64,000 bases of DNA from Mesohalobacter halotolerans (GTDB taxonomy: Bacteria > Bacteroidota > Bacteroidia > Flavobacteriales > Flavobacteriaceae): NCBI RefSeq assembly GCF_006120725.1, contig NZ_SWMU01000001.1, forward strand, positions 434,001 to 498,000, read 5' to 3'. A program made the position numbers and the translations under genes. This document shows, piece by piece, positions 1-64,000 of the stretch. The notes beneath the pieces were generated by a model. That model searched no databases, was not told the DNA's origin, and saw only the letters and a program-made list of their open reading frames with translations. The first letter of the stretch is position 1. Each line of letters starts with the position of its first letter.

Positions 1-1
1 T

Positions 2-349
2 AGTGTTTATATCGACGGTAAATTTACTTTGGGCGAAAACATTGGTGATTTAGGAGGTGTTTTAGCGGCTTATGATGGCTTACAAATGTATCTTGAAGAA
101 AATGGCAGTCCAGGTAAAATAGAAGGGTTTACACCAGAACAACGTTTCTTTTTATCCTGGGCAACAGTGTGGAGAACTAAAATGAGAGATGAAGCTTTAA
201 AAACTCAAGTTAAAACAGACCCGCATTCGCCTGGGATGTATCGTGCATATGTGCCTTTACAAAATGTAGATGCGTTTTACGAAGCGTTTAACGTCAAAGA
301 AGGAGATAGCCTTTACATTGCTCCGGAAAATCGTGTGAGAATTTGGTAA
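2..349 (+). CDS. M13 family metallopeptidase (neprilysin/PepO-like), C-terminal end only
   Basis: The 5' part lies outside the window; 115 residues remain, ending at a TAA. They hold the family's C-terminal block: G-E-N-I-G-D-L-G-G matches the ENIxDxGG segment that carries the third zinc ligand (Glu) and the active-site Asp, followed by the FFLSWA...WR block and a terminal R-V-R-I-W close to the usual C-x-V-W end. M13 enzymes are zinc endopeptidases that cut short peptides in the periplasm or at the cell surface. The HExxH motif is upstream and cannot be checked. A strong terminator hairpin follows the stop codon. Confidence 0.9.
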   Translation, partial: SVYIDGKFTLGENIGDLGGVLAAYDGLQMYLEENGSPGKIEGFTPEQRFFLSWATVWRTKMRDEALKTQVKTDPHSPGMYRAYVPLQNVDAFYEAFNVKEGDSLYIAPENRVRIW

Positions 350-372
350 CCTTATTGACCAAACTAAACTAT

Positions 373-401
373 AAAATGCTCTCAAATTTGAGAGCATTTT
401 T
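373..401 (+). terminator. Intrinsic terminator after the M13 peptidase gene
   Basis: A perfect palindrome occupies 373-400: 14-base arms read AAAATGCTCTCAAA on the left, and the right arm ends in a run of T. It lies 24 bases after the stop codon. Being symmetrical and A/T-flanked it could act on both strands, but only the plus-strand gene is near. Confidence 0.85.
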
Positions 402-480
402 AGTATTATACTATAATTGCTCTTTACCTTCTACGAACTAATTTAAATTTATTATTTTAGGTCATACAAAAAACAATATC

Positions 481-1017
481 ATGTCAATAGCAAAACCCTT
501 TAACTTAAAGCAGTGGATAGAAGATAACAGAGACTTGCTCAAACCGCCGGTAGGCAATAAAAACCTATACAAAGATGCCAAAGATTATATTGTCATGATC
601 GTTGGTGGACCCAACGCCCGTAAAGATTACCATTACAACGAAACTGAAGAATTATTTTACCAGCTGGAAGGTCAAATTGAAGTTCATATACAAGATAATG
701 GCAAAAAACGAACAATGCAACTCGGTCCCGGTGATATGTATCTTAACCCACCAAAAGTGCCACACTCACCAGTAAGGCATGAAAATTCGATTGGATTGGT
801 CGTTGAGCGCAAACGTAAGCATTTAGATATTAACGATGGCTTAATGTGGTTTTGTGACAATTGTAACCATAAACTTCACGAAGTTTATTTTCCGTTAAAC
901 GATATCGAAAAAGATTTTCTTAAGCACTTTAAACATTTTTATGCTAATGAAGATTTGAGAAACTGTAATAATTGTGGTACAGTTATGCCAACCGATGAAC
1001 GATTTGTAGCAGATTAA
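481..1017 (+). CDS. nbaC: 3-hydroxyanthranilate 3,4-dioxygenase
   Basis: This non-haem iron dioxygenase opens the ring of 3-hydroxyanthranilate, giving the precursor of quinolinate, in tryptophan (kynurenine) breakdown and NAD synthesis. The 178-residue cupin has the bacterial family length. The iron ligands are visible at H51, E57 and H95, with substrate-binding R47 and R99. The bacterial C-terminal rubredoxin-like iron site is intact: C125-D-N-C128 and C162-N-N-C165. All of these numbers match the characterised bacterial enzyme. No other kynurenine pathway gene is in the window. Its stop overlaps the convergent MFS gene by 4 bases, so the two 3' ends have no room for a separate terminator. 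Confidence 0.96.
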   Translation: MSIAKPFNLKQWIEDNRDLLKPPVGNKNLYKDAKDYIVMIVGGPNARKDYHYNETEELFYQLEGQIEVHIQDNGKKRTMQLGPGDMYLNPPKVPHSPVRHENSIGLVVERKRKHLDINDGLMWFCDNCNHKLHEVYFPLNDIEKDFLKHFKHFYANEDLRNCNNCGTVMPTDERFVAD

Positions 1018-2171
1018 TCTTCGACAGGTGTTTTGTAAAATAGGCTCATTATAAAAGAAAGTAACACCAAAACCAAAACTAGGATAAAGGACCACCACAG
1101 ATCACTAAAGTCTGCTATAAACCCTAAGAGCACAGGACCAATTAAAAACCCGATGTAACCCGAACCCGCTATCAATGATATGGAGCGCGATTTGTCTAAT
1201 TTGGGGTATCGACCGCCTAATCTAAATAACTCGGGGACAACAACAGATAGTCCTAAACCGACCAAACCAAACCCAAAAATAGCCCAAAAGGTACTTTTCA
1301 ACAAAATCAAACCAAATCCAAAAACAGAAGCAAAAAGGCCAAAGGTTAACACGTTTTTACTGCCATATCTATTGCAGATACCGTCACCTAAAAAACGCCC
1401 CAGAGTCATAAAGATAGAAAAGGAAAAAAAACCGACGGCCCACCATTTGGGTTGAGCATGACATATATCTTCAAGGTACAGTGCACTCCAATCGGCAACT
1501 GCGCCTTCACCAGCCATGCAAATAAAACCGATAATCAATAAGACAAATAAAGGTTTGATGTAACCCAAATCTAGCGATGGCGAGTCACTGTGTTCAACAT
1601 TTATGGCTGTGTAAGATCTAGAAAAATAGAGATTTAAAATTAAAACCAACCCACTTAAACCAAGTACAAACCAGAACGGAACTTCACCAAAATAGGATAA
1701 ACACAATGCCCCAAGACCACCACTTAAAACACCGCCTAGACTAAAAAACCCATGGTTAGCCGACATGATGTTTACTTTCTGGATAGATTCGATTTGAGAG
1801 ACTAAGGTATTCATGCTAATGTCTGTGAATCCTGTACTCAGCCCAAGAAGAAACAGAGCCAAACATAAACCGATGTAGGTCGAGATGAGATAAGGACCCA
1901 GAAACGCAATACAAACCGCAATAATGCCGATTAAACAAGCCTTCCCGAGGCCAAAATGCTTGATGAGCTTGGGTGAAAATAGGATCATCACAAAGGTTCC
2001 AAAGCCAAAACATAAAATGGCAATCCCTAGTGCAGCTTCAGAAAATCCAATCTGAGACTTGATCTGCGGAATACTCACCGCCCAGGTGCCTACACATAAG
2101 TTGAGTGATAAAAAAATTAATGCCGGAGCAAAGAAATATTGAGATCTTAAGATAAGCCCGAGTGCTTTCAT
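1014..2171 (-). CDS. MFS transporter, YbjJ/FucP-like
   Basis: A 385-residue inner-membrane protein with about 12 hydrophobic helices and a major-facilitator fold. Its N-terminal half (a G-T-W-A-V-S-I-P-Q-I-K segment, then a G-F-G-T-F loop) resembles the uncharacterised YbjJ-type branch. The substrate is unknown. The frame stays open to 2231, but a -33/-7 promoter pair sits at 2189-2221 inside that extension, so I chose ATG 2171, directly before a normal first helix. It is convergent with the dioxygenase gene. Confidence 0.82.
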   Translation of the reverse strand: MKALGLILRSQYFFAPALIFLSLNLCVGTWAVSIPQIKSQIGFSEAALGIAILCFGFGTFVMILFSPKLIKHFGLGKACLIGIIAVCIAFLGPYLISTYIGLCLALFLLGLSTGFTDISMNTLVSQIESIQKVNIMSANHGFFSLGGVLSGGLGALCLSYFGEVPFWFVLGLSGLVLILNLYFSRSYTAINVEHSDSPSLDLGYIKPLFVLLIIGFICMAGEGAVADWSALYLEDICHAQPKWWAVGFFSFSIFMTLGRFLGDGICNRYGSKNVLTFGLFASVFGFGLILLKSTFWAIFGFGLVGLGLSVVVPELFRLGGRYPKLDKSRSISLIAGSGYIGFLIGPVLLGFIADFSDLWWSFILVLVLVLLSFIMSLFYKTPVED

Positions 2172-2188
2172 AGAATAGTATCGTGGGT

Positions 2189-2221
2189 CAAATATAGTTG
2201 AAGACCTGTTAAGTACAACAA
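2189..2221 (-). promoter_or_regulatory. Bacteroidota-type promoter of the MFS gene
   Basis: On the minus strand TTG (2216-2218; TTGTTG over 2216-2221) is followed after 19 bases by TATATTTG (2189-2196), matching the TTG / TAnnTTTG pattern. Transcription would begin near 2184, which rules out translation from the longer upstream frame. Confidence 0.7.
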
Positions 2222-2243
2222 GTGAATTCAAAGAAAAACAGAC

Positions 2244-4211
2244 CTACATGACCCGCCCAATTTTATCCGATATGAGCATTTCCAATTTTTTGTATTCTTT
2301 GGTCTCTGTTAAAACTTCAACATGACTTTCTTGAGTGTTGTCTTTGATGCTCTGGCTTAACTCTTCAATTTTCTTTTGAATGAGTAAGCGGCGTAAATTT
2401 AAAATGGTTTGGGTGACTTCTTTCGGATCAATTTCTTCTTTAGGTCTGATAAAAATATTTTTATCTTCCCAACGGTGTAAATTGTGATTTTCGTTATCGA
2501 GGAGTGCAGAAGATATTTCTGTATTAATCTCTTGATCAGTTTGTGCAGATAAAATTTTGAGATCTATGGCTTGCTGGTTGGAATAGTGTTTACAAATCAG
2601 CTCATATATGGTTTTAAATTTTGAGTTTGTAAACTCAATTTCGTCTTCTTGCAATTCCATATAAATTTTGTGGAATACAATTTCCTCATTTTTCTCAGAG
2701 GCCAGTTCGAGTTCGCCTTCCTCATTTTCTTTAAGCAAATAATCGACAAATTCAGTTTTTTGATTACCATATCGTAGTAATAAACTAATGATGATGCGCT
2801 CCAGCTCTTCCTGTTGATTGACCTTTTTTTCTGAAACAGATGGTTGAGAAACCACTTCCATGTCTTTTTGTTGAGGTCTGTAGTTACTGTTTTTTCTAGC
2901 TTCTTTTTCCTGTTTAGACTTGATTTGAGCCAATGTGCTAAACAGGACTTCTTCAGACACTTGCATGATATCTGCGCAGGTTTTGACGTAGAGTTCCTGT
3001 TGGATCAGATCCGGAATTTTAGCAATACTATTGATAATATCTCTTGTTACTTCTGCTTTTTGGGAAGGATCATTTTGGGCAGCAGCATTGAGGAGTTGAG
3101 CTTTGTAACGGATAAAATCTTTAGATTGTTCCTGTAAATAGGTTTCGATGTCTTCCTGATCGTGAGCTTTGGCAAAACTATCCGGATCTTCACCTTCAGG
3201 AAAGGTACAGACTTTCACTTGCATGCCTTGCTCCAAAATCATATCAATGCCTCGAAGTGATGCGCGAATTCCAGCTTCATCGCCATCAAATAATACAGTA
3301 ATGTTTGGAGTAAGGCGTTGAATAAGTCTGATCTGTTGCTCAGTCAGGGCTGTTCCGGAGGAGGAAACCACATTTTTGATGCCCGATTGATGAAATTGAA
3401 TCACATCGGTGTAACCTTCGACTAGAAAACAATTGTTGGCTTTAGCAATTTCAGATTTGGCCTGGTAGAGTCCATACAGGACTTTACTTTTATGATAAAT
3501 TTCGCTTTCAGGCGAATTCAGGTATTTTGCAGCTTTCTTATCTTGGGTTAAAATTCGACCGCCAAAACCAAGCACACGTCCGGTTAGGGAATGGATAGGA
3601 AAAATTACACGTCCTCGAAAACGATCAAATTTTTTGTCGTCTTTAACAATGCTCAAGCCTGTTTTTTCCAAAAACTCGAGTTTGTATCCTTTGCTGACGG
3701 CTTTATCGGTTAAGGCTTGCCAGGCTTCAGGGGAATAGCCCAATTTAAAGGTTTCAATACTTTCCTGATTAAAACCCCGTTCTTTAAAATAACTCAAACC
3801 CACCGAGCGGCCTTCGTCGGTTTTCATCATCTGGTTGATAAAGAACTCCTGAGCAAATGCATTGACCAGATACATACTTTCGCGTTCACTGGCAGCTTGC
3901 TTTTGTTCATCGCTTTGCTCGGTTTCTTCGATCTCAATGTTATATTTTTTGGCCAGATATTTAATGGCTTCAGGATAAGAGAAGTGCTCGTGTTCCATGA
4001 TAAAGGAAATGGCATTGCCGCCTTTGCCACTGGAGAAATCTTTCCAGATTTGCTTTACCGGCGAGACCATAAAACTCGGGGTACGTTCATCAGTAAAGGG
4101 ACTAAGCCCTTTATAGTTGCTTCCGGATTTTTTGAGTTGAATAAAATCACCGATGACCTCCTCCACTCGAGCAGCGTCTAATACATTTTGGATGGAAGAT
4201 TGGGAGATCAA
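2244..4211 (-). CDS. dnaG: DNA primase DnaG, lacking the zinc-finger ligands
   Basis: Primase lays down RNA primers on the lagging strand. The 655-residue protein has the N-terminal CHC2-type region, a TOPRIM core (E-G-Y-T-D-V near residue 263, D-G-D-E-A-G near 308) and a long C-terminal helicase-binding part. In the N-terminal region the four zinc ligands of the classical C-P-F-H...C-F-G-C motif are all replaced: S37, T40, D58 and S61. The only possible start is TTG at 4211, because an in-frame TAA lies just two codons upstream; the residues after it match the family N-terminus. It ends 72 bases from the MFS start. Confidence 0.96.
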   Translation of the reverse strand: MISQSSIQNVLDAARVEEVIGDFIQLKKSGSNYKGLSPFTDERTPSFMVSPVKQIWKDFSSGKGGNAISFIMEHEHFSYPEAIKYLAKKYNIEIEETEQSDEQKQAASERESMYLVNAFAQEFFINQMMKTDEGRSVGLSYFKERGFNQESIETFKLGYSPEAWQALTDKAVSKGYKLEFLEKTGLSIVKDDKKFDRFRGRVIFPIHSLTGRVLGFGGRILTQDKKAAKYLNSPESEIYHKSKVLYGLYQAKSEIAKANNCFLVEGYTDVIQFHQSGIKNVVSSSGTALTEQQIRLIQRLTPNITVLFDGDEAGIRASLRGIDMILEQGMQVKVCTFPEGEDPDSFAKAHDQEDIETYLQEQSKDFIRYKAQLLNAAAQNDPSQKAEVTRDIINSIAKIPDLIQQELYVKTCADIMQVSEEVLFSTLAQIKSKQEKEARKNSNYRPQQKDMEVVSQPSVSEKKVNQQEELERIIISLLLRYGNQKTEFVDYLLKENEEGELELASEKNEEIVFHKIYMELQEDEIEFTNSKFKTIYELICKHYSNQQAIDLKILSAQTDQEINTEISSALLDNENHNLHRWEDKNIFIRPKEEIDPKEVTQTILNLRRLLIQKKIEELSQSIKDNTQESHVEVLTETKEYKKLEMLISDKIGRVM

Positions 4212-4392
4212 GGATTAACGGATAAATTTAGCATTACGAATGTATCAAATTTATTCATTTCATTCCAATTGCTCTAACAAATCTTGAGCCTTTCTATAAT
4301 TATAATATTTGTTTTGGGTTATGAAATTATCAAATAGGAATATAAATTATCAGGAACAAATGTCTTGATAAAACACTTGATTATATCTGCCT

Positions 4393-4869
4393 TTACCCTC
4401 GACTCACCTCTAGGATTTCAAATTCCATTTCTCCATTAGGAACCGAAACTTTAGCGGTATCGCCGGCCTTTTTTCCTAATAAACCTTTACCAATAGGAGA
4501 ATCGACGGAGATCTTCCCGGATTTCAGATCAGCTTCGCTTTGTGCAACCAGCTTGTAACTTAATGTTTGATTATTGGCTTTATTTTTTATTTTAACATTA
4601 CTGTGAATAAGCACTTTAGATGTATCAAGCTGAGATTCGTCTACGACTCGTGCACTGGCCACAACTTCTTCTAATTTGGCAATTCGCATTTCAAGCATGC
4701 CTTGGGCTTCTTTGGCAGCGTCGTATTCAGCATTTTCACTCAAATCACCTTTATCTCTGGCATCTGCTATGGCTTGAGAAGCCTTAGGTCGCTCAACATC
4801 TCTAAGCTGGTCTAATTCTTTTTTAAGCTTTTTCAATCCCTCTTCTGTGTAATACGAAATCTTACTCAT
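4393..4869 (-). CDS. greA: Transcription elongation factor GreA
   Basis: GreA enters the RNA polymerase secondary channel and stimulates cleavage of backtracked RNA. At 158 residues it is full length: an N-terminal antiparallel coiled coil whose tip holds the acidic residues in G-D-L-S-E-N-A-E-Y-D (about 41-50), and a C-terminal FKBP-like domain with the S-P-I-G-K-G-L-L-G-K signature. The start ATG is at 4869. A promoter box and a terminator-like hairpin lie in the leader (see 4886-4915). Confidence 0.97.
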   Translation of the reverse strand: MSKISYYTEEGLKKLKKELDQLRDVERPKASQAIADARDKGDLSENAEYDAAKEAQGMLEMRIAKLEEVVASARVVDESQLDTSKVLIHSNVKIKNKANNQTLSYKLVAQSEADLKSGKISVDSPIGKGLLGKKAGDTAKVSVPNGEMEFEILEVSRG

Positions 4870-4885
4870 AAGCGTTATCTTTATA

Positions 4886-4915
4886 TGAAAAACAAAAATC
4901 CCGTAATGACGGGAT
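4886..4915 (-). terminator. Terminator-like hairpin in the greA leader
   Basis: On the minus strand ATCCCGT (4909-4915) pairs perfectly with ACGGGAT (4898-4904) around a 4-base loop, followed by TTTTTGTTTTT. It lies between the greA -7 box (4924-4931) and the greA start (4869), so it would be among the first nucleotides transcribed. No minus-strand gene lies upstream for it to terminate, which suggests attenuation of greA itself. Confidence 0.75.
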
Positions 4916-4923
4916 CTAACTTA

Positions 4924-4940
4924 CAAAAGTAGTAAATTTG
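4924..4940. promoter_or_regulatory. Back-to-back -7 boxes of greA (-) and the lipoprotein gene (+)
   Basis: TACTTTTG on the minus strand (4924-4931) faces greA. TAAATTTG on the plus strand (4933-4940) faces the lipoprotein gene at 4971. Only one base separates them. No clear -33 TTG is visible for either. Confidence 0.55.
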
Positions 4941-4970
4941 TAAATATTAAAAAAATAAACCTCGAATTTT

Positions 4971-5408
4971 ATGAATCTTAAAGTTATACTGTCAATTTTT
5001 GTGATTTGTCTTGGGCTTCAAAGTTGTAGTGATGATGATAGGCGCCAAAATAATCCAAACTTACTGAATGTTCAGTTTGAAATCGTTTTAAACTTAAGCT
5101 TACCCCAATTCAGCCCACTCAATTTTGCCGGGAATGCAATTTATGTTCCCGGTCAAGGCATCGGAAATGATGGAATCATTGTAGTCAATACCGGTAGTGG
5201 TTTTGTAGCTTGGGATGCTTCAGATCCTAACGAATTTCCCAGCGACTGTACTCGACTTCAAATTGATGGTTTAACAGCTGCATCGACATGTCAAAACCCT
5301 AATGCGTATAGTTTAGTGACGGGTCAACCCTTAGAAGACGGTCTGTCATTTGGCTTATTGAATTATCAGCTTAACGCCAATGGTGATACAGTGAGAGTTT
5401 TCAATTAG
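4971..5408 (+). CDS. Rieske-like lipoprotein without cluster-binding histidines
   Basis: A 145-residue exported lipoprotein with lipobox L-Q-S-C (C19) followed by S-D-D-D. The remainder resembles the small Rieske-fold lipoproteins common in flavobacteria: a G-I-I-V-V-N...F-V-A-W-D strand pair, then C93-T-R...C107-Q-N-P and Y-S-L-V-T-G-Q-P-L. In a true Rieske protein the motifs are C-x-H and C-x-x-H; here the histidine positions are R95 and P110, so a 2Fe-2S cluster is unlikely. Partner and function are unknown. It is divergent from greA. Confidence 0.7.
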   Translation: MNLKVILSIFVICLGLQSCSDDDRRQNNPNLLNVQFEIVLNLSLPQFSPLNFAGNAIYVPGQGIGNDGIIVVNTGSGFVAWDASDPNEFPSDCTRLQIDGLTAASTCQNPNAYSLVTGQPLEDGLSFGLLNYQLNANGDTVRVFN

Positions 5409-5438
5409 ACTATTCTGTAAAAAATAATTAGACTTTAA

Positions 5439-5468
5439 TTTGTAAATCAGGGACTTTATTTATATTTG
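5439..5468 (+). promoter_or_regulatory. Promoter of tRNA-Leu
   Basis: TTTG (5439-5442) is followed after 18 bases by TATATTTG (5461-5468). The mature tRNA begins 12 bases later. This is one of the clearest promoters in the window. Confidence 0.75.
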
Positions 5469-5479
5469 CAAATTATTTT

Positions 5480-5561
5480 GCGGGCGTGGTGGAATTGGTA
5501 GACACGCTAGACTTAGGATCTAGTGCCGCGAGGTGTGAGAGTTCGAGTCTCTCCGCCCGCA
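5480..5561 (+). tRNA. tRNA-Leu (anticodon TAG)
   Basis: An 82-base tRNA. The acceptor stem GCGGGCG (5480-5486) pairs with CGCCCGC (5554-5560), with discriminator A at 5561. The anticodon stem CTAGA/TCTAG encloses the loop CTTAGGA, giving anticodon TAG, which reads CUA. The T arm holds GTTCGAG. The length and the extra arm are those of a class II tRNA, and the 3' CCA is not encoded. A promoter precedes it and a terminator follows directly, so it is a single-gene transcript. Confidence 0.97.
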
Positions 5562-5570
5562 CTTATTGAA

Positions 5571-5605
5571 AAGCTATCTTATCTCAAGATGGCTTTTTCT
5601 TTTTT
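5571..5605 (+). terminator. Intrinsic terminator after tRNA-Leu
   Basis: AAGCTATCTT (5571-5580) pairs with AAGATGGCTT (5586-5595), with one G-T wobble, and a T-rich run continues to 5605. It begins 10 bases after the tRNA end. Confidence 0.85.
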
Positions 5606-5742
5606 ACAGAGCTTGAGTTTTGGAGTTTATGATGTCTTTGCCAAAATTTCAGTAAACTATAGCCGATGTATTATAATTTTAAAATTTACATGACCCCATT
5701 TTAAAACTTATAGATACTTTTGTGTAGCAAAATATTATTCAC

Positions 5743-6117
5743 ATGTCAAAACCACTTTTTATAATTTTTATAATTACAGTTTTTAGTTTAATTTCCTGTG
5801 AAGACTCAAACACCGATTTCCCTGAACCTGAGGTTACTTTATTTGATAAAACTTGGATAGCTTCCAATGGTGTAGACAGTATTCGCTACCGATTAAATTC
5901 AGATGGAACATACAATGGCGGAAGTGATAGCGGGTTTCCTAACCAGGGCTTCTGGAATTGGGTTGACGACACTGAAGAAGTCATGCGAATTGTTTATGAC
6001 GATACTGTGATTTGGTACAGGTTTGAAGACCTGACCTCAAATTCGGTGACGACGTTTATCAGCGACGTTCAACCTTATGAATGGGGAGAAGGGATACCGT
6101 TTTCAGTATCCAATTAA
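5743..6117 (+). CDS. Small lipoprotein of unknown function
   Basis: A 124-residue secreted lipoprotein. The signal peptide ends in lipobox L-I-S-C with C19, followed by acidic residues. The mature part is rich in Trp, Tyr and Asp (F-D-K-T-W, G-F-W-N-W-V-D-D, I-W-Y-R-F-E-D-L) and reads like a small beta-sheet domain similar in pattern to lipocalin-like stress proteins of Bacteroidota. I do not recognise the family with confidence. A possible -7 box TACTTTTG lies at 5715-5722. It is convergent with hom, with 27 bases between the stops. Confidence 0.7.
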   Translation: MSKPLFIIFIITVFSLISCEDSNTDFPEPEVTLFDKTWIASNGVDSIRYRLNSDGTYNGGSDSGFPNQGFWNWVDDTEEVMRIVYDDTVIWYRFEDLTSNSVTTFISDVQPYEWGEGIPFSVSN

Positions 6118-6144
6118 CGCTTTTATGACCTCATTTTTAAATAT

Positions 6145-7374
6145 CTAAACCAAAGCTTCTCCAACGGCATGTTCAACTTCGCTCAACCGGAGTTTGAAGT
6201 CTTCTGAAATCACAGCAAAAAACATATTTGATCTTGAATTAAAGTCAACTTTAATCAAATTTCTGAAATATACCCAGCCAACCTTAAATGCAAGCTTACC
6301 TTCAACTTCACTATATGCTGTGTGTTCAAATTTTATAGCGTCTAAACTACTTTCATCATGTGCTGATAAGACAATTTTTAAATAAAAATCGTTTGTAAAT
6401 GTATTATCATTATATTTTGTTGAAGAATAATCATATTTATATCCAGTCTGAAAAGCTTGAACATCAGATAATACAGCAGAAGCTGTCGGTACACTGCCTG
6501 CTCCACGGCCTTGAAACAATTGTTCGTGTGCAAATTTCGCATTTATATTTACCGCATTAAATTCATTTTCCACGTTATAGTTGGGATGGGAAAGTGGGAC
6601 TACAAATGGTGCCACAAAACCAATGACTTTATCCTCAACCTGCTTAGCATATGAATACAGTTTAAGTTTACCCTCATAGTTATCAGCAAAATTGACGTGT
6701 GCCGGTTTAATGTGCCTGATGCCACAATTAAAAATATCCTCCGGTTTAGCACTGACCCCAAAAACATGTTTCAGCAGTATAGCAAGTTTGTACTTCGCAT
6801 CAAACCCATCCACATCCAAAGTCGGATCAGATTCAGCAAAGCCTAATTCTTGCGCTTCTGATAAGGCTTTGTCGTAAGTCAAACCCTGTGCAGTTCTACT
6901 CAAGATATAGTTGGTTGTGCCGTTGCATATCCCTTGAAACCCTTGAATATGATCACTCTTAAAATAATCTTCAATATTTCTAATGATAGGAATACTAGCA
7001 CAAACGGAAGCTTCATACAAAAATGTGACTTGTTGCGTATTAGCCAATTCTATTAATTCATCCAGATGTTCAGCGATGAGTTTTTTGTTGGCTGAGACAA
7101 CGTTCTTACCGAGTTTTAATGCCGATTTTACAATATCATACGCAGCATTGGCATCATCTATAAGTTCGACTACAGTATCGATGTTATTATCCAAAAGAAT
7201 ATCAGAAGGCTGATAATAAAATTGTTGAACCGGTAAATCTCTTGACTTGGACTTATCTTTAACCACTATTTTTGTAATCACAGCATTGGTATTTGGACTT
7301 TGCTGAAGGACTTTATAAAAGCCTTGACCGACACAGCCATAGCCAAAAAGTCCAATATTTATTTTCTTTTTCAT
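6145..7374 (-). CDS. hom: Homoserine dehydrogenase
   Basis: It reduces aspartate semialdehyde to homoserine, the branch point to methionine and threonine. The 409-residue protein starts with the NAD(P)-binding motif G-L-F-G-Y-G-C-V-G-Q-G and contains the family blocks S-A-N-K-K, G-I-C-N-G-T-T-N-Y-I-L and D-P-T-L-D-V-D-G-F-D-A-K-Y-K-L. The C-terminal 70 or so residues do not look like a canonical ACT domain. No aspartokinase is fused. ATG 7374 lies one base after the metX stop; the longer reading would need TTG 7383 inside metX. It is the last gene of the SAM-riboswitch operon. Confidence 0.95.
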   Translation of the reverse strand: MKKKINIGLFGYGCVGQGFYKVLQQSPNTNAVITKIVVKDKSKSRDLPVQQFYYQPSDILLDNNIDTVVELIDDANAAYDIVKSALKLGKNVVSANKKLIAEHLDELIELANTQQVTFLYEASVCASIPIIRNIEDYFKSDHIQGFQGICNGTTNYILSRTAQGLTYDKALSEAQELGFAESDPTLDVDGFDAKYKLAILLKHVFGVSAKPEDIFNCGIRHIKPAHVNFADNYEGKLKLYSYAKQVEDKVIGFVAPFVVPLSHPNYNVENEFNAVNINAKFAHEQLFQGRGAGSVPTASAVLSDVQAFQTGYKYDYSSTKYNDNTFTNDFYLKIVLSAHDESSLDAIKFEHTAYSEVEGKLAFKVGWVYFRNLIKVDFNSRSNMFFAVISEDFKLRLSEVEHAVGEALV

Positions 7375-7375
7375 A

Positions 7376-8404
7376 TTATGCAATTTTTGATAATTTTTTT
7401 GTTGTAAACCAAGGTAATACGGTATTGTTTATGGTTTTACCTTCTACCAAAAAACCATCATGACCATAAATAGATTCTATTTCTACATAGTTAGCTTTTT
7501 TGATATGTTGAGCCATAAACTGTTGTTCTTTTGGTGTAAATAAAATATCAGATGCTATACCGATACAAAGCGTTTCCGCTTTCACCTGATTTAATGCTTG
7601 TTCCACATTTTTAAATCCTCTACCTATGTGATGGCTATCCATACTTTTGGTAATGGCATAATAAGCATAAGGACAAAATCTTTTAACCAATTTTTCGCCC
7701 TGATAATTTTGGTATTTTGCAGCTGTAAAATCATATTGTTTATCAGGGTCATCAATTTGGGTATGGTTATAAATTTTAGAAGTTCTATAACTTAACAACG
7801 CTATAGACCTGGCGGCTTTCATCCCAAGTTTACCACCATCTAGATGATTTTCTCTAAAGCTGTGGTCAGCTTCTATCGCCATTCTTTGAGATTCATTAAA
7901 CGCTTTGCCCCAGGATGAATGAACAGCATTGGTAGCCAGCAGGCAAAGTTTTTCAATTTGGTTTGGAAAATGCACAGCCCAATGTAAAGCTTGTTGTCCG
8001 CCAAGTGAGGGACCAATCAGCATTTTAATCTTATCAATGCCTAAATGTGATGCTATCAAGCGATGGGCTTTAACCATATCTGAAATATTCACCAAAGGAA
8101 AATTTTTACGTTGAAACTCATCTGGAACTTCAGGTGAACTTGCGCCAGTTGAACCATAACAAGACCCTAAAAAATTTGGACATACAATGAAATACTTGTC
8201 AGGATTTAGGACTCGTCCAGGGCCAAACATCTCCGGCCACCATATATGCACATCAGCATTGGCCGTAAGCGCATGGCAAACCCAAATTACATTGGATTTT
8301 TCTGCATTGAGTTTGCCATAAGTCCGATACGCCAATTTTACCCCTGGAAGCCTTACTCCAGAGGATAATTGAAAATTTCTACAAATTATATCTTTAAATG
8401 ACAT
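7376..8404 (-). CDS. metX: Homoserine O-acetyltransferase
   Basis: It activates homoserine with acetyl-CoA for direct sulfhydrylation. The 342-residue alpha/beta hydrolase has the nucleophile elbow G-P-S-L-G-G-Q-Q with S133, an acid in A-S-D-I-L-F-T-P and the histidine in Y-G-H-D-G-F-L-V-E: a complete catalytic triad. The H-A-L-T-A-N-A-D-V block and the G-S-C-Y-G-S-T-G-A-S oxyanion region are also present. It lies 10 bases downstream of metY and 1 base upstream of hom. Confidence 0.96.
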   Translation of the reverse strand: MSFKDIICRNFQLSSGVRLPGVKLAYRTYGKLNAEKSNVIWVCHALTANADVHIWWPEMFGPGRVLNPDKYFIVCPNFLGSCYGSTGASSPEVPDEFQRKNFPLVNISDMVKAHRLIASHLGIDKIKMLIGPSLGGQQALHWAVHFPNQIEKLCLLATNAVHSSWGKAFNESQRMAIEADHSFRENHLDGGKLGMKAARSIALLSYRTSKIYNHTQIDDPDKQYDFTAAKYQNYQGEKLVKRFCPYAYYAITKSMDSHHIGRGFKNVEQALNQVKAETLCIGIASDILFTPKEQQFMAQHIKKANYVEIESIYGHDGFLVEGKTINNTVLPWFTTKKLSKIA

Positions 8405-8414
8405 CGCTTTTAGT

Positions 8415-9791
<1,377 letters not shown>

Positions 9792-9793
9792 TC

Positions 9794-9832
9794 AAAAAGG
9801 AATGTTGCTTGATAGATATTAGCAACACATTC
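9794..9832 (-). terminator. Terminator-like hairpin between the SAM riboswitch and metY
   Basis: On the minus strand GAATGTGTTGCT (9821-9832) pairs with AGCAACATTC (9800-9809) with a two-base bulge, followed by CTTTTT (9794-9799). It lies 66 bases upstream of the metY start and about 95 bases after the aptamer, the place expected for an expression platform. Confidence 0.7.
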
Positions 9833-9926
9833 GCATACAACACCATCGTATTAATGCTGTAAATGCTAAAATAAAATCAGGGATTAAACTGAATCTTGCT
9901 GTGTAGTTGAATAGATTGTCCATCGC

Positions 9927-10063
9927 ATAAAGTGTTTCATATTCTCTAAAAACACTATCGTTTTTAGATCTGGAATTGGCACCGATTTTCCAATCCCGAA
10001 GCTTCGGGACTTATAGTGGGTTGCCAGAGGGTCATTGAGCCAGTCTCTCACCTCATTCTTTAT
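9927..10063 (-). ncRNA. SAM-I (S-box) riboswitch
   Basis: Read on the minus strand, the region carries the S-box core: GAGGTGAGAGACTGGCTC, then GACCCTCTGGCAACC, a P3 hairpin with arms TCCCGAAG/CTTCGGGA, the diagnostic GGTGCCAATTCC (about 9972-9983) and a P4 hairpin TCTAAAAAC/GTTTTTAGA. P1 can form between ATAAAG (10058-10063) and CTTTAT (9927-9932). It precedes metY-metX-hom, so S-adenosylmethionine should repress methionine synthesis. Confidence 0.93.
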
Positions 10064-10423
10064 AAAATTTGCAATTTCTCACAAATTAGAATTATAAACA
10101 TAACAACAATAAAAGGGGAATTCCAAATAAACTTTTGTTAAAATCCTATAATTAATACTCCATAAATGATCATCCCAAAATTTTTTACCATTTATCTTTT
10201 AAAATGATTAATGAGGGCTATTAGAAATTTAACCCTTAAAATTCATTATAATAGAATTCGCGTCTTCTTGCGACTAAGAAAAACTAGAATTTTCGTACCT
10301 CAAATTTGAGTTTTTCTAAATCGGGGTTAACTGCCAAAACAAGAAAATTATTAAAATCCATGAATAGTGGCGGTTAATAGGATATTTTCTGAAACTAAAC
10401 CCTAATAAAACGTCTTAAAAAAT
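10064..10423. other. Gene-free stretch upstream of the riboswitch and of the 10448 gene
   Basis: About 360 bases of AT-rich DNA between two divergent units. It must hold the promoter for the met operon, but I see no full -33/-7 pair on the minus strand. A 9-base inverted repeat (AGAAAAACT, 10277-10285 and 10309-10317) encloses a small palindrome CTCAAATTTGAG (10299-10310). I see no coding frame. Confidence 0.5.
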
Positions 10424-10431
10424 TAATTTTG
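10424..10431 (+). promoter_or_regulatory. -7 box of the 10448 lipoprotein gene
   Basis: TAATTTTG, 16 bases before the ATG. No TTG is seen at the expected -33 distance. Confidence 0.45.
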
Positions 10432-10447
10432 CTCAAAAAAATTCGAA

Positions 10448-11044
10448 ATGAATAGCATTCTGAAGTCTTTGGTTTTGATGTTTGGTATTTTAATTCTAAA
10501 CTCATGTGGGGTCTCTTACCAATCCGGTTACGTAAAAACTAAAGACGGTACAAAAAAGCCTTTTCTTATGAAACAAGACAATCAATATTTGTTGGTTAAA
10601 GACAGTTCTTCTGAAGAGCCAAAGAAAATTCTCTATTCTGAAATTGATTATGTGGAAAAAAGAAATAACCTTAATGACGAAACCAAATTTAAATTTTTTA
10701 AAGTTGCAAATCAGGATAAATATGTCTTGGTGGAAGAGGAAATAGTAGGCCCGGTAAGTTTATATATTTCAACATCTTCTTTTAATTCTAATCCTATGGG
10801 ACCAGGTATGGGTATGACCCAGCAAACAATAGTTGTTCATTATGTGAAACGGGAACATAACGACGAAGTTATTCTATTGTCTTCTGATTATTTTTCTGAT
10901 CAAAGTCTAAAAACGGTAGGCCCTAAATTTTTTAAAGATTGTCCTGAACTTGTGGAAAAAATTGAAAATAGAGATTTCAAGAAAAGACATATCTATGATA
11001 TCGTCCGGTTTTATAATGAAAATTGTGGTGTAGATAATACATAA
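10448..11044 (+). CDS. Lipoprotein of unknown function
   Basis: A 198-residue protein with a signal peptide and lipobox L-N-S-C (C20). The N-terminal mature part (K-P-F-L-M-K-Q-D-N-Q-Y-L-L-V...L-Y-S-E-I-D-Y-V-E) resembles a small beta-domain; a Met/Gly/Pro-rich stretch (M-G-P-G-M-G-M) lies in the middle; the C-terminal 60 residues are helical and contain two cysteines. I do not recognise the family. It stands alone. Downstream there is a weak 4-base stem with a T7 run that may be its terminator. Confidence 0.65.
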   Translation: MNSILKSLVLMFGILILNSCGVSYQSGYVKTKDGTKKPFLMKQDNQYLLVKDSSSEEPKKILYSEIDYVEKRNNLNDETKFKFFKVANQDKYVLVEEEIVGPVSLYISTSSFNSNPMGPGMGMTQQTIVVHYVKREHNDEVILLSSDYFSDQSLKTVGPKFFKDCPELVEKIENRDFKKRHIYDIVRFYNENCGVDNT

Positions 11045-11092
11045 AATGCATTAAGCTCGTTATGGAGCAAGTTATTTTTTTACATACGAAAA

Positions 11093-12037
11093 TCAATGAG
11101 TTTTATCATAAAACGCTTCCAAATCTTCGGGCAAACCTCCAACATGTTGCAATTTAATAGCTGCCAATTTCAATCCCATTTTTAAACATTGTTCTTGATT
11201 CAAATTTTGTGTAAAACCATATAAAAATCCGGACCAAAACGCATCACCTGCTCCAGTGGCGTCTTTGACCTCATCGATGGGTTGGGCCGGAAGATGAACG
11301 ATTTTATTTTGTTCATTTAAGTATTTTACGCCTTGACTGCCCAAGGTCAAATAAATCTTATTGAGCTGAAATTTGTTTTGAAAATAATTAAAAATCTCAT
11401 CATGACTTAACTTTTTACCTAAAAGACGCTGCACATCATCTTCACTGATTTTTAGCAGTGGATTCAACTGAAGAAATTCACCAATGACAGCTTGGGCTTC
11501 AGCTTTATCAGGCCAGATCTTAGTCGCGTAATTCAGGTCTATACTGATTTCAGTACCGAATTGTTTGGCTTTTTTGGCCGCGTTTAAAATACTGTTTTGT
11601 GCCGGTTTTTTAGACAAAGCAAAACAGGTGGTATGAAATACTTTGGCCTTTTTGAGTGTATCTTCGGTAAACTGGTTGACGTGGATTTGAAAATCAGCAC
11701 CACGATATGTAATAAATTCCGGAGTCTCTGCAGTCTTAGAGACCACGATGATAGATGTTGGTGCATCATCAATCTGTTTTAATCCATCAATTGAAAAGTT
11801 TTTAGACTGAAATTTTTTAAGCACAAATTCACCTAAACCATCTTTTCCAATACTACCCACAAATCTGACGTTTAAGTTCAAATCATTAAGATTGAAAGCC
11901 ACGTTGGCTGGTGAGCCACCCAGAAACCGTTGAAAATCCAGAGTTTCAGATAAAGGAGAATCCGACTGTTGCCCGATCATATCGATTAAAATTTCGCCCG
12001 TACTGATGACATCTAAAGGTTTTTCAGTCCAATCCAT
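11093..12037 (-). CDS. PfkB-family sugar kinase, probably fructokinase
   Basis: A 314-residue ribokinase-fold kinase. N-terminal signature G-G-S-P-A-N-V-A-F-N-L; C-terminal signature D-A-T-G-A-G-D-A-F-W-S-G-F with the catalytic Asp in G-A-G-D. The G-E-I-L-I-D-M-I start and L-G-G-S-P-A-N segment are fructokinase-like. ATG 12037 fits the family N-terminus; a longer reading to 12094 would run further into the preceding gene. It overlaps the glycosidase gene by 25 bases, suggesting coupled translation. With an upstream invertase-like enzyme it would phosphorylate the released fructose; that link is inferred. Confidence 0.88.
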   Translation of the reverse strand: MDWTEKPLDVISTGEILIDMIGQQSDSPLSETLDFQRFLGGSPANVAFNLNDLNLNVRFVGSIGKDGLGEFVLKKFQSKNFSIDGLKQIDDAPTSIIVVSKTAETPEFITYRGADFQIHVNQFTEDTLKKAKVFHTTCFALSKKPAQNSILNAAKKAKQFGTEISIDLNYATKIWPDKAEAQAVIGEFLQLNPLLKISEDDVQRLLGKKLSHDEIFNYFQNKFQLNKIYLTLGSQGVKYLNEQNKIVHLPAQPIDEVKDATGAGDAFWSGFLYGFTQNLNQEQCLKMGLKLAAIKLQHVGGLPEDLEAFYDKTH

Positions 12038-13203
12038 TGTTTTCCGTTTAAAAATTGCGTTAACATTATCGTGGCAGCCGCACTCCAAGTACAATATTTT
12101 ACGCCGTTTGGTTCTTTAGTTTTAGAATCGAAGTTTTCATAAAAGCCCCAATTGGCTTTGGCGTTTAGCGTACTGATTTGCTCTAAAACTTTGTTTGCTT
12201 CTTCGTTTTGATTTTGTTGGCAAAGTCCAATACCGTAAAACCCATTCACCATAGGCCAGGTTCCGCCATTATGAAACTGGTAAGGGTAATTTCTAAATGC
12301 ATACTTGCAATTATTGGTCAACAAATCCCAGTCTTTATCGCTCTCTTGAATTACCGGCCAAAATGCAGGTAGTGATTTCAATGCTAACTTATTTTTTAGG
12401 GCATTGCAATACTCCAGCAACAGTTTGTGGTCATTGTTGTCTCCAATATCCAGCATTAAGATGAGGCTGTTGGCGAAAGCATCGAACTGAGTTTGATAAC
12501 CCCCCGGCTCAAGAGTGGCGACCCAGTAATCAAGTTGCTCTAATTGCTTATAGGCCTTAGGGTGATATACTTTTTCTGAAGTTTGTCGCTTTTTATAGTT
12601 GATGTTGATTTTGTTCAGGATTGTATCGTGTTTATCTTTCAATGCCTGATCATCTTCAAAATGCAAAACACAACGTATCGCCCAAACTCTTAAAAGCTGG
12701 TCGTAGAGAATAAAACCTTGTGTCGGATACTCGTCAGCCCAATTGCCACTTCGTGGCACGTACATCAAGTCGCCATGATTGAATTCCCAGGCCTGCATAA
12801 GTTTCAGGCATTTATAAATCGCAGATTTATGTTGTTTAAAAAAAGTGATGTCGTTACTGAGATGCGCATATTGACAAATTCCAATTACAAACCAGGCCAA
12901 TGTATCTACGCGACCGGCTAATCCACCAAAACTCACTTCACCGGTTTCACAATCTACATTAGATGGAATATTACCCATCTCATGTTGGTGTTTGGCTAAG
13001 GTTTCTAGGGTCGCTTTCATGGTGTTGACCAAACCCTCATCACCATCGAGTAGTGCAGCCAACCCACAAATTACGCCATCGCGAGTCCAGATTCGCTTAT
13101 AGTTGGCTACATCATCAATTCCGGCCAAAAAACCATTTGAGGTTTGGGCTTTTTGGATTAGGTTTTTGGCGTTTTGGTAGGCCTGTTTTTGTATATAGTC
13201 CAT
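12013..13203 (-). CDS. Six-hairpin glycosidase, probably GH100-like invertase
   Basis: A 396-residue protein without a signal peptide, so cytoplasmic. It has the all-helical (alpha/alpha)6 pattern: W-T-R-D-G-V-I, G-R-V-D-T-L-A-W-F-V-I-G, R-S-G-N-W-A-D-E-Y, F-H-N-G-G-T-W-P-M-V-N-G-F and C-T-W-S-A-A-A. The R-D-G and N-W-A-D-E segments look like the acidic active site of neutral invertase and glycogen-debranching relatives. Sucrose hydrolysis is favoured because a fructokinase-like gene overlaps its 3' end; an amylo-alpha-1,6-glucosidase-type role is the alternative. It starts 3 bases after the giant A2M-like gene, so they may share a transcript. Confidence 0.75.
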   Translation of the reverse strand: MDYIQKQAYQNAKNLIQKAQTSNGFLAGIDDVANYKRIWTRDGVICGLAALLDGDEGLVNTMKATLETLAKHQHEMGNIPSNVDCETGEVSFGGLAGRVDTLAWFVIGICQYAHLSNDITFFKQHKSAIYKCLKLMQAWEFNHGDLMYVPRSGNWADEYPTQGFILYDQLLRVWAIRCVLHFEDDQALKDKHDTILNKININYKKRQTSEKVYHPKAYKQLEQLDYWVATLEPGGYQTQFDAFANSLILMLDIGDNNDHKLLLEYCNALKNKLALKSLPAFWPVIQESDKDWDLLTNNCKYAFRNYPYQFHNGGTWPMVNGFYGIGLCQQNQNEEANKVLEQISTLNAKANWGFYENFDSKTKEPNGVKYCTWSAAATIMLTQFLNGKQWIGLKNL

Positions 13204-13206
13204 AAG

Positions 13207-16200
13207 TTATTTGACATTTATGATTTTCAAACCTTCGTGGGCATAAAAAGTCGGGAAATACATCAGTGATATTTTTGCAGGATTGAGACTATATCGTCCG
13301 GAATATTTAGCGATTAAAGGTATTTCAAAACTGTATTCTCCAGCTTTTAATACTGAGCAAAAGATAGTGGTTTGGTGTTCATAATATTCTCGATGATCTT
13401 CTAAGCCATATTGAACAGGTTTTGATGTATAATCAAATCCCCCGGGAATGGGAACGTTAAGCAAGACATACTTTGCCTCTTTATCTACTTTGATATCAAC
13501 TTTTAATATGACCTCATCGCCATTTTTAACCATCGAATAGCTCTGGTTTTTAAAGCGGGTTTTTATTTCAAAATCATCTTTAAAGTTTGAAGGATCACTT
13601 TCCCAATAACTTTGATACGCACTGATATAAATGGGCAAATTGCCGGTATTGGTCAAACTTAAGTCTCCGGTTTCAAGCTGGGTTTGTAATGGAAAATCAG
13701 TCTGAGTTATCGCATTTAGATTTAAAGTTGCTTTAGCTTTCGAAGCAGATGTCTTAGGAAGAATATCCGGTAAAATTTCTTCAAGCACATTGGTAATTTC
13801 ATAAGTATTGATGAGTACATTTTGTTGTCTGGAGCTGACTAGATAGCGTCTTATCTTTGGCAATCTTTTATCTGTTGATTTTACTGACTTAATAAGCTTG
13901 TAAGCCATCAAAGTATTTTGAATCGAATTTTGATAAACCAGAATTGACTTATATTTTTCTTTGGCTTCAAAATAAACATTATCAAAAATATCTTCTTTTT
14001 GATAATTGTTTAGAAATTCAATATCAGGAATAATATCCAAATTGAGAAGCGCTAGACTTAATTTGAGTTTGTTATGAAAATCGGTTTTGGAGTCTTGAAT
14101 TTCTTCTTTTATACTTCTCACAACATTTGGATAAACACTTTCGCCAAGTAAACTCAAACTCAATATGATATCTGCTTTTTGTGAAGATTTATCTGATTTA
14201 TAATATTGATTTTTAAAATAAATTACAGTTTTTTCTATATTAAATTTGGTTTTATACCCCATGTTTTCGGCTTTAAGCATAGCTTTAATAACATGTTGAC
14301 TGATCCAAAAACTTGTAAATTCAGAAGATTTCCACCAGCCCCAAAGGCCATTGTCTTGTTTGTTTTTATCGAGTTTTTTGATAATTTTCTTGATGGTTTT
14401 ATCCTCATCGAAGTCTTTATTGAGATGAGCATAAATTTCCTTTTTAGCCAATAACATATGCAGCTTTGAGGCCAGTTGTTCATTGCACTCATAAGTATAA
14501 TTCACCACATCTTGAATGTCTTTTTGCAGTAATTCTAAAAGATTAGATTCTGCATAGAACTCAACTTGGCCCAAATCTTTATCAAAATGATGCTTGAGAG
14601 TATCACCGGGTTCTAAGATTTTAAATATACCTTTTTGCAGCTCTACACCTTTTTTTAATACCGGAATATCTCGTTTTTCACCATCGAAATACTCCGAATG
14701 TTTTTGATTGAGCTTAAAAGTTAATTGCAGATTGTCTTTTTTAGCTTTTATTTTTAGGGTGTCAATTGTGGCATTGATGCTTTCGTGGTTTTTGGCAAAA
14801 ACTCTTCTGTCATCAACCTCTAAAGCGGTTTCTATAGCTAAGGTGTCTGCAGTGTAATTCAGGGCTTTTCCTATGAGGTGAGCATTGTCGCCTTCTATTA
14901 AAAATTTTGGCGTAAACAATCTGGCAGATAAAGGTTTGTAGGATTTGGTAAAAGATTGATACTTCCCTTTTTGACGTTTGGCATTCATAGCGATAACTAT
15001 ATTTTGCCAATTAGTGATATCATCCGGATAGGTGATTTCAAAAGCGGCTTCACCATTATTATCTGTGCGCAAAGTAGGTTGCCAATAGGCTACGTCGGAA
15101 AAATTGTTTCTAATGCTTGAAGCAGCTTGATTTTCTGCATAAAACTCTTCTGTAAATGCCGGATCTTTTTGTAGAGCATCATCAGAACCACTCACTGTAG
15201 TTATCACAACCACGCCATTAGCACCGCGATTGCCGTAAACAGAAGTTGCTGCTACATCTTTTAAAACGCGTAAAGATGCGATGTTATCTGAAGATAATTC
15301 TCTGAATTCACCCTCACTTATGGGCATACCGTCTATAACGTATAGAGGTTCTTCATTTGACATAACCGATGTTCGACCTCTAATAATAACGGTAGCCGAG
15401 CTTCCGGGTTGACCATTAGTATTTGAAATCCTTATACCTGCAACTTTACCATTTAAAACCGTATGAATATCTTTTGATAAAAAATTTAAAATCTTATTAC
15501 TGTCATAATATTCTATGGATTCGAAACTATTCATGGTTTCTATTGGTCTAGAAGTGGTATTTATGGTAGCCGAAGCATATGAAGTTACCACAACCTCATC
15601 AAGGTGATTGAATTCAGGTTTTAATGTAATATCGTTAAATTTATAAGCTGGTTTTTCAAGAGTTTTAAAACCAACATAAGAAAAAATCAAGTGACTTTTG
15701 GTATTTGGGAGTTTTAAGGTATAATTTCCATCAAAATCGGTTTGTGTGCCTATGCTCGTGCCTTTTACAATCACATTTACTCCTGGAATAGGCAACCCAT
15801 CCTCATCTTTGACAACACCACTCACAAATTTTCCGGGTCCAAAATATTGTTCGTTTTTCTTATAAGTTGTTTTTAAACGCTCAAAATGTTCTTTGACTAA
15901 TTTTTTTGAAACACTTTTTAAGCTGTATTCCTCTATAATCTCATTCAAAGCTGAACTGAAAAAATCTTTAGGATACAATTCCGGTTCATCAAATTTTACA
16001 ACATTTAGACCGTTAGGCTTGAGTTGAATATTGTCTAAAACTTGATAACTAAAATCATCAAACAATAAAATTGCACGATGTTTACCCGGTCTTAATTGAT
16101 GTATATTTTGTTGTAAACCCGGATATAATCTTAAGCTGTCGTTTTGGGTATTTACTACAATAGTGTTGAGCACAAATTTTTCTGGATTTGGGTTTTTATC

Positions 16201-19176
16201 TATCAAACGCAATTCTGCATAACCTGCTGTGGTTCTGTAAGGATATCTTTTATAGCTTTTTTGCTTTCTGTTTTTAGCGTTTTGTAGTCGCCAGACATTA
16301 TGGATATAGTTTAAGGTGATCACATCTTCACTTACTTCATGATTGGATATATAAGACGAAAATTCTGTGGGTAGAATTTCTATAGGATAAGACTTTAATT
16401 TTAAAAATTTTTCATTAAATCGATAATTGAAGCCCGGCTCATGATGAATATTATAACTCAAACTGTCTAAAGTTTTAAATAAAAACCTATCATAAACCGG
16501 TCCTGTAAATTGTTTATAATAATTTCCTCTATATCTTCTTTCTCCCACACCTAGCAGGAAATATTGATTTCGAGATTTGATGTAAGCTTGAAAATTACCC
16601 CGATGTTTATCATAAAGCAATATACGAGGATAGAGTTGTTTTTTTTCTAAAGTTGTCCAAGTAGGTGTGGTTTCTTCAACCTGAATTTGAGGATGCAATC
16701 CCTTTTCATCCAGACTAAAAATGGTTTTACGATTTGGCTTAAAATATAAACTATCAAGTTTATAAATTTTATTTGTGGTTCGAAGTTTAATATTATGATA
16801 ACCGCTATCAATAGGAAAACTATAACTTTGTTGATGTGAATTCCATGAAAAATAAACCGGGTTGTTGTTTACGTAAATGACATGAACGGCTTCTTGTTTA
16901 CCTTCTTTCATGACAAACGGTGCAAACTGGGTGATGCTATCATTGGCTTCAACATCCGTTTTGAAAAATTCCTGAGGATACATAAAGTCGTAGTAAATGA
17001 TGCTATCCAAATGCGCTTTGGTTTTCCAATTATGATAATCCAAGGGTTGCACTTGACGATCAAAAACATCTGTATGAAATTCAAAGTTGTTGATAGCTTT
17101 TCTGGTTTTACGTTTTTTAAATAACCTTGGAAGGCGAGGAAAATTATAATTGAATTTTTTAGATAAACCAAAAGCCGTCACGTCTGCATTTTCCACCGGT
17201 TGGTTTTTGTAATTGGTAATTCTAACTTTTATAGTGTCTGTTTTTCCGGGATAAATCAATTGCGGTTCTTCAACACTAATATTTAATAATTGCTCATCCA
17301 ATGAAATACCATAAGATTTTTTAACTTCTTTTCCTGCCCATATATAAGTTAAACTCACATAATAATTTTGCTTGTTTTTAGCTTGAAATTTATAATCCAG
17401 TTGTTTTTTGTGCCCCCTCTTAATTTCTTTGTTTACCTTATATATGTAATATATGATTTCTAAACCTCTTGGATTATTCAGCTTGATATAAATAGAATCT
17501 TGTGTGCGTTTAGTGCTTAAATTGATTTCATCCGAATAGTCGAAAAGTTTGATGGCTTTAGAAAGACTATCCGTTTCAATATAGTATTCTGAATAATAAG
17601 GATTGATGTCAATTTTACAAGGTAATTCTAATGAAGTCAGGCTATCTATGTTACCAAACCGGTCTTTGATGTAGAGTTTGGCTGCTTTACTTTTGATTTC
17701 ACCATTTTCAGTATAATCAAAATGTATGCTATCTGTTTGCACGTCGGTTTGTAAGGTTTTGTTTTGATAAACAAAAGAAAAAGGTTTGGAGTTAGAAACC
17801 ATTTCATTATCAGAAGTTTTGATTTTTGCCTCTAGGTAAAAATCTATATTGGCTTTTGGATAAATATCAGGTGGAATACTGATTTTGGTTTTTGAACGTG
17901 GTTTGAGTTTAGTTCTAAATCGCCATAAGGTATCAGGAATAAAAAGACGGTCTTCAAAGCTTCTGACATTATCTTGAGCGATAAGGGCCAAGTCTACGCG
18001 TGCATCCATCAGTTTTAAATCATTTTCATCGGTGGCATTGATATAAATATCCAATGAATCTCCTTTGTATTGGGTTTCCGTTTTGGCAGAAATCTCAACT
18101 TTATTGCCTTTAAGCGTATAGTCTTCATAATAAAATCGCGTTTCTGCAACTGTATTGGATTTTTTGTCTTTCAGGCCTATTCTATAAGGATTATCTAATT
18201 TTAAATCCAGAGAATCTTCTAGTGTCATGGCAAATGTATAACCTCCTTTGGCATAAGGTTTAATCTCGTCTATTATGATATATTTTCGGTTTTGGTATAA
18301 ATAGACTTGTAATGCTTCATCGATTGGTTTATAGCTTTTATTCAAGACATAAGCTTTGAACCTCAAACTATCTCCAGGTCTATATTTTGGTTTATCAGTT
18401 ACCGCGTAATGAAAAGTTTTACGAGTTTTACAATAATCCTGGTCAAACAGACAAGCTGTGCTTTCATATAATTTAACAAAAAATCTTTTGAGTTTATATA
18501 TATTGCCTCGTGCGTAATGGTTTTTAATAGATTTGTAAGCATCTGCTGGTAGGTCTATTATAAATTTTACGGGTTTCCACACATATTTTACCGGGGTTTG
18601 GTATAGTGTTGCATTGAGTTTTCTTTTAAAAAAACTTTGGCTGTCAGATTTTACAAGGTCATAATAAAAGGTTTGTCCAGCATGATTTAAGCTCAATAAA
18701 CCGTCTTTATAACTCTTTTTGATTCGATAGGTTTGGGTTGATTTATCAAACTTTACACGACGTTTATCCAATTTTAACTCAGCGTTTTCAATAGCGTTCC
18801 CGTTTAAATCTAATACTCGTAAATTCAAATCGGTATCATTGTTTAAAATAAACACGTTAAAATCTTGAACAGCAGTGAGAGCCGTTTCTGTCTTATTTCC
18901 ATTGATTCTTACTTTGAGGTAATAGCCGGGTTTTAAGGGCTTATGGTAAGTTTTATCAAACTCGAAAGAATCGATGAGTTGGTTGAAATATTCGGGTTTA
19001 TATCTGGGATTTTGGTTTCTAAAAAAGGATTTTGCTTGTTGGTCTGAAATTTTATAGATGTAAGCATATCGTCCAAAAGCTTTGCTTTCCAAAAGATTTT
19101 GAGAAGGAGACTGATAAGCAATCAGTAACGTAAAAACGAAAAAAAAAGCATTTGAAGCAGTCTTGAGGTTTGGCAT
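13207..19176 (-). CDS. Alpha-2-macroglobulin-like protein with an embedded SusC-type regulatory and plug module
   Basis: A 1989-residue exported protein with an N-terminal signal peptide (about 1-25). Order of parts: beta-sandwich domains including an MG2 block (K-P-K-Y-R-P-G-D-S-L-R-F near 259); at about 1117-1190 a carboxypeptidase-regulatory domain (S-G-V-V-K-D...G-V-N-V-I-V-K-G-T...D-F-D-G-N-Y); at about 1190-1327 a SusC-type plug (D-E-V-V-V-T, Y-V-I-D-G-M-P, L-K-D-V-A-A-T-S-V-Y-G-N-R-G-A-N-G-V-V-V-I-T-T); then the A2M block (W-Q-P-T-L-R-T-D-N-N-G) and C1564-N-E-Q, which fits the C-x-E-Q thioester motif; finally MG-type domains. There is no beta-barrel. Bacterial A2Ms trap proteases in the envelope. 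What the plug does here is unknown. Confidence 0.9.
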   Translation of the reverse strand: MPNLKTASNAFFFVFTLLIAYQSPSQNLLESKAFGRYAYIYKISDQQAKSFFRNQNPRYKPEYFNQLIDSFEFDKTYHKPLKPGYYLKVRINGNKTETALTAVQDFNVFILNNDTDLNLRVLDLNGNAIENAELKLDKRRVKFDKSTQTYRIKKSYKDGLLSLNHAGQTFYYDLVKSDSQSFFKRKLNATLYQTPVKYVWKPVKFIIDLPADAYKSIKNHYARGNIYKLKRFFVKLYESTACLFDQDYCKTRKTFHYAVTDKPKYRPGDSLRFKAYVLNKSYKPIDEALQVYLYQNRKYIIIDEIKPYAKGGYTFAMTLEDSLDLKLDNPYRIGLKDKKSNTVAETRFYYEDYTLKGNKVEISAKTETQYKGDSLDIYINATDENDLKLMDARVDLALIAQDNVRSFEDRLFIPDTLWRFRTKLKPRSKTKISIPPDIYPKANIDFYLEAKIKTSDNEMVSNSKPFSFVYQNKTLQTDVQTDSIHFDYTENGEIKSKAAKLYIKDRFGNIDSLTSLELPCKIDINPYYSEYYIETDSLSKAIKLFDYSDEINLSTKRTQDSIYIKLNNPRGLEIIYYIYKVNKEIKRGHKKQLDYKFQAKNKQNYYVSLTYIWAGKEVKKSYGISLDEQLLNISVEEPQLIYPGKTDTIKVRITNYKNQPVENADVTAFGLSKKFNYNFPRLPRLFKKRKTRKAINNFEFHTDVFDRQVQPLDYHNWKTKAHLDSIIYYDFMYPQEFFKTDVEANDSITQFAPFVMKEGKQEAVHVIYVNNNPVYFSWNSHQQSYSFPIDSGYHNIKLRTTNKIYKLDSLYFKPNRKTIFSLDEKGLHPQIQVEETTPTWTTLEKKQLYPRILLYDKHRGNFQAYIKSRNQYFLLGVGERRYRGNYYKQFTGPVYDRFLFKTLDSLSYNIHHEPGFNYRFNEKFLKLKSYPIEILPTEFSSYISNHEVSEDVITLNYIHNVWRLQNAKNRKQKSYKRYPYRTTAGYAELRLIDKNPNPEKFVLNTIVVNTQNDSLRLYPGLQQNIHQLRPGKHRAILLFDDFSYQVLDNIQLKPNGLNVVKFDEPELYPKDFFSSALNEIIEEYSLKSVSKKLVKEHFERLKTTYKKNEQYFGPGKFVSGVVKDEDGLPIPGVNVIVKGTSIGTQTDFDGNYTLKLPNTKSHLIFSYVGFKTLEKPAYKFNDITLKPEFNHLDEVVVTSYASATINTTSRPIETMNSFESIEYYDSNKILNFLSKDIHTVLNGKVAGIRISNTNGQPGSSATVIIRGRTSVMSNEEPLYVIDGMPISEGEFRELSSDNIASLRVLKDVAATSVYGNRGANGVVVITTVSGSDDALQKDPAFTEEFYAENQAASSIRNNFSDVAYWQPTLRTDNNGEAAFEITYPDDITNWQNIVIAMNAKRQKGKYQSFTKSYKPLSARLFTPKFLIEGDNAHLIGKALNYTADTLAIETALEVDDRRVFAKNHESINATIDTLKIKAKKDNLQLTFKLNQKHSEYFDGEKRDIPVLKKGVELQKGIFKILEPGDTLKHHFDKDLGQVEFYAESNLLELLQKDIQDVVNYTYECNEQLASKLHMLLAKKEIYAHLNKDFDEDKTIKKIIKKLDKNKQDNGLWGWWKSSEFTSFWISQHVIKAMLKAENMGYKTKFNIEKTVIYFKNQYYKSDKSSQKADIILSLSLLGESVYPNVVRSIKEEIQDSKTDFHNKLKLSLALLNLDIIPDIEFLNNYQKEDIFDNVYFEAKEKYKSILVYQNSIQNTLMAYKLIKSVKSTDKRLPKIRRYLVSSRQQNVLINTYEITNVLEEILPDILPKTSASKAKATLNLNAITQTDFPLQTQLETGDLSLTNTGNLPIYISAYQSYWESDPSNFKDDFEIKTRFKNQSYSMVKNGDEVILKVDIKVDKEAKYVLLNVPIPGGFDYTSKPVQYGLEDHREYYEHQTTIFCSVLKAGEYSFEIPLIAKYSGRYSLNPAKISLMYFPTFYAHEGLKIINVK

Positions 19177-19193
19177 AACTAAAGCTTGATAGT

Positions 19194-19201
19194 CAAATAT
19201 A
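19194..19201 (-). promoter_or_regulatory. -7 box of the A2M-like gene
   Basis: TATATTTG on the minus strand, 17 bases before the ATG at 19176. No clear -33 element. Confidence 0.45.
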
Positions 19202-19447
19202 AATCAATTTCGAAAATGGTCTCTATCCTTAAGATACTTTTTCTGGTGAAAAGGTTGGCAGACACTTTTTTTTAAAAACGATAAAGCCATAATTATAATA
19301 ACTTTGATACTGAAATTCTTTATATAATTCTGTTTTATTATACAAACCAATTTTACTTTCAAAACCAAACAAAGCAATATTTTCCAAAAAGAAGCCTATT
19401 TTTGTACAGCAATTTTATAATAAATTGCATTATAACTTGTTATTCAA

Positions 19448-22063
19448 TTGACGTCAAATTTTTATGGCTTGAAATCTAATATTACTTCTTTTTTTACCTT
19501 ATTAATTCTGGTTGTACTAATTACGGCATGTTCTACACAAAAAAATAAGTTCATGAATCGGAATTGGCACGCCATGAATACGTATTACAATACGATTTAC
19601 CATGGCAATTTGGCGGTTGAGAATGGTATTCAAACTGTAGTAGCGGAGTATCCTGAAAATTATTGGCATATCCTTCCGGTTGAACGCATGCAGGAGAAAC
19701 CTCCAACCACAGATATTTTTGAGCCTGATGCCCAAAAAACAGAAGCTAAAAACCCTGATTTTAAAAGAGCTGAAAAAAAAGCGACCAAAGCCATTCAAAA
19801 GCATTCTATGTATATTGAGGGAGAGGAATACAATTATCAAATTGACGAAGCCTTTATTCTATTAGGCAAAGCCAGATATTATAGTCACCGTTATATACAA
19901 GCAAAAGATGCCTTTCGCTATGTTTTAAATCATTATCCTGAAAGTACTGGTATTGTAGAGGCTAAAATTTGGAGTGAAAAGGTTAATATGCGTCTCAAAT
20001 ATTATGAATTGGCACTCAAAAATCTGCTCAAAATTCGTTCTGAATATCCTGAATTGTCTGAAGAAGAACAAACTCACCTTAATAGCATTTTAGCTGAAGC
20101 TCATATCCTGAATGACAATTACAACAAAGCGATTGGCCCACTAAATCAAGCCATTTTTTACGCTAAGGACAACAATAAAAAAGGACGATTTTTATACATC
20201 AAAGCTCAACTTTTTGATGGGCTTAACCAAGTCGACAGCGCCAATTACACTTATCAAAAAGTAATTGAACTCAATCGTAAATCACCACGGGATTATATGA
20301 TTCACGCCAAGCTAGAGCAACTTAAAAACATAGACCTTGATACAGTGAGTTATGCTTATATGAAAACCCAATATGGTGAATTGATTGAAAATCGAGAAAA
20401 TCGACCATTTTTAGATTTTATTTACTTTGATTTTGCTGAATACCACAACCAACTCGATTCAATTGACTTAGCTATAGATTATTATAATCAATCTCTAAGA
20501 AGGCAACCTGAAGATAAATATTTATATTCTAGAGATTATTTAAGATTGGCAAAAATTTATTTTGACCAAAACAACTATAAAACCGCGGGAGCCTATTACG
20601 ATAGTACGCTGACGCATATTGATAAAAGTAAGCGTGAATATAGAATAATTGCAAAAAAACGCAAAAGCTTAGATGATGTTATTAAGTACGAGGGAATCGC
20701 TGATGAGAAAGACAGTATCATCAACTTGGTTGAAATGAATAAAGAAGAACGCTTAACTTACTTTAAAGATCATATCGAAACCCTAAAAGAAGAAGCAAAA
20801 AGTGTATTTGCTCAACAGTCGGCATCTCAAAAAGCTTTAAATTCCTCTAACAAAGGATTTAAAGGAGCAAATATGAATACTCGAAGCAGACTTGGCGCAT
20901 CCAATGCTGGGAAAAGTAATACCGGGACTTCAGGAGCAGCTAGTTTTTACTTCTACAATTCAAATCAGGCTCAAAGGGGTTTGCTGAGCTTTAAACAAAC
21001 TTGGGGTGATATAGAGTTAACCGACAATTGGAAATATGGCGGCAAAACAAACGCAAGCTCAAAAACTGAAGAAAGCGAAAAAGAAAAAGACCCTTTTGCT
21101 AACGACCCAAAATATCAACCAGAAACATATATTTCACAAATCCCGAGTGAAAAAAATATAATTGATAGTCTTTGGGTAGATCGCAACTTTGCTTATTATC
21201 AATTAGGGGTTATTTATAAAGAGAAATTTAAAGAATACGAATTGTCAAAAAACAGGTTTGAAGATCTTCTCAAGAGTAATCCTGAAGATCGATTGATTTT
21301 GCCTAGCATTTACAACTTATATTTAATTGCAGAGGCTCAAGGCGATAATGTGGCTAAAAATAAATGGAAAAATAAAATTTTGACCGAACACCCAGAAAGT
21401 GAATATGCCGCGTTGCTATTAAATCCTCAAAAATTTAAAGACAGCAAAAACAACCCCTTAAATATATACAATAAGCTTTATAAAGCTTATGAAAATCAAG
21501 AATATGAATATGTTATCCAACAAGCTGATCAATATGCAAAACAATTGATAGGCCGACCTATTACGCCAAAGTTTGAATTGTTAAGGGCTTTTGCTGTAGC
21601 TAAAGTAGACGGTGTTGAAGCTTATAAAAAAGCATTAAATTACGTGGCGCTGACCTATCCACAGTCAGATGAAGGCAAATATGCGCTAGGACGTTATAAC
21701 GAACTCAAACAAAATGTGAGGGGTCAAAAATTTAAGCCGGACACAGATCAAGACAGTTATAAGCTTGTGTATTATTTTGAAGATCGCGATCGGCAAAAAA
21801 GTTTTGAAACTGAACTCGAAACAGCTTTTGAGACCTTAGATTATGACTTTAAAATTACAGATGAGGTGTATACAAAACGCAAAAGCTTTAAAGTTATTCA
21901 TGGCCTAAGTAGTTTATTGGGAGCTCAGGGTTTAGCTGAAATTTTGATTAAAGAAGGAGAACTTTCCAAAGATTTTAATTACTTTGCAATATCTAATGAA
22001 AATTACAGTATTGTTCAGATACACAAAAACTTAGATCAATATTTAAAACATTTAAATCAATAA
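19448..22063 (+). CDS. sprE: Type IX secretion / gliding motility lipoprotein SprE (PorW)
   Basis: SprE is a TPR lipoprotein needed for type IX secretion and gliding in flavobacteria. The 871-residue protein has lipobox L-I-T-A-C, then the typical segment N-R-N-W-H-A-M-N-T-Y-Y-N-T-I-Y-H-G-N, and TPR-like repeats through the first 450 residues (A-F-I-L-L-G-K-A-R-Y-Y, A-K-D-A-F-R-Y-V). A Ser/Asn/Gly-rich linker (about 455-500) precedes the C-terminal half. No ATG lies before the lipobox: only TTG (19448 or 19469) can start it. It is followed 2 bases later by a bactofilin gene. Confidence 0.93.
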   Translation: MTSNFYGLKSNITSFFTLLILVVLITACSTQKNKFMNRNWHAMNTYYNTIYHGNLAVENGIQTVVAEYPENYWHILPVERMQEKPPTTDIFEPDAQKTEAKNPDFKRAEKKATKAIQKHSMYIEGEEYNYQIDEAFILLGKARYYSHRYIQAKDAFRYVLNHYPESTGIVEAKIWSEKVNMRLKYYELALKNLLKIRSEYPELSEEEQTHLNSILAEAHILNDNYNKAIGPLNQAIFYAKDNNKKGRFLYIKAQLFDGLNQVDSANYTYQKVIELNRKSPRDYMIHAKLEQLKNIDLDTVSYAYMKTQYGELIENRENRPFLDFIYFDFAEYHNQLDSIDLAIDYYNQSLRRQPEDKYLYSRDYLRLAKIYFDQNNYKTAGAYYDSTLTHIDKSKREYRIIAKKRKSLDDVIKYEGIADEKDSIINLVEMNKEERLTYFKDHIETLKEEAKSVFAQQSASQKALNSSNKGFKGANMNTRSRLGASNAGKSNTGTSGAASFYFYNSNQAQRGLLSFKQTWGDIELTDNWKYGGKTNASSKTEESEKEKDPFANDPKYQPETYISQIPSEKNIIDSLWVDRNFAYYQLGVIYKEKFKEYELSKNRFEDLLKSNPEDRLILPSIYNLYLIAEAQGDNVAKNKWKNKILTEHPESEYAALLLNPQKFKDSKNNPLNIYNKLYKAYENQEYEYVIQQADQYAKQLIGRPITPKFELLRAFAVAKVDGVEAYKKALNYVALTYPQSDEGKYALGRYNELKQNVRGQKFKPDTDQDSYKLVYYFEDRDRQKSFETELETAFETLDYDFKITDEVYTKRKSFKVIHGLSSLLGAQGLAEILIKEGELSKDFNYFAISNENYSIVQIHKNLDQYLKHLNQ

Positions 22064-22065
22064 AT

Positions 22066-22485
22066 ATGTTTTCTGAAAAAAAAACCCCAAAACCAGACTT
22101 TTCTAAAGAACAAAACAAAATCTCACAAGGTACAACCTTAACAGGTGATATCAACTCTGAAGGTAGCTTCAGAATAGAAGGAGAACTCGACGGCAACCTC
22201 AACATTAAAGGTAAAGTCGTTATTGGTGAGACTGGTAAAATAAACGGTGAAGTCGTCTGTGAAAATGCAGATATTGAAGGAAGTTTTACCGGAACCTTAA
22301 AAGTTAATGCCTGTCTTACATTAAAAAGTACATCCCATATTTCCGGTGACGTTATCACAGACCAACTCGTTGTAGAAAGTGGCGCAGTATTTAATGCAAC
22401 CTGTCAAATGAAAGGCAATGTAAAATCCCTTGAGGATGAGCGAAAAACAACAACAGAATACCAAAAAACCAAAGCAGCCCAATAA
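22066..22485 (+). CDS. Bactofilin (polymer-forming cytoskeletal protein)
   Basis: A 139-residue protein whose core (about 28-125) is a right-handed beta-helix of Gly/Ile/Val repeats (G-D-I-N-S-E-G-S-F-R-I-E-G-E-L-D-G-N-L), flanked by short polar tails, as in bactofilins that self-assemble without nucleotide and scaffold envelope processes. It starts 2 bases after sprE and overlaps atpZ by 50 bases, so it sits within one operon linking secretion and ATP synthase genes. Confidence 0.92.
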   Translation: MFSEKKTPKPDFSKEQNKISQGTTLTGDINSEGSFRIEGELDGNLNIKGKVVIGETGKINGEVVCENADIEGSFTGTLKVNACLTLKSTSHISGDVITDQLVVESGAVFNATCQMKGNVKSLEDERKTTTEYQKTKAAQ

Positions 22486-22672
22486 GTGGGTCATACTTAC
22501 GGGTGCTGGTATTCAAATGGGCGTGATTATTTTTGGGTGTGCTTACATTGGTAAAAAGCTTGATATATACTTTAAAACATCTACGGCCTGGTTTACTTTA
22601 GGCTTAATTCTTATTGGAATTTTTGCAAGTATGTACTTATTGCTTAAACAAGTCAAAAAAATAGACACGTAA
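22436..22672 (+). CDS. atpZ: AtpZ/AtpI family protein
   Basis: A 78-residue membrane protein with two helices (V-I-L-T-G-A-G-I-Q-M-G-V-I-I-F-G and F-T-L-G-L-I-L-I-G-I-F-A-S-M-Y) and a Lys/Gln-rich N-terminal tail. The first helix with G-I-Q-M-G and the G-K-K-L-D turn are typical of AtpZ, a small accessory of ATP synthase assembly and possibly magnesium transport. ATG 22436 was preferred over TTG 22430. Overlap with the bactofilin 3' end suggests translational coupling. Confidence 0.85.
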   Translation: MSEKQQQNTKKPKQPNKWVILTGAGIQMGVIIFGCAYIGKKLDIYFKTSTAWFTLGLILIGIFASMYLLLKQVKKIDT

Positions 22673-22676
22673 TATA

Positions 22677-23051
22677 GTGAAAAACTCAACTGTACTTTTC
22701 CAGTTTTTTGGCTTATTATTCATACTTATTGTTCCAGCATATTTCATTCAGAATATGATGGGGGTTGAAGACCATGATTTAAGTCTCCAATTTACATACG
22801 CATTTAATTTGTGTTTTACAGTTCCATTTACAGTAACAGTTATCCTATTCAAAAATTTGATTAAACAGTACATTGGGCTTATTTTCATGGGGATTGGTTT
22901 TGTTAAAATCACTGTCTTTTTAGTATTCTCAAATCTTAATGATATCGATGTGAGTAGAGACAATTTTCTATTGTTTTTTGTGCCTTATGTATTGTGTATG
23001 GTTGCTGAAATTTTTGTTCTGGTGAGATACCTGAATAGGGCTAATTTTTAA
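22677..23051 (+). CDS. DUF6168-like membrane protein in the AtpI position
   Basis: A 124-residue protein with four predicted membrane helices; GTG start at 22677, 4 bases after atpZ. Flavobacterial ATP synthase loci carry a protein of this kind (DUF6168) between atpZ and atpB, where other bacteria have atpI. The sequence gives no motif for a reaction; a role in assembly of the F0 sector is inferred only from position. Confidence 0.75.
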   Translation: MKNSTVLFQFFGLLFILIVPAYFIQNMMGVEDHDLSLQFTYAFNLCFTVPFTVTVILFKNLIKQYIGLIFMGIGFVKITVFLVFSNLNDIDVSRDNFLLFFVPYVLCMVAEIFVLVRYLNRANF

Positions 23052-23110
23052 GCCTTTTTTACTCAATAGAAAAATTGAGTGAAATTCGATTTTAAATTTA
23101 AATTTTTAAT

Positions 23111-23118
23111 TACTTTTG
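23111..23118 (+). promoter_or_regulatory. -7 box upstream of atpB
   Basis: TACTTTTG, 28 bases before the atpB ATG and about 60 after the preceding gene. It suggests atpB onward can be transcribed separately from sprE-bactofilin-atpZ. The -33 element is not clear. Confidence 0.45.
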
Positions 23119-23146
23119 CACCCAAAATTAGGTAAACCTTATTTTA

Positions 23147-24247
23147 ATGCAAATAACATCACGCCTTTCCATTTTTGCACTCTTATTTTTGACGATGTCA
23201 TTAGTGAGTTCAGCAAAGGATGATAAAACATCAGACCAAGATGGCGGTCAAGTTGATACCGAAGAAGAAGTGGAAGCCTATATTGATCATCACTTAGATG
23301 ATTCTCATTATTTTAATTTGTTTTCTGATGGCAAAACTGGTGAGCATTTTGGCATTCCTTTACCCGTTATCATTTACGATTTTGATAATGGTTTGCACGC
23401 TTTTTCAGCGTCAAAATTTCACCATGGCGAAGATTTAGTTGAAATTAATGGACAACACTATAAACTTTATCACACTAAAATTTACAAGACTGATGCTGAA
23501 GGCAGCATTACATATGATGAAGAAGGTTTCGTTGAAAACGAAAAACCAATAGACTTTTCTATTACAAAAAATGTAATAGGGATGATTTTAGCTTCTGTCC
23601 TATTATTTTGGATGTTCACAAGTCTGGCAAAATCCTACAGAAAAAATCAAATCCCAAAAGGCATAGGTCGGTTTTTAGAGCCACTTGTTATTTATGTCAG
23701 AGATGAGATTGCCAAGCCCAATATCGGGCCAAAATATAAAAAATACATGTCTTTTCTTTTAACCGTATTTTTCTTTATTTGGATATTAAATTTAATGGGA
23801 ATGACGCCGCTTGGGTTTAATGTCACTGGCAATATTGCCGTGACGTTTGGTTTGGCTTTGATTACGTTTATCATTGTTCAATTTAGTGGTAACAAAGATT
23901 ATTGGAAGCATATTTTCTGGATGCCGGGAGTCCCTATTCCTATGAAAATTGTATTGATGCCTATAGAAATCTTAGGCATGTTTACCAAGCCGTTTGCCTT
24001 AATGATACGTTTGTTTGCCAATATGACGGCAGGTCACGTTGTGATTATGAGTTTGTTAGGTTTAATAGTCGTCATGCAAAATTGGATTGCCGGACCGGCA
24101 TTTTTTGGGTTTACCATCATGATTTCAGTAATAGAATTATTAGTGGCCTTTTTACAGGCTTATATATTTACGTTATTAAGTGCATTATATATTGGTATGG
24201 CTGTTGAAGATCACAGTGATCACAGCGAAGATGTACCAGTAGTTTAA
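23147..24247 (+). CDS. atpB: ATP synthase F0 subunit a
   Basis: Subunit a forms the proton half-channels beside the c-ring. At 366 residues it is longer than the E. coli protein because of an N-terminal signal-like segment and an acidic periplasmic extension (about 25-140), usual in Bacteroidota. The essential arginine is R288 in M-I-R-L-F-A-N-M-T-A-G-H, and the last helices hold E-L-L-V-A-F-L-Q-A-Y-I-F. The C-terminus is His/Asp-rich. It is the first gene of atpB-E-F-H-A-G. Confidence 0.97.
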   Translation: MQITSRLSIFALLFLTMSLVSSAKDDKTSDQDGGQVDTEEEVEAYIDHHLDDSHYFNLFSDGKTGEHFGIPLPVIIYDFDNGLHAFSASKFHHGEDLVEINGQHYKLYHTKIYKTDAEGSITYDEEGFVENEKPIDFSITKNVIGMILASVLLFWMFTSLAKSYRKNQIPKGIGRFLEPLVIYVRDEIAKPNIGPKYKKYMSFLLTVFFFIWILNLMGMTPLGFNVTGNIAVTFGLALITFIIVQFSGNKDYWKHIFWMPGVPIPMKIVLMPIEILGMFTKPFALMIRLFANMTAGHVVIMSLLGLIVVMQNWIAGPAFFGFTIMISVIELLVAFLQAYIFTLLSALYIGMAVEDHSDHSEDVPVV

Positions 24248-24285
24248 GTTTTTTGAATTGAAGTTTAATTTTTAAATAGTTAATT

Positions 24286-24477
24286 ATGGAAATCCCAGTA
24301 ATGGTAGGAGCAGGTTTAGTCATCATCGGCGCAGGTATCGGTCTAGGAAAGATCGGTGGCGCTGCTATGGAGGCTATTGCCCGTCAACCCGAAGCCACCG
24401 GAAAAATTCAAACAGCGATGATTATTATCGCTGCACTTTTAGAAGGTGTTGCTTTCGCTGCTTTATTTGCAGTGTAA
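24286..24477 (+). CDS. atpE: ATP synthase F0 subunit c
   Basis: A 63-residue hairpin of two membrane helices joined by the R33-Q-P-E36 loop that contacts subunit gamma. The ion-carrying carboxylate is E53 (L-L-E-G-V-A-F). It is followed by Gly rather than Ser/Thr and the first helix lacks the Na+ ligand Gln, so proton coupling is expected. A strong intrinsic terminator follows, before atpF. Confidence 0.97.
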   Translation: MEIPVMVGAGLVIIGAGIGLGKIGGAAMEAIARQPEATGKIQTAMIIIAALLEGVAFAALFAV

Positions 24478-24485
24478 ACAAAACT

Positions 24486-24532
24486 AATTAAGCCTTATAG
24501 CGGTTGGCTTTAAGGCTTAATTTTATTTTTTT
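24486..24532 (+). terminator. Intrinsic terminator between atpE and atpF
   Basis: AATTAAGCCTTA (24486-24497) pairs perfectly with TAAGGCTTAATT (24511-24522), a 12-base stem with a 13-base loop, followed by TTTTATTTTTTT. It starts 9 bases after the atpE stop, inside the operon. Confidence 0.85.
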
Positions 24533-24552
24533 AAAGATTAAATATTATAAAC

Positions 24553-25050
24553 ATGAAGTTAGTTGAAGATTTTTCGTTTGGATTATTTTTTTGGTTAATT
24601 CTTGTCTTAGTTGTCCTCATATTCTTATTGAGAAAATACGCTTGGAAACCCGTCTTGAAGTCACTCGATGATAGAGAAGAAGGCATTCAAAAAGCGATTG
24701 ACTCTGCTGAAGAAGCCAAAAAGGAAATGCAAAACCTCAAGGCTGATAATGAGAAAATGAAGCAGGAAGCGCGCCAAGAACGTGACGCTATGCTTAAGGA
24801 AGCACAGCAGATGAAAAAACAAATGATCAGTGAAGCTGCCGAAGAAGCCGCTATAAAAGCAGATGACATCATTGCCAAAGCTCAAACTTCTATTCAAAAT
24901 GAAAAGAAAGCAGCTATCGACGACCTAAGACAACAAGTTGCTCAATTCTCAATTGAAATCGCTGAAAAGGTGTTGAAAGAAGAACTAAAAGATAAAAAAG
25001 CTCAAAACAAACTCATCGATAGAGAGTTAGAAAATGTAAAGCTTAATTAA
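24553..25050 (+). CDS. atpF: ATP synthase F0 subunit b
   Basis: The 165-residue stator subunit: one N-terminal membrane helix (about 8-27) followed by K-Y-A-W-K-P and a long charged coiled coil (E-E-A-K-K-E-M-Q-N-L-K) that dimerises and reaches F1. Full family length. It is 8 bases upstream of atpH. Confidence 0.96.
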   Translation: MKLVEDFSFGLFFWLILVLVVLIFLLRKYAWKPVLKSLDDREEGIQKAIDSAEEAKKEMQNLKADNEKMKQEARQERDAMLKEAQQMKKQMISEAAEEAAIKADDIIAKAQTSIQNEKKAAIDDLRQQVAQFSIEIAEKVLKEELKDKKAQNKLIDRELENVKLN

Positions 25051-25058
25051 AATACAGT

Positions 25059-25592
25059 ATGGGACAACGCGCTGCAAAACGATATGCCAAAGCTATTCTT
25101 GACCTTGCTCAAGAGCAAAAGTCTGTAGATCAGCTCTTAGACGATATGCTACTGATTCAAAACAGTATAACGCAAAACCCTGAATTGAGAAGTATTTTTA
25201 ATAGTCCTGTGGTTAAAAATAAAGACAAATGCGCAATTGCTAAAGCCGTCTTTAAAGATGTAGATGACATGCTTCATAAGTTGTTTGACACCTTGTCTGA
25301 AAACAATCGTTTCAACCATTTGAAATGGATATGCCAGGCTTATACCACACAATACAATACCTTGCACAACATTCGAGAAGCCCATATCAGCTCTGCAGTT
25401 CGGTTAGACAACAGCGTGATTAAAGCTTTAAAAGAACAGATTAAAAATATTACTGGTGATGAAGCCAAGGTTACCACTGCATTGAATGAAGACCTTATTG
25501 GTGGCTTTATACTCAACCTTAATGATTTACAATACGACGCCAGTTTATCTGGCAAGTTGAATAAACTCAAAAGAAATTTACATACAAGATAA
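25059..25592 (+). CDS. atpH: ATP synthase F1 subunit delta
   Basis: A 177-residue helical stator protein that links subunit b to the top of F1. It starts R-A-A-K-R-Y-A-K-A-I-L and has the C-terminal block D-E-A-K-V-T-T-A-L-N-E-D-L-I-G-G-F typical of the family. It lies between atpF and atpA. Confidence 0.96.
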   Translation: MGQRAAKRYAKAILDLAQEQKSVDQLLDDMLLIQNSITQNPELRSIFNSPVVKNKDKCAIAKAVFKDVDDMLHKLFDTLSENNRFNHLKWICQAYTTQYNTLHNIREAHISSAVRLDNSVIKALKEQIKNITGDEAKVTTALNEDLIGGFILNLNDLQYDASLSGKLNKLKRNLHTR

Positions 25593-25617
25593 TATCACAT
25601 TTTAACGCATAATAGTT

Positions 25618-27198
25618 ATGGCAGAAATAAACCCGGCTGAAATTTCAGCAATAATCAAAAAGCAAATCTCTGGATTTGAATCCAAAGCTTCATTAGATGA
25701 AGTGGGAACCGTACTTAACGTCGGTGATGGTATTGCTAATGTTTATGGTTTGACCAATGCTGAATACGGAGAACTCGTAGAATTTGAAAACGGATTAAAA
25801 GGCATGGTGCTTAACCTTGCTGAAGACAATGTTGGTGTTGTGATTTTTGGTAAATCTACACATATCAATGAAGGCGAAACCGTAAAACGTACCAAAAAAA
25901 TTGCCTCAATTCAAGTAGGTGATGGTATTGTTGGGCGTGTAGTTGATACCTTAGGTAAACCAATAGATGGTAAAGGATCAATTGATGGTGAAACTTTTCA
26001 AATGCCCATAGAGCGTAAAGCTCCAGGTGTTATATATAGAGAACCGGTTTCTGAACCATTGCAAACTGGAATTAAGTCTATCGACGCCATGGTTCCTGTA
26101 GGTCGTGGTCAACGTGAACTTGTAATCGGCGACCGTCAAACAGGTAAAACTGCAGTATGTATTGATACCATATTAAACCAAAAAGAATTTTACGATGCTG
26201 GCGAACCCGTTTATTGTATTTACGTTGCGATTGGCCAAAAAGCTTCTACAGTAGCAGGCATAGCCAACTTACTTGAAGAACGTGGTGCATTAGCCTATAC
26301 AACTATTGTTGCAGCAAACGCTTCAGATCCTGCACCAATGCAAGTTTATGCGCCATTAGCTGGTGCAGCTATTGGTGAGTATTTTAGAGATACCGGACGA
26401 CCTGCTTTAATTATTTATGACGATTTGTCAAAGCAAGCGGTAGCTTATCGTGAAGTGTCATTACTTTTAAGACGTCCACCAGGCCGCGAAGCCTATCCTG
26501 GTGATGTATTCTATCTACACTCCAGATTGCTTGAACGATCTGCAAAAATTATCAACGACGATACCATTGCCAAGCAAATGAATGATTTACCAGACTCGCT
26601 TCAAGGTAAGGTAAAAGGTGGCGGATCGCTTACAGCTTTACCTATAATTGAAACCCAAGCAGGAGATGTTTCTGCCTATATCCCAACCAACGTGATTTCT
26701 ATTACAGATGGACAAATATTCTTAACTTCAGATTTATTTAACTCTGGGGTTCGTCCCGCAATTGATGTCGGTATTTCAGTATCACGTGTCGGGGGTTCAG
26801 CTCAGATTAAATCTATGAAAAAAGTGGCTGGAACACTTAAGCTTGATCAAGCCCAATACCGCGAATTAGAAGCTTTTGCTAAATTTGGATCTGATCTTGA
26901 TGCGGCAACAATGCGAACCATTAACAAAGGAAAACGCAACGTAGAATTGCTTAAACAAGCGGAGTCTGATCCTTATAAAGTTGAAGATCAAATTGCGGTT
27001 GTCTACGCCGGAACGAAAAACTTGTTACGAAACGTACCCGTTGATAAGGTCAAAGAATTTGAAAAAGATTATTTAACTTATCTGAATGCTAAGCACGAAG
27101 AGGCTATGCAAACTTTAAAATCTGGTAAGTTAACCGATGAAGCGACACAGGCTCTTGAAGACGCAGCGGCTGAGATTGCTTCAAAATATAACGCATAA
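25618..27198 (+). CDS. atpA: ATP synthase F1 subunit alpha
   Basis: The 526-residue non-catalytic nucleotide-binding subunit. The P-loop is G171-D-R-Q-T-G-K-T178, and the family signature [13 protein letters not shown] supplies the arginine finger that acts on the neighbouring beta subunit. The beta subunit gene itself is not in the window. atpG follows after 17 bases. Confidence 0.98.
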
Positions 27199-27215
27199 TT
27201 TTATAAGATAGCATT

Positions 27216-28082
27216 ATGGCTAACCTTAAAGAACTCAGAAGTCGAATTAGCTCGGTAAGCTCAACTATGCAGATTACCAGTGCCATGAAGATGGTTTCTG
27301 CTGCAAAATTAAGTCGTGCTCAAGACGCTATAGTCTCTATGCGACCTTATGCTGAAAAGCTGACTGAACTCCTTCAAGACCTTAGCGCCACCGTTGAAGA
27401 TGATCTTTCTACAGCCCTGACTGAAGAACGTGAACTCCAAAAGGTTTTGATTGTTGCCATTTCCTCTAATCGTGGTTTGGCAGGAGCCTTTAATACGAAT
27501 ATCATTAAAAAGGTTAACCAGCTCAAAAGAGAAAACTATCACAACCAAGAAGTCGAAGTCTTAACAATCGGTAAAAAGGTTAATGATATTCTTAAAAAAT
27601 CTTATGAAATTTTTGAGCATCATGAAGAAATTTATAATGATTTGAGTTTTCTCAACTCAGTTCAAATTTCTGAAACCATTATGAAGGCTTTTGAAGAAAA
27701 GGCTTACGATAAAGTTGTTTTGGTGTACAATCGCTTTAAAAATGCAGCAACTCAAATTGTAGAAGCTGAAGACTTTTTGCCACTTGTCGCCGATAAATCT
27801 GAAGATGAAACTCCACAACAACTCGATTATATCTTCGAACCTGAAAAGGGAAAAATCATTAAAGAGTTGATGCCGAAAGCTCTAAACATTCAATTGTATA
27901 AAGCGTTGAGAGATTCATTTGCTTCTGAACATGGTGCACGTATGACAGCCATGCATAAAGCGACAGAAAATGCCACCGAATTAAGAGACAGCTTGAAGTT
28001 GACTTATAACAAAGCTCGTCAGGCGGCTATTACCAATGAAATTTTAGAAATTGTTGCCGGTGCTGAAGCTTTAAGTGATTAA
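27216..28082 (+). CDS. atpG: ATP synthase F1 subunit gamma
   Basis: The 288-residue rotor shaft. N- and C-terminal helices form the coiled coil: R-S-R-I-S-S-V-S-S-T-M-Q-I-T-S-A-M-K-M-V-S-A-A-K at the start and A-R-Q-A-A-I-T-N-E-I-L-E-I-V-A-G-A-E-A-L at the end, both diagnostic. It is the last gene of the cluster; atpD and atpC do not follow. Confidence 0.97.
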   Translation: MANLKELRSRISSVSSTMQITSAMKMVSAAKLSRAQDAIVSMRPYAEKLTELLQDLSATVEDDLSTALTEERELQKVLIVAISSNRGLAGAFNTNIIKKVNQLKRENYHNQEVEVLTIGKKVNDILKKSYEIFEHHEEIYNDLSFLNSVQISETIMKAFEEKAYDKVVLVYNRFKNAATQIVEAEDFLPLVADKSEDETPQQLDYIFEPEKGKIIKELMPKALNIQLYKALRDSFASEHGARMTAMHKATENATELRDSLKLTYNKARQAAITNEILEIVAGAEALSD

Positions 28083-28169
28083 ATTCTAGTTGAATTAGGT
28101 CCACATTTCAGTTTTAAGCTCTCAAATTTGCCAATTTCTTTTTATTAATCGATTTTTGCAAAAAATACA

Positions 28170-29171
28170 TTGAACTTGGTTAAGATTGGAGACATAGCAC
28201 TAAACGATTTTCCACTACTTCTTGCCCCGATGGAAGACGTTAGTGACCCGCCATTTAGAGCACTATGCAAAGAAAACGGCGCAGATGTTGTTTATACTGA
28301 GTTTATTTCCTCTGAAGGTTTAATTAGAGATGCTGCCAAAAGCGTGATTAAGCTTGATATTTATGAAAAAGAAAGACCAGTAGGGATACAAATTTTTGGT
28401 GCTGACAAAGAAGCAATGCTAAAATCTGTAGAGATTGTTGAAAAGACAAAACCGGACATTATTGATATCAATTTTGGCTGCCCAGTCAAAAAAGTGGTCT
28501 CCAAAGGTGCTGGTGCTGGAATATTAAAGGACATCGACCTCATGGTTTCTCTAACTGAAGCTATGGTCAAGCACACTGATTTGCCCGTAACCGTAAAAAC
28601 CCGTTTAGGTTGGGATCACGATTCTATCAAAATAGTAGAAGTAGCCGAAAGATTACAAGATGTCGGTTGTCAAGCCATTTCAATTCACGGTCGTACCCGA
28701 GCCCAAATGTATAAAGGTGATGCCGATTGGGCCCCAATTGCAGAGGTAAAAAACAATCCTAGAATGCATATTCCAGTGTTTGGAAACGGTGATGTCAATA
28801 CACCAGAACGCGCTGTTGAGATGCGCGACCGCTATGGTCTTGACGGCGCTATGATTGGGCGAGCTTCTATCGGATATCCCTGGTTTTTTAATGAGGTGAA
28901 ACATTTTTTTAAAACAGGTGAACACCTTCCGGCACCGGATATTTCAGAAAGAGTCGATGTGGCTAAAAGGCATTTGCAAATGTCTGTCGATTGGAAAGGA
29001 GAGAAACTTGGTATTCTTGAAACCCGTAGGCATTACACCAATTATTTTAGAGGAATTCCCAATTTTAAGCCTTACAGAAAAACTTTAGTGACTTCAGATA
29101 ACCTCAATGAAATTTACGACACATTAGATACAATTAAAGAAGTATTTGCTGAAACTGTTTTCTTAGTTTAA
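28170..29171 (+). CDS. dusB: tRNA-dihydrouridine synthase B
   Basis: An FMN enzyme that reduces uridines in the tRNA D-loop. The 333-residue protein has the TIM-barrel blocks L-A-P-M-E-D-V-S-D-P-P-F, D-I-N-F-G-C104-P-V-K-K with the proton-donor cysteine, K-T-R-L-G-W and H-G-R-T-R-A-Q-M-Y. The first ATG is too late (at the A-P-M-E motif) and an in-frame stop lies 24 bases upstream, so TTG 28170 (or TTG 28176) must be used. It is convergent with the next gene, 5 bases apart. Confidence 0.95.
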   Translation: MNLVKIGDIALNDFPLLLAPMEDVSDPPFRALCKENGADVVYTEFISSEGLIRDAAKSVIKLDIYEKERPVGIQIFGADKEAMLKSVEIVEKTKPDIIDINFGCPVKKVVSKGAGAGILKDIDLMVSLTEAMVKHTDLPVTVKTRLGWDHDSIKIVEVAERLQDVGCQAISIHGRTRAQMYKGDADWAPIAEVKNNPRMHIPVFGNGDVNTPERAVEMRDRYGLDGAMIGRASIGYPWFFNEVKHFFKTGEHLPAPDISERVDVAKRHLQMSVDWKGEKLGILETRRHYTNYFRGIPNFKPYRKTLVTSDNLNEIYDTLDTIKEVFAETVFLV

Positions 29172-29176
29172 GTTTT

Positions 29177-30376
29177 TCAGACAAGTTTTGCGGCTCTTGA
29201 AGAGGCTATTTTTGAAGCAACAATGCCCAAACTTAGGGTTGTTATTAAAACAATAATTAATGTCAAAACACTCCATTTGACGGGATAGGCTAGGGAAGAA
29301 GTGATATAAACTAAACTATATTTGAGTTGTAAAAATACTAAGACAGAGCCAAAAATTATACCTATTATAGAACCTGCAGCTGTACTGAGTAAACCTTGTA
29401 TAAAAAATATACTATTGATTTGACTTCTATTTGCACCCAAATAGGAAAGGGTTTTTATGTTTTCTTTTTTGTCTATAATGGCCATAATTACAGCACCGAT
29501 CAAATTAAAGAGCGCTATGATGACAACCAGTGTACTGATGAGGTAAACCATTAAATTTTCTGTATTTAACATTTTGTAGAGCTCATCGTTAAGCTGTAAA
29601 CGTGTTTTGATATTGATGGATTGTTCAGAAAAAATTTGACGAATTTGCTGTTTCAACTGTTTGAAATCTGCATTTTCATCTGTAGCCAACTCTATCCCTG
29701 AAAATTCATTGTCTCGATAATTCAATAATTCTCTGGCCAAGTTAAGTTGACTGAAAACATAAGTATTGTTATATTCTTCTGAAATCCCAAAAATACCTCT
29801 TACCCGACTGGGTATTTTAGTAAAAGCATCCTGCGGATTCATGATTTGCCCTTTGCCAGGCTTTGGCACAATAAAATCTAAATAGTTACTTTGATCTAAT
29901 ATGCCAACAGACAATCTCCGGCTAAGTCCATTGCCTAAAACAACCTGATAAGGGTAATTTGTATTGAGCCACTGACCTAGAAAAACATTGGCTTTGAGTT
30001 GATTTACTTTGACGTAATTGCTATCTACAGCCTTGAGAATTGCTGGTAAATTTTTATCTTTAAAATTTAATAAAGTCTTTTCTTCTATCACCTTTGAAGC
30101 TTGACTAATTCCATCAAGTTGAAGTAAAGCTCCCATATCTTTTTCAGTAACCAAAAGACGTTTACTCTCTACCGGTAATATTTTTAAATCTGGATCGTAT
30201 TGGTTGGCAAAACTCAGGCTAAACTCTTTGAGACCACCAAAAGCTGATAAGACGACAAAAAGCGCTAAAGAGGTCCCAAAGATGCCTATTAAAGCTAAAT
30301 AACTGATAATATTAATTGCATTATTTTTGCTTTTGCTTAGAAAATAACGTTTAGCAATATAAAAGGAAAATTTCAA
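29177..30376 (-). CDS. LolC/LolE-type ABC transporter permease
   Basis: A 399-residue inner-membrane protein with the lipoprotein-release topology: one N-terminal helix (about 20-45), a large periplasmic domain and three C-terminal FtsX-type helices (N-L-I-G-A-V-I-M-A-I-I-D-K-K-E-N, L-G-A-N-R-S-Q-I). It begins F-Y-I-A-K-R-Y-F, the usual LolC/E start. The family extracts lipoproteins from the inner membrane with an ATPase not found nearby. TTG 30376 overlaps the rbfA stop (TTGA), indicating coupled translation. Confidence 0.88.
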   Translation of the reverse strand: MKFSFYIAKRYFLSKSKNNAINIISYLALIGIFGTSLALFVVLSAFGGLKEFSLSFANQYDPDLKILPVESKRLLVTEKDMGALLQLDGISQASKVIEEKTLLNFKDKNLPAILKAVDSNYVKVNQLKANVFLGQWLNTNYPYQVVLGNGLSRRLSVGILDQSNYLDFIVPKPGKGQIMNPQDAFTKIPSRVRGIFGISEEYNNTYVFSQLNLARELLNYRDNEFSGIELATDENADFKQLKQQIRQIFSEQSINIKTRLQLNDELYKMLNTENLMVYLISTLVVIIALFNLIGAVIMAIIDKKENIKTLSYLGANRSQINSIFFIQGLLSTAAGSIIGIIFGSVLVFLQLKYSLVYITSSLAYPVKWSVLTLIIVLITTLSLGIVASKIASSRAAKLV

Positions 30377-30765
30377 GACTTTTTACGTTTATTAAGAAGG
30401 TCTGGGTTTTTGATAGGATTGTCTTTTCCTTTAAAGGCATCCTCGACTTCACTTACATAAGCTGCAGTATCATCATGGAAAAAACGAATTTCAGGCACTC
30501 GCCTCAATTGATTTTTTGTACGTAAAGCCAATTGGTGTTTAATGACATTAGACAACCCTTTGATTTCTTTCATAATTATGGGGGTTTTATCTTCAGGGAA
30601 AACACTCAAATAAGCTCTTGCCTCAAGCATATCTGGAGTGACTTTGACTTTAGTCACGCTGATAATCAAATTTTTTTGTCCAGTTTTTCTCAGACTCTCT
30701 TGTATGATTTCAGCAAGATCTTTTTGAATAATTTGACTTATCTTTTGTTGTCTTTGACTTTCCAT
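30373..30765 (-). CDS. rbfA: Ribosome-binding factor A
   Basis: A 130-residue 30S maturation factor with a KH-like fold: an E-S-Q-R-Q-Q-K-I-S-Q-I-I-Q-K-D-L-A-E-I-I start, V-T-K-V-K-V-T-P-D-M-L-E-A-R-A-Y-L-S-V-F and R-R-V-P-E-I-R-F-F-H-D-D. The ATG is only 4 bases from a -7 promoter box, so its mRNA may be leaderless. It overlaps the downstream permease gene by 4 bases. Confidence 0.95.
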   Translation of the reverse strand: MESQRQQKISQIIQKDLAEIIQESLRKTGQKNLIISVTKVKVTPDMLEARAYLSVFPEDKTPIIMKEIKGLSNVIKHQLALRTKNQLRRVPEIRFFHDDTAAYVSEVEDAFKGKDNPIKNPDLLNKRKKS

Positions 30766-30769
30766 AGTG

Positions 30770-30777
30770 CAAAATTA
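30770..30777 (-). promoter_or_regulatory. -7 box of rbfA, very close to the start codon
   Basis: TAATTTTG on the minus strand ends 4 bases before the ATG at 30765. If used, transcription starts at or next to the A of the start codon. Confidence 0.5.
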
Positions 30778-30833
30778 AGCTTTTTTTAGACAATAGAATT
30801 TCTATACTACATGACTTTGAAACCACTTTATGA

Positions 30834-32039
30834 CTACATCTTATAAATCCATTCGGCAGGATTTTGAGTTTTACTATTTTTATAGATATAAAATCCTAAG
30901 GTTGTAGAACCATCAGTCAAATCTTGACCAATTGTACCTATAAATTGGTTGCGATTAACTTTATCACCTTTTCTAACATTCAATTCATCGATGTTTTTAT
31001 AAACACTTATGTATTGTCCATGACGAATCATCACGACTTTATAGGCATTGGGAATAACCATAATTTGACTGACTTCGCCATCAAAGATAGCTCTGGCTTT
31101 AGCACCTTGTTGAGTGTCAATGTGTACGCCTTCACTTTTGGTCATTACTGTTTTCACAACAGCGTGACGTCTTGTCCCGTAGGGTCGAGATAAAAACCCT
31201 GAGACAACCGGCCATGGCAGTTTCCCTTTATTATCTTCAAATTTACCCCCTAAAAGTTTAGCTTCTGGCGTCATTTTAAACCGACTACTTGAGCTGCTAC
31301 CCAACTTCTTGTTTTCTGCAGCGATAGCCTCACGGATCAATTTTTGAATGAGTTCATCAATTTCACTAATTTTTTCTTGCTTGCGTTCTAATTCCTTTTG
31401 GTATTGACCTTCCTTCTTGCGAATAGAAGCAATGAGTTCCTTTTCAGCAGCTTTGTCTTTATTGAGTTTTTCAATAGTTTGTCTGTTTTGGACTAGTAAT
31501 TTTTCTTTCGCTTTGCGCTGTTCAAACAATTTTTCATTTAACTCTTGAAGCGTTTTGGTTTGAATTTGGATTTCTTTGCCTTGCTGTCTCCGATGAGCTG
31601 CAAATTGTTTCATGTATTGCAGGCGTTTGTATGCTTGCAAAAAATTGTCAGAAGACAATAAAAACATGATACGATTTTGTTGGGACTTACTTTTATAAGC
31701 ATCTACAACCATTTGAGCATATTCTGCTTTAAGGGTTTTAAGCTGTGAGCGTAGTTTATCAATAGCCTGAGAGTTGGCATTAATTTCTCGAGATAGCATA
31801 TTGGCCTCTCTATTGTTGATGCGAACCAGTCTTTCTGCTGCAGCAATTCGTTGGTTTAAGGTTTGAACTTTTTCAATAACCGATTGTTTGCGGGATTGGC
31901 TTTGGTCTAAGTTGTTGTTGATCTGCTTGATTTGCTGCTCAATCTGTTGGCGCTCTTTTTCCAACTCTTTACGAGTTTGACCATAAGTTAATGTCCCATA
32001 AAGGCTAAAGACAATCAGCAAAAAAAGATATGGCTTCAT
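30834..32039 (-). CDS. EnvC-like murein hydrolase activator with a degenerate LytM domain
   Basis: A 401-residue exported protein: signal peptide (about 1-20, ending T-Y-G-Q), a long coiled coil (about 22-240, rich in Q/E/K) and a C-terminal LytM/M23 domain (about 275-401). The zinc ligands are missing: the H-x-G-x-D site reads E-G-V-H-I-D, H-x-H reads L-G-F-Y, and the loop reads R-H-G-Q-Y-I-S-V-Y-K-N. That is the pattern of EnvC, which activates amidases rather than cutting peptidoglycan. Last gene of a four-gene envelope run starting at 35202. Confidence 0.88.
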   Translation of the reverse strand: MKPYLFLLIVFSLYGTLTYGQTRKELEKERQQIEQQIKQINNNLDQSQSRKQSVIEKVQTLNQRIAAAERLVRINNREANMLSREINANSQAIDKLRSQLKTLKAEYAQMVVDAYKSKSQQNRIMFLLSSDNFLQAYKRLQYMKQFAAHRRQQGKEIQIQTKTLQELNEKLFEQRKAKEKLLVQNRQTIEKLNKDKAAEKELIASIRKKEGQYQKELERKQEKISEIDELIQKLIREAIAAENKKLGSSSSSRFKMTPEAKLLGGKFEDNKGKLPWPVVSGFLSRPYGTRRHAVVKTVMTKSEGVHIDTQQGAKARAIFDGEVSQIMVIPNAYKVVMIRHGQYISVYKNIDELNVRKGDKVNRNQFIGTIGQDLTDGSTTLGFYIYKNSKTQNPAEWIYKM

Positions 32040-32042
32040 AAT

Positions 32043-32816
32043 TTAATTAAATTCAATTGGGGAATAATTATTTGGAAAACTAAAAGGAAACCTCAATTTG
32101 TCGTTCAGCTTGATGTTTTTGTAAGTCAATATGATTTGTATTTGATTTTCACGATCTCCTGCTAAAATTACAAATTCTTTAGGAAAAGAAGTGCCTTCTA
32201 CAATTTGATATGCATTGTAAACAACTTTGACTTGTTTATCATTCAGGCTTAAGGTTTGTTCTTTGACTTTAAAGGTTTTAGTATCCAAAAGTAAAACTTG
32301 AGTCAAACCCTCATCATAAGTCGTTATCATTTTAAAATATGGGTTTGCAGTTTCAAAATCGGTTTCAGAAATGTTGATATTTTTGAGCGCATGTCCTAAA
32401 AAAAGGTTTTGAATTTGATTATAATTTAATTCAAGCCCTAAAAACGCGCTAATCAACTCAAAGTTCCCATCAAAAAATGAGTTGTCTATTCGCTCATAGA
32501 ACTTCACTTTTTTGGGTGTTATCATCATTTTTGCCACTTGAATAAAACCTGCAAACTTTGCACTCATCCATAGGGTTTTATCTTTTTTAAATCTATAGCT
32601 TATGTTGACGTTTTGTCTTTGCTCATTATCTTGATAAACACCTTTTAAGCGTCCTCGCATAGTTTTAAATTGAGGTAAAGCGTTATTATAATTTTTGACA
32701 ATACCTTTTAAGGTTTCAGTTTTGAGATCTTTTTCTTTTAGTGCAGATTGACTTCCACCACAAGCAGATAAAATGACTACTGTTATCCAAACAACAAGAT
32801 AAGGTTTCTGGCTCAT
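32043..32816 (-). CDS. DUF4292 family lipoprotein
   Basis: A 257-residue lipoprotein with lipobox L-S-A-C followed by G-G-S. The mature part resembles LolA/LolB-type beta sheets: F-K-T-M-R-G-R-L-K-G-V-Y, S-Y-R-F-K-K-D-K-T-L-W-M-S, K-V-K-F-Y-E-R-I-D-N. DUF4292 proteins are widespread in flavobacteria next to EnvC-like genes; a role in carrying lipoproteins or lipid is plausible from the fold but unproven. ATG 32816 gives a proper signal peptide and avoids a 65-base overlap with the TPR gene that the longer reading would need. Confidence 0.82.
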   Translation of the reverse strand: MSQKPYLVVWITVVILSACGGSQSALKEKDLKTETLKGIVKNYNNALPQFKTMRGRLKGVYQDNEQRQNVNISYRFKKDKTLWMSAKFAGFIQVAKMMITPKKVKFYERIDNSFFDGNFELISAFLGLELNYNQIQNLFLGHALKNINISETDFETANPYFKMITTYDEGLTQVLLLDTKTFKVKEQTLSLNDKQVKVVYNAYQIVEGTSFPKEFVILAGDRENQIQIILTYKNIKLNDKLRFPFSFPNNYSPIEFN

Positions 32817-32820
32817 AGAT

Positions 32821-34191
32821 TTATTTAAGTTTTTCCCGAAGTTGCTTAACTTTTGCTTGATAAATTTTTGATTGTTCTTCTTCATTTAAAGCTGTATATA
32901 CACGTTGCAAACTGTCATAGAGTTGAAGCATCAAATTATTTTCTTCAAAAATGTATGATTCTGCTTCAAGTAAAACCGATTCTGCAGCCTTATATTGTGT
33001 TTGCTGAAGTAAAGCTTGGCCTTTTATTACCATAAAAACGGCCTGTGTTGGGAAAATTTCTAGCGCTTGTTCTGCGGTTACAATCGCCGCTGAAGGATTG
33101 TTGAGTTGAAGCTCTAACACACTTATGTATTTTAAAATTTGAAAATCCTGAGGGTTTTGAGTGAGTGCTTTTCTGAAATTTTTTAAGGCTAAAGGTTTAT
33201 CCTTTTCAAAATAAAACAAGCCCAGGTCTAAAAAACTGGCAGAATTTTCAGCTGTCTGAGAAGCCATATTTAAAACCTCAACAAATTGATTTTGATATTC
33301 AGGGTGTTCCTCTACATATGCTTTAATAGATTCTATTGCTTGAACTTTAAATTTTTTTTCTAAAAACCGATCAGACACAATAACTTCAAGCGCATCAAAT
33401 GCGTGTTGAACTTCATCTAATTTAAGATGAATTTGAGTCTTTAAAACATAAGCCCTTGTAAAACGAGGATGATCGATAAGTAAACTTTTAGAAGTTTCTA
33501 GGGCTCTTTGATATTGCTCATTTTGCATTAAAAATGTGGTCAACCTGTAAGCATTTAAAGGATTGTAAGGTTGTAATTTTATGCGTTTTTTGTAGTATTT
33601 TATAGCCTCTTCAGGTTTGTTGTAGGTTTCAAAAATTACTTCTCTTAACTTATCTTTATACGGGTCGAATCCTTCTTTGTCTTCTGCTAAAGACAAAGCG
33701 TCTAATGCTTTTGAATATTGTTTTGTAATCAAATAAAGGTTGGCCAGAACCTTAAAATAATCTGGATTTTTTTGAGCTAACTCTCGAGCTAGTTGTATCG
33801 CTTTATTGTAGTCTTTTTGTTGTTCATAAACTTTAAACAGTGCTTCGCGAATAGCATAATCATCAGGTTTTAATTGGTCTGCCTGTTTTAAATGCTCTAA
33901 AGCTGAACTGTACTGTTCTAGATCAAAATAATTGAGTCCCAATTGAAAATAAATAACAGCTTTATCAGGATGACTGTTTTTTAGCGATTCTAAAACCTCA
34001 GTAGCCTTTTCATAATTTTCTATACCGCGTTCCGATAGGGCTTTAAAAAATTGAGTTTGAAATTCGCTATTATGATCAGAATTTGTGATGCTGTCCTGAG
34101 GCTCAAGGTCTTGTTCTATTTGAGCATTTAACACTTGAGTATAGATAAATCCCAAAACATAAAACAGATATGTCAATAATTTGAAGTTCAT
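32821..34191 (-). CDS. Exported TPR protein
   Basis: A 456-residue protein with a signal peptide (about 1-24, ending V-L-N-A-Q) and roughly ten tetratricopeptide units (A-V-I-Y-F-Q-L-G-L-N-Y-F-D-L-E-Q-Y-S-S-A-L-E-H is a clear one near 75-97). Probably a periplasmic or outer-membrane scaffold; no lipobox. It follows the nucleotidyltransferase without a gap and precedes the DUF4292 lipoprotein by 4 bases, so the four genes work as one transcript. Confidence 0.85.
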   Translation of the reverse strand: MNFKLLTYLFYVLGFIYTQVLNAQIEQDLEPQDSITNSDHNSEFQTQFFKALSERGIENYEKATEVLESLKNSHPDKAVIYFQLGLNYFDLEQYSSALEHLKQADQLKPDDYAIREALFKVYEQQKDYNKAIQLARELAQKNPDYFKVLANLYLITKQYSKALDALSLAEDKEGFDPYKDKLREVIFETYNKPEEAIKYYKKRIKLQPYNPLNAYRLTTFLMQNEQYQRALETSKSLLIDHPRFTRAYVLKTQIHLKLDEVQHAFDALEVIVSDRFLEKKFKVQAIESIKAYVEEHPEYQNQFVEVLNMASQTAENSASFLDLGLFYFEKDKPLALKNFRKALTQNPQDFQILKYISVLELQLNNPSAAIVTAEQALEIFPTQAVFMVIKGQALLQQTQYKAAESVLLEAESYIFEENNLMLQLYDSLQRVYTALNEEEQSKIYQAKVKQLREKLK

Positions 34192-35202
34192 TTATTCTAA
34201 AACAGAGTAGTCGCCAATGCTGATGCTTGTAAAATTGCCGTCAAATTTGACAAAATTTCCTATCATAGCATTATCGAGATTAGCATTTTTAATCTCGGCT
34301 TGTTCTTGAATTAAGCTGTTTTTTATCGTGCTATCTTTTACTACCGTGCCTTTTCCTAAAGATACATGCGGACCGATTTTGGCATTGATGAGTTTGACAT
34401 CATCGGCGATAAAACAAGGTTCAGTAATTTCAGAATTATGAATTTCAACCTGATCTGAAATCAGTTTTTCTTCACTATTTTTCAAATGTTCTAAAGTGCG
34501 CTTGTTGGTTTCTACCGTTACAGTTTTATTGCCGCAATCCATCCATTCATCAACTTTACCAGGTTTGAAGATGATGCCGTTGGCTTTCATTTTTTCAATA
34601 CCATCATTGATTTGATACTCGCCACCACGAATGATATTTTCGTCTAAAACACGTTGCAACTGCTCTTTTAAAATACCGACATCCTTAAAGTAATAGATGC
34701 CAATTACGGCCAAATCAGATTCAGGATGCTCGGGTTTTTCTACCAAATCCGTAATATGGCCTTTATCGTTGAGGTTAACGACACCAAAAGCTTTAGGATT
34801 GTCAACTTGCTTGACCCAAATCATGGCTTCGGTATTGTCTTCAATCGTAAAATCTGCCTTAAATAAAGTGTCAGCATAAGCAACAACTGCTGGTCCACTT
34901 AGAGAAGGTTCGGCGCTCATAATGGCATGACCTGTGCCAAGAGGTTGGTCTTGTATGTAAATACTTGCTTTAGCCTTTAAGCCGGTCGCTATGTTTTTTA
35001 GTTGTTCTTCAACGGCTTCACCAAAATCTTTGCCTATTACAAACGCTACTTCTTCGATGGGCTCATCAACGACCTTTGCAATATCTTCAACCAAGCGTTG
35101 CACAATAGGTTTTCCGGCAATAGGAATCAGTGGTTTTGGGACTGTCAAAGTATGAGGTCTAAGTCGCGAACCACGACCCGCCATGGGAACAATTATTTTC
35201 AT
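34192..35202 (-). CDS. Sugar-phosphate nucleotidyltransferase
   Basis: A 336-residue enzyme that would make an NDP-sugar from a sugar-1-phosphate. N-terminal Rossmann-like domain with I-V-P-M-A-G-R-G-S-R-L-R-P-H-T and P-K-P-L-I-P-I-A-G-K-P, the nucleotide-binding signature of the glucose-1-phosphate thymidylyl/uridylyl transferase superfamily; Y-A-D-T-L-F supplies the metal-binding Asp. The C-terminal part (about 250-336) has the isoleucine-rich left-handed beta-helix repeat of acyltransferase-like tails, without a visible catalytic His. The substrate cannot be named. First gene of the run to 30834. Confidence 0.88.
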   Translation of the reverse strand: MKIIVPMAGRGSRLRPHTLTVPKPLIPIAGKPIVQRLVEDIAKVVDEPIEEVAFVIGKDFGEAVEEQLKNIATGLKAKASIYIQDQPLGTGHAIMSAEPSLSGPAVVAYADTLFKADFTIEDNTEAMIWVKQVDNPKAFGVVNLNDKGHITDLVEKPEHPESDLAVIGIYYFKDVGILKEQLQRVLDENIIRGGEYQINDGIEKMKANGIIFKPGKVDEWMDCGNKTVTVETNKRTLEHLKNSEEKLISDQVEIHNSEITEPCFIADDVKLINAKIGPHVSLGKGTVVKDSTIKNSLIQEQAEIKNANLDNAMIGNFVKFDGNFTSISIGDYSVLE

Positions 35203-35227
35203 AAATGTATGTGTTTCAAAATTTTTT

Positions 35228-35235
35228 CAAAAGTA
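35228..35235 (-). promoter_or_regulatory. -7 box of the nucleotidyltransferase-TPR-DUF4292-EnvC operon
   Basis: TACTTTTG on the minus strand, 25 bases before the ATG at 35202. No clear -33 element. Confidence 0.45.
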
Positions 35236-35483
35236 AGAATTTAAGTTTTGAATGCAGTTTATCCTTTTAAAATTGAGGTAAAAATATTGAAATTAGTACC
35301 TGACTAGAGTTATACAATTAAATTTATAAAATATCCCTATTTCTTTGTGAATCAAAAAGACAACCTAAATTATAAGTAAGAAACAGTAATCTCTATCATC
35401 GCTTAGCTGCTCTTTAACAAACTATTATGTGAAATCTATAAGCTTAAAATTTTAATTTGGCTTAAATTGTCCTTTTGATTTCA
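35236..35483. other. AT-rich gene-free stretch between divergent genes
   Basis: About 250 bases between the promoter boxes of two divergent units. I see no coding frame, RNA gene or strong hairpin in it. Confidence 0.5.
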
Positions 35484-35491
35484 TAATTTTG
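35484..35491 (+). promoter_or_regulatory. -7 box of the tail-specific protease gene
   Basis: TAATTTTG, 21 bases before ATG 35513. It overlaps the only upstream alternative start (TTG 35489), which supports 35513 as the start. TTG triplets upstream lie at 14 and 24 bases, neither ideal. Confidence 0.45.
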
Positions 35492-35512
35492 AAACGAGTA
35501 AAAAACACTCTC

Positions 35513-37654
35513 ATGAAAAATAAATTTGCATTATTGTGTATTGCTGTACTTTTAGCCGTTAGTTCGTGCAGCTTTACTACAAAAAAGTTTGATACAGAAG
35601 GTTCTGATAAAGACAAAATTTTAATTGAGCTCATTACTTACGTCATAGACCAAGGGCATTACGATAAGCGTAAAATAGACAATGGCTTTTCAAAAAATGT
35701 TTACAAAGAATTTATTGAAAGTCTTGACCCTATGAAGCGTCATTTTACGCAAAAAGACCTCAAAGATTTTGATGAGTACAAAACGAAAATTGATGATCAA
35801 ATCCTAGAAAAAGACATCAGCTTTTTCAATTTGGTTTACAACCGCTATCAAGAACGTTTAGAAGATACAAAACAATTTTACGGTTCTATTTTAAACGAAG
35901 ATTTTGACCTCAATTCAGAGGATTACATCAATACGGATTATGAAAATTTAGATTTTGTCAAAAACACGAAAGCATTAAAAGAACGCTGGAAAAAACAATT
36001 ACAATTTTCCATTTTATCTAATTATTATTCGGCATTTGAAACTCAAAATGCACAAGCTAAAGAAAGCGATACGATTGAGATAAAATCTACAGACGAACTT
36101 AAAAAAGAGGCGATTGATCTAACGCGAGAATCTATTGAGAGATACTTTTCAAACTCTGAAGATTTAAGGCGTGAAGATTGGTTTAACTTATACCTCAACA
36201 CTGTTGTTTCTCAGTTTGATCCGCATACTGGTTATTTAGCGCCAAGAGATAAAGACCGTTTTGATATTTCTATGTCAGGTAAACTAGAAGGTATTGGTGC
36301 CAGGCTTCAAAAGTTAAGAGATAACGTCAAAATTGTTGAAATTATATCTGGTGGTCCTGCTTGGAGAGGTAAAGAATTGGAAGTAGGCGACTTAATCATG
36401 AAAGTTAAACAGGAAGACGAAAAACAGCCTGTTAATATTACTGGAATGCGTTTAGACGATGCTGTAGAGCTCATCAAAGGGCCAAAAGGGACTAAGGTAA
36501 CCTTAACTGTTAAAAAAGTAGATGGCACATTTGAAAATATTACCCTTGTAAGAGATGTGGTAGAAATTGAAGAAACTTATGCAAAATCGACACTTATTAA
36601 AAAAGATGATATAGAATTTGGGTTCATTAATCTACCTAAATTCTATTTTAACATGAATAATTATGGCGAGCGTAATGCCGCTTCTGATGTTGAAGAAGAA
36701 ATTAAAAAACTCAAAAAATCAGGTGTTCAAGGACTTGTCATAGACTTAAGAAATAATGGTGGTGGTTCTTTGTCTGCTGTAGTTGAAATGGCGGGTTTAT
36801 TTATAGATAAAGGTCCAGTAGTTCAAGTCAAAGATAAAGACGGTAACGTTGATGTATTAAAAGACAAAAAAAGCGGTACAATTTGGGACGGACCCCTTGT
36901 TATTTTGGTCAACGAACTCTCTGCGTCGGCTTCAGAAATCCTAGCTGCTGCGATGCAAGATTACAAACGCGCTGTTATTCTTGGTAGCCGCCAAACATAC
37001 GGTAAAGGGACTGTACAAAATGTTGCTAACCTCAACCGATGGATGCGTAATAATTCTCTTGGTGACATGGGCGCACTAAAGTTGACAACCCAAAAATTTT
37101 ATCGAATCAGTGGTGGTTCAACACAACTGAAAGGTGTAGAAAGTGACATCAGAGTTCCAGACCGCTATTCTTTTATAGATATTGGCGAAAGAGACTATGA
37201 CAATCCACTGCCTTATGATAAAATCAAAGAAGCAGATTATAAAGTTTGGTCAGGATACGAAGGACTGGATGACATCATAGCAGCCAGCCAAAAACGTATG
37301 GACACTCATCAACAAATTGCTTTAATTGAAGAACAGGCAAAGTGGATTAAAGCTCAAAGAGATAAAAACGAATTTCCACTTAACTTTCAAGCATACAAAC
37401 AATTAATGACCGAAAACGATGCAAAAGCCAAGAAGTTTGACTCGCTTAATGATTATAAAAACAGCTTAACTTTTAAATCTCTACCATCTGAAATTAAGGC
37501 ATTTGAATCTGATGAGGCTTTAAAAGACAAACGAGAAAATTGGCATAATAATTTGCAAAAAGATATTTATGTCGAAGAAGCCGTGTCTGTCTTGGAAGAT
37601 TTGAGACAACACACTAAAAATTTTAAATTAGCCGAGGCTTCAACACAAAACTAA
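35513..37654 (+). CDS. prc: Tail-specific (C-terminal processing) protease, S41A
   Basis: A 713-residue periplasmic lipoprotein protease (lipobox S-S-C) that degrades or trims proteins from their C-terminus. It has an N-terminal helical region, a PDZ domain (I-S-G-G-P-A-W-R-G-K-E-L-E-V-G-D-L) and the S41 core: catalytic S472 in L-S-A-S-A-S-E-I and K497 in T-Y-G-K-G-T, spaced 25 apart as in E. coli Prc. The C-terminal extension (about 600-713) is the Prc-type tail. The gene ends 4 bases before a DppC-like permease gene. Confidence 0.95.
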   Translation: MKNKFALLCIAVLLAVSSCSFTTKKFDTEGSDKDKILIELITYVIDQGHYDKRKIDNGFSKNVYKEFIESLDPMKRHFTQKDLKDFDEYKTKIDDQILEKDISFFNLVYNRYQERLEDTKQFYGSILNEDFDLNSEDYINTDYENLDFVKNTKALKERWKKQLQFSILSNYYSAFETQNAQAKESDTIEIKSTDELKKEAIDLTRESIERYFSNSEDLRREDWFNLYLNTVVSQFDPHTGYLAPRDKDRFDISMSGKLEGIGARLQKLRDNVKIVEIISGGPAWRGKELEVGDLIMKVKQEDEKQPVNITGMRLDDAVELIKGPKGTKVTLTVKKVDGTFENITLVRDVVEIEETYAKSTLIKKDDIEFGFINLPKFYFNMNNYGERNAASDVEEEIKKLKKSGVQGLVIDLRNNGGGSLSAVVEMAGLFIDKGPVVQVKDKDGNVDVLKDKKSGTIWDGPLVILVNELSASASEILAAAMQDYKRAVILGSRQTYGKGTVQNVANLNRWMRNNSLGDMGALKLTTQKFYRISGGSTQLKGVESDIRVPDRYSFIDIGERDYDNPLPYDKIKEADYKVWSGYEGLDDIIAASQKRMDTHQQIALIEEQAKWIKAQRDKNEFPLNFQAYKQLMTENDAKAKKFDSLNDYKNSLTFKSLPSEIKAFESDEALKDKRENWHNNLQKDIYVEEAVSVLEDLRQHTKNFKLAEASTQN

Positions 37655-37658
37655 TTTC

Positions 37659-38750
37659 ATGAAAAGTCCTAAAGGACAATCGCTTTTTAGTCTGGCGCTC
37701 CAAAAATTCAGAATGCGTTTTTGGGGCGTTTTTAGTTTGAGTTATATTGTATTTTGTGCTTTAATCGCACTTTTAGCTTATGTTATTGCCCCTGATTCCT
37801 CGGTCAATGCCAACCAAATGCAATTGGCCATACATTCCAAACCACCAGGATTTGAGACTTTGGTCATTGAAATTCCTAATGAAAACAAGACATTGCATTC
37901 TTGGATATCTTGGTTCACAGGTCAACAAACTGTAAATACTATAATTCCAATTCAGGATTACAACATCAAAGACAAAGTGGTTGAAATCATTCCCTTTGAT
38001 GCCACTACACCCAAAGAATCTATTGCTTTAAATCGTTTTGAAGACTCTACTCAACTCAATAAAGACTACATCTATACTAAAACTTATATCCTAGGCACAG
38101 ATCGGTACGGAAGAGACCTGTTGAGCCGTTTACTCATAGGGACGCGTGTATCTTTGTCTATTGGGTTTGTAGCGGTGTTTATTTCACTTGTCATCGGTAT
38201 TTTTATCGGAGCAATTGGCGGTTATTTTGGTGGTGCTATTGACCAATTTGTGATGTGGCTGATTAATGTGACTTGGTCTATTCCTACGCTACTTTTGGTC
38301 ATAGCTCTAACACTGGCTTTAGGGAAAGGCTTTTGGCAAGTCTTTATAGCAGTGGGCTTAACCATGTGGGTCGAAGTGGCTAGAGTAGTTCGCGGACAAG
38401 TCAAAAGTGTTAAGCAAATGCCATATATCACTGCAGCTCATGCTTTAGGTTTTTCTCACTGGCGTATAGTGACCAAACATATTTTACCCAATATCATGGC
38501 ACCAGTGATTGTGATTTCTGCAGCTAATTTTGCTGCGGCTATTCTTATTGAAAGTGGTTTAAGCTTCCTTGGTATTGGCGCACAACCACCTATTCCCACT
38601 TGGGGTAACATGATAAAAGAACACTACAATTATATCGTGTTAGGGCAACCTCATTTGGCTATTATTCCAGGTCTAGCTATTATGAGTTTAGTGATGGCAT
38701 TTATGATGATTGGTAATACTCTGAGAGATGCGTTTGATGTAAAAGCCTAA
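37659..38750 (+). CDS. DppC-like ABC transporter permease
   Basis: A 363-residue inner-membrane protein of the peptide/nickel importer family. It has one N-terminal helix, a periplasmic segment of about 120 residues, then G-T-D-R-Y-G-R-D-L-L-S-R-L-L-I-G-T-R and the permease loop E-A-A-H-A-L-G-F-like A-A-H-A-L-G-F-S-H-W-R-I-V that contacts the ATPase. No substrate-binding protein or ATPase gene is nearby. The matching DppB-type permease lies at 62681-63760. Probably cotranscribed with the protease. Confidence 0.9.
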   Translation: MKSPKGQSLFSLALQKFRMRFWGVFSLSYIVFCALIALLAYVIAPDSSVNANQMQLAIHSKPPGFETLVIEIPNENKTLHSWISWFTGQQTVNTIIPIQDYNIKDKVVEIIPFDATTPKESIALNRFEDSTQLNKDYIYTKTYILGTDRYGRDLLSRLLIGTRVSLSIGFVAVFISLVIGIFIGAIGGYFGGAIDQFVMWLINVTWSIPTLLLVIALTLALGKGFWQVFIAVGLTMWVEVARVVRGQVKSVKQMPYITAAHALGFSHWRIVTKHILPNIMAPVIVISAANFAAAILIESGLSFLGIGAQPPIPTWGNMIKEHYNYIVLGQPHLAIIPGLAIMSLVMAFMMIGNTLRDAFDVKA

Positions 38751-38782
38751 AACGTTAATTTCTAACAATTTCACTATTTTTT

Positions 38783-39687
38783 TTAAAACCCTTTTTCGCG
38801 TTTCCTTGCCCGATTTCGACTTACCGTATAAACGCCTATAAACACGAGGATTCCGGCTATAACCTTGATGAGATTGAGCTGGTCGGCACCCGTTATAATC
38901 GCAAAGGCAATAGCAATTAAAGGTTGCAAATACACAAAAACACCTATTGTAGAAGCAGAAAGTTCTTTAAGGGCATAAATATTGAGCAAATACGTTAAAA
39001 CAGTAGTCCCTAAAACCACAAATCCCATCCGCCAAATGGCAGAAAATGGTAATGCTGACCATTCAACATCTGTAAATTCACGGATACCAATTGGAAAATT
39101 GATGATAACGGCAATCAAGAAAAACCATTTCATCAACGTAATACTACTATACCGAGCCGTCAATGGTCGCACCACAATAAGATATAAGCCATATGAAGTA
39201 GCATTGACAATAATCATAGCATTGCCTAACGGAATGTTTGAGCATCTGCTGTAGAGGTTGTTGTAAAGAGGACCAGCATCAATGCGCCGACCAAACCTAA
39301 TACTGCTCCCGAGGCTTTTAGAAAAGTAATTTTTTCTCGAATTAAAACTGCTGATAAAACAAATACCAGAATAGGTGAAATGGTTACAATCACTGATGAA
39401 TTTATTGGCGTGGACAGGCTCAAACCTTTAAAAAACAACAACATATTGACACACATTCCCAAAAGTGCACAAAGGATAATCCTTAACCAATCACGTCGTT
39501 GAATAGGTTCAGATTTTATAAAACAACTGATAAGCCAAAACACCAAAGCAGCGCCTAAGACTCTGAGGATAACAAAACCAAAAGACTCAATATGATTGGG
39601 CATTAAGCCTTTGGCTAAAGTATGATTTACACCAAAAATAAAACTCGCACCTGTAGCAGCAAGAATCGCCCAAATGCGCTTATTCAC
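38783..39687 (-). pseudogene. EamA-family transporter, split by a frameshift
   Basis: The two halves of a ten-helix drug/metabolite transporter lie in different frames. The first (39226-39687) ends ...A-D-A-Q-T-F-R then stop; the second continues from about 39217 with G-N-A-M-I-I-V-N-A-T-S-Y-G-L-Y. Removing two bases near 39226 would give Q-T-F-L-G-N and a 300-residue protein; adding one base would also restore the frame. Either the gene is dead or the base call is wrong. It overlaps the ArsC-like gene by 8 bases. Confidence 0.85.
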
Positions 39688-40030
39688 TTAAATGCCCTTT
39701 TAAAGCTTCAACAACTTTTTTTGAATTTCCTATAAAAACTTTATCGTCATCAATAAAAATAGGACGTTTGATAAAAGAGTAATGTTCGAGTAACAAGGCT
39801 TTAAAATCTTCTTCAGAAAGATTTTGGTTTTTGAGTCCACGTTTTTGCCAAAGTTGTGCTCTACGATTTATCAAAGCTTCATAACTATCGACATGTTGTC
39901 TTAAGAACTCAATATCTTTTTTGGATGCCGGTGTTTTTTTAGTGTCTTGCAAATCAAACCCTTCGATGTTAACTTCGGATAAAATACGTTTGCAAGTATT
40001 GCATGTCGATAAATAAAGGACTTTTTTCAT
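39680..40030 (-). CDS. ArsC/Spx-family thioredoxin-fold protein
   Basis: A 116-residue protein with S-T-C-N-T-C-K at residues 8-14, the C-x-x-C start of the ArsC/Spx/YffB family, and the family's C-terminal R-P-I-F-I-D-D-D-K-V-F-I-G block. It could be a glutaredoxin-type arsenate reductase, but most flavobacterial members have no arsenic context, and none is seen here. It follows the small C-S-M-C protein by 11 bases. Confidence 0.82.
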   Translation of the reverse strand: MKKVLYLSTCNTCKRILSEVNIEGFDLQDTKKTPASKKDIEFLRQHVDSYEALINRRAQLWQKRGLKNQNLSEEDFKALLLEHYSFIKRPIFIDDDKVFIGNSKKVVEALKGHLSE

Positions 40031-40041
40031 GGGATTATTAT

Positions 40042-40284
40042 TTATGATGATGCGCTTTTAGATTTTTTCTTTTGCTTTTGATGGGTTTTATAAATATAGT
40101 AACCCAAGCCACCCATGAGCAGGTATGGAAAAATCATAAGATAAACGATACCGTCATTGATGCCTTCAGCAGCCGAGTTATCTGCATTGCTTTCTAAAAC
40201 CGCTCTGCACATAGAACATTGAGCAAATGCAGAATCTGCAACAAAAGCTATAATTAAAATTAGAAATATTCTATTGCTTTTCAT
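40042..40284 (-). CDS. Small exported membrane protein with a CxxC pair
   Basis: An 80-residue protein: signal peptide ending A-F-A, then Q-C-S-M-C-R-A-V-L-E-S directly at the mature N-terminus, one membrane helix (about 47-63) and a Lys-rich cytoplasmic tail. Its place at the end of the oxidase assembly genes (SCO, DUF420) and the C-S-M-C motif suggest a redox or copper role, but there is no direct evidence. Confidence 0.75.
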   Translation of the reverse strand: MKSNRIFLILIIAFVADSAFAQCSMCRAVLESNADNSAAEGINDGIVYLMIFPYLLMGGLGYYIYKTHQKQKKKSKSASS

Positions 40285-40300
40285 TATGCCACAAATTTAA

Positions 40301-40837
40301 TTAATAATACGGATGCATAAAAATATATACTAAAACCCCGGTGATTGCGACATACATCCAAATCGGAAAAGTCCACCTGGCAATTTTTTTATGCTTTTCA
40401 TATTGGCCTGTCAATCCACGATACATGGTAAATAAGACCAATGGAATGATAATTCCAGATAACACAATATGGGTGATTAAAATAAAAAAGTATACATATC
40501 GCATCCAGCCTTCACCACCATAGGACACCGGCTCATGACTAATTTTTGAAATAACATAACTTACTAAAAACACCACTGAAAGCACAAAGGCTGAAATCAT
40601 GACATTGCGGTGCAAAATCATTTTTTGATTTTTAATCAGTAGATAACCAACAAATAGAAGAATAGCAGTTAAGCCATTAATGACCGCATGAAAAAATGGA
40701 AAAGTGCCCACCTCCAATCCGAGAATATTGGTTCTGGAGTCGAGGTTCATCAGTAAAATAACAACCAAAGGCACAGCTACTGATAGCGCAATAATCAAAT
40801 TGACTGTAAAGCGATTTGGTGAGATGATAGATTTCAT
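40301..40837 (-). CDS. DUF420 membrane protein (oxidase assembly)
   Basis: A 178-residue protein with five predicted membrane helices and conserved histidines (F-F-H-A-V-I-N, M-I-L-H-R-N-V, L-I-T-H-I-V-L, E-K-H-K-K-I-A-R-W). DUF420 proteins accompany caa3-type cytochrome oxidases and have been linked to oxidase maturation in Gram-positive bacteria. It starts 2 bases after the SCO gene. Confidence 0.88.
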   Translation of the reverse strand: MKSIISPNRFTVNLIIALSVAVPLVVILLMNLDSRTNILGLEVGTFPFFHAVINGLTAILLFVGYLLIKNQKMILHRNVMISAFVLSVVFLVSYVISKISHEPVSYGGEGWMRYVYFFILITHIVLSGIIIPLVLFTMYRGLTGQYEKHKKIARWTFPIWMYVAITGVLVYIFMHPYY

Positions 40838-40839
40838 AA

Positions 40840-41520
40840 TTATTCTTTAAGCAATTGTTGGATGTCTTCGATCAAAATATCGATTTGTTGTTCTTCGCTG
40901 TAGCGGTTTTGGTCTGCGTCGTATTCTACAGCGCCTTGATAAAACACAATTGGATTGCCGTTGGCATCGCGTCGACTTCTCAAATAACCTTCTTGGTCTA
41001 TTAAAGCAAAAAAACCTGAATGCTCAAAACCACCAGCAGCTTGAGACTCTTGTTTAGCATACAAATTAAAGCCCTTATTGGCTAAATTCATAATCTTATC
41101 CATTTCGCCTGTCATCAAATGCCAATTTGGGTGTTTCACGCCTATTTTATTAGCGTATCTTTTGAGCTGAGCGACCGTATCATTAATCGGATCGATGCTA
41201 ATAGAGGCGATGCCAAATTGATTTTCTCCATAAAATTTACGCTGTATTTGCACCATGTTTTTATTCATGATGGGACAAATGGTTGGACAAGTCGAAAAGA
41301 AAAATTCAACGACATAGACTTTGTTATTGTAATCTTGGTTGGTAATGGTATCGCCATTTTGATTGATGAGTTTAAATTGTGGAACCTTTCGCTTTTTACC
41401 ATCAAGGGTAATGTAAGCCAAATCTTCTTTTTCAGAACGGCTTTGAGATTCTTTAAAAACCCAAAAGCCAAAAACTAAAACTACTATTGCAAGTCCGATA
41501 TATTTAAAATACTTCTTCAT
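40840..41520 (-). CDS. SCO1/SenC family copper chaperone
   Basis: A 226-residue membrane-anchored thioredoxin-fold protein. It has an N-terminal anchor (about 7-23), the copper-binding motif F-F-S-T-C-P-T-I-C-P-I-M and a distal histidine in F-E-H-S-G-F-F-A-L-I-D. SCO proteins deliver copper to the CuA site of cytochrome oxidase subunit II. Gene order with DUF420 and oxidase subunits fits this. Confidence 0.94.
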   Translation of the reverse strand: MKKYFKYIGLAIVVLVFGFWVFKESQSRSEKEDLAYITLDGKKRKVPQFKLINQNGDTITNQDYNNKVYVVEFFFSTCPTICPIMNKNMVQIQRKFYGENQFGIASISIDPINDTVAQLKRYANKIGVKHPNWHLMTGEMDKIMNLANKGFNLYAKQESQAAGGFEHSGFFALIDQEGYLRSRRDANGNPIVFYQGAVEYDADQNRYSEEQQIDILIEDIQQLLKE

Positions 41521-41526
41521 TTTGCT

Positions 41527-42183
41527 TTATTCATTTTCATCCTTATTGTATTTTTTTAAGGCCAGACGATATTCAGCTAAAATCACTTTGACGTCATCAT
41601 TCATTTCATCACTGAGTTCAGCTACTGAAGCCATATCATAAGCATAGCGTTTACTGCCATCTTCATCTTCTAATCGCCCTCTCAGGTCTCTGTCTTTATC
41701 AATAATAAAAACATGGCTACTGCTTTGAAATTTATCTAGGATCAAATCTGTTTTTAAGCTTTTAAAAAGCTGTTGATTTTGCTGATTGTTAAGTTCTATA
41801 AAAAACCACTTATCGGCTTTGGAAGTGTAGATTAAAGCTTCCATAAAACTTTTGACTTCAGTGGCTTGTCCAGGTAAAACCACACTGACAAACTGCAAGT
41901 CTTTAAATTCCTTATAACGATCGTAAATTTTTTCCTTCAGATTAAAGGCATAGGCTTTTTTGGTATCCACATCAGCTCCTAAAAAACTAAGAATAGTGAT
42001 TTTATCTTGAAAAGTGACAAGGCTATCTTTAAAAACACTTTTGTAACTGTCATTGGTCAATACATTTTCACCGACGGTGTCAAGTTTTGCAAAGTTATTA
42101 ACCCCACTGGCAAAAAACATATAGGCAAACAATGGCAGTATAAACAAAATACTGAGAACTATGTGTTTTTTTTGAATTTTCAT
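41527..42183 (-). CDS. Membrane-anchored SCO/thioredoxin-like protein lacking cysteines
   Basis: A 218-residue protein with one N-terminal helix and a soluble domain ending in S-S-H-V-F-I-I-D-K-D-R-D-L-R-G-R-L, the strand pattern seen in SCO proteins (L-I-D...L-R). No cysteine remains, so it cannot bind copper like SCO. It lies 6 bases before the SCO gene, so a structural partner role is plausible. ATG 42183 is preferred over ATG 42213; a -7 box overlaps the extension. Confidence 0.72.
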   Translation of the reverse strand: MKIQKKHIVLSILFILPLFAYMFFASGVNNFAKLDTVGENVLTNDSYKSVFKDSLVTFQDKITILSFLGADVDTKKAYAFNLKEKIYDRYKEFKDLQFVSVVLPGQATEVKSFMEALIYTSKADKWFFIELNNQQNQQLFKSLKTDLILDKFQSSSHVFIIDKDRDLRGRLEDEDGSKRYAYDMASVAELSDEMNDDVKVILAEYRLALKKYNKDENE

Positions 42184-42188
42184 AGGTG

Positions 42189-42196
42189 CAAAAATA
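42189..42196 (-). promoter_or_regulatory. -7 box 5 bases upstream of the oxidase-assembly run
   Basis: TATTTTTG on the minus strand ends 5 bases before ATG 42183. It would drive the four assembly genes independently of the upstream oxidase genes. Confidence 0.45.
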
Positions 42197-42288
42197 AAAA
42201 AGACGTTCTTCATATAGACCGCCTTATCAATGATTTAACCAATTTTTATGCTGTTGCTATTCTTTGACTAAAATTTATGAATTTAAAA

Positions 42289-42657
42289 TTATTTAATGAG
42301 TTGATACTTGTTAACCAAAACAGAGGCAGAAATTTGTAGCGTTTTTTCTAGTTTTCTTATCATATCAACCGTTAATTTCTTTTTTCGATTTAAAATTTCA
42401 GACACTCGGCTTTTACCGCCAATGATGCCTATCAAATCTTTTTGTCGTAAATTCAATTCTTCCATTCGAATTTTTATCGCTTCAATAGGATCGGGTGCTT
42501 CAATCGGGTAATGTTCGTTTTCGTAATTTTCTATCATTAGTGAGAGAATTTCCGCTTCATCGCCTTCTTTTGTATCTGTGGGAGCATCAAAAATTTCCTC
42601 CAAATGCCTTAAAGCCTTTCTGTAATCTTGGTCTGTTTTAATTGGTTTTAGTTCCAT
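42289..42657 (-). CDS. higA: HigA-family antitoxin (XRE-type helix-turn-helix)
   Basis: A 122-residue protein. The C-terminal half holds an XRE helix-turn-helix (I-R-M-E-E-L-N-L-R-Q-K-D-L-I-G-I-I-G-G, S-R-V-S-E-I-L-N-R-K-K-K-L) and the N-terminal half a helical toxin-binding region (A-E-I-L-S-L-M-I-E-N-Y-E-N-E-H-Y-P-I). HigA neutralises the HigB RNase and represses its own operon. ATG 42657 lies 10 bases after the toxin gene. It is intact although the toxin gene is broken. Confidence 0.88.
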   Translation of the reverse strand: MELKPIKTDQDYRKALRHLEEIFDAPTDTKEGDEAEILSLMIENYENEHYPIEAPDPIEAIKIRMEELNLRQKDLIGIIGGKSRVSEILNRKKKLTVDMIRKLEKTLQISASVLVNKYQLIK

Positions 42658-42667
42658 AATACATTTT

Positions 42668-42964
42668 TTAAATTGTATCAGCATTTATTTTATCGTATTC
42701 CTGATGGGTTCCTATAAATCTAATAAACGCCCATTGTTTTTCATAATTAAATTTAACAACAAGTCGATATGAGTTTCCTTTTATGTTAAAAACCACCCTA
42801 CTATTTTTAAGAATACTTGCTGAAATATAGGTTTGTTTAACGTCACTTGGTGACAACTATTTCGCGTTTTTCGCTGTATCATACCACGTTTTTAAATACT
42901 GTTCTGAATCAGCATGTTTTTTCCAAAACTCTCTAAGAGTGCTCTTTGCAATTATTCGTTTCAT
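42668..42964 (-). pseudogene. higB: HigB-family mRNA interferase toxin, interrupted by an amber codon
   Basis: From ATG 42964 the frame reads M-K-R-I-I-A-K-S-T-L-R-E-F-W-K-K-H...A-K-N-A-K, meets TAG at 42857-42859 (codon 36), and continues in the same frame with L-S-P-S-D-V-K-Q and later N-I-K-G-N-S-Y-R-L, I-R-F-I-G-T-H-Q-E-Y-D-K-I, which are HigB signatures. In relatives this position is Trp (A-x-W-x-S-P), so a single TGG to TAG change explains it. The full frame would code for 98 residues, the normal HigB length. Toxin activity should be lost unless the codon is suppressed. Confidence 0.88.
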
Positions 42965-42979
42965 TAAAAAACTATTAAA

Positions 42980-43011
42980 CAAATTTACAAAAAGTTCTCT
43001 AAAAAAGAACT
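42980..43011 (-). promoter_or_regulatory. Putative promoter and operator of the HigBA module
   Basis: TAAATTTG (-7 box, 42980-42987, minus strand) lies 15 bases before the toxin start. Directly upstream is an inverted repeat, AGTTCT (42993-42998) and AGAACT (43006-43011), placed where HigA could bind and repress. The same repeat, followed by TTTTTG on the minus strand, could also act as a weak terminator for the upstream oxidase genes. Confidence 0.45.
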
Positions 43012-43082
43012 ATTAGTCGCTTTATATTATAAAATCTAAAGAATTTGAATTGTGTTCTGTTTCTTAGCAAGTATAATTAGCC

Positions 43083-43448
43083 CTAAAAATCCCATGTAAT
43101 ATGACCACCGGTATATACTTCCTCGATGTAGCCACCTTCAATTAATAAAATAGCAATTAAATAGCAAATGAGAAAAACAGCTGTCCAAACGACAACGCGT
43201 CTGAGGCCCTTAGTCTCATGTTCCATATGCATAAATGCCCAAGTAATGTAATAGGCTTTAAAAATGGTAAGAATGATAAATAACCAATTGAGAATAGAGG
43301 TGTTGATAAATGTGGTTTCTACAAAAAACCTTGGTCTGATGTAACCAAAAATCACCTCAACAATGGTCAATACTGAAAGTATGATAAAAACGTTCCAAAT
43401 GCGTTTTTTAGCTGAGCCTGAATCGTGTGTTGCTGTATCGTGAGCCAT
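43083..43448 (-). CDS. ctaF: Cytochrome c oxidase subunit IV
   Basis: A 121-residue protein with three membrane helices and the prokaryotic subunit IV pattern: I-W-N-V-F-I-I-L-S-V-L-T-I-V-E-V-I-F-G-Y at the start and Y-I-T-W-A-F-M-H-M-E-H-E in the middle. It stabilises the caa3/aa3 oxidase. It is 20 bases downstream of the second subunit III gene. Confidence 0.9.
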   Translation of the reverse strand: MAHDTATHDSGSAKKRIWNVFIILSVLTIVEVIFGYIRPRFFVETTFINTSILNWLFIILTIFKAYYITWAFMHMEHETKGLRRVVVWTAVFLICYLIAILLIEGGYIEEVYTGGHITWDF

Positions 43449-43468
43449 ATAAAATATCGTTTAAAAAA

Positions 43469-44455
43469 TTATACCAAATAGAAAAATGTAAATACAAATA
43501 CCCAGACCAAATCGACAAAGTGCCAATAAAGTCCAACTTTTTCTACCATTTCGTAGCTACCGCGTTTTTCGTAAGTGCCAAGTAAAACATTAAAGAAAAT
43601 TATGATTAAGATAACTACACCGGAAAAGACGTGAAAACCGTGAAAGCCTGTAATAAAAAAGAAAAAGTCAGCAAACAATGGTGCGCCATATTCGTTTTTG
43701 GTCATGTTGGCACCTTCAATAATACCAATGCCTCTATTGTTGAGATAGTCCAAAGAGGTTGATCGGTCTAAAATGGTTTTTTCACCATTTTCGTCCAACT
43801 TCATCGTTCTGATTCTCAAGTCTTCGTTGGCAGCAAAACCAGCTTTTATTTGATCGAGAGTAAATTCTGGTAAGGCCTTTTCATCCATATACCATAAGCC
43901 TTCACTTTCGGTATGTTGTTGTCTGAGTCCTTCTCGTTCGCCTGTAGCAACATCCTCTAAGGCAACGCGTTCACCTTCGGTATTGGCAAATTGGAGTATT
44001 TTACCACTTCGGGTTTCAACAGCGCCGTATTCGCCACTTATAAAGTTGGACCATTCCCAAGCTTGCGAGCCTAAAAAGATAGCACCACCTAGAATAGTCA
44101 GAGCCATGTAAGTGACAACTTTATTTTTGTTCATCTGATGACCAGCATCAACAGCGAGAACCATAGTTACCGATGAAAATATCAAAATAAATGTCATCAA
44201 AGCCACATAAAACATTGGTGCATCTGTCCCGTGTAAAAATGGGAAGTGATTAAAAACCTCATCGGCAATAGGCCATTCTGTAGAAAATTTGAATCTTGAG
44301 AATCCGTAAGCTGCCAAAAACCCTGAAAAGGTTAAAGCATCAGATAATATAAAAAACCACATCATCAATTTACCATAACTGGCTTTAAGCGGTTGTTTTC
44401 CACCACCCCAAAGTTTCCCTTCAGTTCCTGTTTTTGCAACAGCAGTCGTATCCAT
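43469..44455 (-). CDS. ctaE: Cytochrome c oxidase subunit III, with a large internal insertion
   Basis: A 328-residue subunit III-type protein. Helices include M-W-F-F-I-L-S-D-A-L-T-F-S-G-F-L-A-A-Y, S-Q-A-W-E-W-S and F-F-F-I-T-G-F-H-G-F-H-V-F-S-G, ending Y-W-H-F-V-D-L-V-W-V-F. Between the S-Q-A-W-E-W helix and F-F-F-I-T-G-F-H-G-F-H there is a polar insertion of roughly 110 residues (about 140-250) not seen in short homologues. Subunit III supports the catalytic core, which is not encoded in this window. Confidence 0.92.
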   Translation of the reverse strand: MDTTAVAKTGTEGKLWGGGKQPLKASYGKLMMWFFILSDALTFSGFLAAYGFSRFKFSTEWPIADEVFNHFPFLHGTDAPMFYVALMTFILIFSSVTMVLAVDAGHQMNKNKVVTYMALTILGGAIFLGSQAWEWSNFISGEYGAVETRSGKILQFANTEGERVALEDVATGEREGLRQQHTESEGLWYMDEKALPEFTLDQIKAGFAANEDLRIRTMKLDENGEKTILDRSTSLDYLNNRGIGIIEGANMTKNEYGAPLFADFFFFITGFHGFHVFSGVVILIIIFFNVLLGTYEKRGSYEMVEKVGLYWHFVDLVWVFVFTFFYLV

Positions 44456-44499
44456 AGTTTAGGTTTTATTTAAGAATTAGGCAAAAATAGTTAATTTTA

Positions 44500-45081
44500 T
44501 TATTTATAGAAAGTTAAAAACAAAAACAAAAATAACCACAATATATCTACAAAGTGCCAAAATGTCGAACCTATTGTAAATCCTAACATTTTGCTTGAAT
44601 TATAGCGTTTTCTAAAATGATTATAAATTAGCACAAAAAGCACGATAATACCAGCAGCCAAGTGCACTAAATGCGCCATGACTAATACATATATGTAAGA
44701 TGAATTAATAGTGCTGGTTTCTCCGGTAAAATAATAGCCGTTTTCAACCAATGTTTCAAAGCCTTTTAACTGCAAACCAACAAATACTGCTCCTAACAGA
44801 AACGTGAAAAATAAAAACAAAGATGTAAGGTTTCTTTTATCTGCTTTAAGGAGTTTTTTTGAAAGAAAAAGAGTCAAACTACTCATCAAAATTACTATTG
44901 TGCTAGTGCCAAATATCTCTGGTAACTCAAAATCTGAAATCCAATCTGGACGTTTACTGCTCACAACGTAAGCACTGGTTAAACCTGCAAAAGTCATGAC
45001 CATACTGATGATGCCGAACCACAGCATCATTTTTTTAGACCGGTCTCGTTTTTCTTGTTCTGAACGCTGTTCTATAGCCAT
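44500..45081 (-). CDS. Cytochrome c oxidase subunit III-like protein (short paralogue)
   Basis: A 193-residue protein with five membrane helices and the same landmarks as the next gene but no insertion: M-M-L-W-F-G-I-I-S-M, A-H-L-V-H-L-A-A-G and F-W-H-F-V-D-I-L-W-L-F. Tandem subunit III genes after cyoE are usual in Bacteroidota. It overlaps the cyoE 3' end by 10 bases. Confidence 0.9.
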   Translation of the reverse strand: MAIEQRSEQEKRDRSKKMMLWFGIISMVMTFAGLTSAYVVSSKRPDWISDFELPEIFGTSTIVILMSSLTLFLSKKLLKADKRNLTSLFLFFTFLLGAVFVGLQLKGFETLVENGYYFTGETSTINSSYIYVLVMAHLVHLAAGIIVLFVLIYNHFRKRYNSSKMLGFTIGSTFWHFVDILWLFLFLFLTFYK

Positions 45082-45974
45082 ACTCTAAATATTTTATCTC
45101 CGACGTAAACCAATTGAATTAAAGTAATATATGTGACACTGGCCAACATCAATTGTTTTGCTGATTTGGTATCTCTTTTTTGGTAAAGCCGAATCGCAAA
45201 ATACAACATGATTAAACCCAATATAAATACGATTCCTGCAGAACCTAGACTTAATCTTAAATCACCAGTAACACCAAACACAGGAATAATAGACACTGCA
45301 ATGGTCCAAATACAATACAATATAATTTGAATGGCTGTGCCAGTATCCCTTTTTCCAGTGGGCAACATAAAAAATCCACCACTTTTATAATCGTCATATA
45401 ACCACCAACCCAAAGCCCAAAAATGTGGGAATTGCCAGAAAAATTGTATCATAAATAAAGTGCCGGGTTCGATACCAAAATCACCTGAAGTGGCAACCCA
45501 GCCAAGCATAAATGGTATGGCTCCGGGGAAAGCACCTACAAAAACAGAAAGTGGTGTTTTGGTTTTTAAAGGTGTATAAATTGCCACGTAAATGAATATA
45601 GAAACCCCACCAAAAAATGCCGTCGTGGGATTGATAATGTATAATAAAGTTAATCCAATTAAAGTGAGAACTACCGCAGTAACCCAAGCTGTGTTCACTG
45701 TCATCCGGCCACTGGGTAAGGGTCTATTTTGGGTGCGCTTCATCAAAGCATCCAAGTCTTTTTCTATAATTTGATTGAAGGCGTTAGAAGCACCCACCAT
45801 GGCATAACCACCAACAAAAAGCAATGCAAAAGTCAATACCTCAAATTGCTGCGCACCCAATACATAACCAGCTAAAGACGAGAATACAACACTCAAAGAT
45901 AAGCGGTGTTTAGTCAGGGTTTTAAATTCACTTACCCATGATATTTGAGCTGTATGTGTAATGGCTTCTGGCAA
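45072..45974 (-). CDS. cyoE: Protoheme IX farnesyltransferase (haem O synthase)
   Basis: A 300-residue UbiA-type membrane prenyltransferase that adds farnesyl to haem b on the way to haem a for cytochrome oxidase. Asp-rich motif N-Q-I-I-E-K-D-L-D-A-L-M-K-R-T-Q-N-R-P-L-P is diagnostic; a second D-D-Y-K-S-G-G-F-F-M-L block is present. An in-frame TAA lies directly before TTG 45974 and no ATG occurs near the N-terminus, so TTG is the start. First gene of the oxidase run. Confidence 0.95.
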   Translation of the reverse strand: MPEAITHTAQISWVSEFKTLTKHRLSLSVVFSSLAGYVLGAQQFEVLTFALLFVGGYAMVGASNAFNQIIEKDLDALMKRTQNRPLPSGRMTVNTAWVTAVVLTLIGLTLLYIINPTTAFFGGVSIFIYVAIYTPLKTKTPLSVFVGAFPGAIPFMLGWVATSGDFGIEPGTLFMIQFFWQFPHFWALGWWLYDDYKSGGFFMLPTGKRDTGTAIQIILYCIWTIAVSIIPVFGVTGDLRLSLGSAGIVFILGLIMLYFAIRLYQKRDTKSAKQLMLASVTYITLIQLVYVGDKIFRVWL

Positions 45975-45987
45975 TTATAAATTTTTG

Positions 45988-45995
45988 CAAAGATA
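45988..45995 (-). promoter_or_regulatory. -7 box of cyoE
   Basis: TATCTTTG on the minus strand, 13 bases before TTG 45974, which leaves a very short leader. Confidence 0.5.
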
Positions 45996-46170
45996 AAATT
46001 TAAAAGGTGGTTTTTAACCTACATAAATCTTAATCTTTTCTAAGTGAAATTTTTATCGGTCATTGCTAAGAGTAAAGTGTGAACGACGAACCAAATTTTC
46101 AAATGGATAGTTCTGGATGATGCAATCAATGTTATATTTAAAACCAATCTTGTCCTAAATAATTTTTTAC

Positions 46171-46347
46171 GTTCTTTTTTGCATTGCCAAAAAAAGAACC
46201 AAAAAATGCTAGGCTAACATAAAAATATAAAAAATACTACGAAAACACCAGCCATAGATAAAAATAACTCATTCTGCCTTCAGGCAGAATTCAAACAGAT
46301 TTTTATCTTTTTCCAGCTCCTGCTTCCTTGATTTTTAATATTTTTAT
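46171..46347. repeat. Nested inverted-repeat region in a 490-base gene-free gap
   Basis: The gap 45996-46488 has no gene. It holds a 10-base hairpin (GTTCTTTTTT 46171-46180 with 46190-46199) and then a nested structure: ATAAAAATAT (46219-46228) with 46338-46347, GATAAAAAT (46257-46265) with 46299-46307, and at the centre ATTCTGCC/GGCAGAAT (46271-46290, loop TTCA). All arms are perfect and concentric, giving one long imperfect hairpin of about 130 bases. The remaining sequence shows nothing else. Confidence 0.8.
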
Positions 46348-46488
46348 AGTATGCCGGTTTTAACCCCTAAAACATAATATTTGATTGTTTATCAATAAAA
46401 ACCAATACCTAACAAATATTAGTTCATATTATTTTGAACGCTACTGATTTTAAGTATAAATGTTTGTATCCGAAAAGTCGTATAAAGT

Positions 46489-47289
46489 TTACAACATTCC
46501 CAAACGAATCACTTCTTCTTTCTTTAACGTTCTAAAGTGTCCTCTAGGCAAATTCAGTTTAGTCAGATTGCCAAATACAGTGCGGTCCATTTTTATAATC
46601 TCATAACCCAACTTGGTCATCAGTTTGGGGACAATTTTTGGTCGCATGCTTTTTAACTCTAATCCGATGTGATGATGAGACTTATTGTTGATGTAAGAGA
46701 CATCATCGATAAAAACTTTAAAGCCTTCGATGATAACACCGGCTTTTAGTGCCTCCATAGCCTCAATGCTAAAGACCTTGTTAAGCTGAAGTTCATACAC
46801 TTGTGGAATACCTTTTTTAGCATTCCCTAATTTTTTTGCCAAAGTTCCATCATTGGTATAAAGTATTAAACCACAAGCACTATTTTCAAGTCGGCCAATG
46901 GGTTCTAACTTGGCATCAGTGACTTTTTGCAATAAGTTAAGCGCGGTTTTATTTTGATGTTCAATTTTTCCTGAAGTATAAAATCCTTGAGGTTTGTTAA
47001 GCAAATAGTATTCTTTAGGTTGAGGATTTATGGTTCTCCCATCAAATTTCACCTCATCATCAAGTTTAACTTTATAGCCCATCTCAGTAACCGGTTTGCC
47101 ATTCACACTCACACTTCCTGCCTCAATAAAGATATCTGCTTCGCGACGTGAACAAATCCCGGCATTAGCAATATATTTATTAAGTCGCATGCCGGCGTTG
47201 GGATCTTTAATCTGCTTATCAACTTTTGAGACTTTATTGGGACGTTGTCCTTTTTTTTTGCCTTTTCCTTTCGACCTATTCGATTTCAT
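46489..47289 (-). CDS. RsuA/RluB-family pseudouridine synthase with an altered catalytic residue
   Basis: A 266-residue protein: Lys/Arg/Gly-rich N-terminal tail, S4 RNA-binding domain (M-R-L-N-K-Y-I-A-N-A-G-I-C-S-R-R-E-A-D) and synthase domain (L-L-N-K-P-Q-G-F-Y-T, I-L-Y-T-N-D-G-T-L-A). The catalytic motif G-R-L-D is G-R-L-E here (E135, codon GAA), followed by N-S-A-C-G instead of the usual x-x-T-x-G. Glu in place of the nucleophilic Asp should abolish or change activity. ATG 47289 is preferred to TTG 47298. A -7 box TACCTTTG lies at 47306-47313. Confidence 0.9.
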   Translation of the reverse strand: MKSNRSKGKGKKKGQRPNKVSKVDKQIKDPNAGMRLNKYIANAGICSRREADIFIEAGSVSVNGKPVTEMGYKVKLDDEVKFDGRTINPQPKEYYLLNKPQGFYTSGKIEHQNKTALNLLQKVTDAKLEPIGRLENSACGLILYTNDGTLAKKLGNAKKGIPQVYELQLNKVFSIEAMEALKAGVIIEGFKVFIDDVSYINNKSHHHIGLELKSMRPKIVPKLMTKLGYEIIKMDRTVFGNLTKLNLPRGHFRTLKKEEVIRLGML

Positions 47290-47351
47290 GGGTTGCAATT
47301 TTTTGCAAAGGTAATTGAAAATTAAAGATTTAAACTTAAATAAATTAGTTT

Positions 47352-47507
47352 TAGTAGCTTAAACCTGCTTTCAGCTCTATTTTTTGGTGCAGAGCCAAGC
47401 ATCTGTAAGGCTTGTCAGGATTACCACTTGAGGTGGCACTCTGACAAGCCAACAGCTCCTAAGCTCTACACCAAAAAGATGCCGCTTCAATCAGGGCTAA
47501 ATGTTGA
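47352..47507 (-). repeat. Flavobacterial intergenic hairpin element, copy 1
   Basis: A long imperfect inverted repeat. Arms: TTTTTGGTGCAGAG (47381-47394) with CTCTACACCAAAAA (47464-47477), 13 of 14 paired; GGCTTGTCAG (47409-47418) with CTGACAAGCC (47441-47450), perfect; CCAC/GTGG at the tip. Outside, the minus strand reads GCCCTGATTGAAGCGGCATC on one side and an AGCTGAAAGCAGG-type end on the other. It shares AGCGGCATC-like ends with copy 2 at 56591-56760. It fills most of the 262-base gap between two genes. Confidence 0.75.
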
Positions 47508-47551
47508 GCCTGCTAATTAAAAGGTAAGATTTATAATCTTTTCGTAGTAGT

Positions 47552-48649
47552 TCAAAAATCTTCAGATTTATAAACACTAAACACAGGTAATGGTTGGTTA
47601 TCAAAATCCCAAAAAGCCTGATTTTCATAAGGCGAACCATCAGTAGCCTGATCACCTCTAAAACTTATCCACTCACTTCCCCAAGAGCAAAATCCATAAG
47701 CTTCAGGAATATCTTGGGCAATGCTTTTTATTTCCCAAAAATAATCTTTTTGGCCTTGCGGTGATGGCGGAAAATTATCGAGAATTTGATCTTCGTTGCC
47801 AATGATATTGTTGGTAAAATCATTAAAGTCTAATGTGAACGGATAAGCTGTTTCTACAATAGCAACCGGCTTATTCTGGATCAAGTTTAAACTGATTAAA
47901 TTTTGTCTGAGACGTGACAAGCTTTTACCGTGCCATCTCGGATAATAACTTATACCTATAAGATCATAATCTAAACCCTCCAAGCTGTTAAAAAAAACAT
48001 CGGCATTTTCATGTCCTGCATAATGCAACATAATTTGAGTTTGTTCGTTTTCGCTTCTCACTGCTTGAATCGCTTCGCTTAAAAAGTTTAAAAACACAGT
48101 TTCATTATTAATATGAGCTTCTGGCCATAAAAACCCATGATTAATCTCATTGCCAATTTGAATAATATTCGGCTGTATCTCTCGAATTATTTTAGAAGTA
48201 TATTGGCTGAGACTATCTTTTAATTGATTTTGATTAAGCCCTTGCCAAGCTTGAGGTTTCTCTTGAGATCCCGGATCTGCCCAAGTATCAGAATAATGAA
48301 CTGTCAACAAAAGTTTTAAACCCAGTGATCGAATTTCTTGGCTCAGTGTTTTAACGGTTTGAAAGCTTGAAGTCGAAGATTCTGGCTGATGCCATAACCT
48401 GAGTCTAATGGTATTGACACCTTCACTTTTTACAATATCCAACATATCTTGCACCTGACCTGAATTGTTGTATATCAAAACTCCACTATTCCTGACTTCA
48501 GGGAGCAACGACATATCCATGCCTTTCATAAAAAAAGGAGTGTTTAAATCTGAGTCATTTGGAGAAATTTCATCAGAGACATCAGAACAAGAAGACAGTA
48601 ATGAAATAGTAAAGAATGTCCACCCTAAAAATAAAATGGACTTAAACAT
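47552..48649 (-). CDS. GH53 endo-beta-1,4-galactanase, lipoprotein
   Basis: A 365-residue surface lipoprotein (lipobox L-S-S-C) that cuts beta-1,4-galactan side chains of pectin or arabinogalactan. The GH53 fold starts F-F-M-K-G-M-D-M-S; acid/base Glu lies in Q-I-G-N-E-I-N and the nucleophile in A-I-V-E-T-A-Y-P-F, both in their normal context, with I-R-L-R-L-W-H and L-L-L-T-V-H-Y-S-D-T-W-A-D-P. No SusCD pair or other glycosidase is adjacent. Confidence 0.93.
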   Translation of the reverse strand: MFKSILFLGWTFFTISLLSSCSDVSDEISPNDSDLNTPFFMKGMDMSLLPEVRNSGVLIYNNSGQVQDMLDIVKSEGVNTIRLRLWHQPESSTSSFQTVKTLSQEIRSLGLKLLLTVHYSDTWADPGSQEKPQAWQGLNQNQLKDSLSQYTSKIIREIQPNIIQIGNEINHGFLWPEAHINNETVFLNFLSEAIQAVRSENEQTQIMLHYAGHENADVFFNSLEGLDYDLIGISYYPRWHGKSLSRLRQNLISLNLIQNKPVAIVETAYPFTLDFNDFTNNIIGNEDQILDNFPPSPQGQKDYFWEIKSIAQDIPEAYGFCSWGSEWISFRGDQATDGSPYENQAFWDFDNQPLPVFSVYKSEDF

Positions 48650-48653
48650 GATA

Positions 48654-48881
48654 TTAAATCAAATAAGTTTCTTCGTCTTCTTGGGTATTTTCAGTTTTGC
48701 TAAAGATTTTAAGTTGTTTCATCCAATACGCAAAAAACACTAAACCAATAAATAAGAAGATTAAATTGACACCATTTGCAGCCCACCACGAATCGGGTTG
48801 AATGTCTACTCTTAAGAGATCAAAAGGGATAAATAAAACATCTTGAAATAAAGAGGCGATGCCTTCAAAAAAATCTTTCAT
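48654..48881 (-). CDS. DUF6341-like small membrane protein
   Basis: A 75-residue protein with one clear membrane helix (about 37-58) ending F-A-Y-W-M-K-Q-L and an acidic C-terminus. This kind of protein (DUF6341) is typically encoded next to a DUF6427 protein in flavobacteria, as here on the opposite strand. No function is known. ATG 48881 was chosen; TTG 48893 is the alternative. A -7 box TATTTTTG (48908-48915) lies 26 bases upstream. Confidence 0.7.
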   Translation of the reverse strand: MKDFFEGIASLFQDVLFIPFDLLRVDIQPDSWWAANGVNLIFLFIGLVFFAYWMKQLKIFSKTENTQEDEETYLI

Positions 48882-48929
48882 GGCTTTTGTCAATTATAAT
48901 TACCTTGCAAAAATAATCATTTGACTGAT

Positions 48930-49853
48930 ATGATCGTTAATTTTTTTAAACAATCTAAACCTATTGTTTTTGTTGTTTTACTCTTCTTGCTCAGCCTGAT
49001 TTTTACTGTTGAGGCGCTTCAAGTCATTACTTTTCCTCTGAATTGGGCAACAATTGGTCTTGTAGTAACAAAATACTTGCTCCTAGTATTGTGTTACATT
49101 ATGTTTGATTATGCTTTAAAACATTTTGAAATCCAAAAGGGACACAGCTTTGGAGGTCTGTTTTTTATTTTAATGTCGAGCTTTATCATGCCTGAAATAT
49201 TAGATAGTTATATAATATTCGGCTATGTTTTATTTTTGATAGGTCTTTTACGTCTTTTAAATGTAGTCAACTCAGATTATCCCACGATGACTATTTTTGA
49301 AGCCGTATTTTTTTTCTTTTTTGCCAGCCTGTTTTATCAACCCTTTTTATTTGTGTTGATCTTAGTTCTTGTAGTAACTTTAGTTTTTACTAGTCCGCAC
49401 TGGCGTTACTTTTTGGTCCCGCTTTTAGCGATAAGTTCAGTAATTGTATTGTTAGAAATGTTTAATATTTTTTGGTACAACGAACCACTCATGGTAGATT
49501 CTTTTTGGCCTCAATGGGAGTTTAAGATCTATACGTTCAGCTCAAAACCTCAATTATTTTCATTTCTAATATGGGTTTTGTCAACATTAATATTTGTTTA
49601 TCAAGCTTTTAAGGTGATACAAAAAAGAGCATTGTACCATCAAAAAATGGCGACGAGTTTTTTGTACCTGGCTTTACTTGCGTTTATGTCGAGTTGGTTT
49701 TCTATTTCAAATTTAGAAGGTTTATGGATGATGTCTACGATACCTATAAGCATATATTTAGGTGATTTTATATTTAGATTAAGAAAAAAATTTTGGAAAG
49801 AGGTTTTGCTTTATGCTTTTATCGCATTTGTAGTTGTATTTAATCTGCTTTAA
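48930..49853 (+). CDS. DUF6427-like polytopic membrane protein
   Basis: A 307-residue protein, hydrophobic over nearly its whole length, with about nine membrane helices and many Phe and Leu. It resembles the flavobacterial DUF6427 family; function unknown. The ATG at 48930 is preferred to the TTG at 48921. The divergent spacing of 48 bases from the DUF6341-like gene leaves room for only a compact promoter pair. Confidence 0.75.
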   Translation: MIVNFFKQSKPIVFVVLLFLLSLIFTVEALQVITFPLNWATIGLVVTKYLLLVLCYIMFDYALKHFEIQKGHSFGGLFFILMSSFIMPEILDSYIIFGYVLFLIGLLRLLNVVNSDYPTMTIFEAVFFFFFASLFYQPFLFVLILVLVVTLVFTSPHWRYFLVPLLAISSVIVLLEMFNIFWYNEPLMVDSFWPQWEFKIYTFSSKPQLFSFLIWVLSTLIFVYQAFKVIQKRALYHQKMATSFLYLALLAFMSSWFSISNLEGLWMMSTIPISIYLGDFIFRLRKKFWKEVLLYAFIAFVVVFNLL

Positions 49854-49908
49854 AAATAAGATTTCTTTAAATTATAAAAAAGTCGTTAATTCGTCAAAAA
49901 TTTAAAAT

Positions 49909-50247
49909 ATGGATGCTCAATATGTAGATAACTTTTTAATGGCCAATTCAAAATATTTTGAATCTCACCAATTAAGCTTTGTTCGAGAACGCCTTTTGGC
50001 TTTAGATGATAGCAAAAAATTTCAAGTTCAAAGTCTACAATTTAAAGATCCTACAATGATGCTTATCATTTCTGTGATAGTAGGAGGGATTGGAATTGAC
50101 CGTTTTTTGGTCGGAGATGTTGGCCTTGGAGTTGCTAAACTATTGACTTGTGGTGGACTTGGTATTTGGACTATTATAGATTGGTTTTTGATTATGGGTG
50201 TGGCCAAACAGCGAAATTTAGAAAATTTCAATAGAACTATTTTATAA
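49909..50247 (+). CDS. TM2 domain protein
   Basis: A 112-residue protein with a soluble N-terminus (about 1-45) and a C-terminal TM2 pair: M-M-L-I-I-S-V-I-V-G-G-I-G-I-D-R-F-L-V-G-D-V-G (here split by the D-R-F motif) and G-L-G-I-W-T-I-I-D-W-F. TM2 proteins occur in many bacteria, with no agreed function. It lies 3 bases before the next gene, with which it is probably cotranscribed. Confidence 0.88.
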   Translation: MDAQYVDNFLMANSKYFESHQLSFVRERLLALDDSKKFQVQSLQFKDPTMMLIISVIVGGIGIDRFLVGDVGLGVAKLLTCGGLGIWTIIDWFLIMGVAKQRNLENFNRTIL

Positions 50248-50250
50248 TTT

Positions 50251-50685
50251 ATGGTTCATAAAGCAGATTTTTCATATCGTCCATCAATTGATGAATCTGA
50301 GAAAGCTTCTTATGCCTATGTTATTTCGACAATAGTTATTGCAGTGGCACTACCAATACCAATTGCTGCACTATTGGCTACTTTCCTTTACTATGTTGCC
50401 AATAGGCGTTCTACGGCATTTGTACATTGGCATGCTTTACAATCTTTGTTGTCTCAGTTGGTTTTGTTTGTTTTTAACACTACCGCTTTGTGGTGGTTTT
50501 TATCAAAATATTTTTTCGAAAAGCCCATCCCAAATGCTTTTTTTTATTATCTGGGTTTAGTTGTTATTTTTAATATCCTTGAGTTTTCATTTTCGATTTA
50601 CTCAGCAGTTTTAGTTAGAAAAGGACAACACGTCACTTGGCCTATTTTTGAAAGCCTCATCAAATCTCGTGTAAAAACAGAATAG
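50251..50685 (+). CDS. DUF4870-like membrane protein
   Basis: A 144-residue protein with three membrane helices. The H-W-H-A-L-Q-S-L-L-S-Q-L segment (about 54-65) resembles the F-H-x-x-Q-A motif of DUF4870/TIGR-type small membrane proteins. No known activity. Its stop lies inside the first arm of a long inverted repeat. Confidence 0.7.
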   Translation: MVHKADFSYRPSIDESEKASYAYVISTIVIAVALPIPIAALLATFLYYVANRRSTAFVHWHALQSLLSQLVLFVFNTTALWWFLSKYFFEKPIPNAFFYYLGLVVIFNILEFSFSIYSAVLVRKGQHVTWPIFESLIKSRVKTE

Positions 50686-50757
50686 CTGTTTGAACCCCAT
50701 CTTAAATTTTCCTAAACCCAAATAAAAAAGGAATTAAAAGACGTTGTTCAAACAGCT
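50684..50757. repeat. Inverted repeat between convergent genes
   Basis: AGCTGTTTGAAC (50684-50695) and GTTCAAACAGCT (50746-50757) are perfect 12-base arms 50 bases apart, with weaker AT-rich pairing inside. It sits between the convergent genes ending at 50685 and 50778 and probably serves both as a transcript end, although no T-run follows. Confidence 0.6.
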
Positions 50758-50777
50758 AATAAATAAAGATCAAAGCC

Positions 50778-51683
50778 TTATTTGATAAAAGCTTTAATTT
50801 GCTTTTTAATTTTTTTGTCGGTGAAATCTTGATCTTGTAACTCGAACATGTGCATAAATAATGGCTTATCGTCTATGCTTTTAAGCATGGAGATATCTTG
50901 TTTGTTTTCAAAAATCGTTTGCCATTCTGCACGTACGTCGGCCCAATAGTCGTTGTGTTTTGCCCACCAATTTTGAGCGGTTTTACAGCGGCTATCCTCA
51001 ACTTTGGTATAGGTGTTATAGCCTTTTTCTTCAGCCAATACTACTTCTTTTCCGGTTTCAGTTTTTAAAATTTTTTTGTTGTCTTGGTCGTGCACCCAGC
51101 CAAAATCAGTCAGTTCTTGTCGGTTGGTTCTCAAAGTGATGTTGTAATCGTCTCTTATGCTAAATTCACGTCTTGGCAGTGGAGCTGGCGTAGTATCTTC
51201 CCAATAATGTTTACCGTCAACATGTACCCAAGATGCCGAACCTTCGTAACGCGGACTATCATCGACTTGATAGACTTTTTGCGTCCATTGACCAATGACC
51301 TCATCGTAAGGCAATTCTTTATACTTCCATTGTTTATCACCATCGTATACATACAAATCTTGATTTTGATATAACCAGTCTTGGCGCCAGTGTTTAACGA
51401 TTTGTTGCTGGTCTTTAGGCCCAACTATTAATAGGTGTTGCATGACAATTTTTTCGGGGTTATCCTCAACCAATTGGACCCATTCTAAGCCACCAGTAAT
51501 TTTATCAGGAGAAGGCTTGTAAGTGGAGTCTTTAGTATGCTGAAAAGTTTCAGAAAAATTAAATCGCACTTCATAGCAGCCACACATGGCTTTAATGGCT
51601 TGACGATCTTGCTCTAGTTTGGTTTGACTCGATAAGCTTTGAAATAATAAAAAACTTAACAAAACTGGGAAAAATGTTTTCAT
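50778..51683 (-). CDS. DUF6607 family exported protein
   Basis: A 301-residue protein with a signal peptide (about 1-19, ending S-L-S-S-Q). It has M-C-G-C-Y-E-V-R-F-N-F near residue 33, Trp-rich blocks (H-W-R-Q-D-W-L-Y, G-Q-W-T-Q-K-V-Y-Q-V, Y-W-E-D-T-T-P-A-P-L-P-R-R-E) and N-W-W-A-K-H-N-D-Y-W. The family is of unknown function but often lies next to HmuY and TonB receptor genes, as here (divergent). A part in haem handling is inferred from position. A -7 box TATTTTTG lies at 51709-51716. Confidence 0.8.
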   Translation of the reverse strand: MKTFFPVLLSFLLFQSLSSQTKLEQDRQAIKAMCGCYEVRFNFSETFQHTKDSTYKPSPDKITGGLEWVQLVEDNPEKIVMQHLLIVGPKDQQQIVKHWRQDWLYQNQDLYVYDGDKQWKYKELPYDEVIGQWTQKVYQVDDSPRYEGSASWVHVDGKHYWEDTTPAPLPRREFSIRDDYNITLRTNRQELTDFGWVHDQDNKKILKTETGKEVVLAEEKGYNTYTKVEDSRCKTAQNWWAKHNDYWADVRAEWQTIFENKQDISMLKSIDDKPLFMHMFELQDQDFTDKKIKKQIKAFIK

Positions 51684-51726
51684 GATGAGATGATTTAAAA
51701 TTATGCAACAAAAATATAATTTTTAT

Positions 51727-51758
51727 TTGGAATGAATAAAAATAATATAATATATTTG
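51727..51758 (+). promoter_or_regulatory. Promoter of hmuR-hmuY-doxX
   Basis: TTG (51727-51729) is followed after 21 bases by TATATTTG (51751-51758). The box lies within AT-rich inverted repeats (AATAATAT 51741-51748 and ATATTATT 51764-51771), a plausible operator. Confidence 0.6.
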
Positions 51759-51777
51759 CCCGAAATATTATTTCTAA

Positions 51778-51786
51778 TTAGTCTAA
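51778..51786 (+). promoter_or_regulatory. Possible DtxR-type half-site before hmuR
   Basis: TTAGTCTAA, 4 bases before the hmuR ATG, shares GTCTAA with the palindrome at 56542-56555 upstream of the DtxR-family gene. Only half of the site is conserved. Confidence 0.3.
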
Positions 51787-51790
51787 ATAA

Positions 51791-53857
51791 ATGAATAAGC
51801 TGTCAGTTTTCATATCAATAATCGTTATGACTTTTTGGGTTAAACAAGGTATTTCTCAAGAGAATAAACCAGAAACTGACAGTTTAGCTTATTATGATTT
51901 AAAAGAAGTCGTCATTACAGCAACACGCTCAGAGCGAAAACGCCAAGATATTCCAATGCCAGTTAAAGTGCTTAGTCAAGATGTGATATCCAATACAGGC
52001 TTAAGGCGCGCCGATGAAATATTAAATGAACAAACAGGAATCATCACCATCACAGACCAAAGTGGTTTTAAAGGCATTCAAATGCAAGGCATTAATTCAG
52101 AATACATTATGATTTTGATAGATAATGTGCCCGTTGTGGGCAGACAATCTGGAAATTTGGATTTATCCAGATTGGCATTGGGAAATATAGAGCGTGTTGA
52201 AATCATCAAAGGGCCATCCTCAAGCCTTTACGGTTCTGAAGCCTTAGGTGGCGTGATAAATATCATTACTCAAAAACCAAAAAGTAATGATCTCAAACTT
52301 GGTGTTGATGCAGCCTTTGGAAGTTTTGAAACCTCAGACTTCAACCTTTCAACTCAACAAAAGTTGAATGATTTTTCATATTCAGTTTTTATAAATCGGT
52401 TGAGTTCAGGCGGGATTGATTTGGATAAAAATCTTCAAGGCAACACCATTGATCCTTTTGAAAACTACACCTTATCAAGTCATATTAAGTATAAATTTTC
52501 TGACGACTTAAAAACAGCTATCAATTATAGATTATTTTATCAAAATATTGATATCTCAGGTGAAAGAGAAGAATGGGATAACAATTTGACTTCAATCACC
52601 AATCACAAATGGTCTTCAAAGCTCAATGCTCATTATGAGTTGTATTTTACACAATACCAAGCCAATCAACTTGAGACTGATCCCATAACCGATAATATTT
52701 TGTTTAATTCAGAATTCAATCAACGGTTATTTAGACCGGAAATACGGCTGACCTATGACATAGGTTCTAATCAAGAACTCATTAGCGGTTTTGGCAGTAA
52801 TTTCGAATTTTTAGACCGAAATTTATTTGAAAATGATGTCAGCTTTAACTCTCAATACGTCTACACACAATATAGTTTTTCAGCTTTTAAAAACCTTGAT
52901 CTTATTGTCGGTGGTCGATTTGATACTCATAGTGAATATGACTCGCAAATTAGCCCCAAAGCTTCTGCTATTTATAAATTAAATGATAAGCTTAGTATAA
53001 AAGCTTCGGTTGGTTCTGGTTTTAAAGCCCCTGATTTTAGGCAATTGTATTTAGATTTCACTAATTCTGCAGTAGGGTATACAGTAGTGGGAAACCGTGT
53101 AGAAGAAGCTGTCATAGAAAGGCTTCAAAATAATAACCAAATCCTGAGCCTGAGTGTAAACCCTGAAGATTTAGGCCAACCACTAGAGGCAGAGTCTTCA
53201 CTTGGAATTAACCTTGGTTTTTCATACCAAAAAAATAAATTTAATCTCGACTTTAACGCTTTTAGAAATGATATTCAAAATTTGATAGACACTCGAATTA
53301 TCGCTCGAAAAACCAACGGCCAAAATGTGTTTGGATACATAAACAGAGACAACATTTACACTACAGGATTTGAAACGGATTTGAGTTACAGCTTTAATCC
53401 AAATTTCAAAATGTCTTTAGGTTATCAACTCTTGTATGCTTTTGATAAAGAAGCAGAAGAACGGATTGACAACGGCGATGTTTTTGTAAGAGATCCAGAA
53501 ACTTTGGTTACTCAACGATTAGAGCGTTCAGAATATTTTGGCTTGCCGAATCGGTCAAGGCATTTAGCCAATTTTAAAGTCTTTTACAAGATTCCAGAAT
53601 GGAAAGCATTTGCCAATTTGCGACTCAATTATAGATCAAAATATGCCTTGTTTGATACCAATGGAAATGGTTTGATAGACGACTTTGACGACTCTTTTGT
53701 CGATGGCTTTTCACTGGTAAACCTCACCTTGAGCAAAAGCCTGTTTGATCATTATAAATTTCAAATTATCGGCGAAAATATTCTCAATAACGAGCAGACA
53801 GGATTACTCAACTTGCCGGGTATAAGAATCACAGGAAAAATTCAATATCAATTATAA
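51791..53857 (+). CDS. hmuR: TonB-dependent haem receptor, HmuR-like
   Basis: A 688-residue outer-membrane receptor with signal peptide, plug (about 34-150: L-K-E-V-V-I-T-A-T-R, I-E-R-V-E-I-I-K-G-P-S-S-S-L-Y-G-S-E-A-L-G-G-V-I-N-I-I-T) and 22-strand barrel ending in F-Q-Y... I-Q-Y-Q-L. It has no carboxypeptidase-regulatory domain, unlike SusC-type receptors. The HmuY gene directly downstream indicates haem as the ligand; other iron complexes cannot be excluded from sequence alone. Confidence 0.88.
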   Translation: MNKLSVFISIIVMTFWVKQGISQENKPETDSLAYYDLKEVVITATRSERKRQDIPMPVKVLSQDVISNTGLRRADEILNEQTGIITITDQSGFKGIQMQGINSEYIMILIDNVPVVGRQSGNLDLSRLALGNIERVEIIKGPSSSLYGSEALGGVINIITQKPKSNDLKLGVDAAFGSFETSDFNLSTQQKLNDFSYSVFINRLSSGGIDLDKNLQGNTIDPFENYTLSSHIKYKFSDDLKTAINYRLFYQNIDISGEREEWDNNLTSITNHKWSSKLNAHYELYFTQYQANQLETDPITDNILFNSEFNQRLFRPEIRLTYDIGSNQELISGFGSNFEFLDRNLFENDVSFNSQYVYTQYSFSAFKNLDLIVGGRFDTHSEYDSQISPKASAIYKLNDKLSIKASVGSGFKAPDFRQLYLDFTNSAVGYTVVGNRVEEAVIERLQNNNQILSLSVNPEDLGQPLEAESSLGINLGFSYQKNKFNLDFNAFRNDIQNLIDTRIIARKTNGQNVFGYINRDNIYTTGFETDLSYSFNPNFKMSLGYQLLYAFDKEAEERIDNGDVFVRDPETLVTQRLERSEYFGLPNRSRHLANFKVFYKIPEWKAFANLRLNYRSKYALFDTNGNGLIDDFDDSFVDGFSLVNLTLSKSLFDHYKFQIIGENILNNEQTGLLNLPGIRITGKIQYQL

Positions 53858-53878
53858 ATAATCTAAAAAACAAACAAT

Positions 53879-54508
53879 ATGAAAACTTTAAAACTCACTA
53901 CATTTATTTTAATGTCATTATTTATGTTATCATGCTCAGATGACGATGAGGTTATGCCACTTGCTGAAGTAGAATCGACAACCATTAGCAATTTACATGC
54001 CCCACAAGAAGGCGGACAAGGCCAACCTGTATCTGGAACTTTTACAAAGTTTGATTTTGAAACCGGTCAAGAGACAAACAGCGACACCGATTGGGATATT
54101 GCCTTTAGGGGAACGACTATTGCAGTAAATGGCGGCACTGAAACAGGCACAACAGACGAACCTCTAAGAACTTCTGATGCAGGTGTAACTATTGTAAACG
54201 GTACCTTTGAAGATATTACAGAAGTTACTGAAGATATAGAATTTGATCAAGACGGTCAAGATGGTTTTGCCATACCAACAGGTAGTGGAAATGGCTGGTA
54301 TAATTATGATTTTGCAACAAATATCTTGAGCCCAATTCCTGGTAAAATCATAGTAGTTAAAACATCAGATGGCAAATATGCAAAAATCGAAATCTTAAGC
54401 TATTACGAAGATGCCCCATCTGACATAGATCCTTTTGAAGACGCACCGAGATACTACACTTTTAGATATGCCTACAACCCTAATGATGGGCAAACCACTT
54501 TTAATTAA
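53879..54508 (+). CDS. hmuY: HmuY family haem-binding lipoprotein
   Basis: A 209-residue surface lipoprotein (lipobox L-S-C followed by S-D-D-D). It shows the HmuY pattern D-W-D-I-A-F-R-G-T-T-I-A-V-N, G-W-Y-N-Y, I-P-G-K-I-I-V-V-K-T-S-D-G-K-Y-A-K-I-E-I and Y-Y-T-F-R-Y-A-Y-N-P. HmuY proteins take haem from host or environmental haemoproteins and pass it to HmuR. Whether axial ligands are His or Met cannot be settled by eye; no obvious His pair is present. It is 21 bases downstream of hmuR. Confidence 0.9.
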   Translation: MKTLKLTTFILMSLFMLSCSDDDEVMPLAEVESTTISNLHAPQEGGQGQPVSGTFTKFDFETGQETNSDTDWDIAFRGTTIAVNGGTETGTTDEPLRTSDAGVTIVNGTFEDITEVTEDIEFDQDGQDGFAIPTGSGNGWYNYDFATNILSPIPGKIIVVKTSDGKYAKIEILSYYEDAPSDIDPFEDAPRYYTFRYAYNPNDGQTTFN

Positions 54509-54516
54509 AAAAAACC

Positions 54517-54954
54517 ATGAACATAAAATCCATTTTATTTATTGTATTGCAATTATTCCTTGGCGGAATGATGATTTATGGGAGTATTTCAAAATTTGAA
54601 ACGCCCTTTGCTGAAACTCAAGAAGTGGTGGACAAAGCCCAAAAATACTTAGACGAAGACAAAGAACACATTAGTAAATTGATATTATATGTCAGTGGGA
54701 TGAAACAAACCGGCTATTTTTGGTTGGTTTTAGGTTTGTCTGAACTCATATTTGGACTTCTTGTGATTTGGAAAAAAACAAGTCTGATTGGGGGTTTGTT
54801 TCTTTTGCCAATTACCTTAAACATTTTACTGTTTCACATTTTTCTAGAACCTGATGAAATAGGAGAATTGTTGATGTCTGTTGGATTATTTTTAGCTAAT
54901 ACCTTAGTTGTGGCTTATCGTTCAAAATCATTAAACTTTTTATTGGTAAAATAG
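54517..54954 (+). CDS. DoxX-like membrane protein
   Basis: A 145-residue protein with four membrane helices: F-L-G-G-M-M-I-Y-G-S-I-S-K-F at the first, and K-Q-T-G-Y-F-W-L-V-L-G-L-S-E-L at the second, as in DoxX/SURF4-type proteins. It is 8 bases after hmuY, so cotranscribed with the haem-uptake genes. Function unknown. Confidence 0.82.
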   Translation: MNIKSILFIVLQLFLGGMMIYGSISKFETPFAETQEVVDKAQKYLDEDKEHISKLILYVSGMKQTGYFWLVLGLSELIFGLLVIWKKTSLIGGLFLLPITLNILLFHIFLEPDEIGELLMSVGLFLANTLVVAYRSKSLNFLLVK

Positions 54955-54978
54955 GATTTCACATTTTATCAAATGCCA

Positions 54979-55020
54979 GAAGAGTCGTGGATTTTGTATA
55001 AGATAAATTTGCGGCTCTTT
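54979..55020. terminator. Possible bidirectional terminator between doxX and zip genes
   Basis: AAGAGTCG (54979-54986) pairs with CGGCTCTT (about 55012-55019), with one wobble, across a 26-base loop; T-rich sequence follows on the plus strand. It lies between two convergent stops. Confidence 0.45.
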
Positions 55021-55022
55021 TC

Positions 55023-55844
55023 TTATCCTAAACCTACATCTAAGGTCATCATCACGATAAACCCACCAACAAATCCTAAAGTAGCAATATCGGTGTTGTG
55101 CTCGAGTTGAGACTCTGGAATGACTTCTTCTACCACAACAAAAATCATAGCTCCTGCTGCAAAGCATAAAGCGTAAGGCAAAATAGGTTCAAAAGTTAAA
55201 ACCGCCCAAGCCCCTAAAACAGCAGAAAAAGGCTCAACAATTGCTGAGAGTTGTCCGTAATTAAAACTCTTCCAACGGCTTTTTCCTAAACCTCTTAATG
55301 GCATAGCTACCGCAAAACCTTCAGGAAAATTCTGAATACCAATTCCCAGAGCCAATGCTACAGCGCCACCGATACTTGCGCCTTCTATTCCTGCAGAAAC
55401 ACCGCCAAACAATACGCCAATAGCTAAACCTTCAGGAATGTTATGCAATGTAATGGCCAAAGTGAGTAAAACTGATTTATGCCAAGGGGTTTTCAGGCCT
55501 TCTTTGCGACTTTCTTTAAAATTGACGTGAAGATGCGGCAAAATTTTGTCTAAAGCAAAAATAAATAAGGCGCCACCCAAAAAGCCTGTTGCTGCTGGAA
55601 TTACTTTAATAAACCCATTGCCATCACTCATTTCTATGCCAGGTGCTAACAAACTCCAAAAACTCGCAGCCGTCATCACACCACCTGTAAAGCCCAGCAT
55701 ACCATCAAAAACAATGCGATTCATTTTTTTAAAGAGAAAAACCAAAGATGCCCCGAGAGCTGTTAATCCCCAAGTAAATAATGTGGCATATAATGCGGCT
55801 AGAATAGGGTCTAGTTGTTCAAAATACGCAATAATAGAATCCAT
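55023..55844 (-). CDS. ZIP family metal transporter
   Basis: A 273-residue inner-membrane importer of divalent metals (zinc, iron or manganese) with eight helices. Conserved metal-binding helices are visible: H-N-I-P-E-G-L-A-I-G-V near the middle and Q-N-F-P-E-G-F-A-V-A-M further on, matching the H-N-x-P-E-G / E-G-x-x-x motifs. It begins 3 bases after the DtxR-family gene, so the regulator probably controls it. Confidence 0.93.
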   Translation of the reverse strand: MDSIIAYFEQLDPILAALYATLFTWGLTALGASLVFLFKKMNRIVFDGMLGFTGGVMTAASFWSLLAPGIEMSDGNGFIKVIPAATGFLGGALFIFALDKILPHLHVNFKESRKEGLKTPWHKSVLLTLAITLHNIPEGLAIGVLFGGVSAGIEGASIGGAVALALGIGIQNFPEGFAVAMPLRGLGKSRWKSFNYGQLSAIVEPFSAVLGAWAVLTFEPILPYALCFAAGAMIFVVVEEVIPESQLEHNTDIATLGFVGGFIVMMTLDVGLG

Positions 55845-55847
55845 AAC

Positions 55848-56507
55848 TTAATGGTTTGGTTTGATGTATAAATTTTGAGTTGCCTGTTCAGATAAACGTA
55901 AAACTTTATTGTCATAGGCCACAAGCATAGATTGATCAAAACTTTCTTTTTCTTTAACAGTCAATGTTTTACCGAGCGCTATAGCTTGTTTATCCAAATA
56001 ATTTAAAAAAGCAGATGACGAATCTTTTACACCGATGCATATGCCAGATTCACCAATTTCCAACTCAGATAGCATGGTTTTATTAGCCACTTCAAATTGG
56101 CCGTCTTTATTAGGAATGGGGTCGCCATGTGGGTCGCGTTTGGGATAATCTAAAAAGCGATCGAGTTCATCGGTAAGCTTTTCAGATTGAATGTGTTCAA
56201 GTTGCTCTGCGATATCGTGTACTTCGTCCCAGTTAAAATTGAGTTTTTCTACCAAAAACACTTCCCAAAGCCTGTGCTTTCTAATCACTTTTAAAGCTGT
56301 GTTTTCACCCCTGTCACTTAGTTTGACACCTTGATATTTTTTATAAACCACTAAGCTTTTATCTGCTAACTTTTTGAGCATATCGGTGACCGAAGAGGCT
56401 TTGGTATCTAACAACGATGACAAATCATTGGTACTCACCGCTTTGTTGTTTTCATGGTGTAGATGATAGATAGCTTTCAGGTAATTTTCTTCTGCTAGGC
56501 TAAGCAT
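55848..56507 (-). CDS. DtxR/MntR-family metal-dependent regulator
   Basis: A 219-residue repressor with three parts: a winged helix (S-L-A-E-E-N-Y-L-K-A-I-Y, S-S-V-T-D-M-L-K-K-L), a dimerisation/metal domain (R-K-H-R-L-W-E-V-F-L-V-E-K-L, H-D-I-A-E-Q-L-E-H-I-Q-S) and an SH3-like C-terminal domain (about 150-219). In relatives it senses Fe2+ or Mn2+. A palindrome lies in its own leader. It is cotranscribed with the ZIP gene. Confidence 0.93.
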   Translation of the reverse strand: MLSLAEENYLKAIYHLHHENNKAVSTNDLSSLLDTKASSVTDMLKKLADKSLVVYKKYQGVKLSDRGENTALKVIRKHRLWEVFLVEKLNFNWDEVHDIAEQLEHIQSEKLTDELDRFLDYPKRDPHGDPIPNKDGQFEVANKTMLSELEIGESGICIGVKDSSSAFLNYLDKQAIALGKTLTVKEKESFDQSMLVAYDNKVLRLSEQATQNLYIKPNH

Positions 56508-56541
56508 TTATACAAAATTTTACGCTAAAATAAATAATTTT

Positions 56542-56574
56542 TTAGACTTGTCTAATAATTTTCTTTCAAATTTA
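56542..56574 (-). promoter_or_regulatory. Promoter and putative autoregulatory operator of the DtxR-family gene
   Basis: TAAATTTG (-7 box, 56567-56574, minus strand) is followed downstream by TTAGAC-TT-GTCTAA (56542-56555 as read on plus), a palindrome with perfect 6-base arms positioned just after the expected transcription start. DtxR-family sites contain TTAG/CTAA half-sites. Confidence 0.6.
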
Positions 56575-56590
56575 TCTTTGTGTTGCTTTT

Positions 56591-56760
56591 GGCTTAGGGG
56601 TAGTAACGGCATCCTTCTTGAGTTTTGTTTTAGCGAAGTGGTGTTTTGGGGTTGACGCCCTAAAGCGTTAAACCCAAAATGCCTACTGAGACTTAACAAA
56701 ACACAAGAAGATATAGTGGATAACCCGGTATGCCTGAAATTTCAGCAGGCATAAAGCCCC
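56591..56760 (+). repeat. Flavobacterial intergenic hairpin element, copy 2
   Basis: A long imperfect hairpin: CTTCTTG (56614-56620) with CAAGAAG (56704-56710), GTTTTGTT (56622-56629) with AACAAAAC (56695-56702), TTTTGGG (56644-56650) with CCCAAAA (56673-56679), and ACGC/GCGT at the tip. It starts with AACGGCATCC and its 3' flank reads AAGATATAGTGGATA, followed by a small hairpin TGCCTG...CAGGCA (56731-56751). Ends resemble copy 1. Confidence 0.78.
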
Positions 56761-56763
56761 TAA

Positions 56764-58011
56764 TTATTTTGATGTGTTTTGTAAAATCTCTTTACAAGTT
56801 AAAGCTGTTGCTCCTTTTTTATCTTGAATAAAATCATGGGCAGCTTTCCTCATTTTAGTTTTTAAACCTTGTTCATCATTCAGTTTGTGGACTATGTTTT
56901 GAAGTTCTGAAGGCTTGCTTACCACAGCTAAACCACCCACTTGCTGTAAAGCTTTAGCTTCAGGAAATTTTTCATGGTTTGGACCAATGATAATCGGCGC
57001 TCCAAAAGCTGCGGGCTCCAATATATTATGTAGACCTGTTTTGCCCATGGCACCACCGACATAAGCCATGTTGGCATAGGCATAGACTTTGGTCAGTAAG
57101 CCAACGGTATCTAAAATCAAGATATCGTATTGGGACAAGTCTTGGGTTTTAATTTCTGAATATTTAATACTAGATTTTTGAAGTTGTTTTTGAAATTGGT
57201 TGACTGTTTCAGGTTTAATTTGATGGGGTGCAATGACAAATTTGAGTGCAAGGCTTTTATCGTTCAAGGTTGGTAACAATGCTTTTTCGTCTTCTGGCCA
57301 GGTGCTTCCACATACCATACAATCATGGTTTTGCTTAAAGTCTTGCATAAAAGCAAGGGTGTTATCTTGACTGAGTTGCTGATAAACTCTATCATAGCGT
57401 GTATCTCCTGCAAGAGTCCAATCGGTGTAGTTGATACTGTTAAGCAAATGTCCTGAAGCTTGGTCTTGTACAAAAATGTGCTGAAAGCTCATTAATGCGT
57501 GTTTAAAAAACCGACCGTAAGCTTTAAAATAAAGTTGTTGAGGTCGAAATCTTGCTGCCACTAAAAACGTTTTGATCTGCTGTTTGTGGAGTTCTCTTAA
57601 AAAATTTGGCCAGATGTCGTATTTGACAAAAATAGCAAATTGCGGTTTTACAAAATTGACAAAAGCCTGAGATTGTTTTTGAGTATCCAAAGGCAAATAG
57701 GTTTCAAAATCGGCAACAGAATTGTTCTTTTTAATACGATAGCCTGAATCAGAAAAAAAACTCAATAGAATTTTGTAATTTTTAAATTGGGGTTTTAAAG
57801 CTTTGATGACGGGCACCACTTGTTCGTATTCACCGAGAGAGGCCACATGAACCCAAATCAGAGGTGCTTGGTTTTGAGCTATAAAATATTCTAATTCTTT
57901 TTTGGTTTGTTGTCTTTCTAAACGAAAGGTTTTAAGACGTTTAAAAAACAGACCTAAAATGGGTAACAATAGTTGAAAACCATTGATAAAAAAATTATAA
58001 ATCCATCTCAT
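56764..58011 (-). CDS. waaA: 3-deoxy-D-manno-octulosonic acid (Kdo) transferase
   Basis: It attaches Kdo to lipid A on the inner membrane. The 415-residue GT-B enzyme has an N-terminal membrane helix, catalytic E61 in A-S-L-G-E-Y-E, and C-terminal nucleotide-binding blocks G-S-T-W-P-E-D-E, V-G-G-A-M-G-K-T-G-L-H-N-I-L-E-P-A-A-F-G-A-P-I. Full family length. It is divergent from the aminotransferase gene. Confidence 0.95.
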   Translation of the reverse strand: MRWIYNFFINGFQLLLPILGLFFKRLKTFRLERQQTKKELEYFIAQNQAPLIWVHVASLGEYEQVVPVIKALKPQFKNYKILLSFFSDSGYRIKKNNSVADFETYLPLDTQKQSQAFVNFVKPQFAIFVKYDIWPNFLRELHKQQIKTFLVAARFRPQQLYFKAYGRFFKHALMSFQHIFVQDQASGHLLNSINYTDWTLAGDTRYDRVYQQLSQDNTLAFMQDFKQNHDCMVCGSTWPEDEKALLPTLNDKSLALKFVIAPHQIKPETVNQFQKQLQKSSIKYSEIKTQDLSQYDILILDTVGLLTKVYAYANMAYVGGAMGKTGLHNILEPAAFGAPIIIGPNHEKFPEAKALQQVGGLAVVSKPSELQNIVHKLNDEQGLKTKMRKAAHDFIQDKKGATALTCKEILQNTSK

Positions 58012-58087
58012 AATGTAGAATAATTATATATTCTAAGGGATTAGGAGGCTAAAATAAAGAATTCGCCTGAATACCATTTATATTTAG

Positions 58088-58095
58088 TAATTTTG
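58088..58095 (+). promoter_or_regulatory. -7 box of the sugar aminotransferase gene
   Basis: TAATTTTG, 24 bases before the ATG at 58120. No clear -33 element. Confidence 0.45.
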
Positions 58096-58119
58096 TTATG
58101 ATAACGATTTACAATTCCT

Positions 58120-59340
58120 ATGAAAAAACTACAAATGGTTGACCTTGTTGGTCAACGTGAAGCCATCAAAGACGACATCGATTCTGCTTTTACAGAAATT
58201 ATGGACAATGCGGCCTTTATTAATGGTCCTTATGTGCATCAATTCCAGGCTGACCTTGAAAAGTATCTAGATGTTAAAAACGTCATTCCATGCGCAAATG
58301 GTACCGATGCTTTACAAATTGCTATGATGGGATTAGGATTACAGCCAGGCGACGAAGTAATTACAGCAGATTTTACATTTGCCGCTACGGTTGAGGTCAT
58401 TGCTTTACTTCAGCTCACACCTGTTTTGGTTGATGTGGAAGAAGACACTTTTAATATTTCTCCAGAGGCTATTGAAAAAGCGATTACTCCAAAAACCAAA
58501 GCTATTGTGCCTGTTCATCTGTTTGGTCATGCTGCCAATATGGACGCCATCATGGACTTAGCAGTAAAACACAATTTGTATGTCATAGAAGACAACGCAC
58601 AGGGCATAGGGTCTTCTTACCATTATAAAGATGGCTCTTCACAAAAAACCGGAACGATTGGTCATGTCTCGGCAACTTCGTTTTTCCCTTCAAAAAATTT
58701 AGGTTGTTATGGTGATGGTGGTGCAATTTTTACAAACGATGATGAGTTGGCGCATACCATCCGCGGTATTGTTAATCACGGTATGTATGAGCGATATCAT
58801 CATGATGTTGTTGGGGTCAACTCTAGATTGGATTCGCTTCAGGCAGCTGTTTTAAAGGCTAAACTACCAAAACTTGATGAATACAATTCCAGACGCCAAA
58901 AAGCGGCAAGAGCTTATACCGAAGCATTAAAAAATCATAAAGATATTGTCACGCCATCGGCAAAAACCAATAGGCCCTGCGAGAATAAAACTCTTGGTAT
59001 TTGTGATACTTGTTCTTGTCATGTATTTCACCAATATACTTTACAAATTAAAAACGGAAAGCGCGATAGTTTAGCAGAGTATTTAAAATCACAGAATATA
59101 CCACACGGTATATACTATCCTATTCCATTACATGAACAAAAAGCGTATAAAGATAGCCGCTATAATCATAAAGATTTTAAAGTCACTAATCAATTGAGCG
59201 ATGAAGTCATCTCATTACCAATGCATACCGAATTAGATCAAGAACAAATTGATTTTATAACCGGTCATATTTTAAAGTATTTAGAAGAAGGTGGTTTCGA
59301 CTCCGCTCAACCACCACGTAAAAACGGCTCTGCTCAGTGA
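58120..59340 (+). CDS. DegT/DnrJ/EryC1/StrS family sugar aminotransferase
   Basis: A PLP enzyme that aminates keto-NDP-sugars for polysaccharide synthesis. K192 in F-P-S-K-N-L-G-C-Y-G-D-G-G is the PLP lysine; N-G-T-D-A-L and E-D-N-A-Q-G-I-G-S also fit. A cysteine-rich insertion (C-E-N-K-T-L-G-I-C-D-T-C-S-C-H, about 287-301) is unusual and could bind a metal. The last 16 codons (G-G-F-D-S-A-Q-P-P-R-K-N-G-S-A-Q) are derived from a REP-like palindrome rather than from the family. Substrate unknown. Confidence 0.92.
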   Translation: MKKLQMVDLVGQREAIKDDIDSAFTEIMDNAAFINGPYVHQFQADLEKYLDVKNVIPCANGTDALQIAMMGLGLQPGDEVITADFTFAATVEVIALLQLTPVLVDVEEDTFNISPEAIEKAITPKTKAIVPVHLFGHAANMDAIMDLAVKHNLYVIEDNAQGIGSSYHYKDGSSQKTGTIGHVSATSFFPSKNLGCYGDGGAIFTNDDELAHTIRGIVNHGMYERYHHDVVGVNSRLDSLQAAVLKAKLPKLDEYNSRRQKAARAYTEALKNHKDIVTPSAKTNRPCENKTLGICDTCSCHVFHQYTLQIKNGKRDSLAEYLKSQNIPHGIYYPIPLHEQKAYKDSRYNHKDFKVTNQLSDEVISLPMHTELDQEQIDFITGHILKYLEEGGFDSAQPPRKNGSAQ

Positions 59341-59441
59341 GTGCAATTTTGATGGTGGTTTCGGCACCGCTCAACCACCACATTTGAAAGAAGGTTCCTA
59401 AGCGAAATCGAGTTTGGTGATTGAGCGGAGTCGAAGACACC
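59290..59441. repeat. Cluster of three REP-like palindromes
   Basis: Copy 1 (59290-59315) and copy 2 (59354-59379) have arms GGTGGTT/AACCACC around TCGACTCCGCTC or TCGGCACCGCTC. Copy 3 (59416-59441) is inverted, with arms GGTG/CACC around ATTGAGCGGAGTCGAAGA. Copy 1 lies inside the aminotransferase gene; copies 2 and 3 fill the gap to the amidohydrolase. Confidence 0.88.
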
Positions 59442-59470
59442 GTATAATAAAAAGTCAAAAGATTATAAAA

Positions 59471-60763
59471 ATGAAAGTTTTATTTAAAATTCAATTGATA
59501 CTTCTTTTCTCAACGCTAAGTTTAAGCGCACAAAACACTTATCTACATTGTTCAAAAATCTTCGATAGTGTATCTGCTGAATACAAAACAGGCGAATTTA
59601 CAATCGTTGTTCAAGACAATAAGATACTTGAAGTGTTTGATGGCATCGTAACACCAAGAGACGAAGAATCCAAAATTATTGATTTGAAAGCTAAAGTGGT
59701 TTATCCGGGATTTATAGATATGCATGTGCACTTGGATCACGAAACAAGCCCAACACGATATTTAGACAAATATCAGGATAACAAATCAGACCAAGCCTTG
59801 AAGTCAGTCAAGTTTTGTGAACGCACTTTGAAGGCTGGTTTTACAACGGTGAGAGATGTGGGTGGTAATGGTGTTAATATTGCCCTCAAAAATGCAATAG
59901 ATCGAGGAGATATTATTGGACCTCGAGTTTATACCTCGGGTAAAATCCTATCTTCTACTGGCGGACATGGAGACCCGACCAATGGTAGTAATGCTGACTA
60001 TGTAGGTGATCCCGGACCTAAATATGGAGTAGTCAACAGCGTTGCAGATGCTAGAAAGGCCGTAAGACAGCGTTATAAAAATGGTGCAGATCTTGTAAAA
60101 ATTACAGCCACGGGTGGCGTATTAAGTCAGGCCAAAAACTCATCAAACCCGCAATTTTCAGTCGAAGAAATCAAAGCCATCACAGAAACAGCCGCAGACT
60201 ATGGTTTTCATGTTGCAGCGCACGCTCATGGTGATTTAGGCATGCAACGCGCTATACTTGGGGGTGTAAAAACCATAGAACACGGTACTAAAATGAGCGA
60301 TCAAACTATGGAAATGATGAAAGCGCAAGATGTTTTTCTTGTGCCTACCATTATTGCAGGAAAGTACGTTAGTGAAATGGCTAAGGTAGAGGGATTTTAC
60401 CCTGAAGTAATAAGACCAAAAGCTTTAGAAATAGGTCCAGAAATTCAAAATATGTTTGCAAGGGCTTATAAAAAAAATGTTCCTATAGCCTTTGGAACCG
60501 ATGCTGGTGTATTTTCACATGGTGAAAATTGGAAAGAATTTGGTTATATGATTGAAGCAGGCATGCCGGTTAATAAAGCTATACAGGCAGCCACTTTGAT
60601 ACCTGCAAAAATTCTAAATAAAGAAAATGAGATAGGACAGCTTAAAAAAGGGTTTATGGCAGATATTATCGCACTAGATGAAGAACCAAACAAAACAAAC
60701 ACCAATGCGTTTAACAAAGTAACTTTTGTGATGAAAGATGGAATAGTTTACAAAAGAAAATGA
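59471..60763 (+). CDS. Exported amidohydrolase (Xaa-Pro dipeptidase/imidazolonepropionase-like)
   Basis: A 430-residue metal-dependent hydrolase with a signal peptide (about 1-20, ending L-S-A-Q). Metal ligands: H-V-H-L-D-H, the lysine of K-I-T-A-T-G-G-V (carboxylated in this family), H-A-H-G, E-H-G-T and G-T-D-A-G-V. The fold fits the family that includes Xaa-Pro dipeptidases; the substrate cannot be named. ATG 59471 is chosen; the frame is open to 59414, but that part is REP-derived and not family sequence. Confidence 0.88.
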   Translation: MKVLFKIQLILLFSTLSLSAQNTYLHCSKIFDSVSAEYKTGEFTIVVQDNKILEVFDGIVTPRDEESKIIDLKAKVVYPGFIDMHVHLDHETSPTRYLDKYQDNKSDQALKSVKFCERTLKAGFTTVRDVGGNGVNIALKNAIDRGDIIGPRVYTSGKILSSTGGHGDPTNGSNADYVGDPGPKYGVVNSVADARKAVRQRYKNGADLVKITATGGVLSQAKNSSNPQFSVEEIKAITETAADYGFHVAAHAHGDLGMQRAILGGVKTIEHGTKMSDQTMEMMKAQDVFLVPTIIAGKYVSEMAKVEGFYPEVIRPKALEIGPEIQNMFARAYKKNVPIAFGTDAGVFSHGENWKEFGYMIEAGMPVNKAIQAATLIPAKILNKENEIGQLKKGFMADIIALDEEPNKTNTNAFNKVTFVMKDGIVYKRK

Positions 60764-60776
60764 AGGTGTTGTAAAT

Positions 60777-61052
60777 TTAGATAATTTCAGCATTAATTCC
60801 TTCGTCTAAAATTTTTGAGCATCTTGGTTTTAAATCTTTGAATTCACCAGATTTCACGGCACATTTTCCATTATAATGTATAATTAATGTGCATTGTTCA
60901 GCTTGAATTGGATTGTGGTCACAAGCTTTAATCAGTGTATCAATAACATGGTCAAAGGTATTGACTTCATCATTGTAAACAATGATTTCATGTTCTCGAG
61001 ATACCTGCTCTTCTACAATTACATCGTCTTGTATTTGTTCTTTCTGACTCAT
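60777..61052 (-). CDS. clpS: ATP-dependent Clp protease adaptor ClpS
   Basis: The 91-residue N-end rule adaptor that delivers substrates to ClpAP. It has Y-N-D-E-V-N-T-F-D-H-V-I and H-N-P-I-Q-A-E-Q-C-T-L-I-I-H-Y-N-G-K-C, the usual substrate-binding pocket segments. A -7 box (61057-61064) ends 4 bases before the ATG. It is last in the run tpiA-prmA-clpS. Confidence 0.94.
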   Translation of the reverse strand: MSQKEQIQDDVIVEEQVSREHEIIVYNDEVNTFDHVIDTLIKACDHNPIQAEQCTLIIHYNGKCAVKSGEFKDLKPRCSKILDEGINAEII

Positions 61053-61056
61053 GGTA

Positions 61057-61064
61057 CAAATATA
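61057..61064 (-). promoter_or_regulatory. -7 box of clpS, very close to the start codon
   Basis: TATATTTG on the minus strand, 4 bases before ATG 61052. It would give a leaderless clpS mRNA. Confidence 0.5.
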
Positions 61065-61074
61065 AAAGTAAAAC

Positions 61075-61902
61075 TTAAACTTTCACATATTTAGCACAAA
61101 TCCACTCGTTTTTTAATTGGTGTTTAACATAATTCAAACCTAATTGCTGACAAACGTCATCAATTTTTTCTAGATCTTTATCATAAAAACCGCTGAGAAA
61201 CATCATTCCATTTTGTTTCAAGTGTCGGTTATAAATGGGTAAGTGTTCTAAAAGGATATTTCGATTGATGTTAGCCAATACAACATCAAATCGGCCTTCA
61301 ATAAGCTCTTCGCCTCCCTGTTTTACATTTATGTTTTCACATTCATTTCTCTCTTTATTTTCTAAAGTATTAATAAAACACCATTCATCTATATCTATAG
61401 CTAAGATAGGTTTTGCGCCTAATTTTTCTGCCAAAATTGATAATACACCAGTACCACATCCCATATCTAAAACCGATAAATTGTTTAAACTTTCTTCTAA
61501 AACCATTTGCATCATCATATGTGTAGTGGGGTGATGACCTGTGCCAAAAGACATTTTGGGTTCAATTATCAATTCGTATTTTAAATCAAATTTCTCGTGA
61601 AATGGTGCGCGGATCACACAGTTTGGAGTAATGTGAACAGGTTTAAAGTTTTCTTCCCAGGCTTGATTCCAGTTGACATCTTCAATATCATGTATGGTAT
61701 ACTCCAATTCAAAATCGGGATTTTTAAATAGTTGGCAATCTTCAATAGTTATTGTTGACAATTGCTCAGTTTTAATATACGCCTTGAGGTACTCAACCTC
61801 TTCTATGAAGCTCTCGAAACCAAGCTCGCCAAGTTGAGCAATCAAAATTTGTATGCCATCTTCTTTTGGTTTTACCTTAAAGCGAACTTCAGTATATGTC
61901 AT
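61075..61902 (-). CDS. prmA: Ribosomal protein L11 methyltransferase
   Basis: A 275-residue SAM methyltransferase that trimethylates L11. N-terminal substrate-recognition domain (about 1-95), linker with M-S-F-G-T-G-H-H-P-T-T, and SAM-binding motif V-L-D-M-G-C-G-T-G-V-L-S-I-L-A. The motif L-A-N-I-N-R-N is the N-I-x-x-N catalytic block. It lies 9 bases downstream of tpiA. Confidence 0.96.
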   Translation of the reverse strand: MTYTEVRFKVKPKEDGIQILIAQLGELGFESFIEEVEYLKAYIKTEQLSTITIEDCQLFKNPDFELEYTIHDIEDVNWNQAWEENFKPVHITPNCVIRAPFHEKFDLKYELIIEPKMSFGTGHHPTTHMMMQMVLEESLNNLSVLDMGCGTGVLSILAEKLGAKPILAIDIDEWCFINTLENKERNECENINVKQGGEELIEGRFDVVLANINRNILLEHLPIYNRHLKQNGMMFLSGFYDKDLEKIDDVCQQLGLNYVKHQLKNEWICAKYVKV

Positions 61903-61911
61903 CTTTCAGCT

Positions 61912-62664
61912 TTAGAACGCATTAATAATACTCACAAAATCATCGGCTTTTAAGGAGGCACCTCCTATTAAACCACCATCAACATCAGGCTGAGAAAAAA
62001 TTTCTTTGGCATTGTTGGGCTTTACACTCCCGCCGTAAAGAATAGAGGTATTTTCTGCGATTTCTTCAGAATATTTATCGGCTAATAGTGAGCGAATAAA
62101 TTTATGCATCTCTTGTGCCTGTTCGGGAGAGGCCGTTTCGCCGGTCCCAATAGCCCACACGGGTTCATAAGCCAAGACCACCATTTCAAATTCTTTTTGA
62201 TTTAGTTGAAACACCGAATCTTCAAGTTGTTTTTTGACGACATCAAAATGCTTTTCGGCTTTGCGGTCTTCTAAAACCTCACCACAACAAAACATCAGTT
62301 GCATGCCATCTTGAACCACTTTAGAGGATTTTTGAGCTAGCATTTCGTGATTTTCACCAAATATAGAACGACGCTCACTATGACCAATAATGACAGTTGA
62401 TACGCCAACACTCTTTAGCATTTCGGTGCTAACTTCTCCAGTAAATGCACCATTACTTTCAAAATGTGCATTTTGCGCAGCTAAGCCAATCGGTGAAGAT
62501 TTGACGTGCTCATGGACAGGATATAAGTTTGGGAATGTAGGCGTAATTATGATTTCTACATTTGAATCATGAGGAATTTTTGCAAGCAAATCTTTGGTCA
62601 AAGCTTGAGATTCTTCGAGAGTTTTATTCATTTTCCAGTTTCCGGCAACAATGTGTTTACGCAT
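61912..62664 (-). CDS. tpiA: Triosephosphate isomerase
   Basis: A glycolytic enzyme, 250 residues. Active-site residues are in their normal contexts: Lys in G-N-W-K-M-N, His in I-I-G-H-S-E-R-R and Glu in L-A-Y-E-P-V-W-A-I-G-T-G, with the phosphate loop G-G-S-V-K and G-G-L-I-G-G-A-S-L. It lies 16 bases after the DppB-type permease gene. Confidence 0.98.
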   Translation of the reverse strand: MRKHIVAGNWKMNKTLEESQALTKDLLAKIPHDSNVEIIITPTFPNLYPVHEHVKSSPIGLAAQNAHFESNGAFTGEVSTEMLKSVGVSTVIIGHSERRSIFGENHEMLAQKSSKVVQDGMQLMFCCGEVLEDRKAEKHFDVVKKQLEDSVFQLNQKEFEMVVLAYEPVWAIGTGETASPEQAQEMHKFIRSLLADKYSEEIAENTSILYGGSVKPNNAKEIFSQPDVDGGLIGGASLKADDFVSIINAF

Positions 62665-62680
62665 AGTATTATGATTTTAA

Positions 62681-63760
62681 TTAAGTTGAAAATCGTATTC
62701 TTGGGTCGAGCCAAGCATATATTATATCTACAAATATATTGATAATGATAAACATAAGTGCAATGATAAGTACTGCACCCATAATAATAGGTAAATCTAA
62801 GGTTTCTAAAGCGTTAACAATTTCTTTGCCTAAGCCATTCCAACCAAAAATATACTCGACGAATACGGCTCCGGCTAGCATAGACGCAAACCAGCCCGAT
62901 ATGGCTGTGATTACCGGATTTAAAGCATTTTTAAGCGCGTGTTTATAAATGATTTTGAATTCAGATAGCCCTTTAGCTCTAGCAGTTCTGATGTAATCTT
63001 CCTGTAATTGTTCCAATAAGGCATTCCGCATGAGTTGAGACACCACAGCCAAAGGCCTTATGCCTAAAACCACAGCCGGTAGTATTAAATTTTTTAATAT
63101 TAAATGCCGCTGTTCACCAAAATCATCCAGCTCGTATAGGTTGCCTGTCATGTTAAGACCTGTTAAATCTTTAAGGACATAAGCGAAAAACCATGCAAAT
63201 AAAATGGCGCTAAAAAATGAGGGAAGACTCATCCCTAAAGTACTTAAAATCTGAATACTTTTATCTAAAACAGTGTCTTGAAAAATAGCTGAAAAAACAC
63301 CTAGTAAAATACCTATTAATAAAGCAATGCTAATCGCACTTATCGCCAAAACAGCAGTATTAGGTAAGGTTTCTGCAATGATTGAACTGACAGACCTGCC
63401 GTTTTGCTGAAAGGATTCTCTAAGATAGGGTCTTTTTAAAACAACATCATAGCTTGAAATTTTAAATAGTTGAATGGCACTGTATTTCTCTGAATTTAAT
63501 GAAGTATAATGGTCTTTATCTTTTTTGTGAAATGATAATGGCGACAAATCGTTTAAATAGTATATGTATTGCACTGAAATGGGTTGGTCAAACCCGTATT
63601 TTTGTTTGACTTTATCAAGCTGTTCTTGGGATTGATTCTGGCCTAACATCATTTGAGCAGGATCGCCGGGTAAAACTGAAAACATAAAAAAAATAACCGT
63701 TACAACACCAAATAAAGTGAGTAAGGCGTAACCTATTTTTTTAAATACTAAAATTAGCAA
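62681..63760 (-). CDS. DppB-like ABC transporter permease
   Basis: A 359-residue peptide/nickel-type permease: N-terminal V-L-P-G-D-P-A-Q-M-M-L-G, a periplasmic loop, then the loop E-D-Y-I-R-T-A-R-A-K-G-L-S that contacts the ATPase. No ATG is available: an in-frame TAG (63794) closes the preceding gene's frame and TTG 63760 is the plausible start. The matching DppC-type gene is at 37659. No binding protein or ATPase lies near. Confidence 0.9.
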   Translation of the reverse strand: MLILVFKKIGYALLTLFGVVTVIFFMFSVLPGDPAQMMLGQNQSQEQLDKVKQKYGFDQPISVQYIYYLNDLSPLSFHKKDKDHYTSLNSEKYSAIQLFKISSYDVVLKRPYLRESFQQNGRSVSSIIAETLPNTAVLAISAISIALLIGILLGVFSAIFQDTVLDKSIQILSTLGMSLPSFFSAILFAWFFAYVLKDLTGLNMTGNLYELDDFGEQRHLILKNLILPAVVLGIRPLAVVSQLMRNALLEQLQEDYIRTARAKGLSEFKIIYKHALKNALNPVITAISGWFASMLAGAVFVEYIFGWNGLGKEIVNALETLDLPIIMGAVLIIALMFIIINIFVDIIYAWLDPRIRFST

Positions 63761-63793
63761 GGTTGTATATTTTAAATTCCAGTTGAGTGTAAT

Positions 63794-64000
63794 CTAAAAC
63801 TCTAAATCTTCAGCATCATGCCAGTGCACCTTTTGTTTAATAACACCTTTATTTAACACTAATAAACCTGGATTTGAGCGCACAATGGTTTTGATTGCGG
63901 TTTCGTCAGCAAAATAAAAATCAAGCTCAGTTTGTAAGGCTTCATTAATTACATTTTGGGCTTTTTTGCCAGACGACGTTAGAATAATGACTTTGTAGTC
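63794..64000 (-). CDS. DoxX/BT_3928-type protein, C-terminal end only
   Basis: 68 codons remain before the stop, reading D-Y-K-V-I-I-L-T-S-S-G-K-K, then a long segment, N-P-G-L-L-V-L-N-K-G-V-I and K-V-H-W-H-D-A-E-D-L. This matches the thioredoxin-like C-terminal extension of BT_3928-type DoxX proteins, which in flavobacteria commonly precede tpiA. The membrane part lies beyond the window edge. Confidence 0.75.
   Translation of the reverse strand, partial: DYKVIILTSSGKKAQNVINEALQTELDFYFADETAIKTIVRSNPGLLVLNKGVIKQKVHWHDAEDLEF

Follow-up and report, generated by a model that had tools for sequence, protein, structure and literature searches.

A Bacteroidota alpha-2-macroglobulin carrying the NTE, TonB box and plug of a SusC-type channel at its bait region, a candidate for docking on TonB

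The gene at positions 13207-19176 of the analysed window (a stretch of 64,000 nucleotides of Mesohalobacter halotolerans contig NZ_SWMU01000001.1) was found to encode, in a single uninterrupted frame on the minus strand without internal stop, a protein of 1989 aa in which a bacterial alpha-2-macroglobulin is joined to the NTE, the TonB box and the plug of a SusC channel, without the barrel. Based on the features listed below and on their conservation in related proteins, we propose, with moderate confidence, that this macroglobulin is periplasmic and uses its bait region to dock on TonB.

13207-19176, minus strand: whole gene, macroglobulin with embedded SusC NTE, TonB box and plug (1989 aa)
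19102-19176, minus strand: putative N-terminal signal peptide, residues about 1-25 (assigned by eye from the sequence; no lipobox cysteine seen)
18217-18408, minus strand: MG2-like domain, residues 257-320 (Pfam, below cut-off: 24.9 bits; cut-off 32.8)
17161-17259, minus strand: putative first strands of the split bait-bearing MG domain, residues 640-672 (AlphaFold strands; tentative assignment)
15619-15831, minus strand: NTE (CarbopepD_reg_2) domain, residues 1116-1186 (Pfam, and model match to 9hfj)
15577-15603, minus strand: TonB box LDEVVVTSY, residues 1192-1200 (BT1763 comparison, conservation, box score)
15196-15522, minus strand: SusC-type plug, residues 1219-1327 (Pfam, NCBIfam and models; SusC signature at 15196-15282)
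15121-15195, minus strand: disordered linker, residues 1328-1352 (low pLDDT; about the bait position of the E. coli macroglobulin, by our own reckoning)
14830-15090, minus strand: A2M domain PF00207, residues 1363-1449 (Pfam E 1.2e-12, 48 bits, above cut-off)
14476-14487, minus strand: thioester motif CNEQ, residues 1564-1567 (by sequence pattern; CNEQ also in the other 61 rows of its clade)
13252-13533, minus strand: bMG10 domain, residues 1882-1975 (Pfam E 6e-15, 56 bits, above cut-off)

Pfam placed CarbopepD_reg_2 at residues 1118-1197 (E 3.2e-19) and Plug at residues 1219-1322 (E 1.6e-11), both above cut-off and directly upstream of PF00207, and CNEQ was found at residue 1564, downstream of the plug. 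The NCBIfam SusC/RagA model TIGR04056 (981 positions) matched residues 1118-1336 through its positions 3-212 only, with 225.7 bits against a cut-off of 368.25, as expected of an NTE and a plug that lack a barrel. At residues 1299-1327, the SusC signature TIGR04057 scored 44.1 bits, just below its cut-off of 46.2; the segment LKDVAATSVYGNRGANGVV begins at residue 1305. No barrel family was found by Pfam in the 1989-aa protein, the remainder of which is macroglobulin. The preliminary description, made from the sequence alone, had placed a carboxypeptidase-regulatory domain and a SusC-style plug within a macroglobulin, upstream of CNEQ and without a barrel, and was correct in each of these respects; the key element absent from it was the TonB box. 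In sequence searches, the best matches of the region 1116-1327 were solved SusC and RagA proteins, and a profile of the C-terminal half matched YfhM chains at 210-302, a stretch spanning the CXEQ motif. The same genome gave 24 plug matches; among the other 23 frames, the three shortest were inspected and all carried a barrel.

Among known systems, the closest on the macroglobulin side was YfhM of E. coli and Salmonella (ECAM, SaA2M), with which the protein shares the PF00207 region, bMG10, the CXEQ motif, a fold match and a putative periplasmic signal sequence. YfhM is a membrane-anchored lipoprotein, whereas no lipobox was seen by eye in the 1989-aa protein. The NTE, TonB box and plug are shared with the SusC/RagA TonB-dependent transporters (BT1763, RagA, BT3090); unlike these, the protein is barrel-less and its module lies midway within a macroglobulin. 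The PF00207 region was also similar in sequence to that of human A2M and A2ML1, and fold matches were obtained for A2M, A2ML1 and complement C5. Complement C3 to C5 carry another inserted domain, the anaphylatoxin, near the same site, but these and human A2M and A2ML1 are animal proteins without a TonB element.

Two structure models covered the module. In the first, an AlphaFold model of residues 640-1480 (mean pLDDT 74.8), the NTE was well formed and the end of the plug moderately predicted, and pLDDT was below 50 at residues 1191-1273, which include the TonB box, 1329-1346 and 1348-1360. Its Foldseek matches were animal and bacterial macroglobulins and the solved SusC NTE 9hfj (rmsd 1.3). 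The second model, of residues 1109-1342 alone, was built on an alignment of 77 sequences, 33 of them SusC. The C-terminal part of the plug was predicted with a pLDDT of 75-94, the model matched SusC and RagA chains, and the NTE superposed on 9hfj with an rmsd of 1.1. That the plug segment consists of ordinary MG repeats was ruled out at the level of the models, in which it is predicted as a SusC plug; the plug thus survived a doubt raised with the preliminary description.

According to PMC4498604, the bait region of the E. coli macroglobulin is a short disordered stretch inside MG8, of which residues 923-942 are unseen in the cleaved structure, and the thioester is freed when this region is untethered; in the 1989-aa protein, by comparison, the NTE, TonB box and plug adjoin this position. 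By our own reckoning, from a plain Bacteroidota macroglobulin aligned to the E. coli chain with a numbering offset of 39, the E. coli bait residues described there map about 20-40 residues upstream of PF00207. Their equivalent in the 1989-aa protein would be the disordered linker 1328-1352 together with the plug end that precedes it. The module, immediately before PF00207, would thus occupy the N-terminal edge of the bait position, at about the E. coli bait site.

A scan of a genome collection, using the macroglobulin half only as query, returned 59 loci in different records, all of them Bacteroidota by title. Profiles of the NTE and of the plug, which we built from 23 SusC genes in loci recruited by similarity to the 1989-aa protein, detected the module in most of the 59 loci, directly upstream of PF00207. 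Three genomes of the same genus encoded homologues of this layout, at 54, 52 and 35% identity over almost the whole length, and a fourth copy was cut by a contig end. An assembly chimera or a chance join of two genes, the first of which had been considered earlier, is therefore excluded: the same layout recurs in other assemblies, including those of the same genus. The gene is patchy in the genus, in which it was seen in 4 of 26 genomes, and is thus dispensable. In samples selected by PF00207 only and drawn from the best-scoring matches listed (every second row, 75 in all, then 59 of the rest), in which low scorers are under-represented, an NTE and/or a plug was found in 10 of the 75 and 12 of the 59 macroglobulins. 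Five rows, L003, L004, L006, L169 and L170, are duplicates of the genes L032, L033, L063, L005 and L032, respectively. The co-occurrence test with SusC genes suggested earlier has little power, as a SusC model match at E<=0.001 was present in each of the 41 sampled Bacteroidota genomes, in 23 of them above the cut-off. No report of the architecture appeared among the open-licence papers listed; domain databases may list it uncommented.

No conserved operon partner was found, with no neighbour cluster present in more than 8 of the 61 loci compared, many of them short (BLAST E 1e-15, half the length covered). Most of the neighbour clusters inspected were common mainly to Mucilaginibacter loci, and one cluster of 8 loci was composed mostly of Sphingobacterium loci, plus L051, L053 and L169. 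In the window itself, the divergent neighbour at 19448-22063 encodes PorW/SprE, a lipoprotein of type IX secretion (742.8 bits), and is probably unrelated; directly downstream lie a GH100-like (alkaline and neutral invertase) gene at 12013-13203 and then a PfkB sugar kinase gene at 11093-12094.

A backbone tree was inferred for 136 macroglobulins, with the module columns omitted and the short rows L073, L087, L105 and L140 left out. Three groups were distinguished: a clade characterized by CNEQ (62 rows, SH-aLRT 100), with 46 members carrying NTE and plug, 10 the NTE, 4 the plug and 2 neither, so that an NTE and/or a plug was kept in 60 of the 62; a second clade of 31 rows with mixed module content; and a third group of 43 rows, weakly supported (71), in which no member carried the module.

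According to PMC7782687, BT1763 requires its TonB box, DEVVVTG, for function; this box is flexible and not part of the NTE fold. By analogy, the DEVVVT that follows the NTE in the 1989-aa protein is the kind of TonB box described there as needed in BT1763. Using a matrix of 17 distinct SusC boxes, taken from SusC loci recruited by similarity to the 1989-aa protein, LDEVVVTSY scored 27.1, with a maximum of 1.2 elsewhere in the protein. Among 72 aligned modules (L005 left out), residues 1192-1200 ranked first in conservation of 204 9-mers, with 2.46 bits per column for the box, 1.63 for the NTE core and 0.76 for the linker that follows. The box ranked 5th of 204 over the 52 rows with NTE and plug (L087 left out), and 16th of 204 over the 13 NTE-only rows, with 2.52 bits against 2.33 for the NTE core and 0.79 for the following linker. 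A strict box pattern was present in 9 of the 13 NTE-only members and was missed by 9 of 53 modules with NTE and plug, several of which had near-boxes.

The distribution of the box was determined by scoring the stretch of up to 260 residues that precedes PF00207. As cut-off we took what was intended to be the 99.5% point of the control windows from these proteins, a score that 6 of the 723 reached owing to ties. In the CNEQ clade, 57 of the 61 module members reached the cut-off, the 1989-aa protein itself being uncounted (below cut-off: L055, L036, L076 and L063). In the second clade, the box was found in 8 of 11 module members (the others being L168, L134 and L113) and in 8 of 20 module-less members. 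No box was found in the 43 members of the third group, nor in four module-less rows filed under CNEQ (L105, L140, L083 and L085), of which L105 and L140 were filed there only because they appear in no clade list. In the second sample of 59 macroglobulins, among the matches listed, 10 reached the cut-off, including 4 of the 47 without NTE or plug, as against none of 308 control windows; 6 of the 12 module members fell below it (L248, L209, L239, L212, L245 and L243).

Overall, a box at the bait position was observed in 12 of 112 module-less proteins among the matches listed in both samples (8 of 65 and 4 of 47), where the control rate predicts about 1. Eight of these 112 scored above all 1031 control windows and the other four did not, again among the matches listed; in the first sample of the matches listed, 4 of the 8 module-less passes did not exceed the top-scoring control window (15.7). 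These rows are not independent: by our own reading, the module-less passes of the first sample represent about five lineages, and 3 of the 4 of the second sample belong to f5, the family of one of these lineages. Members of f5 (L129, L130, L231, L232 and L235) exhibited a TonB-box-like motif upstream of PF00207 without NTE or plug, 38-44 residues before PF00207 in L231, L232 and L235, and none of the five had a thioester motif by pattern. In L099, L093 and L085, stretches at the bait position such as LDEVIVVSERPLIEKSSTN resembled by eye the start of what we take to be Oar-type receptors, and a separate capture of a TonB box is possible in these proteins.

In the docking account that we favour, the protein has kept the macroglobulin scaffold and its thioester motif, has the NTE, TonB box and SusC-type plug at the bait region, and would be bound by TonB at the box as a channel is. 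Such binding would bring the trap to where TonB is found in the cell envelope and would transmit force to the bait region. The architecture, its recurrence, its position beside the bait site and the selective retention of the box are shown by the comparisons above; we infer the periplasmic location, from the putative signal sequence only, as well as the binding of TonB and any effect on the trap. The selective retention of the box, as judged from sequence comparison, is the main argument for TonB as partner, and positioning at TonB sites would be the least demanding version of the partnership. Against this account, some members with an NTE or a plug have no box or only a degraded one, and the gene is dispensable and patchy in the genus. 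The preliminary description had suggested that the plug might act as a docking site for TonB or for a separate barrel. Docking on TonB gained indirect support from the conserved box and from its retention in NTE-only and module-less members; the separate barrel did not.

An alternative, which we consider rather unlikely, is that the module is a structural filler or bait, in which it would act as a spacer, the disordered linkers would be the protease bait, the likeness to SusC would simply be inherited and the box would have no role. The three stretches with pLDDT below 50 (1191-1273, 1329-1346 and 1348-1360), the poor conservation of the linker after the box and the absence of the plug or NTE in some lineages are consistent with this, but the box exceeds its flanks in conservation and also occurs in proteins that have neither NTE nor plug.

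More specific than docking, and doubtful in our view, is a pulling mechanism: TonB and the proton motive force would exert tension on the bait region, thereby switching or resetting the macroglobulin without proteolysis. Force on the bait is an attractive idea because, according to PMC4498604, it is untethering of the bait that frees the thioester and activates the E. coli protein, and both a box and a pullable plug are located at the bait site. However, plug-less members have nothing obvious to unfold, and in several members with a box no thioester motif was recognised by pattern. In family f5, which lacks this motif by pattern, the box cannot serve thioester arming, and its five members thus speak against arming as the general purpose of the box.

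We find it less probable still that the module is a residue of recombination, a transient passenger left by multicopy SusC genes that recombine into a variable site of the macroglobulin. Module trees were computed on a larger set, from which 13 of 100 rows were left out, and on a smaller one, with 22 of 54 A2M and 25 of 46 SusC modules. Modules of the type found in the 1989-aa protein nested among SusC of the same genus (SH-aLRT 98 in one tree, 99/96 in another), and the L033 module was 63% identical to a same-genus SusC versus 56% to the module of the 1989-aa protein. The smaller set weakly rejected a single clade comprising all macroglobulin modules (p 0.030; such a clade occurred in 0% of 200 bootstrap trees), but the larger set did not (p 0.0855). 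These trees suggest that modules have been exchanged with SusC genes, and recombination with many such genes could maintain a functionless box-bearing sequence at a variable site. A mere passenger, however, fits poorly with the CNEQ clade, in which 60 of 62 proteins keep an NTE and/or a plug, and with the selective retention of the box; moreover, the likelihood rose above that of the free quick tree when the five same-genus modules were constrained together (p 0.79).

Docking of the plug in trans into an empty SusC barrel is very improbable: although a SusC-like fold is predicted for the C-terminal half of the plug, SusC barrels have their own plug, four lineages of the CNEQ clade keep the NTE, and mostly the box, after an apparent loss of the plug, and only 6 of 59 loci had another frame of at least 400 aa with an NTE-plug match in the flanks examined, a single one of them strong.

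The known role of TonB lies in working the channels of the outer membrane, and a barrel-less, probably periplasmic family that keeps a TonB box would widen this role; the box would, in turn, give bacterial macroglobulins a partner and a lead to their function. The recurrence of the layout across Bacteroidota suggests that some of these traps may be steered or worked by TonB. The stronger proposal, of a macroglobulin class in this phylum worked by the TonB motor, in which TonB grips the box of the bait region and, drawing on the proton motive force, moves or arms the trap, is one that we likewise consider doubtful; if true, it would mean that a protease-trap fold can be controlled by force rather than by cleavage only.

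Two further arrangements of the module were observed. In Chitinophaga dinghuensis (L062, 7340-17861), two macroglobulin genes of the module type were found in tandem, each with an NTE and a plug. Finally, L008 (G010:C1:2880866-2881474) contained a 230-aa frame with an NTE and a plug, 53% identical to the module of the 1989-aa protein, which is either a remnant or a stand-alone module.
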